DNA from: Alphaproteobacteria bacterium
Lineage (GTDB): Bacteria > Pseudomonadota > Alphaproteobacteria > Rhizobiales > Hyphomicrobiaceae
Assembly: GCA_024275435.1 (NCBI GenBank)
Contig: JAJRZC010000275.1
Coordinates: 1-39,187 of the forward strand
Reading direction: 5' to 3'
DNA: 39,187 nt
The notes under the pieces were generated by a model. It saw nothing but the letters and a program-made list of their open reading frames with translations. It was not told where the DNA came from and made no database searches. Of the stretch, positions 1-39,187 are shown piece by piece (position 1 is the stretch's first letter; each line of letters starts with the position of its first letter). Position numbers and translations under genes: made by a program.

Positions 1-490
1 CAGCAAGATTGATGGCTGCATGCGGTGGTGTTTTTAAAATCAACAGCTGAGCGCTGGCGCATAACAGGATGTAGCGTATCCGTTGATAACGATTGGGCAG
101 AGGGCGCTCCAAGTGCGCATCAATGATTTCGTCCAGAACAGGTTTTAATCGCAAAACCGTTGCGGCAATCAGGCGCGTAAGACCCTTGTCCGCACCGCTT
201 AGCGCCAAGCCGACATCACTTTCCAAGGCTTTGGAGCGCGCTTCGTCGAAGGCACGACCATTTCCGAGAACATCGAAGATAATTTTTTGTGCAAGTTCGC
301 GAGGCTCCAAGCCTGGAAGGCGGTTATTTGATACCATGGGTGAGAGTTGTTTAGCGCCGACTCTTTGTTGGATCTTTTTAGATTTTCCAGTGTGTTTCTT
401 TTTTCCACTGGCGGGCCTGTCGGTCCAATTCTTTTTTGGGGGTGTGGGGTTTGAGTTGCGCGTGCTATTGCCCGATTTATTACTGTTCAA
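1..490 (-). CDS. rsmB: 16S rRNA m5C967 methyltransferase RsmB, N-terminal part (runs off the left edge)
   Basis: The minus-strand reading frame is open to the window edge. It encodes a NusB-like RNA-binding domain, the N-terminal half of RsmB (Sun). Visible stretches include LPGLEPRELAQKIIFDVLGN, ADKGLTRLIAATVLR and LERPLPNRYQRI, the usual alphaproteobacterial RsmB pattern. The SAM-binding methyltransferase half lies outside the window. The start is inferred. No in-frame ATG precedes the conserved region except one just before it (codon at 337-339). A TTG at 488-490 has AAGGTGAG placed 6 nt upstream, and it would give a roughly 50-residue basic, disordered N-terminal extension like those of other alphaproteobacterial RsmB proteins. 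It lies 41 nt downstream of htpX in the same direction, so co-transcription is likely. The family methylates C967 of 16S rRNA. Confidence 0.85.
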   Translation of the reverse strand, partial: MNSNKSGNSTRNSNPTPPKKNWTDRPASGKKKHTGKSKKIQQRVGAKQLSPMVSNNRLPGLEPRELAQKIIFDVLGNGRAFDEARSKALESDVGLALSGADKGLTRLIAATVLRLKPVLDEIIDAHLERPLPNRYQRIRYILLCASAQLLILKTPPHAAINLA

Positions 491-531
491 GAATTTCTCA
501 CCTTCAAAGAACCACGCAGAACCATAATCGT

Positions 532-1536
532 TTAACTCCAGGGACCGCGTTGCTTGCGGTCTTTTGCTCTGCGTGACCATGGCCCTTGATGGCGGGAATC
601 AGCGGTGTGCTGTTGCCCGACACTGCCCAGCCGGTCTGTGTCGATCGCAAGTTGGTTATCTCGCGATTCTATTCCTGCCTCACGTGCAAGTTTGGTTAGT
701 TCGGCAATACGGTTTTCTACATTAGGGTGGGTTGAAAACCAATTGTCTACACCGCGACCGTTTAGCGGGTTGATGATGAACATGTGAGCGGCGGCGGGAA
801 TGGCCTCCGCATTTTCGTTTATGATGCTTCGCGCTTTAGTATGGATCTTTTGTAGCGCAGAAGCCAGCCACAGAGGGTTTCCGCAAATTTGCGACCCGAG
901 TCGATCGGCTTGATACTCTCGGGAACGGCTAATGGCCATCTGAACCAGCATGGCGGCCAAAGGAGCCAGAATGATAACTGCCAACGACCCGATCCAGCCC
1001 AAACCTCCGTCACGCTGTGATCTCTGTCCGCCAAACAACATGGAGAACTGAAGATATTGAGCGAGCATGGAAATGGCGCCGCCAATGGTTGCAGCGACCG
1101 TCATGGTCAGAGTATCTCGGTTTTTGATGTGGGCCAGTTCATGGGCTATGACACCGGCGAGTTCTTCTTGGGATAATGTTTCTAAAAGCCCCTGCGAAGA
1201 GGCAATGGCTGCATGCTCGGGGTTTCGGCCCGTTGCGAAAGCGTTGGGTTGAGCTGAGGGCAGGATGTAGACCTTTGGCATGGGGAGGCCTGCCCTTTTT
1301 GCCAACTGGGCGACCAGTTCGTAATATTTTGGTGCCGTTTGAGCATTTACTTCCCGGCCTCGAAACATTTTGATTACGAGGGTGTCAGAGTTCCAAAGGC
1401 TTAAAATATTCGTCACCAAGGCTATTCCAAAGGCGATGAGCATACCTGTTTGACCAGCAACCACCGCGCCCATGGCCACGAAAATGCCTGTTAGCACAAC
1501 CAGCAGCAGCGCAGTCTTGGCGTAATTTAGTGGCAT
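532..1536 (-). CDS. htpX: Membrane zinc metalloprotease HtpX (M48B)
   Basis: A 334-residue protein of the HtpX family, which degrades damaged or misfolded membrane proteins at the inner membrane. Two membrane segments lie near the N terminus (about residues 7-25 and 30-47). The zinc-binding HELAH motif is at 132-136 and the third ligand is Glu207 in SREYQADRLG. Two more hydrophobic stretches (about 145-165 and 182-203) flank the region between them. The C-terminal 40 residues are polar and variable, as in rhizobial HtpX. The ATG start is followed immediately by the first membrane helix. It is the upstream partner of rsmB, an association common in Hyphomicrobiales, and is divergent from the DUF1674 gene. 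Confidence 0.95.
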   Translation of the reverse strand: MPLNYAKTALLLVVLTGIFVAMGAVVAGQTGMLIAFGIALVTNILSLWNSDTLVIKMFRGREVNAQTAPKYYELVAQLAKRAGLPMPKVYILPSAQPNAFATGRNPEHAAIASSQGLLETLSQEELAGVIAHELAHIKNRDTLTMTVAATIGGAISMLAQYLQFSMLFGGQRSQRDGGLGWIGSLAVIILAPLAAMLVQMAISRSREYQADRLGSQICGNPLWLASALQKIHTKARSIINENAEAIPAAAHMFIINPLNGRGVDNWFSTHPNVENRIAELTKLAREAGIESRDNQLAIDTDRLGSVGQQHTADSRHQGPWSRRAKDRKQRGPWS

Positions 1537-1659
1537 ATCGTTCCTCCCGGGCCTTTGATAGATACAGGTATTCTCGCTGATCGTTTATATGTGGCGTGCC
1601 TGCTGCCGTTTCCAGAACCCCACTTGATCATTGTGAGACAGAAAAAGGACAAGGAAGAA

Positions 1660-1965
1660 TTGAGCGATATATCTAAGGGACCGAATACAAGTAAACAGGA
1701 AGATACAGGAGCTTCTGGCCTTGATCGCAAGAGGCGAAGTCTTGATCCGCGAAATTCTCTCCCAGAGCCCAAAGATCATAGTGCAATGAAGATAGAACCA
1801 AAGCGTAAGATTTCTGCAGCAGCAAGGCGAGCCCTGGAAGAAGCGGAAACACGCAGAAAAAATCAGGTGGAAAAAGAAGCACAAACCGAGATTAACGGAC
1901 GCAAAGGTCCTGATCCCACGCGATACGGAGATTGGGAAAAGGACGGGATCATCTCGGACTTCTAG
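1660..1965 (+). CDS. DUF1674 / SDHAF4-like succinate dehydrogenase assembly factor
   Basis: The C terminus carries the DUF1674 signature, NGRKGPDPTRYGDWEKDG ending in SDF. The family is the bacterial counterpart of SDHAF4 (Sdh8), which binds flavinylated SdhA and helps assemble complex II. The rest is a short, charged, probably disordered helix-rich protein. The start is uncertain. A TTG at 1660 has AAGGA motifs upstream and gives 101 residues. The only in-frame ATG is at 1786 and gives 59 residues, closer to the usual family size but with no clear ribosome-binding site. The frame stays open upstream to 1555. It is divergent from htpX. The family call rests on the C-terminal motif; the role is by homology. 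Confidence 0.8.
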   Translation: MSDISKGPNTSKQEDTGASGLDRKRRSLDPRNSLPEPKDHSAMKIEPKRKISAAARRALEEAETRRKNQVEKEAQTEINGRKGPDPTRYGDWEKDGIISDF

Positions 1966-2474
1966 CGGGCTTACGGTTAAACGAGCAAAGGATTTCCTGA
2001 GTGATGGTTCGAATTGAAACACCTTGAGAGGTTTTGGGCGTCTCAAAAAGAGAAAAACAAGTGTCCGATATTGGGATTTGCCCCAAGTTGGGACAGGGCA
2101 AATTTCGGCAATGGTTAAGACGGGAAATTAGTTGGCATCGTGACAATGCGCCTGACAAGCACCTATCAAATATAGATCAAGATTGCCATGTTTCTATACT
2201 TTGGTTTACCTACATACCGGAATGGAAGCCTACAGAATTATTGCTTATTTGAATTCAATATTGCCGTTAACTAAGATTAACTGAGCCTATGCTGCGTTGC
2301 GGGCAAGGTTTCTATTTTATTCTCATTCTGATCAAATTCAGTTCTTTTCATTAGGATTTTGTTTACCTGTTCTGCGTGTTCCCGGCTTCCTAATTGTTTG
2401 AGGGAGCAAATGGGCACTGCCTTTGCACATTCCCTGGTCAACAAGTTTTAATTGATGTCGGGGAGACACATACT
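1966..2474. other. 509-bp intergenic region upstream of the TadG-like gene
   Basis: No convincing gene. A 72-codon open frame at 2034-2252 has no recognisable motif. Two structures stand out. One is an 8-bp inverted repeat, ATTTGCCC/GGGCAAAT (2076-2083 and 2096-2103, 12-nt loop), with no T-tract after it. The other is a TTAA-N6-TTAAC dyad at 2267-2281, close to a CtrA-type site. Confidence 0.5.
2267..2281 (+). promoter_or_regulatory. Possible CtrA-like half-site pair upstream of the TadG-like gene
   Basis: TTAA-N6-TTAAC, also a 5-bp dyad GTTAA/TTAAC, about 190 nt before the inferred start. CtrA full sites are normally TTAA-N7-TTAAC, so the spacing is one base short. Pilus and surface genes are frequent CtrA targets in alphaproteobacteria, which is the only contextual support. 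Confidence 0.2.
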
Positions 2475-3686
2475 ATGGTTGCCGGTTTTGGAAAACTTTG
2501 GTCGGCTTTCACGAAGAATAAACAGGGCTCGATCGCCATCATGTTCGGCCTGTTCTTCATGTCATTCCTTTTTGCTACAGGAATGGGGGTTGATTACGCC
2601 CGCATGACACATATGCGCGCCAAAGTAGCGGCGGCCGTTGATGCTGCCGCTCTGGGTGGTGGACGGGCTCTTATTGATGGTCGGCTTACCGATAGCGAAA
2701 TTGAAGACATCACAAAAGAGCACTTCGATACCTATCTCAATAATCTTGATGGCATGTTTGGTACGGTTGCGACTCCGGTTGTTACTGTGGATCGTACTGC
2801 GGGCACCGTTAATGTCGACGTTACGGCGACTGTCCCTATGACATTCTCGAAAATTGCGGGTTTCTCGGATATGGAAATCCCTGTTGGTACCATGAGCAAG
2901 TTTGACCAACGCGATGTGGAACTGGGCATGGCGCTGGATGTCACCGGTTCCATGGGCGGATCGAAAATTGCTGACCTTCGCAACGCTGCAAATGATCTTG
3001 TGGACATCCTGCTTCCTGATGGCGGCACAACGAACTCCATTCGTATCGGCCTTGCTCCCTATGCCACGAGTGTTAATGCAGGATCGTTTGCTTCAACTGT
3101 CACTGGCGTTTCCGGGGCGAACAACTGCGTATTCGAGCGCGGTGGTTCTGATGCTGTCACTGATGCGCAACCAACTGGCAGCAATACCCTGGGCTATAGC
3201 TCTTCCACTTGGTGCCCTTCCGCGGTGGTACAACCCATTACGGACAACAAGTCTTCTTTGAAAACGGCTATATCGACCTACAATGCAAGCGGCTGGACTG
3301 CCGGTCATCTGGGTCTTGCCTGGGCATGGTATCTGATTTCACCGAACTGGAGTTCGATTTGGCCTTCGGCGAGCGACCCTGTTTCTTATAGCGATACGGA
3401 AACAATCAAGGCTGTGGTGTTAATGACTGACGGCGCGTTCAACACTTGGTATGTGGGTTCTAATGGAAATTCTTCGGTGCAGGCTGCCAATCTGTGCACG
3501 CAAATGAAGAGCAAGGGTGTGATTGTTTATTCCGTTGCTTTTTCTGCCGGTTCGAGTGCGCAAACGCTTCTGCAAGGCTGCGCCTCTTCGCCGAACACAT
3601 ACTTCACGGCTTCAAATGGATCTGAATTGCGCGCTGCCTTCCAGCAGATTGCCATGAACCTCAACAAGCTTCGTCTGACGAAGTAA
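2475..3686 (+). CDS. TadG-like pilus-assembly / von Willebrand factor A protein
   Basis: A 403-residue protein with a Tad/Flp-type N-terminal segment. This has a short basic cytoplasmic stretch, then NKQGSIAIMFGLFF leading into a single membrane helix (about 19-38), followed by the AAVDAAALGGGR stretch seen in TadE/TadG and DUF2134 proteins. The remainder is exported. From about residue 150 it is a von Willebrand A domain with a MIDAS-type DVTGSM at 155-160 and a later MTDGAFN. I placed the start at 2475 because GGGGAGA lies 8 nt upstream; the frame is open 27 codons further. No other tad/cpa genes are nearby, so it is an orphan. Such proteins are usually annotated as pilus assembly; a surface adhesion or metal-dependent binding role is an inference. 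Confidence 0.85.
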   Translation: MVAGFGKLWSAFTKNKQGSIAIMFGLFFMSFLFATGMGVDYARMTHMRAKVAAAVDAAALGGGRALIDGRLTDSEIEDITKEHFDTYLNNLDGMFGTVATPVVTVDRTAGTVNVDVTATVPMTFSKIAGFSDMEIPVGTMSKFDQRDVELGMALDVTGSMGGSKIADLRNAANDLVDILLPDGGTTNSIRIGLAPYATSVNAGSFASTVTGVSGANNCVFERGGSDAVTDAQPTGSNTLGYSSSTWCPSAVVQPITDNKSSLKTAISTYNASGWTAGHLGLAWAWYLISPNWSSIWPSASDPVSYSDTETIKAVVLMTDGAFNTWYVGSNGNSSVQAANLCTQMKSKGVIVYSVAFSAGSSAQTLLQGCASSPNTYFTASNGSELRAAFQQIAMNLNKLRLTK

Positions 3687-3772
3687 TCTCTGTGTGTCGT
3701 CTTTCTTCACATGATTTCTTCAAAGCTTGAGGGCCGAGCAATACTGAAATCTTTTTGCTGGGTTCTTTGTTT

Positions 3773-3802
3773 CACGCCGCGCAAGATTGGTTGCGCGGCG
3801 TG
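3773..3802 (+). terminator. Perfect 12-bp hairpin between the convergent tadG-like gene and acs
   Basis: CACGCCGCGCAA / TTGCGCGGCGTG with a 6-nt loop (gattgg). It is followed on the plus strand by CTTTGATAG and on the minus strand by an A-rich sequence, so the U-tract is weak on both sides. Its position between two convergent stops suggests a shared terminator or 3' stabilising hairpin. Confidence 0.6.
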
Positions 3803-3867
3803 CTTTGATAGCTTGTAAAGGGCAACACATTTCTATGTGAGTGAAGCGCTCGCTGCCCTTCGCTGGA

Positions 3868-5811
3868 TCAGGCTTTTTTGTTTTGACGGTTATCAATGAG
3901 ATCCTGGACCACGGCGGGATCAGCCAAAGTTGTTATATCTCCCAGGTTCTCGAAGTCATCTTCGGCAATCTTGCGCAGGATCCGGCGCATGATTTTTCCT
4001 GATCGAGTTTTGGGTAGGCCCGGGGCAAACTGAATATGTTCCGGAGCCGCAAATGGACCGATTTCAGAGCGGATTCCTTTAACCAGATCGGCTTTCAGTT
4101 CGTCGCTACCTTCCACCCCTTCCGTTGGCGTGACATAGCAATAGATCCCCTGCCCCTTGATGTCGTGAGGAAAGCCGACCACTGCGGCTTCCGAGATGGC
4201 AGGATGGGCAACAAGGGCGCTTTCGATTTCGGCTGTGCCCATGCGATGACCGGAAACGTTTAGTACATCATCGACACGCCCCGTGATCCAGTAGTCTCCA
4301 TCTTCATCTCGGCGGGCTCCATCGCCGGTGAAATAAGTGCCCTTGAAGGTGGAGAAGTACGTCTTTACGAAGCGGGCATGGTTACGAAACAGGGTGCGCA
4401 TCTGTCCCGGCCAGCTGTCAATGATCGCCAGATTTCCAGTTGCTGCCCCTTCGAGGACATTGCCTTCACCATCGAAGATCGCGGGCTCGATACCGAAGAA
4501 TGGGCGCGTTGCAGAACCGGGCTTTAAGGCCATGGCTCCAGGAAGAGGGGAGATTAAAATTCCACCGGTTTCAGTTTGCCACCAGGTGTCGACGATTGGG
4601 CAACGGCCTCCTCCGACGACATTGTAGTACCATTCCCAGGCCTCGGGGTTGATGGGCTCTCCTACGGAGGCCAAAAGCTTAAGCGAAGAACGGTCGGTGC
4701 GATTGACGTAGTCATTGCCGGCACCCATGAGGGAACGAATGGCGGTAGGTGCTGTATAGAATGTGTTGACCTGCCATTTGTCTACGACACTCCAGAACCG
4801 CGACTTGGTGGGATAATTGGGAACGCCCTCGAACATTAAGGTTGTTGCGCCGTTGGCAAGCGGTCCATAGACGATGTAGCTGTGGCCCGTGACCCAGCCG
4901 ACGTCGGCCGTACACCAGTAGATATCGCCATCGTGATAATCGAAGATGTATTGATGGGTGAGCGAGGTGTAGACCATATAGCCACCGGTGGTATGCACGA
5001 CGCCTTTGGGCGTTCCGGTGGAGCCGGACGTATAGAGAATAAATAGCGGGTCTTCGGCGTGCATTTCCTCTGGTGGGCAATCAGGGGAAACAGTTACCTG
5101 CTCCTCGTGCAACCACAAATCGCGGCCCTCGGTCCAAGATACTGCGTTTCCTGTGCGACGTACGACGAGCACCTTCATGTCGCCCTTGTGGTTGGCGAGT
5201 GCATCATCGGTAAAACGTTTCAGCGGAATTGTTTTGCCGCCTCGAATACCCTCATCGGCGGTTATTATAAAAGCGGAATCCGCGTCCTTGATCCGGCTCG
5301 CAAGACTTTCGGCTGAAAAGCCAGCGAATACCACCGAGTGCACGGCTCCTATGCGCGCGCAGGCCAACATGGCATAAGCTGCTTCGGGAATCATCGGGAG
5401 GTAAATTGTTACACGGTCGCCCTTTTTTACACCGTGTGCCTTCATGACATTGGCTAACTTGCAAACACGCTGATGTAGCTGGCGGTAGGTGATTTGTTCA
5501 TCGTCGGTGGGGTCATCGCCTTCCCAAATAATGGCGGTCTGATCAGCACGTGTGGCCAAGTGACGGTCGATGCAGTTGTAGGAAGCATTGAGGGTGCCGT
5601 CTTCATACCAGCGGATGAAGACATTGCTTGGATCAAAGGATGTGTTTTTGACTTTAGTATAAGGCTTGATCCAGTCGAGGCGCTTTCCCATCTCACCCCA
5701 GAACCCTTGAGGGTCAGAGCGGGAACGCTCGTAAAGCTCGTTATATTTAGCGCTATCTATCCACGCGCGTTCGGCCCACTCAGGTGTGACCGCGTGCACT
5801 TTATCCGACAT
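3868..5811 (-). CDS. acs: AMP-forming acetyl-CoA synthetase
   Basis: A 647-residue ligase that converts acetate, ATP and CoA to acetyl-CoA via acetyl-AMP in the cytosol. It has the ANL-family P-loop [11 protein letters not shown] at 260-270, the DTWWQTETG acetate-pocket motif, the hinge region ending [15 protein letters not shown], and the catalytic lysine in SGKIMRR (Lys606). That lysine is the site regulated by acetylation in the family, though no Pat/CobB-type gene is in the window. The length matches the family exactly. The ATG is preceded by GAGGGAAA at good spacing. It is convergent with the TadG-like gene. The next gene on the same strand is 151 nt upstream, so it probably has its own promoter. 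Confidence 0.97.
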
Positions 5812-5962
5812 TAGGCTTTCCCTCTGTACTCAATAGGTTATTTTTCATTGTTTCAGACCATTATGGTTGGTCCCGGTTCCGGCGACAAGTCGTTTTGGCC
5901 CTTTATCGCAGTCTTGCGGGTGCTGTTTGCGATAGGAGTTAAGTTTTTTTGGAGTCAGAAAG

Positions 5963-6388
5963 TTAAACACCAAAAAAGCCGATTATGGCACCTTGAATTA
6001 ACAGAACTGCGAGCCAGTGACCGCCATCAATTAATGATAGTCTGAGTGGGCGGCCCTGATAGGCGTGATTGACGAACATCGTAGTCATAACAAAACCCAG
6101 CCAGATGAAAAAGCCGGAGATTAAGCCGTTCCAAAGCGTAACTTGACCCATTCCCAAATGGCCGATGATGCCTGACAGCGTGAAAGCAATGACGAGCAGC
6201 ATGAGGAATGTGACGGGAAGTTGCCATTGAACACCGGCAATCTTAGGGGTTTTCTCTATTTCTTCTTGGGTCACACCGGTTGCTGACATCCATGGGCGCG
6301 CCAGAAATGCATACCAGAGACCACCGAAGACAAAGCTCGCTATGGCGGCAACGAGCACCGCGAGGTCGTTCTGTCCGGCAAAATCCAT
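5963..6388 (-). CDS. DUF1761 four-helix membrane protein
   Basis: A 141-residue protein with four predicted membrane helices (about 8-28, 55-78, 82-103 and 120-140). The pattern ASFVFGGLWYAFLARPWM near the N terminus, GHLGMG in the middle and NHAYQGRPLRLSLIDGGHWL near the C terminus fits DUF1761. The family has no established function. It lies between acs and the EVE-domain gene, all on the minus strand, with more than 100 nt on each side, so an operon is not evident. Confidence 0.8.
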   Translation of the reverse strand: MDFAGQNDLAVLVAAIASFVFGGLWYAFLARPWMSATGVTQEEIEKTPKIAGVQWQLPVTFLMLLVIAFTLSGIIGHLGMGQVTLWNGLISGFFIWLGFVMTTMFVNHAYQGRPLRLSLIDGGHWLAVLLIQGAIIGFFGV

Positions 6389-6505
6389 GTTAGCCTCCGA
6401 TGATGGCTGTTTTGTTCAGCCTTGTACTTGGTTTGGATGCTGGTGTTGCGACTAACTGTCTGTGCAAGGTCAGTATCATGTTCCAAAGAAAGTCTTCTCG
6501 ACTTC

Positions 6506-7069
6506 TCAGCGTTTGTCCGGGGTGAGCTTTGTTTTTCTGGCAACTGCCTTTTTTACCGCTTTTTTGGGTTTTGTTGGCTGGGCTTTTTTCGGTTCTGCCG
6601 GATTGGCCTTGGAAGGTTTGCTCAGTGTTGCCTTACCCGCCTTCAAGGCTTTCAAATCCAGACCACCCATTTTGCAAACCAGAGCCCAATGTTTGGGAGG
6701 TACGGGTTGAACCGATAATCTCATTGAGGTGACAAGAGGCATGGTTGCCAAGGCTTCAGTTGCTTTCACTTCGGCCAAGGAAACAGGCCGCGGCATGTCG
6801 GCCACGGCTCTGATGTCAACACATTCCCAACGCTCATCATCGGTTGTGGAATCCGGATGTGCCAAGGCGCATACTTCACATATTCCGACGATTTCCTTGC
6901 CCTCGTTGGAATGATAGAAAAAACCCAAATCTCCCAACTTCATTTCACGCATGTTGTTGCGGGCCAGGTAGTTGCGAACGCCGTCCCATTCCTCACCGCG
7001 CTTGCCTTTACGTTTCAGGTCATCCCATGAGAATTTGAACGGTTCGGATTTGAAAAGCCAGTATTGCAT
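6506..7069 (-). CDS. EVE-domain protein with a C-terminal lysine-rich tail
   Basis: Residues 1 to about 137 form an EVE domain (PUA/YTH-like fold). It starts MQYWLFKSEPFKFSWDDL and continues with WDGVRNYLARNNMREM, LGDLGFFYHSNEGKEIVGI and a closing RLSVQPVPPKHWALV. EVE domains are thought to bind modified bases in nucleic acid. EVE proteins are usually about 140 residues, but this one continues for roughly 50 more with about 15 lysines among Ala and Pro (for example AEPKKAQPTKPKKAVKKAVA). The tail resembles histone H1 or HU-type tails and presumably binds nucleic acid nonspecifically. It sits 35 nt downstream of gpsA, in a neighbourhood (gpsA-tsaD) where an EVE gene is common in Hyphomicrobiales. 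The function is unproven. Confidence 0.88.
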   Translation of the reverse strand: MQYWLFKSEPFKFSWDDLKRKGKRGEEWDGVRNYLARNNMREMKLGDLGFFYHSNEGKEIVGICEVCALAHPDSTTDDERWECVDIRAVADMPRPVSLAEVKATEALATMPLVTSMRLSVQPVPPKHWALVCKMGGLDLKALKAGKATLSKPSKANPAEPKKAQPTKPKKAVKKAVARKTKLTPDKR

Positions 7070-7104
7070 ATTTCTTTCGTTCTTTTGTCGCTGATGGAAT
7101 GTTC

Positions 7105-8109
7105 TTAGTCTTCGGCCTTCATGGGCCGGTCAAGCAGGTCCGTTATGGCCTCATCGACCCCCATTGCTCCAGAGGTAATATCGAAAACTGCTTTGCAGAT
7201 GGGCATATCAACATTGTGTTTATCACCAAGCGATATGACGGCCTTGGCTGTAAATACGCCCTCGGTGACCGCGCGGCGTTCGCCAAGTGTTTGCTCCAGA
7301 CTTTGGCCCTGACCCAGCGCGCGTCCCAGCGACATATTGCGTGAGGTGGGGCTGCCGCAAGTCAATATCAGATCACCCAGTCCGGCAAGGCCGTTCAATG
7401 TCTCAGGTTTTGCCCCCATTTTGTTGCCAAGGCGCGCCATTTCAGAAAACCCTCGTGCCACAAGGGCAGCGTGGGCACTGGCACCCAATTCCTTGCCATC
7501 AACAATGCCCGCAGCGATAGCCAGAACATTCTTTATGGCACCGCCGAGCTGAACGCCGATCATGTCTTGCGACCAGTATATACGAAACCTCCGGTAGCCC
7601 AGCCCCTCGGCGAGAGAACGACCCAGCTCTTCGTTCCTGCACGCCAAGCTGACTGCTGCGGGAAGACCGCGAGCGACATCGGCTGCAAAGCTTGGGCCTG
7701 AGAGAATCGCCAGGCGCGCCTGGGGAAGGGTATCGGCCAGTACAGTGGAAAGCATACGGCCGGTTGCCTGTTCGATGCCCTTGGCGCAAATCACAACTGG
7801 CTTGCCCTCGGATATATGAGATGCAACCTGCTTTGTGACTTCTCTGATGCTTTGTGTTGGAGACACCAACAATACCACATCGGCGCTAGCAACATCTTGA
7901 AGTTTTCCGGTGGCTTGAATTGTCGGGTGCAAATCAACGCCGGGCAAGTAATTTCGATTGATGTGATGATCGTTGATTTCTTGAACAGTCTCGATCTCAT
8001 AAGCCCAAAGCGTCACGGATTTACCCGACAAGGCCATAGTCTGAGCAAGGGCGGTTCCCCAGGCACCGCCGCCAATTATTCCCACATGTTGGACGTGTAA
8101 ATCCGTCAT
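7105..8109 (-). CDS. gpsA: Glycerol-3-phosphate dehydrogenase [NAD(P)+]
   Basis: Reduces dihydroxyacetone phosphate to sn-glycerol 3-phosphate for phospholipid synthesis. The N-terminal Rossmann motif GGGAWGTA is at about 13-20. The downstream ILSGPSFAADVARGLP and GAIKNVLAIAAGI (family catalytic Lys) are conserved. The length of 334 residues is normal. I used the ATG at 8107-8109; the frame is open nine codons further to a TTG at 8136, but the ATG leaves the usual short lead before the Rossmann strand. It is 52 nt downstream of tsaD, the standard tsaD-gpsA pairing. The YCII-domain gene often found next to gpsA in relatives is absent. Confidence 0.95.
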   Translation of the reverse strand: MTDLHVQHVGIIGGGAWGTALAQTMALSGKSVTLWAYEIETVQEINDHHINRNYLPGVDLHPTIQATGKLQDVASADVVLLVSPTQSIREVTKQVASHISEGKPVVICAKGIEQATGRMLSTVLADTLPQARLAILSGPSFAADVARGLPAAVSLACRNEELGRSLAEGLGYRRFRIYWSQDMIGVQLGGAIKNVLAIAAGIVDGKELGASAHAALVARGFSEMARLGNKMGAKPETLNGLAGLGDLILTCGSPTSRNMSLGRALGQGQSLEQTLGERRAVTEGVFTAKAVISLGDKHNVDMPICKAVFDITSGAMGVDEAITDLLDRPMKAED

Positions 8110-8161
8110 TCCAGCCTGCTTTTTCACTTTGATCAAGCTCTAAACACTCTCGCTATTCCTA

Positions 8162-9277
8162 TCAGGCCTTGACCCCAGCACCAATGGCTGCGGGTGCATT
8201 TTGATCAAGTGGCCAACGTGGACGGGCCGGAGCTGCCAAGTCATCGTTTAACCCGAGCGCAAAACGTTGTGCTCCAGCCCAAGCGATCATGGCCGCGTTA
8301 TCGCCGCATAGAGAGATTGGAGGAGCGTGAAGTGTGAACCCCCGACTTTGGGCCAATTCTTCAAGAGAGCCGCGTAACTTTTGGTTTGCCGCCACGCCAC
8401 CGGCGATGACAAATATTTTGCCAGTTATTTCCAGGCGCTCTTTCATCAGATCTTCGTAAATTTCAAAGGCGCGCATACATCTATCCTGGACACTTTCGAC
8501 AACTGCGGCTTGAAAGCTGGCGCAAAGGTCCTGGATATCGGTTTCCGTGAGGGGGGCGATTTCAGTTGCCCGTTGACGCACGGCTGTTTTCAAGCCGGCA
8601 AAAGAGAAGTGAGGTTGCTGACGGCCGCGCATGGGTCGTGGCAGTTTGAAGCGAGCAGGATCGCCATGCAAAGCCTGAGTTTCGACGGCGGGACCACCTG
8701 GCTGCGGTAATCCTAAAAGCTTGGCGGTTTTGTCGAAGGCTTCTCCAAGCGCATCGTCGATGGTTGTGCCGATGCGGGTGTAGTTGTCAACATCATGTAC
8801 GAGCAGAAGCTGGGTGTGACCACCTGAAGCGAGCAGCAAGAGATAGGGAGGCTTGATACCCTGTGTCAGCCCGACTGTTAAAGCGTGGGCTTCCAGGTGA
8901 TTTACAGCAATGAAGGGGAGGTTCTTTGAAAGAGCGATGGCCTTTGCACTCATCAGGCCCACAATCAAGCCGCCGATCAACCCTGGGCCCGCTGCGGCGG
9001 ACACGCAGCTTAAATCATCAAGAGTGATACCGGCCTCTTTCAAGGCCACGCTTATCAAGTCATCAAGGCATTCGACGTGAGCACGCGCGGCAATTTCGGG
9101 GACGACCCCCCCATAGGGCAGATGGTCATTCCACTGGGAACGCACGATGTTAGACAATATCTTTCCGGTTCCGTCAGGCTCGCGCAAAATGACAGCAGCG
9201 GCTGTTTCATCGCAACTTGTCTCTATACCGAGAGAAAGAAGCGGAGGGCCTTTCGGGGACTGGGATACACTTGGCAT
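8162..9277 (-). CDS. tsaD: tRNA N6-threonylcarbamoyladenosine transferase TsaD
   Basis: Transfers the threonylcarbamoyl group to A37 of ANN-decoding tRNAs, working with TsaB, TsaE and TsaC, none of which are in this window. It is 371 residues with the Kae1/TsaD signatures: [13 protein letters not shown] at the N terminus, the metal-binding HLEAH (His127 and His131), [10 protein letters not shown], and the C-terminal [14 protein letters not shown] and [14 protein letters not shown]. It is divergent from hemC across 208 bp, an arrangement widespread in alphaproteobacteria, and probably in one transcript with gpsA. Confidence 0.97.
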
Positions 9278-9485
9278 TTGTGTTCTTCATCTAGCGTTCT
9301 AACTCCAACCCTCCGTATCCGAAGTGTCGCCGCCAGAAAACCAGCTACATTTTCATCTGGGTTCTGGCTCAAAGATGCTTGACGTGTTCCACCTAAGAAT
9401 CAAGCGTTTGACCCGGAACACTGACAAGGGCATTAATGGCCGCTAAGCTGCTGGGATAGCCCGGGTAACATTCAAGGACCAAGGC

Positions 9486-10415
9486 TTGCAAGATAATATC
9501 ATCCGAATTGGGACGCGCGGTTCACCGTTGGCGCTGGCGCAGGCACGTGAGGTGCGCTCACGCTTGATGGCCGCACATGGGCTGTTTGAAGACTCTTTTG
9601 AGATCGTTGTCATCAAAACATCTGGTGATCGGATCCTTGACAGACCGCTTTCAGAAGTGGGCGGCAAGGGGCTGTTTACAAAGGAAATTGAGGAGGCGCT
9701 TCTCGATTGCTCCATTGATCTTGCTGTCCATTCGATGAAAGATATGGCCACCCGGCTGCCTGAGGGTTTGACCATTGGGGCTGTGATGCGCCGCGAAGAT
9801 GTACGCGATGCGTTCATCAGCCTAAAATATAATTCTATTGAAGACCTGCCAGAGGGCGCGACTGTTGGAACTTCCTCACTTCGCAGGCGTGCTCAGGTTT
9901 TAAAGTTACGACCAGATCTGCGCATCGTGGAGTTTCGCGGAAATGTTCAAACGCGACTTAGAAAGCTGGAAGAGGGGCAGGCTGACGCGAGCTTTCTGGC
10001 CTGTGCGGGCTTGAAAAGGCTGGGGATGGGGCGCGATATCACATCGCTGGTAGAAATTGACCAGATGTTGCCGGCTGTTGCACAAGCTGCGATTTCCGTT
10101 GAGATAAAAGCTGATGGAGATCAGATCAGCCAGCTCGTTGCTCCGCTGAATGACCAGAAGACCGCGCTTTGCGTGAAGGCGGAACGGGCATTTCTTGAAC
10201 GTCTGGAAGGCTCTTGCCGGACACCTATTGGCGGTCTGGCAACCATAGAGGATGAGCGCATCGTCTTTCGTGGGCAGATATTGTCGGAAGATGGAACGAA
10301 CAGCTTTGAGACATCAAGCGCGGGCCCAACTACCAAGGCGGTTAAAATCGGAACTGATGCCGCTGACGAATTGCTGGAAGCTGCGGGACCGGATTTCCTA
10401 AGCAAGCCACTTTAA
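9486..10415 (+). CDS. hemC: Porphobilinogen deaminase (hydroxymethylbilane synthase)
   Basis: Polymerises four porphobilinogens into hydroxymethylbilane in haem synthesis. It is 309 residues with the N-terminal IRIGTRGSPLALAQA, the catalytic Asp region DLAVHSMKDM, the Arg-rich substrate region GTSSLRRRAQ, and the dipyrromethane-carrying cysteine in EGSCRTPIGG (Cys244). The start is a TTG at 9486-9488, supported by AAGGA 7 nt upstream and by the conserved strand beginning five residues later. It is the first gene of a plus-strand run with hemD, the mitofilin gene and hemY. Confidence 0.96.
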   Translation: MQDNIIRIGTRGSPLALAQAREVRSRLMAAHGLFEDSFEIVVIKTSGDRILDRPLSEVGGKGLFTKEIEEALLDCSIDLAVHSMKDMATRLPEGLTIGAVMRREDVRDAFISLKYNSIEDLPEGATVGTSSLRRRAQVLKLRPDLRIVEFRGNVQTRLRKLEEGQADASFLACAGLKRLGMGRDITSLVEIDQMLPAVAQAAISVEIKADGDQISQLVAPLNDQKTALCVKAERAFLERLEGSCRTPIGGLATIEDERIVFRGQILSEDGTNSFETSSAGPTTKAVKIGTDAADELLEAAGPDFLSKPL

Positions 10416-10425
10416 GGCTCTAGAC

Positions 10426-11169
10426 ATGCGTATTCTCCTGACTCGGCCAGAATCCCGTTGCGATGTTCTATCGGAACGCCTTGAAGGGGCTGGTCACGAG
10501 GTTATTTGCTCGCCAATGCTTGAAATAGAGTTTCTGTCTTGCCCGGATATTGAGGTTCGTTCTTTGCAAGCCATCATTATCACCAGCGCCAATGCTTTAC
10601 GGGCACTGGAACGAGATGGTCAGATATCCAAACTTGTTGATGTGCCGATTTATACAGTTGGTGCGGCAAGTGGGCGGTTGGCTCGCTCTTTGGGGTTTTG
10701 TCAGGTTATCGAGGGACCTGCCGGGGCGCTTGAGCTTGTGGAGATGATCTGTGAGCGTTTGGAGCCTTCAGGTGGGAGGTTGTTGCATCTGAGCGGAGCA
10801 ATTTTGGCCAAAGATATGGCTGCCGCACTTACGCCATTGGGTTTTGAGTTGACCAGGGCCGTGGTTTATCGCTCTGAACCCGCTGCCAATCTAAGCCCAG
10901 ATGCGGTAAAAGCTCTCAAGGCAGGGGAACTGGATCTGGTTATTTTGATGTCGCCTAGGACTGCGAAAACCTTTGTCCGACTGATTTGTGATGCTGGGTT
11001 AAAAGCCATGTCACGTCGGTTAAATTATGCTTGTATCTCGGAGACAACGGCAGAAGAATTGAAAGCCTTGCAGCTACCAGATGGGCATCTGCACATTTCC
11101 CCTCACCCGCAAGGGGACGATTTGATCGCCCTTGTTAACGGGCTCGTTAACCGGATATCGCCACAATAG
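10426..11169 (+). CDS. hemD: Uroporphyrinogen-III synthase
   Basis: A 247-residue protein of the HemD fold, which cyclises hydroxymethylbilane with inversion of ring D. Sequence conservation in this family is low. The identification rests on MRILLTRPESRCDVLSERLE, IIITSANALRALE, YTVGAASGRLARSLGF, and LVILMSPRTAKTFVRLI, together with its place 10 nt after hemC. The two alternating Rossmann-like lobes are evident from the strand-helix pattern. Confidence 0.92.
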   Translation: MRILLTRPESRCDVLSERLEGAGHEVICSPMLEIEFLSCPDIEVRSLQAIIITSANALRALERDGQISKLVDVPIYTVGAASGRLARSLGFCQVIEGPAGALELVEMICERLEPSGGRLLHLSGAILAKDMAAALTPLGFELTRAVVYRSEPAANLSPDAVKALKAGELDLVILMSPRTAKTFVRLICDAGLKAMSRRLNYACISETTAEELKALQLPDGHLHISPHPQGDDLIALVNGLVNRISPQ

Positions 11170-11280
11170 AGCTATTGAGTGTCTTTAATCGGCAATTTCA
11201 GGCTATTACCTCATCCAAACGTACGCTCAACGTCTTGTTGTCCGGCGATGTCGCACGGGGCTGGAGAGTTTTAAAAAATC

Positions 11281-13179
11281 ATGACAAGCAAGAAAAGTAA
11301 TCCAAGTAAGGGTCCTACCCAATCGCGTCCTGCAAGAGGGTCTAAGAAGCCCTATGCAACGCTTGATCTCCAGGCGAGAGAAGTGAACCCGTCAAAAGAC
11401 GAGAGCGGCAAAACCGGCCAAAGTTCGCAAACAGCGAAAGATTCTCAGTCTGTAAGTTCGAAGCCTGAGTCTGCAAGTTCGAAGCCTGACCCCAAAACGA
11501 AGGAAGAGCGCGGTGCTGCGCTATCCAAACCGGAGAGTGCGAAATCGGATGCGGCCAAGGCTGCGACGGTTTCTTCGAAGGAAAGCTCGAAGGATGACAA
11601 AGCCAGCACGGGCCGCAACGGTAGCGGTGCGAAAACCGATGCAACCAGAGTGAAAGGTGGGGGTCAAAAGACAGATCAAGGGTCTGGACCAATGCAGAAC
11701 ACCACTTCTGGGAAAAGAGGTTTTGGGCTTGGGGGCTTTTTATCTCATATGGCGGCGGGCATCGTTGGAGGTGGCCTGGCCGTTCTGGGTGGCGATGCCA
11801 TTATCTCAAAGCTTGGCGACATTGGTGTTCCTGTTTCGAATACCAATGTTGAACTTGGCAATAAAGCGGCTGATTTGGAGCAACGGCTTTCCGCTGTGGA
11901 GTCCGCTGTGGCGAGTTCTAATACAGGTGATTTGGATGCCATTCGCGCCCAGTTAAATTCTGCGCAGACAAAACTAGCCGAACTTGCGTCGATTACTGCT
12001 GTGGTCAGCTCACTTGAGGCGAAACAACAAAAGCTCATTAGCGATTTAGCCGCCGTAGAATCTCGCGCAGTGCCTAGCGATAGTCTCGGCCCCATTGTGG
12101 ATGTCGTTTCTGGCCTTGAAAAGCAATTGGCCACCATTGAAGCTGCTGCCGGTTCGGGGGGAACCTCTCAGAAAGGCCTAGCAAAACTGACGGCCATATC
12201 GGGACGGCTTGTAGATCTTGAAACTACCTTCAACCATCAACTGGAAGCGCTACGAAAAAGTGTAAACAAGGATATTGATGCGCGTATAGAATCAATTGCG
12301 GAAGCAAGTGAAGCGGCCAAGTCTGGAACAATGCGCATGGACCGTCAGCTTGCCACAGTAACAAGCGAAGCCGCACAGCTTTCCCAGCGCATTGAACTTC
12401 TTAAAGCTGATAATGAGCGGCTCAGCTCTTCCTTGCAGGTTGCGTTGGAAGAGACGGCTAAGGCACAAAGTGCTTTGGAAGCGTTCAAGGCTGAGTATGC
12501 AAGAACCATCTCGGGACTTGCCTCACGCGGGGATGTGGAAAATTCGCTGGGTACTGTCAGCACCACAATTGCTGATCTGAAGAAGAAAGTTGGCGAAGTG
12601 GTACTGGCCGAAAGAAACCGTAAGGCCAACGCACAGCGCATTGTTCTGTCACTTGAGCTTTCCAACCTCAAGCGGGCGCTTGATCGTGGTGATGGCTATG
12701 AAGCGGAACTTGCCAATGTTAACAATGCGGCGGGAGGAACGTTGGACTTGAGCAAATTGGAAACCTTCAAGAGCGAAGGTGTGCCTACGTTGAGCTCATT
12801 AAAATCATCCTTCAGGCCGGTGGCCAATGCAATTATAGAAGCCGACCGCAAACCAACGGACGGATCGGTGATCGACCAGTTGCTGGCTGGTGCAAGATCA
12901 ATCGTCAAGGTACGAAAAATCGATCATGCACCCGATGATACAAGTGCCGAGGCGGTTGTGGGCCGTATGGAAAAAGCGCTTGCCTTGGGCCAACTTGATC
13001 AGGTCATTGCCTTATCGAAAACCTTATCTGCGCAGGCGTTGGAGCCAGCCCTGGATTGGCTTTCAAAAGTCGAAGCGCGCCTTGCCGTCGGTGTTGCTGT
13101 GCGAGATATTGAAAATCAACTTAAGTCATCGCTAAGTGGCGGTTCCGGCCAGTCCGCAACATCAAACAATGCCAACTGA
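11281..13179 (+). CDS. Mitofilin / Mic60-like inner-membrane protein (COG4223)
   Basis: A 632-residue protein. The first 145 residues are disordered, rich in Lys, Ser, Ala and Pro, and include a 21-nt tandem duplication (11454-11489) repeating SSKPES/SSKPDP. A single membrane helix follows at about 148-170 (LGGFLSHMAAGIVGGGLAVL), then a long coiled coil from about 185 to 445. The C-terminal domain (about 450-620) contains FRPVANAIIEADRKP and ALDWLSKVEARLAVG. This is the architecture of alphaproteobacterial Mic60 homologues. Placement between hemD and hemY is conserved in alphaproteobacteria. In mitochondria Mic60 shapes cristae junctions; a membrane-bending role in bacteria is proposed for intracytoplasmic membranes. 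It starts 111 nt after hemD. Confidence 0.88.
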   Translation: MTSKKSNPSKGPTQSRPARGSKKPYATLDLQAREVNPSKDESGKTGQSSQTAKDSQSVSSKPESASSKPDPKTKEERGAALSKPESAKSDAAKAATVSSKESSKDDKASTGRNGSGAKTDATRVKGGGQKTDQGSGPMQNTTSGKRGFGLGGFLSHMAAGIVGGGLAVLGGDAIISKLGDIGVPVSNTNVELGNKAADLEQRLSAVESAVASSNTGDLDAIRAQLNSAQTKLAELASITAVVSSLEAKQQKLISDLAAVESRAVPSDSLGPIVDVVSGLEKQLATIEAAAGSGGTSQKGLAKLTAISGRLVDLETTFNHQLEALRKSVNKDIDARIESIAEASEAAKSGTMRMDRQLATVTSEAAQLSQRIELLKADNERLSSSLQVALEETAKAQSALEAFKAEYARTISGLASRGDVENSLGTVSTTIADLKKKVGEVVLAERNRKANAQRIVLSLELSNLKRALDRGDGYEAELANVNNAAGGTLDLSKLETFKSEGVPTLSSLKSSFRPVANAIIEADRKPTDGSVIDQLLAGARSIVKVRKIDHAPDDTSAEAVVGRMEKALALGQLDQVIALSKTLSAQALEPALDWLSKVEARLAVGVAVRDIENQLKSSLSGGSGQSATSNNAN

Positions 13180-13190
13180 GGAACTTTGAC

Positions 13191-15188
13191 ATGCTTCGCC
13201 TCGTTTTGTTCCTGGCCGTCGTCGTTGCTGTGGCAACGGGTTTTTCATGGCTTGCTGATCGGCCCGGAGACATTGTTGTCAAATGGCAGGGATACCATAT
13301 TGAAACCAACGTATTTATTGCCACCATTGGATTGGTGACACTGATCCTGACGGCTTTGGTGGGATGGTCGTTATTGCGGCATCTGTGGGAAAGCCCGGCA
13401 AGTGTTGGAAGATATTTTCAACGCCGTCGACAAAGTCATGGGCTTGACGCTTTGTCCTCTGGAATGATTGCCATTGGTGCCGGCGACCGCGAGACGGCTG
13501 TCAGATATGCTATCCAGGCGCGCAAGGCCTTACCAAATGAACCTTTGACGCACTTGCTGCGTGCGCAGGCCGCACAATTGGCCGGAGACAAGGCGACCTC
13601 GCGGCGTATCTTTGAGGCCATGCTGGGTTCTCCAGATACGGAGCAATTGGGCCTTCGCGGGCTTTTTCTTGAAGCGGTGCGCGAGGGTGAAGAAGAGGCG
13701 GCACTGCAATTTGCAGAACGTGCTCTAAAACTCAATCCGAAACTCGGGTGGTCTTCGACATCCTTATTTGAATTGCAATGCAAGCGTGGTGATTGGAAAG
13801 GCGCGCTGGAAACGCTCGCCATTGCAAAGCGAAACGGACACGTTGAGAAGGCCAGCGCTGATCGGCGGCGGGCTGTGTTGCTTACTGCGCAAGCTCAAGC
13901 TGCCGAAGAGACGGATACAGAGAGCGCTCTTAACCTTGCACTTGAGGCGCATGGCTTGGCTCCTGACCTGATCCCTGCTGCAGAAATTGCGGGACGGATG
14001 CTCGCTTCGCGAGGAAATACACCGCGCGCTGCAAAGATTATTCAAAAAACGTGGAAGACTTCGCCGCATCCCGATCTGGCGGTTGTCTATGCTTATGCGC
14101 GATTGGGCGATAGTCCAAGCGACCGGCTTGAGCGCGTCACGAAACTATCGGCTCTTAATCCGCATACCATTGAGAGTCCCATTGCGGTTGCCACAGCTGC
14201 AATCGAAGCCAAAGACTTCGGTATGGCTCGGCATGTTTTAAAGCCTTTGCTGGAAGGTAAACTTACGCAACGGGTTTGCACGTTGATGGCTCGTATCGAA
14301 GGAGAAGAGTTTGGCAATAAGGGACGTGTTCGAGAATGGCTTGCACGTGCCGTCAATGCTCCACGGGATCCGGCCTGGACGGCTGATGGTATTGTGTCGG
14401 AGCACTGGGCACCGGTTTCACCTGTCAGTGGTGCTTTGGATGCCTTCCAGTGGCGTGTCCCGGTTGAATCGCTTGATGCAAATTCCGAACAGATCCTGGC
14501 GAATAAATTGGAGGAACTGGTGGCTCTGGGTGCACCATCAGAAATTCTTGCTGCCAGCGAGGAAACTGAAAGAGACGCTGAGATAATTGAAGCTAAATCT
14601 TCAAAGGTCCAAAACAAAGTTGCTCCTGATGAAGAAGAAAATAATGACGAAGAATTGCGGGTGAAGGCCGAGCGCTTCGAAGAAGCACTCAAAGCGGATG
14701 AAGAACAGCTTAGCCATCGTGGGGTGGAAGAAGTTACCTCTTCCCAACCTGAGAAACATGAATTTGAAGAACGTAAGGACAAGGACCATGACCGACGGAG
14801 AGAGCCTGTAAGGGAATCGGCACGAAAAGATTTGAATACGGGGACTGAGGCAGATTTGATAAAAACCCGTAAGGCTGTGTCATCTTCACGAAAGTCAAAA
14901 CAACAATCAGGTACTTCAGCAACCACCAAAGTGGAAGGAGGCACGGACGCGTCTGCTGAGAAATCCCCCCAAAAATATCAAAAGACCAAAGGAAAGGGTC
15001 GCCAGCAAAAGCAAAAAAGCAAGCCCCATGGAAAAGGTCAGGCACAGGTGGAAACAGGTGACAAACTGAAGGAGCCGGAGATTTTTGTTTCGCCACACGC
15101 GCCCGATGATCCTGGACCAGATGCTGTCTTTGAGATTGATGAGCGCCGGCCAACGGCGAACCCTTATCGTCGTAGAACTCCGACCTGA
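13191..15188 (+). CDS. hemY: HemY-type TPR protein associated with haem biosynthesis
   Basis: A 665-residue protein with the HemY N-terminal domain. It has two membrane helices (about 3-20 and 43-62) around a short periplasmic segment, then TPR-like helical repeats from about 90 to 400, including DWKGALETLAIAKRNGHV. The last 220 residues are highly charged and disordered, rich in Glu, Lys and Ser, and end ERRPTANPYRRRTPT. This HemY is distinct from the Bacillus protoporphyrinogen oxidase of the same name. Its biochemical role is not settled, but it travels with hemC, hemD and mitofilin. It begins 11 nt after the mitofilin stop, so the two are probably translated from one message. Confidence 0.92.
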   Translation: MLRLVLFLAVVVAVATGFSWLADRPGDIVVKWQGYHIETNVFIATIGLVTLILTALVGWSLLRHLWESPASVGRYFQRRRQSHGLDALSSGMIAIGAGDRETAVRYAIQARKALPNEPLTHLLRAQAAQLAGDKATSRRIFEAMLGSPDTEQLGLRGLFLEAVREGEEEAALQFAERALKLNPKLGWSSTSLFELQCKRGDWKGALETLAIAKRNGHVEKASADRRRAVLLTAQAQAAEETDTESALNLALEAHGLAPDLIPAAEIAGRMLASRGNTPRAAKIIQKTWKTSPHPDLAVVYAYARLGDSPSDRLERVTKLSALNPHTIESPIAVATAAIEAKDFGMARHVLKPLLEGKLTQRVCTLMARIEGEEFGNKGRVREWLARAVNAPRDPAWTADGIVSEHWAPVSPVSGALDAFQWRVPVESLDANSEQILANKLEELVALGAPSEILAASEETERDAEIIEAKSSKVQNKVAPDEEENNDEELRVKAERFEEALKADEEQLSHRGVEEVTSSQPEKHEFEERKDKDHDRRREPVRESARKDLNTGTEADLIKTRKAVSSSRKSKQQSGTSATTKVEGGTDASAEKSPQKYQKTKGKGRQQKQKSKPHGKGQAQVETGDKLKEPEIFVSPHAPDDPGPDAVFEIDERRPTANPYRRRTPT

Positions 15189-15388
15189 GGGTGGAGCTTT
15201 TGCTGTTGGGGTGCTTTGTAGCTCTATTGAAATTTGGGTTGGGATCTAACTTTTTGGTTCATGAGACATGGAAATGAATTGCTGGGTTTTTTGATCCTTC
15301 AGCTTATGTGTTGTTGTGGAAATGATCTGTAGCTTGCAATATGGCTGTCCAGGGAGTATTTCGTCGATTTTATAGCTTTTGAAGCTTC

Positions 15389-15464
<76 letters not shown>

Positions 15465-15474
15465 TATTTGTTTG

Positions 15475-15622
15475 CGCGACGCCGCCCACCAACCCATCGC
15501 GCGGGTTCGGGTTCGAGGTTTCTCCTCTCACCCGCACCATTTTCTTTACGCGACGCCGCCCACCAACCTATCGCGCGGTTTTGGGTTCGAGGATTTTTCT
15601 CTCACCTGCACCTTTTTCTTTA
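15475..15622 (+). repeat. 74-bp tandem direct repeat (two copies) with tRNA-3'-end-like segments
   Basis: Copy 1 is 15475-15548 and copy 2 is 15549-15622, with about a dozen differences. Each starts CGCGACGCCGCCCACCAACC, passes through GGGTTCGAGG (T-loop-like) and ends near CTCACCCGCACCA or CTCACCTGCACCT plus a T-rich stretch. The real tRNA-Thr end (GCGGCACCAT followed by a T-rich stretch) runs into copy 1 in the same way that copy 1 runs into copy 2. The units therefore look like decayed duplications of a tRNA 3' end plus its trailer. No acceptor 5' strand or anticodon arm is present, so they are not functional tRNAs. Confidence 0.8.
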
Positions 15623-15890
15623 GCCCAGATCACGACTGCTGGGTTAGCTGTCAAGGCAACAGCCTGTGCGCCCTGCTTTTTTAAAATTTGCGGTCGATGT
15701 GGCCCGTTTCACCTCCTCATAAGAGTTCAATATCCCAAGCCTTTCAGAAAAATTTTTTTGACGTCATTGGTATTTGAAATTGCTGTTGCTGCGACAAGTT
15801 TCCCGAACCTAAATCCCAAAATGTTTAAACATCAGAAAGATTTATAGATTCATATGGTCGGCAAGTGCTGTGAATTTGGTTTTTGCGTAT

Positions 15891-15949
15891 CACGGTGCTT
15901 TCGGCGCGGCGAAGAAGCAAAATGTTTCGGCGCCGTGCCTCTTTTTTTT
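15891..15949 (+). terminator. Hairpin followed by T8, leading into dispersed-repeat copy A
   Basis: CACGGTGC (15891-15898) pairs with GCGCCGTG (15930-15937), including one G-U pair. It encloses 31 nt that can fold further. CCTC and eight T follow. It is terminator-like, but no gene directly upstream needs it. It may instead be part of the repeat element. Confidence 0.4.
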
Positions 15950-16008
15950 GGTTCTTCGATTCACGCGCTCGCTGGTCGATCGCACGATCTCAGACACCCA
16001 GCGTTCGA
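15942..16008 (+). repeat. Dispersed T-tract repeat, copy A
   Basis: It begins T8 then GGTTCTTCGATTCACGCGCT, continues to CTGGT, and ends at GCGTTCGA. Positions 15944-15976 are identical over 33 nt to copy B (16047-16079). Inside it, CGCTGG/CCAGCG (15970-15975 and 15998-16003) and GATCG/CGATC (15978-15989) form a nested dyad. Confidence 0.75.
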
Positions 16009-16046
16009 GTATCTCTTGCGTTGATGGTAGTCGACGGGCAGCGTTC

Positions 16047-16114
16047 TTTTTTGGTTCTTCGATTCACGCGCTCGCTGGTAAGAGCTCGGCCGTTCTCGGA
16101 CATCTCGCGTTCGA
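16047..16114 (+). repeat. Dispersed T-tract repeat, copy B
   Basis: Shares the first 33 nt with copy A exactly. The middle diverges, and the two converge again at CTC-(A/G)-GACA and GCGTTCGA. Confidence 0.75.
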
Positions 16115-16152
16115 CTTTCACCTACGGTGCTGGGTGGCGTGGGGCTGGTTCA

Positions 16153-16186
16153 TTTTTTTCGATTCTTTGATTCACGGCCTCGCTGA
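16153..16186 (+). repeat. Dispersed T-tract repeat, diverged copy C
   Basis: T7 followed by CGATTCTTTGATTCACG and CTCGCTGA. It matches the core of copies A and B with several substitutions. The downstream half is not recognisable. Confidence 0.5.
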
Positions 16187-16307
16187 GACGAGCCTGCACT
16201 CCTATTCTTGCAAGGCACCGCCATGACCTCATAGACCTGCTGTTTGAGATTTACAGATGGATCTGGTGGTGGATGAAGAGAAAAATTGCGTGAGTAATTT
16301 CTGCCAC

Positions 16308-16342
16308 AAAAAAGGCCGCCCGGGAGAAGAGCGGCCTTTTTT
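16308..16342 (-). terminator. Rho-independent terminator of the TonB-dependent receptor gene
   Basis: AAAAAAGGCCGC / GCGGCCTTTTTT, a perfect 12-bp stem with an 11-nt loop, 26 bp beyond the receptor stop codon. It is symmetric, so it can act in both directions. Confidence 0.9.
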
Positions 16343-16367
16343 ATTGTTCTGAGTTTTTTGTCGGGAA

Positions 16368-19007
16368 TTAGAACTTCACCTTTACGCCACCATAGACCGA
16401 AACAGGTGGTGCGGGAAGAATGGTTCGCGGGTTCGTAAAGGACGTGATTGGTGCTACGCCACCATCTGCCACGACTTCGCTTGCCTGTTCTGCTTCGAAG
16501 AACGTGCCAAACAGGCCGTACTCACGATCGAAGACATTGTTGGCGAAGGCATAAAACTCGACATTTTTGTTGAGTTTGTATGATGTGTGCAAATCAATGC
16601 GGGTGTAGCCAGGAAGCGGCGTCGTGTCGTTTCCTTCATCGCCCAGGTAGAACTGATCGGAAGCTGCGACAAGTGTTGCGCCAACAGTCCACGCGTGTGT
16701 CACATCATAGAACACGCCAGCTTTAAAGCGATGCTCGGGTATACCTGGAAGCCTGTCACCAGCAACCACGTTTACGCAACCAGCGTCAGGATCGCCGGCA
16801 CAGGGAACAGCCGCAGGGTTGGAAGGAGAACTAAACTCGTTCGGCGTTTCAAATGTGGCGCGAACATAGGCATAGTTTCCATAAAATTCCCAAGGCCCGG
16901 TGTGATACTTGAGCCCGACTTCGATTCCCTGGCGAAGGGTGTCACCCGCGTTCAGGAAGAACCCGCGACCGGTTGTGTTTGATGACGTGAACAGAATGTC
17001 GTTGGTGTTCAAGGAGCGGAACCAACCAACATTATACTGGAAACGCTGATCGCCATCTGCGGAAACGAGAGTACCTTTCACACCGGCCTCAAAGGTCTCG
17101 GTCTCAACCTGATCAAGAGGAGGGTCATCCGTGAGGAAGCTCTCGACGGGACATGGGTTATCCGGATTGGCACAGGCCAGTTCGCCAGGTGTTGGGGCGC
17201 GGTTGGATTCCGCATAACTGCCATAGACGATCAAACCTTTATTGAACTCATAGGTGGCGCCAATGTTGGGGTTGAAAGCCTCGAAGGTGTGATTGCTTGT
17301 GATGTCGGGGAAGTTGCCATTGACATCGACAAGATCAACCATCGCGTAATTGTAGCGGCCACCAAAAGTTAAGGCGAGTTCGTTTGTCAGCTCGACGGTA
17401 TTAGAGAGATAGACGCCGACATACTCGGTGGTGACATCGACATCACGGGGTGCAAAATCATCCGGCTCACTAATGGTGATACCTGAGCCATTGACCACGA
17501 ACTTGTTGCCAATCTGACCGATTTCAGAGGTTGTCTTGTAGCGAACCGAACCGCGGTCATAACTGACGCCCACGAGGAACTGGTTTACAAAACCAAAGAG
17601 CTTGGCCTTTTCAACTGCCTGCAAGGTGACGCCCCAGCTTTCAGCCCTTTGAGAAATTCTGTCGATCACACCAATGGGCTCACCAACATCATCACCAAGG
17701 ATGGGGTTGCCATTGACGTCTTCGAGAGCTGCCAGTTGACCGTCCTCAAGCTCTTCTGAACGCACCGCATCGGGATCTAGTCCGTTCAGAGCGGCTGCAA
17801 CATTGGGGAACAAACCATCATCAACGGCCTGTTGGGCGACGTCTCCGCAATCGTCGCCTTCGAGCATATTGCCATCGACGAGATCGGAGCGGAATCTGCG
17901 GTAATAGGCCAAACCGGAAAATGTGAGTGTGTCTGTTGCTTTGATAGACGCATTGACCTGCGGCATCACCAGTTCAATATCCGTTGTTTGAGGTGACGTG
18001 AATGTCAATCCACGATCCACCGCCAACAGTTCAACTGGGGAAGCTGCCACCACACCCGCCGAGCTTTGGGCCATGGTTAAGTTGAAGTGCATTTCAACTG
18101 CGGAACCACGAAGACCGATATCGCCATAAAAGCGATCGATGCTGACTTCGGAAAAATCACGATAACCGTCGTCGAGAATCTTTTCGTAAGCAACATATGT
18201 GGAGGCATTGCCGAACATGGCACCGTGCTGGAGAGAAATCTGGCGACGACTGTTGGAGCCGCCCATGATATCGATTTCGGTGCCTTGATAGTTGAAACCG
18301 TCCTTCATAAGAATGGAAATACCACCACCGACGGCGTTGAGACCGTAGACGGGATTACCGGTGACCAAGGAAATATCACTGATGGCGTTGGAAGGAATAA
18401 CGTCGAAGAAGACGGTATCACCAAATACTTCGTTAATACGGGCACCATTTTGATAGACGGCAAATCCTTGCGGAAACCCGGTGAGCGAGCCGACGGAATA
18501 GCCGCGATACTCGATCTGAGAACGGAAGGTTGAGCCGGCTGCATCATTGATGATCAGGCCGGGAACGCTTTGCTGGAGAACCTGCTGCGGCTCGGGATTG
18601 CCGTATTTGGCAAAATCGGCGGCCGTTGTGGTGTGAGCTGTTGTTGGAATCTTGGAGGCATCAATAAGGGCACCCTCGTATTCACCACTCGTGCCACCTG
18701 CAGCCGGCGCTCCGGTTGAGGCTGTTGCAGAGGCTGTCGCCGATCCCGAGGACGTGGAAGAGCCGACGGGAGAGACGGGCACAGCCTTTTTCTTGGCGCG
18801 CGCCGCTGCCGTGCTTTTTGGCTTTTGAACAACTTCAACTGGTGGAAGCTCGACGTCGGCACTTTCATCTTCGACCAATGTTTCTGTGTCCACAGCTGCC
18901 GCTGGCGGAGCGTCTGTAGCTGGGGCATCGGCATCTTGAGCCAAAACAGCAAACGGAGCCCCCCCGATTGCGGCCACTGCCAGCGCCAATCTCCAAGTCA
19001 TTGTCAT
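16368..19007 (-). CDS. TonB-dependent outer-membrane receptor
   Basis: An 879-residue receptor that would import an unknown ligand using TonB/ExbBD energy. It has a signal peptide (LALAVAAIGGAPFAVLAQDA). An Ala/Pro/Ser-rich stretch contains LPPVEVVQ, a possible TonB box. A plug domain (about 125-250, with QSVPGLIINDAAG and NPVYGLNAVGGG) precedes a C-terminal barrel ending in VKVKF with the terminal Phe. The start was set at 19005-19007 because GGGGGAA lies 9 nt upstream and the signal peptide begins there; the frame is open 11 codons further. It is divergent from exbB-exbD-tonB and its companion, so a shared uptake system is likely. The sequence gives no clear substrate. Confidence 0.92.
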   Translation of the reverse strand: MTMTWRLALAVAAIGGAPFAVLAQDADAPATDAPPAAAVDTETLVEDESADVELPPVEVVQKPKSTAAARAKKKAVPVSPVGSSTSSGSATASATASTGAPAAGGTSGEYEGALIDASKIPTTAHTTTAADFAKYGNPEPQQVLQQSVPGLIINDAAGSTFRSQIEYRGYSVGSLTGFPQGFAVYQNGARINEVFGDTVFFDVIPSNAISDISLVTGNPVYGLNAVGGGISILMKDGFNYQGTEIDIMGGSNSRRQISLQHGAMFGNASTYVAYEKILDDGYRDFSEVSIDRFYGDIGLRGSAVEMHFNLTMAQSSAGVVAASPVELLAVDRGLTFTSPQTTDIELVMPQVNASIKATDTLTFSGLAYYRRFRSDLVDGNMLEGDDCGDVAQQAVDDGLFPNVAAALNGLDPDAVRSEELEDGQLAALEDVNGNPILGDDVGEPIGVIDRISQRAESWGVTLQAVEKAKLFGFVNQFLVGVSYDRGSVRYKTTSEIGQIGNKFVVNGSGITISEPDDFAPRDVDVTTEYVGVYLSNTVELTNELALTFGGRYNYAMVDLVDVNGNFPDITSNHTFEAFNPNIGATYEFNKGLIVYGSYAESNRAPTPGELACANPDNPCPVESFLTDDPPLDQVETETFEAGVKGTLVSADGDQRFQYNVGWFRSLNTNDILFTSSNTTGRGFFLNAGDTLRQGIEVGLKYHTGPWEFYGNYAYVRATFETPNEFSSPSNPAAVPCAGDPDAGCVNVVAGDRLPGIPEHRFKAGVFYDVTHAWTVGATLVAASDQFYLGDEGNDTTPLPGYTRIDLHTSYKLNKNVEFYAFANNVFDREYGLFGTFFEAEQASEVVADGGVAPITSFTNPRTILPAPPVSVYGGVKVKF

Positions 19008-19388
19008 TACTGTTATTCCCCCATGAGAACGCATATTCATTACTGATTCTTATTCGTGACCGGCTGTCTCATAATAAAAGAACGTGTGGCCATTTGTGTT
19101 TCAGAGATGTCACTGTTGACACAATGTCGTCAATGTTAGTTCTGTAGGACTTGTTCCCGTTACGTTATTACACTTGAAGCGTGTGGCCTAAGGGCATCAA
19201 AGATCGGGAACTTTTCCCAATGCGCTGTACTTAGTTATGTACTTTTATCGATAATGAGTTTGGTGGATTTCAAGAGCTGGTCATTTCGATACGCAAGCCT
19301 GAATTGCCGATACATGGCATCGGGTGGCCCCAGTTTTGCTTATTAGTGTAATGCGTGACGACTTGAAGCGAGTGATTTGGAGGTTCGT
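19008..19388. other. Divergent promoter region between the receptor gene and the exbB cluster
   Basis: About 380 bp without a gene. It contains a dyad with TTGAC/GTCAA ends (19116-19133), a 10-bp palindrome TTATCGATAA (19245-19254) and a widely spaced pair GTTCCCG/CGGGAAC. I could not place a canonical Fur or Irr site. Confidence 0.5.
19116..19133. promoter_or_regulatory. Candidate operator dyad upstream of the TonB-dependent receptor
   Basis: TTGACACAATGTCGTCAA has outer arms TTGAC/GTCAA and inner arms GACA/TGTC. It also reads TGA-N10-TCA, one base longer than the TGA-N9-TCA iron-responsive operator described for RirA. It sits about 110 nt upstream of the receptor start. Suggestive only. 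Confidence 0.25.
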
Positions 19389-19952
19389 TTGACTAGACTA
19401 GCGGTTCGTAAGCGTCGTATTGGGGCTGGAGTGCGTGAGGAGAGAATATCTCACCACCAATGGCTTTTCATAGCCTTTTCAGTTTTCGTGGCGAGTTTTG
19501 CTCTTGCGATTTTTTCATCGATGCAGGCTCATTCTCAAGAGGCAGCAGGAGCGACTACAGCTCAATCTGAAACCACAAGCCCGGCGAAAGATGCCACGGG
19601 AACTGTTGTGTCTATTCAGCTCAACAAGCTTGAGGAAGTGAAGGGTGGTTGTCGAGCCTATTTCGTTTTGGCTAACAAGACACAAAAACCTATAAAGACC
19701 TTGATCTTAGATCTCATCTTGTTCCGTACAGATGGGGTTATAGGAAAAAGGTTTTTTGCTGAAATGGCGCCGCTGCGGGCCAAATCCAAAAAACAGGTGA
19801 AATTATTTGCTCTCAATGGCATCAAGTGTTCGGAAGTGGGTAGCCTGCTGGTGAACGATGCCAAGGAATGCCGACATGAAGACGGAGTTATTGACCAGTG
19901 TTATTCCAGACTTGAAGTCTCTCACATTGGAAAAATTTCACTCTCCAAGTAA
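19389..19952 (+). CDS. Small exported protein with four Cys, companion of exbB
   Basis: A 187-residue protein with a basic N terminus, one hydrophobic segment (about 24-46, WLFIAFSVFVASFALAIF) and a likely cleavage after AHSQ. The exported domain is about 140 residues and has four cysteines (in GGCRAY, GIKCSE, KECRHE and DQCYSR) and the pattern CRAYFVLANKTQKPIKTL. It resembles small proteins next to exbB in other alphaproteobacteria, often annotated 'Tat pathway signal sequence domain protein'. That link is from memory, and no twin-arginine motif is clear here. The start is a TTG at 19389 with GGAGG 5 nt upstream. It ends 22 nt before exbB, so co-expression is likely. Function unknown. Confidence 0.75.
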   Translation: MTRLAVRKRRIGAGVREERISHHQWLFIAFSVFVASFALAIFSSMQAHSQEAAGATTAQSETTSPAKDATGTVVSIQLNKLEEVKGGCRAYFVLANKTQKPIKTLILDLILFRTDGVIGKRFFAEMAPLRAKSKKQVKLFALNGIKCSEVGSLLVNDAKECRHEDGVIDQCYSRLEVSHIGKISLSK

Positions 19953-19974
19953 ATTTTAAATTCGAGGTATCTGC

Positions 19975-20667
19975 GTGAACGAGACGATTGGCAACGCGGC
20001 CGCACATGATCTTTCGATCTGGGGCCTTGTCATGAATGCCGACCCTGTTGTGCAGGCGGTGATTGCGGGATTGGTTCTGGCATCCATCGTATGCTGGGCC
20101 ATCATTTTTGAAAAAATACTTCGCATGGTTGGCCTGGGACGGGACATGCGGGAGCTGGAAGCTGTGGCTGATCAAGGCGGTTTTAACGGCAAAGAGCGCT
20201 CGAAGATTGCTCAAGCTGTGAATGCTGCGGTGGTTTCTGAAGCTAGAGAGGGTGCTGCTGCTGACGAGGACCAGAACGATATGCGGATGCGATTCGAGCG
20301 GGCCATGCGAGGCCGGCTTAAGCGTGAACTGAAACGCATCGAAGGCGGCCTGCCATTTCTTGCGACTGTTGGATCTGCTGCTCCCTTTATCGGCTTGTTT
20401 GGAACCGTGTGGGGTATCATGAACAGCTTTACTTCTATTGCCAGAGCCAAGGATACAAGTCTTGCCGTTGTGGCTCCGGGCATTGCGGAAGCCTTGTTTG
20501 CCACGGCTCTGGGGCTGGCAGCTGCGATCCCTGCGGTTATCGCCTACAATCAGTTTGCTGTGATGATGGGCAAACGTTCTGAAGGTATGGGGGCGGCAAT
20601 TTCGGTTATTGCGAAAAAGCTGGCACGATCCGGGTTTAGTCAAAACAAGGCAGGAGGGGCAAGCTGA
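19975..20667 (+). CDS. exbB: TonB-system energiser ExbB (MotA/TolQ/ExbB family)
   Basis: A 230-residue inner-membrane proton-channel subunit. It has three membrane helices (about 24-48, 123-145 and 165-188) and the conserved [20 protein letters not shown] and [20 protein letters not shown]. The start is GTG at 19975 with GAGG 7 nt upstream. Its stop overlaps the exbD start as TGATG, indicating translational coupling. The family works as an ExbB5-ExbD2 complex that drives TonB. Confidence 0.94.
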
Positions 20668-21149
20668 TGGCAATGTCGGTTAAACCTTCCGGTGGCGGCG
20701 ATGATTTTGATGATGATGACGCTTATCAGCCAATTGCTGAGATTAACATCACACCATTTGTTGATGTGATGTTGGTTTTGCTCATCATCTTCATGGTGGC
20801 GGCACCGCTGATGGTGGCCGGCGTTCCTGTTGATCTGCCGAATAATTCTGCTGCCAAGCTGACACGTCCCAAAAAGCCGATCATTGTTTCGTTGCAAGCT
20901 GATGGAGGGCTATTTTTGCGCAAGGAACAGGTGACGCCAGGCGCTTTGGTGTACACACTTTCCAGGTTGCGAGCGAGAGAAGGCGATACTATTGTCTACG
21001 TTCGGGCTGATAAGTCCCGGCCATATGGCGAAGTCATGGAGCTTTTGGGAAAGGTCGGCGAAAGCGGCTATCAAAGAATTTCACTACTTTCACAACCGAA
21101 TACGGGGCAAGGCGCGCAGGTGTTTGATGCACCGGCATCGAGAAAATAG
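20667..21149 (+). CDS. exbD: TonB-system protein ExbD
   Basis: A 160-residue single-pass protein. The N terminus is acidic (GDDFDDDDA), followed by INITPFVDVMLVLLIIFMV with the conserved membrane Asp33 used in proton transfer. The periplasmic domain carries PIIVSLQADGGLFL and VRADKSRPYGEVMELLGKV. AGGAGGGG precedes the ATG inside the exbB end. Confidence 0.94.
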   Translation: MAMSVKPSGGGDDFDDDDAYQPIAEINITPFVDVMLVLLIIFMVAAPLMVAGVPVDLPNNSAAKLTRPKKPIIVSLQADGGLFLRKEQVTPGALVYTLSRLRAREGDTIVYVRADKSRPYGEVMELLGKVGESGYQRISLLSQPNTGQGAQVFDAPASRK

Positions 21150-21160
21150 ACTTCGAAACA

Positions 21161-21892
21161 ATGCAACGGTCTGACATGCCTTTTTTGAAATTCATAGCCT
21201 TCTTGTTGTCTGTGGGAGCTCACGCAGCACTCGCTGTTGCGTTCGTTGCAGACTACCAGGGCACGGAGCGTCAGATATCGTTTTATGATGGCGAAGGTGA
21301 TGACCAGCTGTTGATTGATTCTTCCATTGTCATTGAGGGCGTTGCGAGCTTGGGAACTGACATTGAAACAGTCCAGGCCGTTGATGAGGACCCGCAAGAA
21401 GCGATCGAAGCTGCTGAAGTTGTGGAGCCTGTCGAAGAGCAGGAGATCGACCAAGTCATTTCCGCCAAGGCCGAGCCGGTGGATGAAAGCGAAGTTCTAC
21501 AAGAGGTGGTAGAGCCTGTGAAACCTGAAGAGGTTGCACAGATTGCACAAGCTGAGCAAATTGTTGTTGAGCAGAAAATAGCTTCTACGGGCAAGCAGCA
21601 AGGTGGCGATACGACCAAACGCGATCGTCACTTTGGAAAGATCTCAACGCGAATTCGCAAGTTCGTCATCAACCCGAGCACACGCCAAAAGGGGACAGCC
21701 GTTGTTCGATTTAAGGTGGACCCAAGTGGGGAGTTGCTGTCACGTGAAATCTTAAAAAGTTCCGGTTCGAAGCGCTTGGACCGGGCTGCGTTAAAGTCAA
21801 TTGATCGAGCGGCTCCGTTCCCGCCCTTTCCGGAAGGTTCGATTACACATGCGGCCGTAATAAAGATGAAGTTTAACTTTTCAACGCGCTAG
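21161..21892 (+). CDS. tonB: TonB energy-transducing protein
   Basis: A 243-residue protein with an N-terminal anchor (about 7-29, FLKFIAFLLSVGAHAALAVA with the conserved SVGAH-type His). Its long periplasmic linker is rich in Glu and Val rather than the classic Pro-Lys repeats. The TonB C-terminal domain (about 160-243) includes GTAVVRFKVDPSGELL and SGSKRLDRAALKSI. It starts 11 nt after exbD; another in-frame ATG at 21176 is possible. The stop is only 6 nt from the stop of the convergent SDR gene, with no terminator between them. Confidence 0.93.
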   Translation: MQRSDMPFLKFIAFLLSVGAHAALAVAFVADYQGTERQISFYDGEGDDQLLIDSSIVIEGVASLGTDIETVQAVDEDPQEAIEAAEVVEPVEEQEIDQVISAKAEPVDESEVLQEVVEPVKPEEVAQIAQAEQIVVEQKIASTGKQQGGDTTKRDRHFGKISTRIRKFVINPSTRQKGTAVVRFKVDPSGELLSREILKSSGSKRLDRAALKSIDRAAPFPPFPEGSITHAAVIKMKFNFSTR

Positions 21893-21898
21893 GCCTTG

Positions 21899-22657
21899 TT
21901 AGCCGCGACCTTCCAGTGGCATTTTTGTTGCCTTGATGGTCATGAACAGAACATTGGCATCCAAAGGCAGATTGGCCATAAAAAGCACGGCGGAGGCAAC
22001 ATGGGCCACATTCATTCGCTCCTCCACTTTTGTTGAACCATCAGCTTGGCGAATACCTTCGGCCATGGGCTGCGTAAACTCTGTTTCAGCGTTTCCAATA
22101 TCGATCTGCGAACAGGCGATGTCGTGCTCTCGTCCATCAAGAGCCAAAGACTTCGTGAGGCCGGTCAGAGCGTGCTTTGTTGCCGTATAGGGGGCTGAAA
22201 AAGGGCGAGGTGTCAAAGCTGAGACCGAACCGTTGTTGATGATCCTTCCGCCTCGCGGTTCCTGGCTCTTCATGACTTTGATGGCTTCCTGACAGCAATA
22301 GAACGTGCCGGTGAGGTTTGTGTCGACCACCTTGCGCCACTCTTCCCGGTCCAGGTCTTCCAGCGGAACTGAAGACGCACTGAGGCCGGCATTGTTGAAC
22401 AAGACATCTACACGACCAAAAGATTGTTTGACCTCCTGGAACAGCGTTTTTACCGCCAAGGAATCTGTGACATCGGTGACGTGGACGAGGACTTCTTCGG
22501 CGCTCTTTCCGGTGAGTTCTCGGGTTTTCTCCAGCTCCTTTAACCGTCGGCCGGCCAAGGCAACGCGAAAACCATCGCCAGCCATTGCGAGGGCCACGGC
22601 ACGGCCGATACCACTTCCAGCGCCGGTTACAACCACCACCTTTTGAAATTTGGCCAT
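21899..22657 (-). CDS. Short-chain dehydrogenase/reductase (SDR)
   Basis: A 252-residue NAD(P)-dependent oxidoreductase with the classical SDR motifs: TGAGSGIG at 11-18, NNAG at 88-91, a catalytic Ser at about 144, and Tyr157 and Lys161 in YTATK. GRR after the second strand suggests NADPH preference. The start at 22655-22657 is supported by AGGAG 8 nt upstream; the frame is open nine codons further. The substrate cannot be deduced and the neighbours give no clue. Confidence 0.9.
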
Positions 22658-22870
22658 ACCCTGCTCTCCTGGTTTGTGTCGCATGCTCTATGTTGCGGTC
22701 TTTCAATCAGATAGCTACAGCATAGAAACTGGTGACCCAAGCATTCCGTTCATTTCTGCTTGAGAGACAAGATATGATCCGTGGAAATCGTCGCGGTCAT
22801 AAAGAAAATGGACGAAACGACGCTTGCCGCTCCGCCCAATTTTATTTTGGTTGATCTTTTGTAAAACGAA

Positions 22871-23590
22871 TTAGAATTTGAAGTTCAGACCTGTGCGAAT
22901 GATGTCGACGGAGTTGTCAAAGTAGAATGTCTCCCGGTTTTCACTCAGCCCGTCATAACGGCCGAAGTCCATATGAAGATATTCAATCTTTCCTGTCACA
23001 CCGGTCCACAAGGTTTGCTCGACGCCACCACCGACAACCCAACCTGAACGGAAACTCCTATTTTGCGCTGTTTGGCCAGCGGCGTCACCAATACCCACTT
23101 CGTCAACATCCATGAAAGCCCAGCCACCGGTGCCGTAGATCAAAGTATTGTTCCACACAACCCCGACGCGACCGCGAATGGTTCCCCAAAGAGGGCCAAA
23201 TTGGCTTTTCCAGATATGACCATCGAAGATTTCTTTGTCATCGGCGTTTAGGTCCATGACACCAATATCGCCCTCAACACCAATCAGCAGTCCTTGAGTT
23301 ACAACATGATTGTAGCCCAGTGTGAGGCTTCCCACGCCTCCTTCAAGATCCTGTTCGGCGATGCCATGGTTGTCGTTTCGATCGTAGTTGTGCTCCGATT
23401 CTCCCCATCCATAACCGAGGCTTGCTCCCCAATAAAGGCCATGCCAGATGGGCGCATGGGGTTGATAATCCTCTACCGCTTCTTGCGGAGCAGGAACGTA
23501 AGGTCTGCCTCCTTTGTCTGCCGCCATAGCAGAACCTGATATGCACAGCGAAACGGCTGTTATCAGAGTGGTAATCGTCGTTCTTTTCAT
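22871..23590 (-). CDS. Outer-membrane beta-barrel protein (Omp25/RopB type)
   Basis: A 239-residue protein with a signal peptide (TLITAVSLCISGSAMAAD), a short Pro-rich spacer, then a barrel. The opening strand is WHGLYWGASLGYGWGE, followed by LTLGYNHVVTQGLLIGVEGD, WGTIRGRVGVVWNNTLIYGT, and the final GLNFKF with terminal Phe. The alternating aromatic and glycine pattern fits small eight-stranded porin-family proteins abundant in Hyphomicrobiales outer membranes. A palindrome lies upstream in its promoter region. Confidence 0.88.
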   Translation of the reverse strand: MKRTTITTLITAVSLCISGSAMAADKGGRPYVPAPQEAVEDYQPHAPIWHGLYWGASLGYGWGESEHNYDRNDNHGIAEQDLEGGVGSLTLGYNHVVTQGLLIGVEGDIGVMDLNADDKEIFDGHIWKSQFGPLWGTIRGRVGVVWNNTLIYGTGGWAFMDVDEVGIGDAAGQTAQNRSFRSGWVVGGGVEQTLWTGVTGKIEYLHMDFGRYDGLSENRETFYFDNSVDIIRTGLNFKF

Positions 23591-23898
23591 TTTGGCGCTC
23601 CCAGAAACTGCGGCTCTTGCGTGCCCTGCAAGACATTCCGCTAAAAATTCGAAGCACCTCCCCCAATCAGTTACCGATGGTAACCGCCGGGTTCGAGTTG
23701 AGCCGTACGGATGTGTTCTTCAGAAGACAAAATTAAGACGAAAGGATAGCATTTTTAATATGAATCAATGGGTTATTTCAAATTGTTACGGCGACACATT
23801 ATCTTTGAAATGTATATAAGGTTGCCAACAAGCATAGAAAAATCGAGCGTTGCTGACAGAAATAAGAGGGGTGGGAAGAACTTTTGAAATGAGGTTTT
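23591..23898. other. Upstream region of the outer-membrane barrel gene
   Basis: About 300 bp without a gene on either strand. The only clear element is the palindrome at 23670-23684. The stretch from about 23740 to 23830 is AT-rich. Confidence 0.5.
23670..23684. promoter_or_regulatory. Palindrome GTTACC-N3-GGTAAC upstream of the barrel gene
   Basis: A perfect 6-bp inverted repeat with a 3-nt spacer, 80 nt upstream of the barrel gene's ATG. It has the size and symmetry of an operator for a dimeric regulator. No regulator gene is adjacent, so the regulator is unknown. Confidence 0.35.
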
Positions 23899-24072
23899 TT
23901 GAGCGAGGATGAACTTGCTGCTGCGTTAGGCTCACCAGAACAATATATCGTTCAGCGTTTAGGCGTCATCTGTTTTGAGAAATTTGGGAAAGGCGGCAGG
24001 GGATCTTATGTAGATATCTCTACGCCCTGCCAGTTGTTAAGCGAAGTGGTCGGTTGGAGAATAGTCTCTTAG
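23899..24072 (+). CDS. Possible small ORF of 57 codons, function unknown
   Basis: An open frame starting TTG with GAGG just upstream (only 4 nt spacing) and an in-frame TGA immediately before, so it cannot extend further. The translation begins SEDELAAALGSPEQYIVQRL and ends LLSEVVGWRIVS; the composition is protein-like and the N-terminal part could form an HTH-like helix pair. Its stop is 4 nt from the stop of the convergent dehydrogenase gene, the tight packing expected of real genes. It could also be the tail of a decayed gene or a chance frame. I recognise no family. Confidence 0.35.
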   Translation: MSEDELAAALGSPEQYIVQRLGVICFEKFGKGGRGSYVDISTPCQLLSEVVGWRIVS

Positions 24073-24076
24073 ACTC

Positions 24077-24955
24077 TTACCTTGTGGGGATAGGTACGTC
24101 GCCACGGTAATCATAGAAACCGCGTTCGGTTTTTCGACCCAGCCATCCAGCCTCGACGTATTTCACCAGCAGTGGACAGGGACGGTATTTCGAGTCTGCC
24201 AGTCCCTCGTAAAGCACTTGCATCACCGCAAGACATGTATCCAGGCCGATAAAATCGGCAAGTTCAAGTGGGCCCATGGGGTGGTTGGCGCCAAGTTTCA
24301 TGGCTTTATCGATGGATTCAACGGTTCCGACGCCTTCATAGAGTGTGTAGACGGCTTCGTTGATCATCGGCAAAAGGATGCGGTTGACGATAAATGCGGG
24401 AAAGTCCTCGGAAACGGCCGTTGATTTTCCCAGACTTTCGATAAACTCTTTCGATTTTACGAAGGTTTCGTCTTCGGTGGCTATTCCGCGAATGAGTTCC
24501 ACCAGAACCATCATCGGTACCGGGTTCATGAAGTGCATGCCGATAAATCGTTCGGGACGATCCGTGGCTGCTGCCATTCGGGTAATGGAAATGGAAGAGG
24601 TGTTAGAGGCTACGATAGCGTCCTTATTGAGCGCTGCGCAAAGGTCGATGAAGATCTTGCGCTTGATTTCCTCTTCTTCTGTTGCCGCTTCAATGACGAG
24701 TTGGCAGTCTTTAAAAACATCGTAGGAATTTGCGAAGCAGATACGCTTGAGAGCAGACTTTTTATCGGCTTCCTTGATTTGCCCCTTTGCAACCTGCCGC
24801 GCCATGTTTTTGTCGACCTTGGCCATGGCAGCTTTGAATTGATCTTCGGAGAGATCGTTTAAAAAGACATCATAGCCTGCCAGCGCGGTAACATGTGCGA
24901 TGCCGCTCCCCATTTGACCGGCGCCAATAATGCCGACCGTTTTGATCGTTTGCAT
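24077..24955 (-). CDS. hbd: 3-hydroxyacyl-CoA (3-hydroxybutyryl-CoA) dehydrogenase
   Basis: A 292-residue NAD-dependent oxidoreductase that interconverts 3-hydroxyacyl-CoA and 3-oxoacyl-CoA. It has the Rossmann motif GAGQMGSGIA (11-20), LVIEAATEEEEIK, the HAD signature around His141 (GMHFMNPVPMMVLVELIRG), and the C-terminal NHPMGPLELADFIGLD. The start at 24953-24955 has AAGAGGAA upstream; the frame is open seven codons further. It lies 152 nt downstream of etfA on the same strand, an association conserved in Hyphomicrobiales and linked to fatty-acid or polyhydroxybutyrate metabolism. Confidence 0.93.
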   Translation of the reverse strand: MQTIKTVGIIGAGQMGSGIAHVTALAGYDVFLNDLSEDQFKAAMAKVDKNMARQVAKGQIKEADKKSALKRICFANSYDVFKDCQLVIEAATEEEEIKRKIFIDLCAALNKDAIVASNTSSISITRMAAATDRPERFIGMHFMNPVPMMVLVELIRGIATEDETFVKSKEFIESLGKSTAVSEDFPAFIVNRILLPMINEAVYTLYEGVGTVESIDKAMKLGANHPMGPLELADFIGLDTCLAVMQVLYEGLADSKYRPCPLLVKYVEAGWLGRKTERGFYDYRGDVPIPTR

Positions 24956-25107
24956 CGCGTTCCTCTTAATCGTCATTGACGTGTTTTTTGTTTCATTTCG
25001 TCACTTGGCAGCGACGTTCTTGTTTTACGCGTTTTGTTAGTCTGAGCCTAAAGTAGCTTACACGCCGGTATCTTTGAAAGCTCAAGCTAGGTTATTGTGC
25101 TTCGTGC

Positions 25108-26052
25108 TTAACCTCTAGCCTTTTCCAGCTCGGTTTTCAGTTCTGGCAAGGCTGTGAACAAGTCTGCAACGAGACCGTAATCGGCAACCTGGAATATGGG
25201 GGCCTCGGCATCCTTGTTGATTGCAACGATAACTTTTGAATCCTTCATGCCAGCGAGATGCTGGATAGCACCTGAAATGCCAACGGCAATATAAAGATCC
25301 GGGGCCACAACCTTTCCTGTCTGGCCCACCTGCATGTCGTTGGGCACAAAACCCGAGTCCACGGCCGCACGGCTTGCGCCCACTGCTGCTCCTAGAACAT
25401 CAGCGACCGGTTCGATCAGTTTTTCGAAGTTTTCACCTGACTGCATGCCGCGACCACCGGAGATAATGACATTGGCCGAAGCGAGTTCCGGGCGATCAGA
25501 CTTGGTCAGTTCAGCACTTTCGAACGTCGATTTTCCAACTGCGTCCGGCGCATCTATGTTGGCGATTTCGGCTGAACCGGTTTCCTCGACACCTTGAAAG
25601 GCGGAAGTGCGAATGGTGATGACTTTTTTTGCTTCGCTAGATTTTACCGTCTGGATGGCGTTGCCAGCATAAACCGGGCGCTCAAAGGTATCATTGGAGA
25701 CGACTTTTATGATGTCTGAAACCTGCATAACATCAAGGGCGGCTGCAATGCGTGGCAGGACGTTCTTACCCATGGCGGTGGCGGGAGCAACAAGAGCATC
25801 ATAGCTAGACATCTGTGGCACGATAAGAGCCTGCATTTCTTCTGCGAGGCGATCTTTTAAGTGGGGCGCCTGGGCGACCAATACCTTGGAAACACCTTCG
25901 AGTTTTGCCGCTGCTTCACCCACAGGTGCGCATCCTTCGCCAGCCACGAGAACGTGAATATCACCGCCCATGTCCTTTGCGGCCATGACGGCTTTTCCGG
26001 TGGCGGGGTTCAGGTTTATGTTGTCATGTTCGGCAATTACCAGAATAGCCAT
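25108..26052 (-). CDS. etfA: Electron transfer flavoprotein alpha subunit
   Basis: A 314-residue FAD-binding subunit that accepts electrons from acyl-CoA dehydrogenases and passes them to ETF-ubiquinone oxidoreductase. The FAD domain motifs are SGGRGM (198-203), [10 protein letters not shown] (225-234), GQTGKVVAP (243-251) and GISGAIQH (258-265). Its ATG overlaps the etfB stop as TAATG, so the two are coupled. A 6-bp stem AGGTTA/TAACCT (25089-25114) overlaps the stop codon and may mark the 3' end or an attenuator before the dehydrogenase gene. Confidence 0.96.
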
Positions 26053-26801
26053 TAGATTACTCCCGCCTCATTCTTCAATTTGTCAACAAGCTCGGAAACG
26101 GTCTCTACGATAATGCCCGCATCTCGCTTTGGTGGTTCCGCGGTTTTTAATACTTCAAGTCGCGGCGTAATATCGACACCAAAATCGGCCGGTGTTTTTG
26201 TTTCTAGCGGCTTCTTCTTTGCTTTCATGATATTGGGAAGTGAGGGGTATCGTGGTTCGTTCAAGCGAAGATCCGTGGTTACAATAGCCGGCAACGTGAG
26301 CTTGATTGTTTCCAGACCACCGTCTACTTCACGGGTCACAATGGCAGATCCATCTGCAACGACCAGCTTTGACGCAAACGTGCCTTGTGGCCAGCCAAGC
26401 AGAGCGGCAAGCATCTGGCCTGTTTGATTTGAATCATCATCGATGGCCTGCTTGCCGAGGATGATCATGTCTGGATTTTCTGCTTCGGCGACAGCTTTAA
26501 TCAGTTTCGCGACGGCAAGTGGCTCCACGATCTGATCGGTCTCGATGAAAATCGCGCGATCAGCTCCAATGGCAAGAGCTGTCCGAATTGTATCTTGTGA
26601 TTTTGCGGGACCGATGGAAAGCGCAACAATCTCACTGGCCTCTCCGCGTTCCTTCATTTTAACAGCTTCTTCGACGGCAATTTCGTCGAAAGGGTTCATG
26701 GAGTGTTTCACGTTTGCCAGTTCAACACCCGAGTTGTCAGCCTTAACGCGTATTTTGACATTGAAATCCACGACGCGTTTGACCGGCACCAAAATTTTCA
26801 T
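26052..26801 (-). CDS. etfB: Electron transfer flavoprotein beta subunit
   Basis: A 249-residue AMP-binding subunit. It starts [19 protein letters not shown] and carries [30 protein letters not shown], and the beta-subunit signature region [20 protein letters not shown] through [20 protein letters not shown]. It heads the etfB-etfA pair. The 412-bp gap upstream, before the rhomboid gene, probably contains its own promoter. Confidence 0.96.
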
Positions 26802-27213
26802 CGACTTGCCATGCTCCGGAAATTTTCGATATTCAAAGAGGACCTTGAGATGTGGCCTTTGTTATTATTATTAGCTTGCTGGAATGATCCCAACTCGCAA
26901 CTTGTCTTATTAGAGCCGAGACTTACCTGGAAGCTTGGCTCCGGTTGCGCGAGGGTGTCGATATGGTCATGCCTTCTCGAAAACCTTCGCATCTGCGAAA
27001 CGACACCCTAAGAGGGCGTAAATTGTTAGTCAATCCGCTCGTTGAGGGCGGTCCTGGGCCTTGAGGGAACATATTCATTTCTGGATACTTATTCTTATCG
27101 CGAAGGGGCAAGGACCGCGTGCACCTGGCATCAGATTGGTTAAAGATAAAGGTGCCAAAGGGATGAAGACCTTCCAAGGGTTTTTGTGCGCGAAACGGAG
27201 GGAATTGCCCCTA
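26802..27213. other. 412-bp intergenic region between the rhomboid gene and etfB
   Basis: No supported gene on either strand. It contains a 9-bp inverted repeat AGGGTGTCG/CGACACCCT (26952-26960 and 27001-27009). Its 40-nt interior includes a small hairpin, TTCGC/GCGAA. The promoter of etfB is expected here but I cannot place it. Confidence 0.45.
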
Positions 27214-27918
27214 CTATTCGAATAGCTTTACGCCAGGACGGCGCATAACAAGAATGAGTACGGCACCTGCAAAAAGACCACCAATATGTGCCCACCAAGC
27301 AATGGGGCTGCCTGTGGCTGTCCATGCCATGACGAACTGATAAATTATCCATAAACCCAACGCGAAAGCAGCAGAGACACGTAGGGGGAAAATTGGCAGT
27401 GCCAGAACCCAAAGTCGTACTTTTGGATGGAGCATCAGGTAGGCGGCGACCACTCCGGAAACAGCTCCGCTTGCGCCTATCAGGGGAATTGCCGAATCAC
27501 CAACTATACCCGATTGCGTTACCATAAGGATGTGAACCATGCCGGCGAAGACGCCACACAAAAGGTAGAAGAAGAGGAACTTGAAATGGCCGATGGCGTC
27601 CTCGACGTTATCGCCAAAGACCCACAGGAAGAGCATGTTGCCGATCAGATGCAAAGGATCAGCATGAAAAAACATATAGGATAGCAGGGTGTAGCTCTCG
27701 GGAACTGAAAGCGTACCTGTTCCGGGGGATGTGGGTAAGGCCAGCCCTAAAGATGACAGGAGTTCGCCTGGAACCAAAGCAAAGCTTGCGATGATCCCAG
27801 CGTCGGTGGTGCTTGGAAACATAATATATACCATGACGTTTACCGCGATGATTGCGATCGTCATGTACTGGAACTCAATCGACTTTAATTTGTTGTCGTC
27901 ATATATCGGGATAAACAA
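27214..27918 (-). CDS. Rhomboid-family intramembrane serine protease
   Basis: A 234-residue, six-helix membrane protein. It has the rhomboid features HLIGNMLFLWVFG (Asn94 of the oxyanion region), catalytic Ser150 in GASGAVSG and catalytic His211 in WWAHIGGLFAG. The whole core is intact, so it should be active. The C-terminal end is a short basic cytoplasmic tail. It lies 88 nt downstream of the PduO-type gene on the same strand. Substrates are unknown; bacterial rhomboids cleave within membrane helices. Confidence 0.93.
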   Translation of the reverse strand: MFIPIYDDNKLKSIEFQYMTIAIIAVNVMVYIMFPSTTDAGIIASFALVPGELLSSLGLALPTSPGTGTLSVPESYTLLSYMFFHADPLHLIGNMLFLWVFGDNVEDAIGHFKFLFFYLLCGVFAGMVHILMVTQSGIVGDSAIPLIGASGAVSGVVAAYLMLHPKVRLWVLALPIFPLRVSAAFALGLWIIYQFVMAWTATGSPIAWWAHIGGLFAGAVLILVMRRPGVKLFE

Positions 27919-28006
27919 AGGTGCTTCTCCTCAAGCGGGCCTGATTGGGTCATATGGCACTTTGGAACAATCGATTGAGCCATCGTTCTTGGATGTCTGG
28001 TTGCAC

Positions 28007-28588
28007 TTAACGATTTTTTCCAGGCACCCACAACACGTCGCTTTTGCCAGAATCATTCACGAAACGTCCGGCTACGAAAAGAAAGTCTGACAATCTATTG
28101 ATGTATTGTAGCGCAGCTTCACTTACTCTCTCATTTGGTTGATCAGCAAGCTCGGTCATTATCCGCTCTGCTCTGCGGCAGACTGTGCGAGCTAAATGCA
28201 GATACGCAGCGGCGGGGGAACCACCTGGCAGGATGAAAGACTTCAAAGGTTCCAAATGCGTGTTGAGTTCATCAATCTCGGCTTCTAGCCGGTCCACCTG
28301 GACTGTTGCTATGCGCAACGGCTCATAGCTTGGAGGTTCGTCGGTTTCGGGCACACACAAATCAGCGCCCAAATCAAAGAGGTCATTTTGGACCCGATTG
28401 AGCATGTCATCGATTTGGGGAAAGGCCTGTGATGTATGCAACCGTGCAACCCCGATTAAGGCGTTGACTTCATCAACAGTGCCGAAAGCCGCGATGCGGT
28501 TATGAAACTTTTCAACTCTTTGCCCGGTTCCCAAACCGGTTGTGCCGTCATCGCCTGTGCGAGTATAAATTTTATTCAGCTTGACCAT
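28007..28588 (-). CDS. pduO: PduO-type ATP:cob(I)alamin adenosyltransferase
   Basis: A 193-residue enzyme that makes adenosylcobalamin, a cofactor for mutases such as methylmalonyl-CoA mutase. The N-terminal ATP-binding segment is IYTRTGDDGTTGLGTGQR (about 7-24). Other conserved parts are FGTVDEVNALIG, FILPGGSPAAAYLHLARTVC and INRLSDFLFVAGR. It is the human MMAB family. In Hyphomicrobiales this gene is usually between a HIG1-type gene and etfB, as here apart from the interposed rhomboid. Confidence 0.94.
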   Translation of the reverse strand: MVKLNKIYTRTGDDGTTGLGTGQRVEKFHNRIAAFGTVDEVNALIGVARLHTSQAFPQIDDMLNRVQNDLFDLGADLCVPETDEPPSYEPLRIATVQVDRLEAEIDELNTHLEPLKSFILPGGSPAAAYLHLARTVCRRAERIMTELADQPNERVSEAALQYINRLSDFLFVAGRFVNDSGKSDVLWVPGKNR

Positions 28589-28650
28589 AATTGAGTTGTG
28601 TATCCGTTACTTTTAGTCTTCCGGGTCAATGTGACGTGTGCACTGGCTCC

Positions 28651-28839
28651 CTAGCCCGTTACGTAAATAAAGCCCATGATGACGATTAGGGCCATGAACT
28701 GTAGCCCTACGCGCCAGCGCATAAGCTTTTGGGACAGATTCGCGCTCTTGTTTGTCATCATCGAGTAAAGACCGGCAATGAGAACGAAAAGTACTGCGAT
28801 GGCTGCTAGTATCGAAAGGTAGAAAAGCACCAGATTCAT
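28651..28839 (-). CDS. HIG1-domain twin-transmembrane protein
   Basis: A 62-residue protein with two membrane helices (about 4-27 and 44-60). The connecting loop NKSANLSQKLMRWRVGLQ matches the HIG1-type pattern (Q/K-x-x-M-R-x-R-V). I chose the ATG at 28837-28839, with AAGGG 10 nt upstream. A GTG 22 codons earlier is possible but has no ribosome-binding site. Mitochondrial HIG1 proteins associate with respiratory supercomplexes; the bacterial role is inferred. It is 62 nt upstream of the PduO-type gene and divergent from envC. Confidence 0.82.
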   Translation of the reverse strand: MNLVLFYLSILAAIAVLFVLIAGLYSMMTNKSANLSQKLMRWRVGLQFMALIVIMGFIYVTG

Positions 28840-29109
28840 GCGTCGAAGCCCTTGTTGGGTTATTGTCGGACGATATCCATCATCAATTTCATTGATCTTT
28901 TGCACAGATTGGCCCGATGGGAGCAGTTTGGCAATTGCATCGCGTCATAAATTGCGTATTTTCCTTTGACTTCATTGACTTTTGGCGACATTGCAAACTT
29001 GCTGATTAGGGCTGAAAACCTCGTGTCGCCAAACTCATTTTAGATTTTTTTAGGTTCTAGAATGTCATTCTTCCGTGTAACCGCGCGTTTCATATAGAGG
29101 CTACCCGCT

Positions 29110-30534
29110 TTGAGACTGTTGGATTTTTCTGCTCTGGGGCTCTTTACTGCCTTTATTCTTGTGGGTCAGGGCACCAGCATGGCCCAGGAACTCAGCCCGG
29201 AAAAAGCAAGAGAACGGCTGAGCGCCACTGAAGGGGACCTGAAAAGCAAGCGGGATCGGGCTAAAACCCTGGAAATGGATGTGGTTCGGCTCAAAAAAGA
29301 ACGTGAGCGGATTAACTCCCGGCTGTTGGAAACCGCGGCCAGAATTCAAGAAAGCGAAGCCCGGATGACCTCAATTGAGGGCCGTCTAAGTGGCCTGGAA
29401 GCTCAAGAGCAGCTGGTGCGCGGCTCTTTGGAACAGCGCCATGAGCAGATCCTTTCACTGCTTGGATCTTTACAACGGATGGGGCGCAACCCTCCGCCAG
29501 TGATGATCACACAGCGAAAAGATGCCCTGTCGATGGTTCGCAGCGCTATGCTGCTGGCTTCTGCTTTTCCAGGATTGAAATCTCAGGCACTTGAACTCAC
29601 CTCTCGCTTGGATGAACTGGTTCGGGTCATGAGTGATATCCGTAATGAGGGCGAACAATTGCGCGCCGAGTCAAAACGTCTGAACGAAGCACAGACGCGG
29701 TTGGCTGGCTTGATGAGCGAAAAAAAGAAGTCGCTTTCCGAGCGCCAGGGGGAGCTTGCGGAAGTGCGTCTCGCGGCTGTGGAGATTTCAAAAAAGGTTA
29801 GTGGACTCAATGAGTTAATTGCTCGCCTCGATCAGAAAGTTAAAGAGAAAACAGCACTAGGCCGGCACAATGCGGAATTGGAAAATACACCGTCAACTCC
29901 GTCATCTGTAGTTCCCAATGGACAAAAAACAGGTGGTGTTGGAGGAAGTCCGGCTCCCGGCGGGGTGCTTAGTCCCGAAGGAAACGTGCCTGCGGGCGGA
30001 ACCGGATCGCCTGGGTCTGCTGGGCCTCAAGTTGCCATTCTGGCTCCATCATCTTCCAGTTTTTCCAACGCAAGCCCTGGAAGGCTTACCCCGGCCATTC
30101 CATTTCGGGAGTCGAAAGGTAAACTTCTTTTGCCGACATCGGGTAAACAGGTGCTATCTTATGGCGATAAAACGAAATATGGGGCTTCTTCCAAGGGAAT
30201 TGTTCTGCAAACTCGGCCTTCTGCCCAAATTACCTCACCGTGTGATGGTTGGGTTGTTTATGCGGGCGAATTTCGCAGTTATGGTCAACTCTTGATCATT
30301 AATGCCGGTGGCGGATATCATATTCTCCTGGCGGGTCTATCACAAATAGATGTACGACCTGGTGATTTTGTTTTAGCTGGTTCACCGGTTGGGACCATGC
30401 GGCATTCCCTGGCCCCCGGCAAACGTACGGCTCCACAAAAGGGACCCGTGCTCTACGTAGAGTTTCGCAAAAATGGCCGGCCCTTTAATCCTGACCCGTG
30501 GTGGGTCTCCGGCTCTCGAAAGGTGCAAGGATAA
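29110..30534 (+). CDS. envC: Murein hydrolase activator EnvC-like protein (degenerate LytM domain)
   Basis: A 474-residue periplasmic protein with a signal peptide (FSALGLFTAFILVGQGTSMA), a long coiled coil (about 30-250), a Gly/Pro/Ser-rich linker (about 260-335) and a C-terminal LytM/M23 fold (about 345-470). The metallopeptidase ligands are missing. The usual HxGxD is SKGIVLQ and the usual HxH near the end is LYVEFRK. That is the expected state for EnvC, which activates amidases rather than cutting murein. The start is TTG at 29110 with GAGG upstream. The stop overlaps the ctpA start as TAATG. Confidence 0.9.
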   Translation: MRLLDFSALGLFTAFILVGQGTSMAQELSPEKARERLSATEGDLKSKRDRAKTLEMDVVRLKKERERINSRLLETAARIQESEARMTSIEGRLSGLEAQEQLVRGSLEQRHEQILSLLGSLQRMGRNPPPVMITQRKDALSMVRSAMLLASAFPGLKSQALELTSRLDELVRVMSDIRNEGEQLRAESKRLNEAQTRLAGLMSEKKKSLSERQGELAEVRLAAVEISKKVSGLNELIARLDQKVKEKTALGRHNAELENTPSTPSSVVPNGQKTGGVGGSPAPGGVLSPEGNVPAGGTGSPGSAGPQVAILAPSSSSFSNASPGRLTPAIPFRESKGKLLLPTSGKQVLSYGDKTKYGASSKGIVLQTRPSAQITSPCDGWVVYAGEFRSYGQLLIINAGGGYHILLAGLSQIDVRPGDFVLAGSPVGTMRHSLAPGKRTAPQKGPVLYVEFRKNGRPFNPDPWWVSGSRKVQG

Positions 30535-31910
30535 TGCGCAAAACCGACTTCGCATTCTGGACATTCCTCTTAATGGCGGGTCTTGCCGCCGCGACCACAG
30601 TTCTTAACGTCTCTCGCACCTATTCTGCGACATCGACGGCTTCTAGTGATCTTTACCGGCAGCTCGATCTGTTTGGTGACATTCTTGAACGTGTGCGCGC
30701 GGACTATGTGGAAAAACCCGAGGACAAAAAACTTATCGAGTCGGCGATCAACGGCATGTTGACCTCATTGGACCCTCATTCGGCTTACCTTTCTGCCGAG
30801 CACTTTAAAGATATGCAGGTGCAAACTCGTGGAGAGTTCGGTGGGCTTGGAATTGAAGTGACGATGGAAAAAGGTGTCGTGAAGGTTGTTTCACCGATTG
30901 ATGGCACTCCAGCACAAAAGGCAGGCGTGATGGCCAATGACCTCATCACGCATCTTGATGGCGAATCCATTGTCGGTTTATCGCTTAACGAAGCGGTAAA
31001 AAAAATGAGGGGCCCGGTTAAGACACCAATCAACCTCACCATTGTGCGCAAGGATCATGAAGAGCCCGTTGAAATCACAATCGTTCGAGACATTATCCGG
31101 ATTAATGCGGTTAAATCTCGGGCTGAAGATGATGTTGCCTATGTTAAAGTCACCACTTTCAATGAGCAGACACACGCCAATTTGGTTCGGGCGGTTGAAC
31201 GCTTGAAAAAAGAAATCGGCAAAGACAAACTCAAAGGGTTTATCATTGACCTGCGCAACAACCCTGGGGGGCTTCTGGATCAGGCTGTTGCGGTAACGGA
31301 TGACTTCCTGGAGCGCGGTGCGATTGTTCTAACGAAAGGTCGCGACGAAGCTGAAACCCAACGCAACCAAGCGCGGCCTGGAGACATTACCGATGGCAGT
31401 AAAATCGTTGTTCTGATTAACGGCGGCTCTGCTTCGGCTTCTGAAATTGTTGCCGGCGCGCTGCAAGATCATAAGCGTGCAACGCTGGTGGGAACGCGTT
31501 CGTTTGGAAAGGGTTCTGTTCAAACAATCATTCCTCTGGGTTCCAACGGATCGGCTATTCGTCTCACGACGGCTCGTTACTACACCCCGTCGAACCGCTC
31601 GATCCAGGCCAAGGGTATTGATCCTGACATCCTGGTGGAACAAGAGCTGCCTGAAGATCTCAAGGCCAAGATGAAGAAGATTAAGACTCGTGGTGAAGCT
31701 GGTCTTCGCGGTCACTTGAAGAATGATACGACAAACAAAGAAGAGTCGGGATCTTCAGCCTATGTTCCAGAAGATGCGGCCAAGGATACGCAGCTTCAAT
31801 ATGCGCTTAATCTGCTGCGCGGCAATATTTCAAAGCTACCGGCCACGCAACCCGTCCAACCTCGCAAGAGCGAGAAAAAAGACAAATCTGCTGATGAAAA
31901 GAACAAATAA
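30534..31910 (+). CDS. ctpA: Carboxyl-terminal processing protease CtpA (S41)
   Basis: A 458-residue periplasmic serine protease with an N-terminal anchor or signal (about 7-24), a PDZ domain (about 100-170, with GGLGIEVTMEKGVVKVV) and an S41 catalytic domain. The catalytic dyad is Ser301 in GGSASASEI and Lys326 in FGKGSVQ. The C-terminal 70 residues are charged and disordered. The ATG at 30534 overlaps the envC stop and has AAGG upstream. Such proteases trim or degrade envelope proteins, including murein hydrolases, so pairing with envC fits cell-wall maintenance. A terminator follows. Confidence 0.96.
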   Translation: MRKTDFAFWTFLLMAGLAAATTVLNVSRTYSATSTASSDLYRQLDLFGDILERVRADYVEKPEDKKLIESAINGMLTSLDPHSAYLSAEHFKDMQVQTRGEFGGLGIEVTMEKGVVKVVSPIDGTPAQKAGVMANDLITHLDGESIVGLSLNEAVKKMRGPVKTPINLTIVRKDHEEPVEITIVRDIIRINAVKSRAEDDVAYVKVTTFNEQTHANLVRAVERLKKEIGKDKLKGFIIDLRNNPGGLLDQAVAVTDDFLERGAIVLTKGRDEAETQRNQARPGDITDGSKIVVLINGGSASASEIVAGALQDHKRATLVGTRSFGKGSVQTIIPLGSNGSAIRLTTARYYTPSNRSIQAKGIDPDILVEQELPEDLKAKMKKIKTRGEAGLRGHLKNDTTNKEESGSSAYVPEDAAKDTQLQYALNLLRGNISKLPATQPVQPRKSEKKDKSADEKNK

Positions 31911-31961
31911 ATTAATTGGCAGAGGCCGGCTTTGAAAAGAATTCCGGTATGACAATATCTC

Positions 31962-31998
31962 AAAAGCTCCGCGGTGTGATGCCACGGGGCTTTTGTTT
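31962..31998 (+). terminator. Rho-independent terminator between ctpA and rppH
   Basis: AAAAGCTCCGCGG pairs with CCACGGGGCTTTT (13 positions, one mismatch and one G-U), with a 7-nt loop, followed by G and four T. It lies 50 nt after the ctpA stop and 107 nt before the rppH start, so rppH should have its own promoter. Confidence 0.85.
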
Positions 31999-32104
31999 TG
32001 ATGGTGACGGATCACATGTATTCCTGGACACTCGTATTGATCGAGGGGCTAGGCATTCCCGAACCTGGGTAGCGGGAAAAATCTATTGGCGCAGGATTTC
32101 GAAG

Positions 32105-32629
32105 ATGGGAAAAGAATTAGGATACCGTCCGTGTGTCGGGATCATGTTGCTAGACCGCCAAAACAGAGTGTGGATTGGTCGTCGCATTGACCGGGCCAAG
32201 TTTGGTGAGTCCGGTGCTCGTGACTATAGCGACGGGCACTGGTGGCAGATGCCGCAAGGTGGCATTGATGGAGATGAAACACCAAAAGCCGCTGCCCGCC
32301 GTGAGCTTTTTGAGGAAACAGGGATTCGGGATGGGCGCGTTGAAATTCTTGGAAAATCCCGCGATTGGCTGACTTATGATCTTCCCGAGGAGCTGATTGG
32401 GAAAATCTGGGGTGGGCGCTTTCGGGGACAAAAGCAGATTTGGTTCGCGATGCGGTTTCTTGGAGAAGACAGCGAATTCGATATTGGGGCGAGGGACGGC
32501 GTCAAGACAGAGTTCGATGCCTGGCGATGGGCACCTGTTTCAGAGCTTGTGGATGTGGTGGTACCGTTCAAGCGAAAACTATATGAAACCGTTTTGGACG
32601 AATTCCGGCAATTCATTGAACCAGTGTAG
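32105..32629 (+). CDS. rppH: RNA pyrophosphohydrolase RppH (Nudix)
   Basis: A 174-residue enzyme that removes pyrophosphate from the 5' end of mRNA and triggers RNase E-dependent decay. The start of the domain is YRPCVGIMLLDRQNRVWIGR. A complete Nudix box runs from Gly52 to Ile74, containing GGIDGDE...RRELFEETGI. FRGQKQIWFAMRF follows. The ATG at 32105 has AGGA 8 nt upstream; the open frame reaches back to 31916 but crosses the terminator, so the extension is not real. It is convergent with atpC. In relatives a divergent polysaccharide deacetylase gene lies between ctpA and rppH; it is absent here. Confidence 0.94.
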   Translation: MGKELGYRPCVGIMLLDRQNRVWIGRRIDRAKFGESGARDYSDGHWWQMPQGGIDGDETPKAAARRELFEETGIRDGRVEILGKSRDWLTYDLPEELIGKIWGGRFRGQKQIWFAMRFLGEDSEFDIGARDGVKTEFDAWRWAPVSELVDVVVPFKRKLYETVLDEFRQFIEPV

Positions 32630-32697
32630 CTTTAGAGCGTACGCAGGCCAGCTGCCTAGAACCTCAGCATGACCAAAGACAGTTTCAGGAAATGATT

Positions 32698-33096
32698 TTA
32701 CGCGGCCTCGCCGCGAAGCGCTTTCAGTTCTTCGATGGCACGGTAAATGTGCCTTAGAGCTTCATCGTCGCCGCCTTCTTCGAGTGCTTTTTCAGCGGCG
32801 TCGAGGTCACTCTTGAGTTGGCGCGGGTCAATCTCGTCGGTCATAAATGCGCGTTCGGCGAGAACTATCAGGCTTTCGGATGTAACTTCGGCAAAGCCAG
32901 AGTGGACAAAAATACCCTTTATGCCCTCAGATGAGGTGACGTGAATGACACCGGGGCGAAGTGTTGTGATTACCGGCGCGTGACCCTCAAAAACTGTGAA
33001 GTCCCCTTCGGAACCAGGGACAAGGACCTGCTCGACATCCATGGAAAGCATAATGCTTTCGGGAGTGACGAGTTCGAATTTAAAGGTTCCTGCCAT
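32698..33096 (-). CDS. atpC: F1 ATP synthase epsilon subunit
   Basis: A 132-residue subunit of the F1 central stalk. It has the N-terminal beta-sandwich (FKFELVTPESIMLSMDVEQV and GDFTVFEGHAPVITTLRPG) and the C-terminal helical hairpin (EKALEEGGDDEALRHIYRAIEEL). The ATG at 33094-33096 matches the usual alphaproteobacterial start MAGTFKFEL with AGGA 10 nt upstream; the frame is open 12 codons further. Last gene of atpHAGDC. Confidence 0.93.
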   Translation of the reverse strand: MAGTFKFELVTPESIMLSMDVEQVLVPGSEGDFTVFEGHAPVITTLRPGVIHVTSSEGIKGIFVHSGFAEVTSESLIVLAERAFMTDEIDPRQLKSDLDAAEKALEEGGDDEALRHIYRAIEELKALRGEAA

Positions 33097-33174
33097 TGCG
33101 TCGAATTCCTGCTGAAACTTGGTTTCGGGCACCGAAAAAAATGGCTAGGCGCCCGAGCTAAGAGGGTTACTTGA

Positions 33175-35524
<2,350 letters not shown>

Positions 35525-35586
35525 TTGAGCATCCTAATCCGATATTTCAGACCGTGTGACCGGCCGTTCGTTAAATGCGGAGGGCT

Positions 35587-37119
<1,533 letters not shown>

Positions 37120-37258
37120 CGAAAGTCCTTTTGTTTCATCGTGTTGCTGCCCTTTATGACACCTTTTAACAGGAAGTGCTGTGAGGGCGTGGAATTGGGT
37201 GTTTCGTGTTGGTAATACTTTGGCTACCGGGGCACCCCTGCTCCGATCGCCTTAGAGT

Positions 37259-37819
37259 TCAACTGCTGGTTTTGAGCCCCATTTTCATGTTGTTGAGTTT
37301 GGTTCTCAAAGATGAATCGACCATACGGCTTCCAAACTTGACAATAAGTCCGCCTAGAATTTCGGGTTCGACGGTTGTGTCGAGATCCACATCTTTGCCA
37401 ATGGCTGATTTTAGAGTTTCCTTGAGGCTCGCAATTTGCGCCTCGCTCAAGGGAATTGCGCTGGTTACCTGGGCGGTGATCTCACCACGAGCATCGGCGC
37501 TTAAAGCCTTGAATGCTTTGATAATATCTGTGGCCGCAGACAAGCGTCGGTTTTTTGCAATGAGCAAGAAGAAATTTGAAGCCAAGCCACCAATGTCTGT
37601 GGTTTTCAGGACGGCTTGCAGGGCCTTTTGTTGCTCATCAGACGAAAAGACCGGGCTCTTCACCAGGCGTTTAAAATCGTCGCTGGCCTCATAAATGGCC
37701 TGGAATGTATCGAGATCCGATTCTACCTTGGCGAGTTCGCCTTGTTCATTGGCAAGCCCGAAAAGTGCTCCGGCGTAACGGCCGGGCATGCTGGCCATGA
37801 TAGAGTCTGCTGTTGCCAC
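37259..37819 (-). CDS. atpH: F1 ATP synthase delta subunit
   Basis: A 186-residue peripheral-stalk subunit that links F1 to Fo. It begins with the helical domain MASMPGRYAGALFGLANEQG and ends GGLIVKFGSRMVDSSLRTKL. The start chosen is GTG at 37817-37819, with GAGAG 8 nt upstream, giving exactly the usual alphaproteobacterial length. An ATG five codons earlier is the alternative. It is the first gene of atpHAGDC; the Fo genes are elsewhere, as is normal for this class. Confidence 0.93.
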   Translation of the reverse strand: MATADSIMASMPGRYAGALFGLANEQGELAKVESDLDTFQAIYEASDDFKRLVKSPVFSSDEQQKALQAVLKTTDIGGLASNFFLLIAKNRRLSAATDIIKAFKALSADARGEITAQVTSAIPLSEAQIASLKETLKSAIGKDVDLDTTVEPEILGGLIVKFGSRMVDSSLRTKLNNMKMGLKTSS

Positions 37820-38407
37820 GTCGTATGCTCTCATCTGCCCGATTGGGCGAGTAAAAAACGATTAAAGCCCGTAAGGGCCATGCGGACATGAATACACCGC
37901 GCAAGGCTTCCGGACAGTCCCTAATAAACTGCCTTCGCCTCCCACGATGGGAAAGACTTACCCGTTTCGGGATGATTGCGACCGCGAAGCGATCAATTCT
38001 TCGTAACGAGCTTCAGGCGTGATCTAGCATGTGATTGTCTGCGCCACAACGGGTTGTGAACCTTCAGATTGGTGCTTTTTTGCCGCAACTGGTTTCAACA
38101 ATCAAATCTGGAGCCGTGGGCAAGGCTCACTTCTCGTTTTTTTCGGCTGTATCAGATGACGGAACTCATACCAATAGGCACCTTTTTAATTCTTTTTGTC
38201 AGCATACTGATTTGAGGTTCTACGCACTGAAAGGGCGCAAGATCCAGCTTAAATTGCTTACATGAACGTCAGTTAAACTGTTCCTTCAGAGGGGGTTCAG
38301 GGCGGAAATGGCTAAGTGGCGACATCACACGCTTGATGTGTGGGCCTCAGTTAAGGGCTCGAAACAAATGACCGGAGAAAATATCCGGCCTGAAGGGGAT
38401 CACAGCC
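37820..38407. other. Intergenic region between atpH and the Arg-rich protein gene
   Basis: About 590 bp divergent region. It must contain the promoters for atpHAGDC and for the downstream gene. A plus-strand frame at 38035-38265 has no ribosome-binding site or family and is not called. Visible dyads are GCCC-gatt-GGGC near 37838 just before atpH, CAGTT-A-AACTG (38270-38280), ACATCA/TGATGT (38322-38339) and CCGGA/TCCGG (38372-38388). The last two are in the leader of the Arg-rich gene. Confidence 0.5.
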
Positions 38408-39022
38408 ATGACCAACAAAATCAAAATTACGAGCTTGATGATTGGTGCCGCCATCGTTTCTTTGAGCGTGGTGCCACTGACCACAGCTGCAAACGCAGGT
38501 GGCGCTTACAATCATGGAAGAGCCGCTCTCAAACAGGATGTTCAAGGCGTAAATTCAGCCAGGATCAACCATAACGCTGCAAGCCGCGCTGAGAGACAAG
38601 CAAAGCGCCGAGCAGCAAAGAAAAAAGAGCTTGCTGCAAAGACCAAGCGCCAATCAAAAGCAACTCGAAAAGCTCAACGTCGTATGGCGAATGCTGAAAG
38701 ACGTGCCGATCGTCGAAGTCTTACGAGAGCCGAGAGGCGTGCTGAACGACGCATGGCAAACGCCGAAAGACGCGCTGACCGGCGTCGTTTCAGACGCTCC
38801 ATGAGGCAAGCAGACCGTCGTCAACGTATGGCTGCAGAACGAAGAGCGGAGCGTCGTTGGGCTCGGGCTGAGCGTCGCGCTGATCGCCGCTATAGCCAAC
38901 GTTCGTATCCTCATACGCAACGGAGCCGTAAGCGCAATCGGATCGGACCAGCTGCTGTTGCTATTGGTGCGGGTATTGTCGCCCTGGCCATTCTGGCGGC
39001 TAGCTCAAGAAAAGGACACTAA
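38408..39022 (+). CDS. Secreted Arg-rich repeat protein with a C-terminal hydrophobic helix
   Basis: A 204-residue protein I cannot assign to a family. It has a good signal peptide (LMIGAAIVSLSVVPLTTAANA, cleavage about residue 30) and a basic linker. Residues 91-161 contain about 31 arginines among 71, built from an AERRADRR-type unit; RRMANAERRADRR occurs at 91-103 and 114-126, and a variant, RRWARAERRADRR, at 149-161. A hydrophobic C-terminal helix (about 180-198) ends in SSRKGH. GAAGGGG lies 8 nt before the ATG and a strong terminator follows. The two exact protein repeats differ at 10 of 13 codons, all synonymously, so the protein sequence appears selected. Binding to envelope polyanions is only an inference. 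Confidence 0.85.
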   Translation: MTNKIKITSLMIGAAIVSLSVVPLTTAANAGGAYNHGRAALKQDVQGVNSARINHNAASRAERQAKRRAAKKKELAAKTKRQSKATRKAQRRMANAERRADRRSLTRAERRAERRMANAERRADRRRFRRSMRQADRRQRMAAERRAERRWARAERRADRRYSQRSYPHTQRSRKRNRIGPAAVAIGAGIVALAILAASSRKGH

Positions 39023-39074
39023 ACCTCTTATCCATTTGCAGCTTCCTCCCATGCCCTTATAGGCTGCATATATT

Positions 39075-39112
39075 GACCGGATCTGCGCGAAAGCAGGTCC
39101 GGTCTTTTTTTT
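39075..39112 (+). terminator. Rho-independent terminator of the Arg-rich protein gene
   Basis: GACCGGATCTGC / GCAGGTCCGGTC, 12 bp with one G-U pair, 6-nt loop (gcgaaa), followed by eight T. It is 53 nt after the stop codon. Confidence 0.95.
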
Positions 39113-39162
39113 GGATTTCTCGATTCACGCGCTCGCGAGAGTGCTCGCACGATCTCGAACAT
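39105..39162 (+). repeat. Dispersed T-tract repeat, copy D
   Basis: The T8 of the preceding terminator runs directly into GGATTTCTCGATTCACGCGC, then CTCGCGAG, GCTCGCACGATCTCGAACAT and a G-rich end. It shares GATTCACGCGCTCGC with copies A and B and TCGCACGATCTC with copy A. It lies about 23 kb from the other copies. Confidence 0.65.
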
Positions 39163-39187
39163 CAGTGACGGGGGTACGGCGCCGCTG

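Follow-up and report, generated by a model that had tools for sequence, protein, structure and literature searches.

An atpH-linked gene encoding a putative exported protein with a long arginine-rich middle

The protein reported here resembles in layout the BA14K proteins (PF07886), which are termed poorly characterised in passages of two papers (PMC6304850, PMC9022086). Excerpts of separate studies place a BA14K gene among the three strongest sigma-EcfG targets of B. abortus (PMC12354254), report such a gene as needed for normal spleen colonisation (PMC10746171) and, in a table, give one as strongly heat-induced in M. loti (PMC3989490). BA14K is listed as lectin-like in a table entry of PMC6304850; "lectin-like" here refers to that entry, a literature search for the lectin-like 14-kDa Brucella work having given nothing.

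The gene and its local signals

The window is the whole stretch of DNA that was analysed, 39,187 nucleotides in length. The gene for the arginine-rich protein (hereafter the window protein) and its surroundings comprise the following features, given in window positions.

38408..39022, plus strand: whole gene of the putative exported, arginine-rich protein; open reading frame with an ATG start, 204 aa
38393..38399, plus strand: ribosome-binding-site-like AAGGGGA, 8 nt ahead of the ATG, read from the sequence
38408..38497, plus strand: signal peptide, residues 1-30 (...TTAANA/GG), with a presumed cleavage site; A28/A30 invariant in 21 sequences
38552..38896, plus strand: predicted continuous helix, residues 49-163, from AlphaFold2 and composition
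38678..38890, plus strand: densest arginine block by composition, residues 91-161, with the identical 13-mers
38927..39019, plus strand: C-terminal basic flank and hydrophobic Gly/Ala-rich helix, residues 174-204, from a profile match and a predicted helix at 180-201
39075..39112, plus strand: intrinsic terminator, 12-pair stem and T8
37259..37834, minus strand: atpH (ATP synthase delta), divergent neighbour and synteny anchor, 573 nt from the gene

The earlier note on this DNA had read from it a signal peptide, a hydrophobic C-terminal helix, a ribosome-binding site belonging to the gene itself and a strong terminator, and these readings stood up. The N terminus has an A-x-A site and matches the profile of the relatives described below, the C terminus matches their profile and is predicted to be helical at residues 180-201, and both the AAGGGGA and the 12-pair stem with its T8 are present. 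Several relatives have GAAGGGGA-like stretches ahead of the gene, comparable to the AAGGGGA of the window. The protein-coding nature of the frame was likewise borne out, as its two ends each align with the relatives in a single frame, and on this sequence evidence the gene is real. Its unusual composition and the draft state of the genome (424 contigs) might instead point to a spurious open reading frame or a frameshift product. This is extremely improbable given that the ends are conserved in one frame on either side of the arginine block and that the ribosome-binding-site-like motif and the terminator are in place.

No sigma-70-like promoters were found upstream of the gene. A sigma-EcfG promoter, an idea taken from the BA14K literature, was rejected: the pattern occurs in one of 36 upstream regions and the window gene lacks it, so that its promoter lends no support to stress induction. 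Three matches to Rfam all lie far under the gathering scores. A hairpin, CCGGAGAAAATATCCGG, occupies window positions 38370-38390 directly ahead of the ribosome-binding-site-like motif; it scores as terminator-like on the minus strand and could be a structure of the 5' leader.

The neighbours of the gene look like housekeeping genes. Elsewhere in the window, at 16368-21892, a TonB-dependent-receptor-like gene (16368-19040, minus strand) lies near an ExbB/TolQ-like gene (19975-20667) and a TonB-like gene (21161-21892), all named by eye.

Short exported relatives upstream of atpH

The stretch upstream of atpH was read in 89 loci (own locus included) out of 99 genomes with an atpH match; the comparison set includes one genome of the window genus, and the family contains Hyphomicrobium. 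A direct search with the window protein gave matches at E<=0.1 in 39 of the 103 family genomes, for the most part arginine-rich noise. When these were compared with the atpH loci by contig and position, G056 and G059 left aside, only the matches in G090, G092 and G093, besides the gene itself, adjoined atpH, and these first leads are short open reading frames between priA and atpH. The remaining matches, not beside atpH, were taken as low-complexity noise. When the stretches upstream of atpH were filtered for proteins with a signal peptide and a C-terminal hydrophobic helix, many short proteins sharing the layout of the window protein were obtained.

An alignment of 21 sequences, in which the window protein is 23-36% identical to its 20 relatives, has five invariant columns: M1, A28, A30, A185 and G187. 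A28 and A30 are the putative signal-peptidase site, and A185 and G187 lie in the C-terminal helix. A leave-one-out profile built from the 20 relatives, the window protein excluded, matches the window frame with E 6e-9 and none of the other stop-to-stop frames of the window (800 in all) at E<=10; the match carries a bias of 27 bits and a best single domain of only 2.7 bits. The score of 32.8 bits for the whole protein rises to 40.3 bits when the arginine block is removed, and the block alone scores -11.7 bits. Residues 1-33 score 21.1 bits and residues 161-204 score 26.7 bits, in neither case equalled in 1000 shuffles. For residues 161-204, shuffling only the hydrophobic core also gave no score as high in 1000 trials (maximum 23.9). 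The window frame is also the only one of the 800 matched by a profile of the C-terminal half (E 1.4e-5). The N-terminal match is weak when taken alone because signal peptides resemble one another; it is the C-terminal helix and the gene position that, on the sequence comparisons, carry the case for kinship. Thus, we conclude that the window protein very likely belongs with the short atpH-linked exported proteins.

Clear relatives (E<1e-15) are present at 27 of the 88 other atpH loci. Twenty of these are in the profile and seven (G034, G037, G040, G064, G065, G070 and G086) are outside it. A further eight loci match at E<0.01, and 53 have no match, many of these with stretches that end short of priA. 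All 35 matches lie on the strand opposite atpH. Among the clear relatives, 15 start less than 500 nt from atpH and 12 at 1.05-2.0 kb, with other open reading frames intervening at some loci. Six of the eight weak matches are BA14K-type by eye (G006, G007, G008, G073, G074 and G075). Of the other two, that of G096 is a short protein next to a BA14K-type gene and that of G035 is a fragment. In a tree of atpH the window genome has a long branch and clusters with G088 and genus g7, whose 10 loci have no match in the stretch read, most of these stretches ending before priA. The presence of the gene on this tree needs 11 changes, against a mean of 27 after shuffling. The pattern, as read from the tree, speaks against simple orthology of the window gene and the short relatives.

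The 27 relatives are 93-118 aa in length; 26 of them were also read as whole open reading frames from the likely ATG, with an earlier ATG taken for L106. Their mature parts, counted from a cut at residue 30, have a net charge of +5 to +16, except for L044 (0). The middle of these proteins is a stretch of roughly 40-55 Gly/His/Tyr/Arg-rich residues, with a composition that varies from protein to protein; the window protein instead has 115 residues free of Gly and Pro. G086 (L102) is intermediate, with an arginine-rich linker, a net charge of +16 and KRNRTGK ahead of the helix. A profile of the short relatives has no sequence match in the PDB. Their sub-cut-off Pfam matches (COX6C, CPP1-like, DUF4179 and Oxidored_q2) are weak and were not used; neither was the OsmB match of a single relative, L081, which spans the helix of that protein at E 0.011 and scores 15.7 bits, the cut-off being 98.

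In the twelve clear relatives for which the stretch extends to priA, the gene sits between atpH and priA. The contig of the window ends 165 nt past the stop codon of the gene, and priA of this genome reaches its stop codon right where a second contig ends; the two contigs do not overlap. By analogy with the twelve loci, the order priA-gene-atpH is likely in the window genome. The atpH-priA gap of G086 also holds a 447-aa open reading frame. At L099 (G096) a BA14K-type gene, recognised by eye, adjoins a short family-type gene in this gap, perhaps through duplication. In genus g15 (L035, L042, L045 and L047) the slot is occupied by another kind of protein (139-180 aa) that contains ...LTP.RSPHW.D..AS.P.PG..., has a C-terminal hydrophobic stretch and shows no obvious signal peptide.

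The window genome encodes a second exported-looking basic repeat protein of 118 aa on contig C36 (L162:2216-2572, minus strand). It has a signal peptide followed by repeats such as RRLGHSNNRY, and lacks the C-terminal helix. The profile of the relatives aligns with its positions 1-70 (E 5e-7), and it has no match to a Pfam family.

BA14K proteins are defined by a C-terminal motif of 30 residues, which is absent from the window protein; because of this absence, the window protein is, on its sequence, not a BA14K member. The motif has no match at E<=0.1 in the window genome. Of three slot proteins tested against PF07886, L059 and L100 are over the cut-off and L118 (G073) is not. At E<=0.1 the profile of the C-terminal helix also matches the BA14K-type L100, L114, L059, L115, L110, L060 and L104, and it misses L118, L119 and the BA14K-type frame of L099. 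The full profile misses the BA14K-type L059, L060 and L119 at E<0.01. At E<=0.001 it matches 44 of 397 order genomes, the family included, and outside the family it reaches a minority of the genomes. Of its better matches there, three were looked at and each carries PF07886, so that the short atpH-linked proteins resemble BA14K-type proteins that lack the terminal motif.

The arginine-rich middle

Residues 49-163 (115 residues) contain 38 Arg, 26 Ala and 8 Lys, no Gly and no Pro, for a net charge of +33. Cut at residue 30, the mature protein would have a net charge of +42 and a pI of 12. AlphaFold2 draws one helix over residues 49-163, with block means of 87-98 over residues 61-160, and a second helix at 180-201 (pTM 0.35). 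Since no relative aligns with the arginine block and AlphaFold2 readily draws long helices for sequence of this kind, the lack of Gly and Pro is a firmer fact than the modelled helix. Based on both, residues 49-163 probably form a helical rod, and a helix of 115 residues would be about 17 nm long. The model of the relative L093 has a mean pLDDT of 57; residues 34-70 mostly score under 50, and helices appear only at the two ends (3-31 and 77-99). Foldseek returned no match. ER/K single alpha-helices are long helices in which E and R/K are roughly balanced, whereas residues 49-163 of the window protein have 13 acidic against 46 basic residues.

The densest part, residues 91-161, is 31/71 Arg (43.7%) with a net charge of +20, which confirms the block of about 44% arginine reported in the earlier note. 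The identity of residues 91-103 and 114-126 (both RRMANAERRADRR) is confirmed as well, as are their 10 differing codons out of 13, through 10 nucleotide differences that are all synonymous. The longest exact protein repeat in the block, 13 residues, exceeds the maximum of 8 seen in 500 block shuffles. The periodicity is weaker than the word "repeats" had suggested: the best lag identity, 0.39, is equalled by 68 of 5000 shuffles and is only moderately above chance. One antisense frame likewise has a 10-residue repeat.

The codon differences had been taken as a sign of selection on the protein rather than recent duplication of the DNA. The second half of this argument stands. TRF at score 30 finds no tandem repeats in the DNA of the gene, by which a recent tandem duplication is rejected, and the longest exact DNA repeat within the block is 8 nt. 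Random synonymous choice would give 8.2 differing codons (5-95%: 6-11), so the 10 observed are saturated synonymous sites, which are compatible with old repeats or with convergence. The inference of selection is weakened, because the pair was picked for its identical residues; that all differences are synonymous follows from this choice and overstates the case. A tally of similar 8-mers was set aside for the same selection bias.

We found no arginine-rich orthologue in 103 family genomes (E<=0.1, among the first candidates scored, up to 30 per genome), in 397 order genomes (E<=0.001, among the first 7 or 8 candidates per genome) or in 385 class and 398 phylum genomes (E<=1e-4, again the first 7 or 8 per genome); these samples overlap. 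Two order matches, G268 and G385, contain stops and were dropped. A pattern-based scan of named genomes gave no close relative of the window protein, and a literature search gave no Hyphomicrobium arginine-rich protein with a signal peptide. The window protein matches no Pfam family at E<=1, and its six NCBIfam matches, all far under cut-off, were taken as chance through composition or the signal peptide. The earlier remark that no described family has this layout therefore applies to the arginine-rich middle, which has no relatives in the genomes searched and no Pfam or NCBIfam match over cut-off. It does not apply to the signal peptide and the C-terminal helix, which are common to the short atpH-linked exported proteins.

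Such a picture could arise if the linker need only be polar and the arginine block grew without new function, as a neutral low-complexity expansion. The lack of an orthologue with the block in the genomes searched, the varying linker composition of the relatives and the weak periodicity, with 68 of 5000 shuffles as high, are all in line with this. However, 13 residues were kept despite saturated synonymous sites, so that any expansion was not recent, and 115 residues without Gly or Pro would not be expected from the drift of a Gly-rich linker. We therefore regard a neutral origin as unlikely.

The middle domain of TolA is a long, charged, Ala-rich helix in the periplasm. TolA is also the best sub-threshold NCBIfam match of the window protein, aligning residues 54-160 with profile positions 142-251, which we take to be that helical middle domain. 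The helix of the window protein might thus be a periplasmic ruler or strut, its charge merely keeping it soluble and extended, and the predicted length of about 17 nm over 115 residues would suit this role. The match, at 12.7 bits against a cut-off of 59.45, is nevertheless probably driven by composition, the far end of the helix carries no second domain and the strut is absent from the relatives. A spacer function is, in our view, improbable.

A candidate function and comparison with known systems

We tentatively favour a reading in which the window protein is a divergent member of the short atpH-linked exported proteins, its linker replaced by an Arg/Ala helix, and acts as a cationic rod that binds the envelope. 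A short, mostly basic, Sec-exported protein would have had its flexible Gly/His/Tyr/Arg-rich linker swapped for a Gly/Pro-free Arg/Ala helix. Signal peptidase I would cut after Ala30, and the mature protein (net +42) would form a cationic rod some 17 nm long, located in the periplasm or on the cell surface and anchored in one of the two membranes by its C-terminal Gly/Ala-rich helix. The charge could bind anionic envelope polymers (LPS, an acidic polysaccharide or a wall-linked polymer), and the polymer-bound rod would brace or shield the envelope.

The binding step is a possibility we advance with some doubt. It is drawn by analogy from the envelope and heat-stress links of BA14K and from the rings that SlyB forms in the stressed outer membrane. 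SlyB carries a glycine zipper. Its oligomerisation into such rings is described in one source (PMC13067283). Metal binding through His would be possible in the His-rich relatives, which reach 17% His, and fits the window protein poorly, given its 2% His.

The extreme charge (net +42, pI 12) could also belong to a secreted cationic protein active on nucleic acids or membranes, either a binder of extracellular DNA or a glycine-zipper antimicrobial like CdzC/CdzD of Caulobacter. As excerpted, PMC5380434 documents glycine-zipper killing proteins in Alphaproteobacteria, and places cdzC and cdzD with type I secretion genes and gives them RTX-like leaders. The window protein has a Sec-type signal peptide and housekeeping-looking neighbours, on which grounds the bacteriocin was set aside, and we consider this class of function very unlikely.

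The class search also gave an exported-looking protein of 300 aa in G479 (L164:1483-2382, plus strand), which has PF05433 and PF16998 over cut-off and His-rich flanks around its arginine block. A paralogue matches it only over 173-295, a match that leaves out the block; G479 is the sole genome of its family in the comparison. As a speculative and rather unlikely extension, (A/I-E-R-R)n Gly/Pro-free arginine rods may be a swappable module gained more than once by zipper-anchored exported envelope proteins of Alphaproteobacteria (the window protein and that of G479), each time stiffening a flexible anchor to give a cationic rod that reaches across the periplasm or capsule and clamps anionic polymer.

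The novelty of the window protein is confined to its middle, the long, Gly/Pro-free predicted arginine helix, as the ends belong to a recognisable kind; it reveals no new system. If our preferred reading of a rod-bearing member of the short proteins is true, a flexible linker has given way to a long and rigid cationic helix, with the two ends and the gene position retained, which would be a natural experiment on the role of the linker in BA14K-type envelope proteins. The protein also raises the question of how some 40 net positive charges are moved through Sec.

Compared with known systems, the window protein is set apart from TolA by a different anchor and by lacking a C-terminal globular domain. 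SlyB and OsmB are glycine-zipper lipoproteins, and none of the cut-offs for such proteins is exceeded by the window protein, which likewise has no curated match to the glycine zipper 2TM (PF05433). With the G479 protein it shares a signal peptide and an arginine-rich block, there (ERR[IVL])n, placed ahead of a glycine zipper, but the G479 protein has a glycine zipper 2TM and a C-terminal 17 kDa surface-antigen domain. With BA14K (PF07886) it shares a signal peptide, a basic stretch and a similar hydrophobic helix, and in some genera BA14K-type genes occupy the same slot. The short atpH-linked proteins (for example L108, L093, L082 and L067) have in common with it the A-x-A signal peptide, a basic linker, the C-terminal Gly/Ala-rich helix and the orientation divergent from atpH, whereas they are 93-118 aa in length with a flexible linker and the window protein has 204 aa with a Gly/Pro-free arginine helix.
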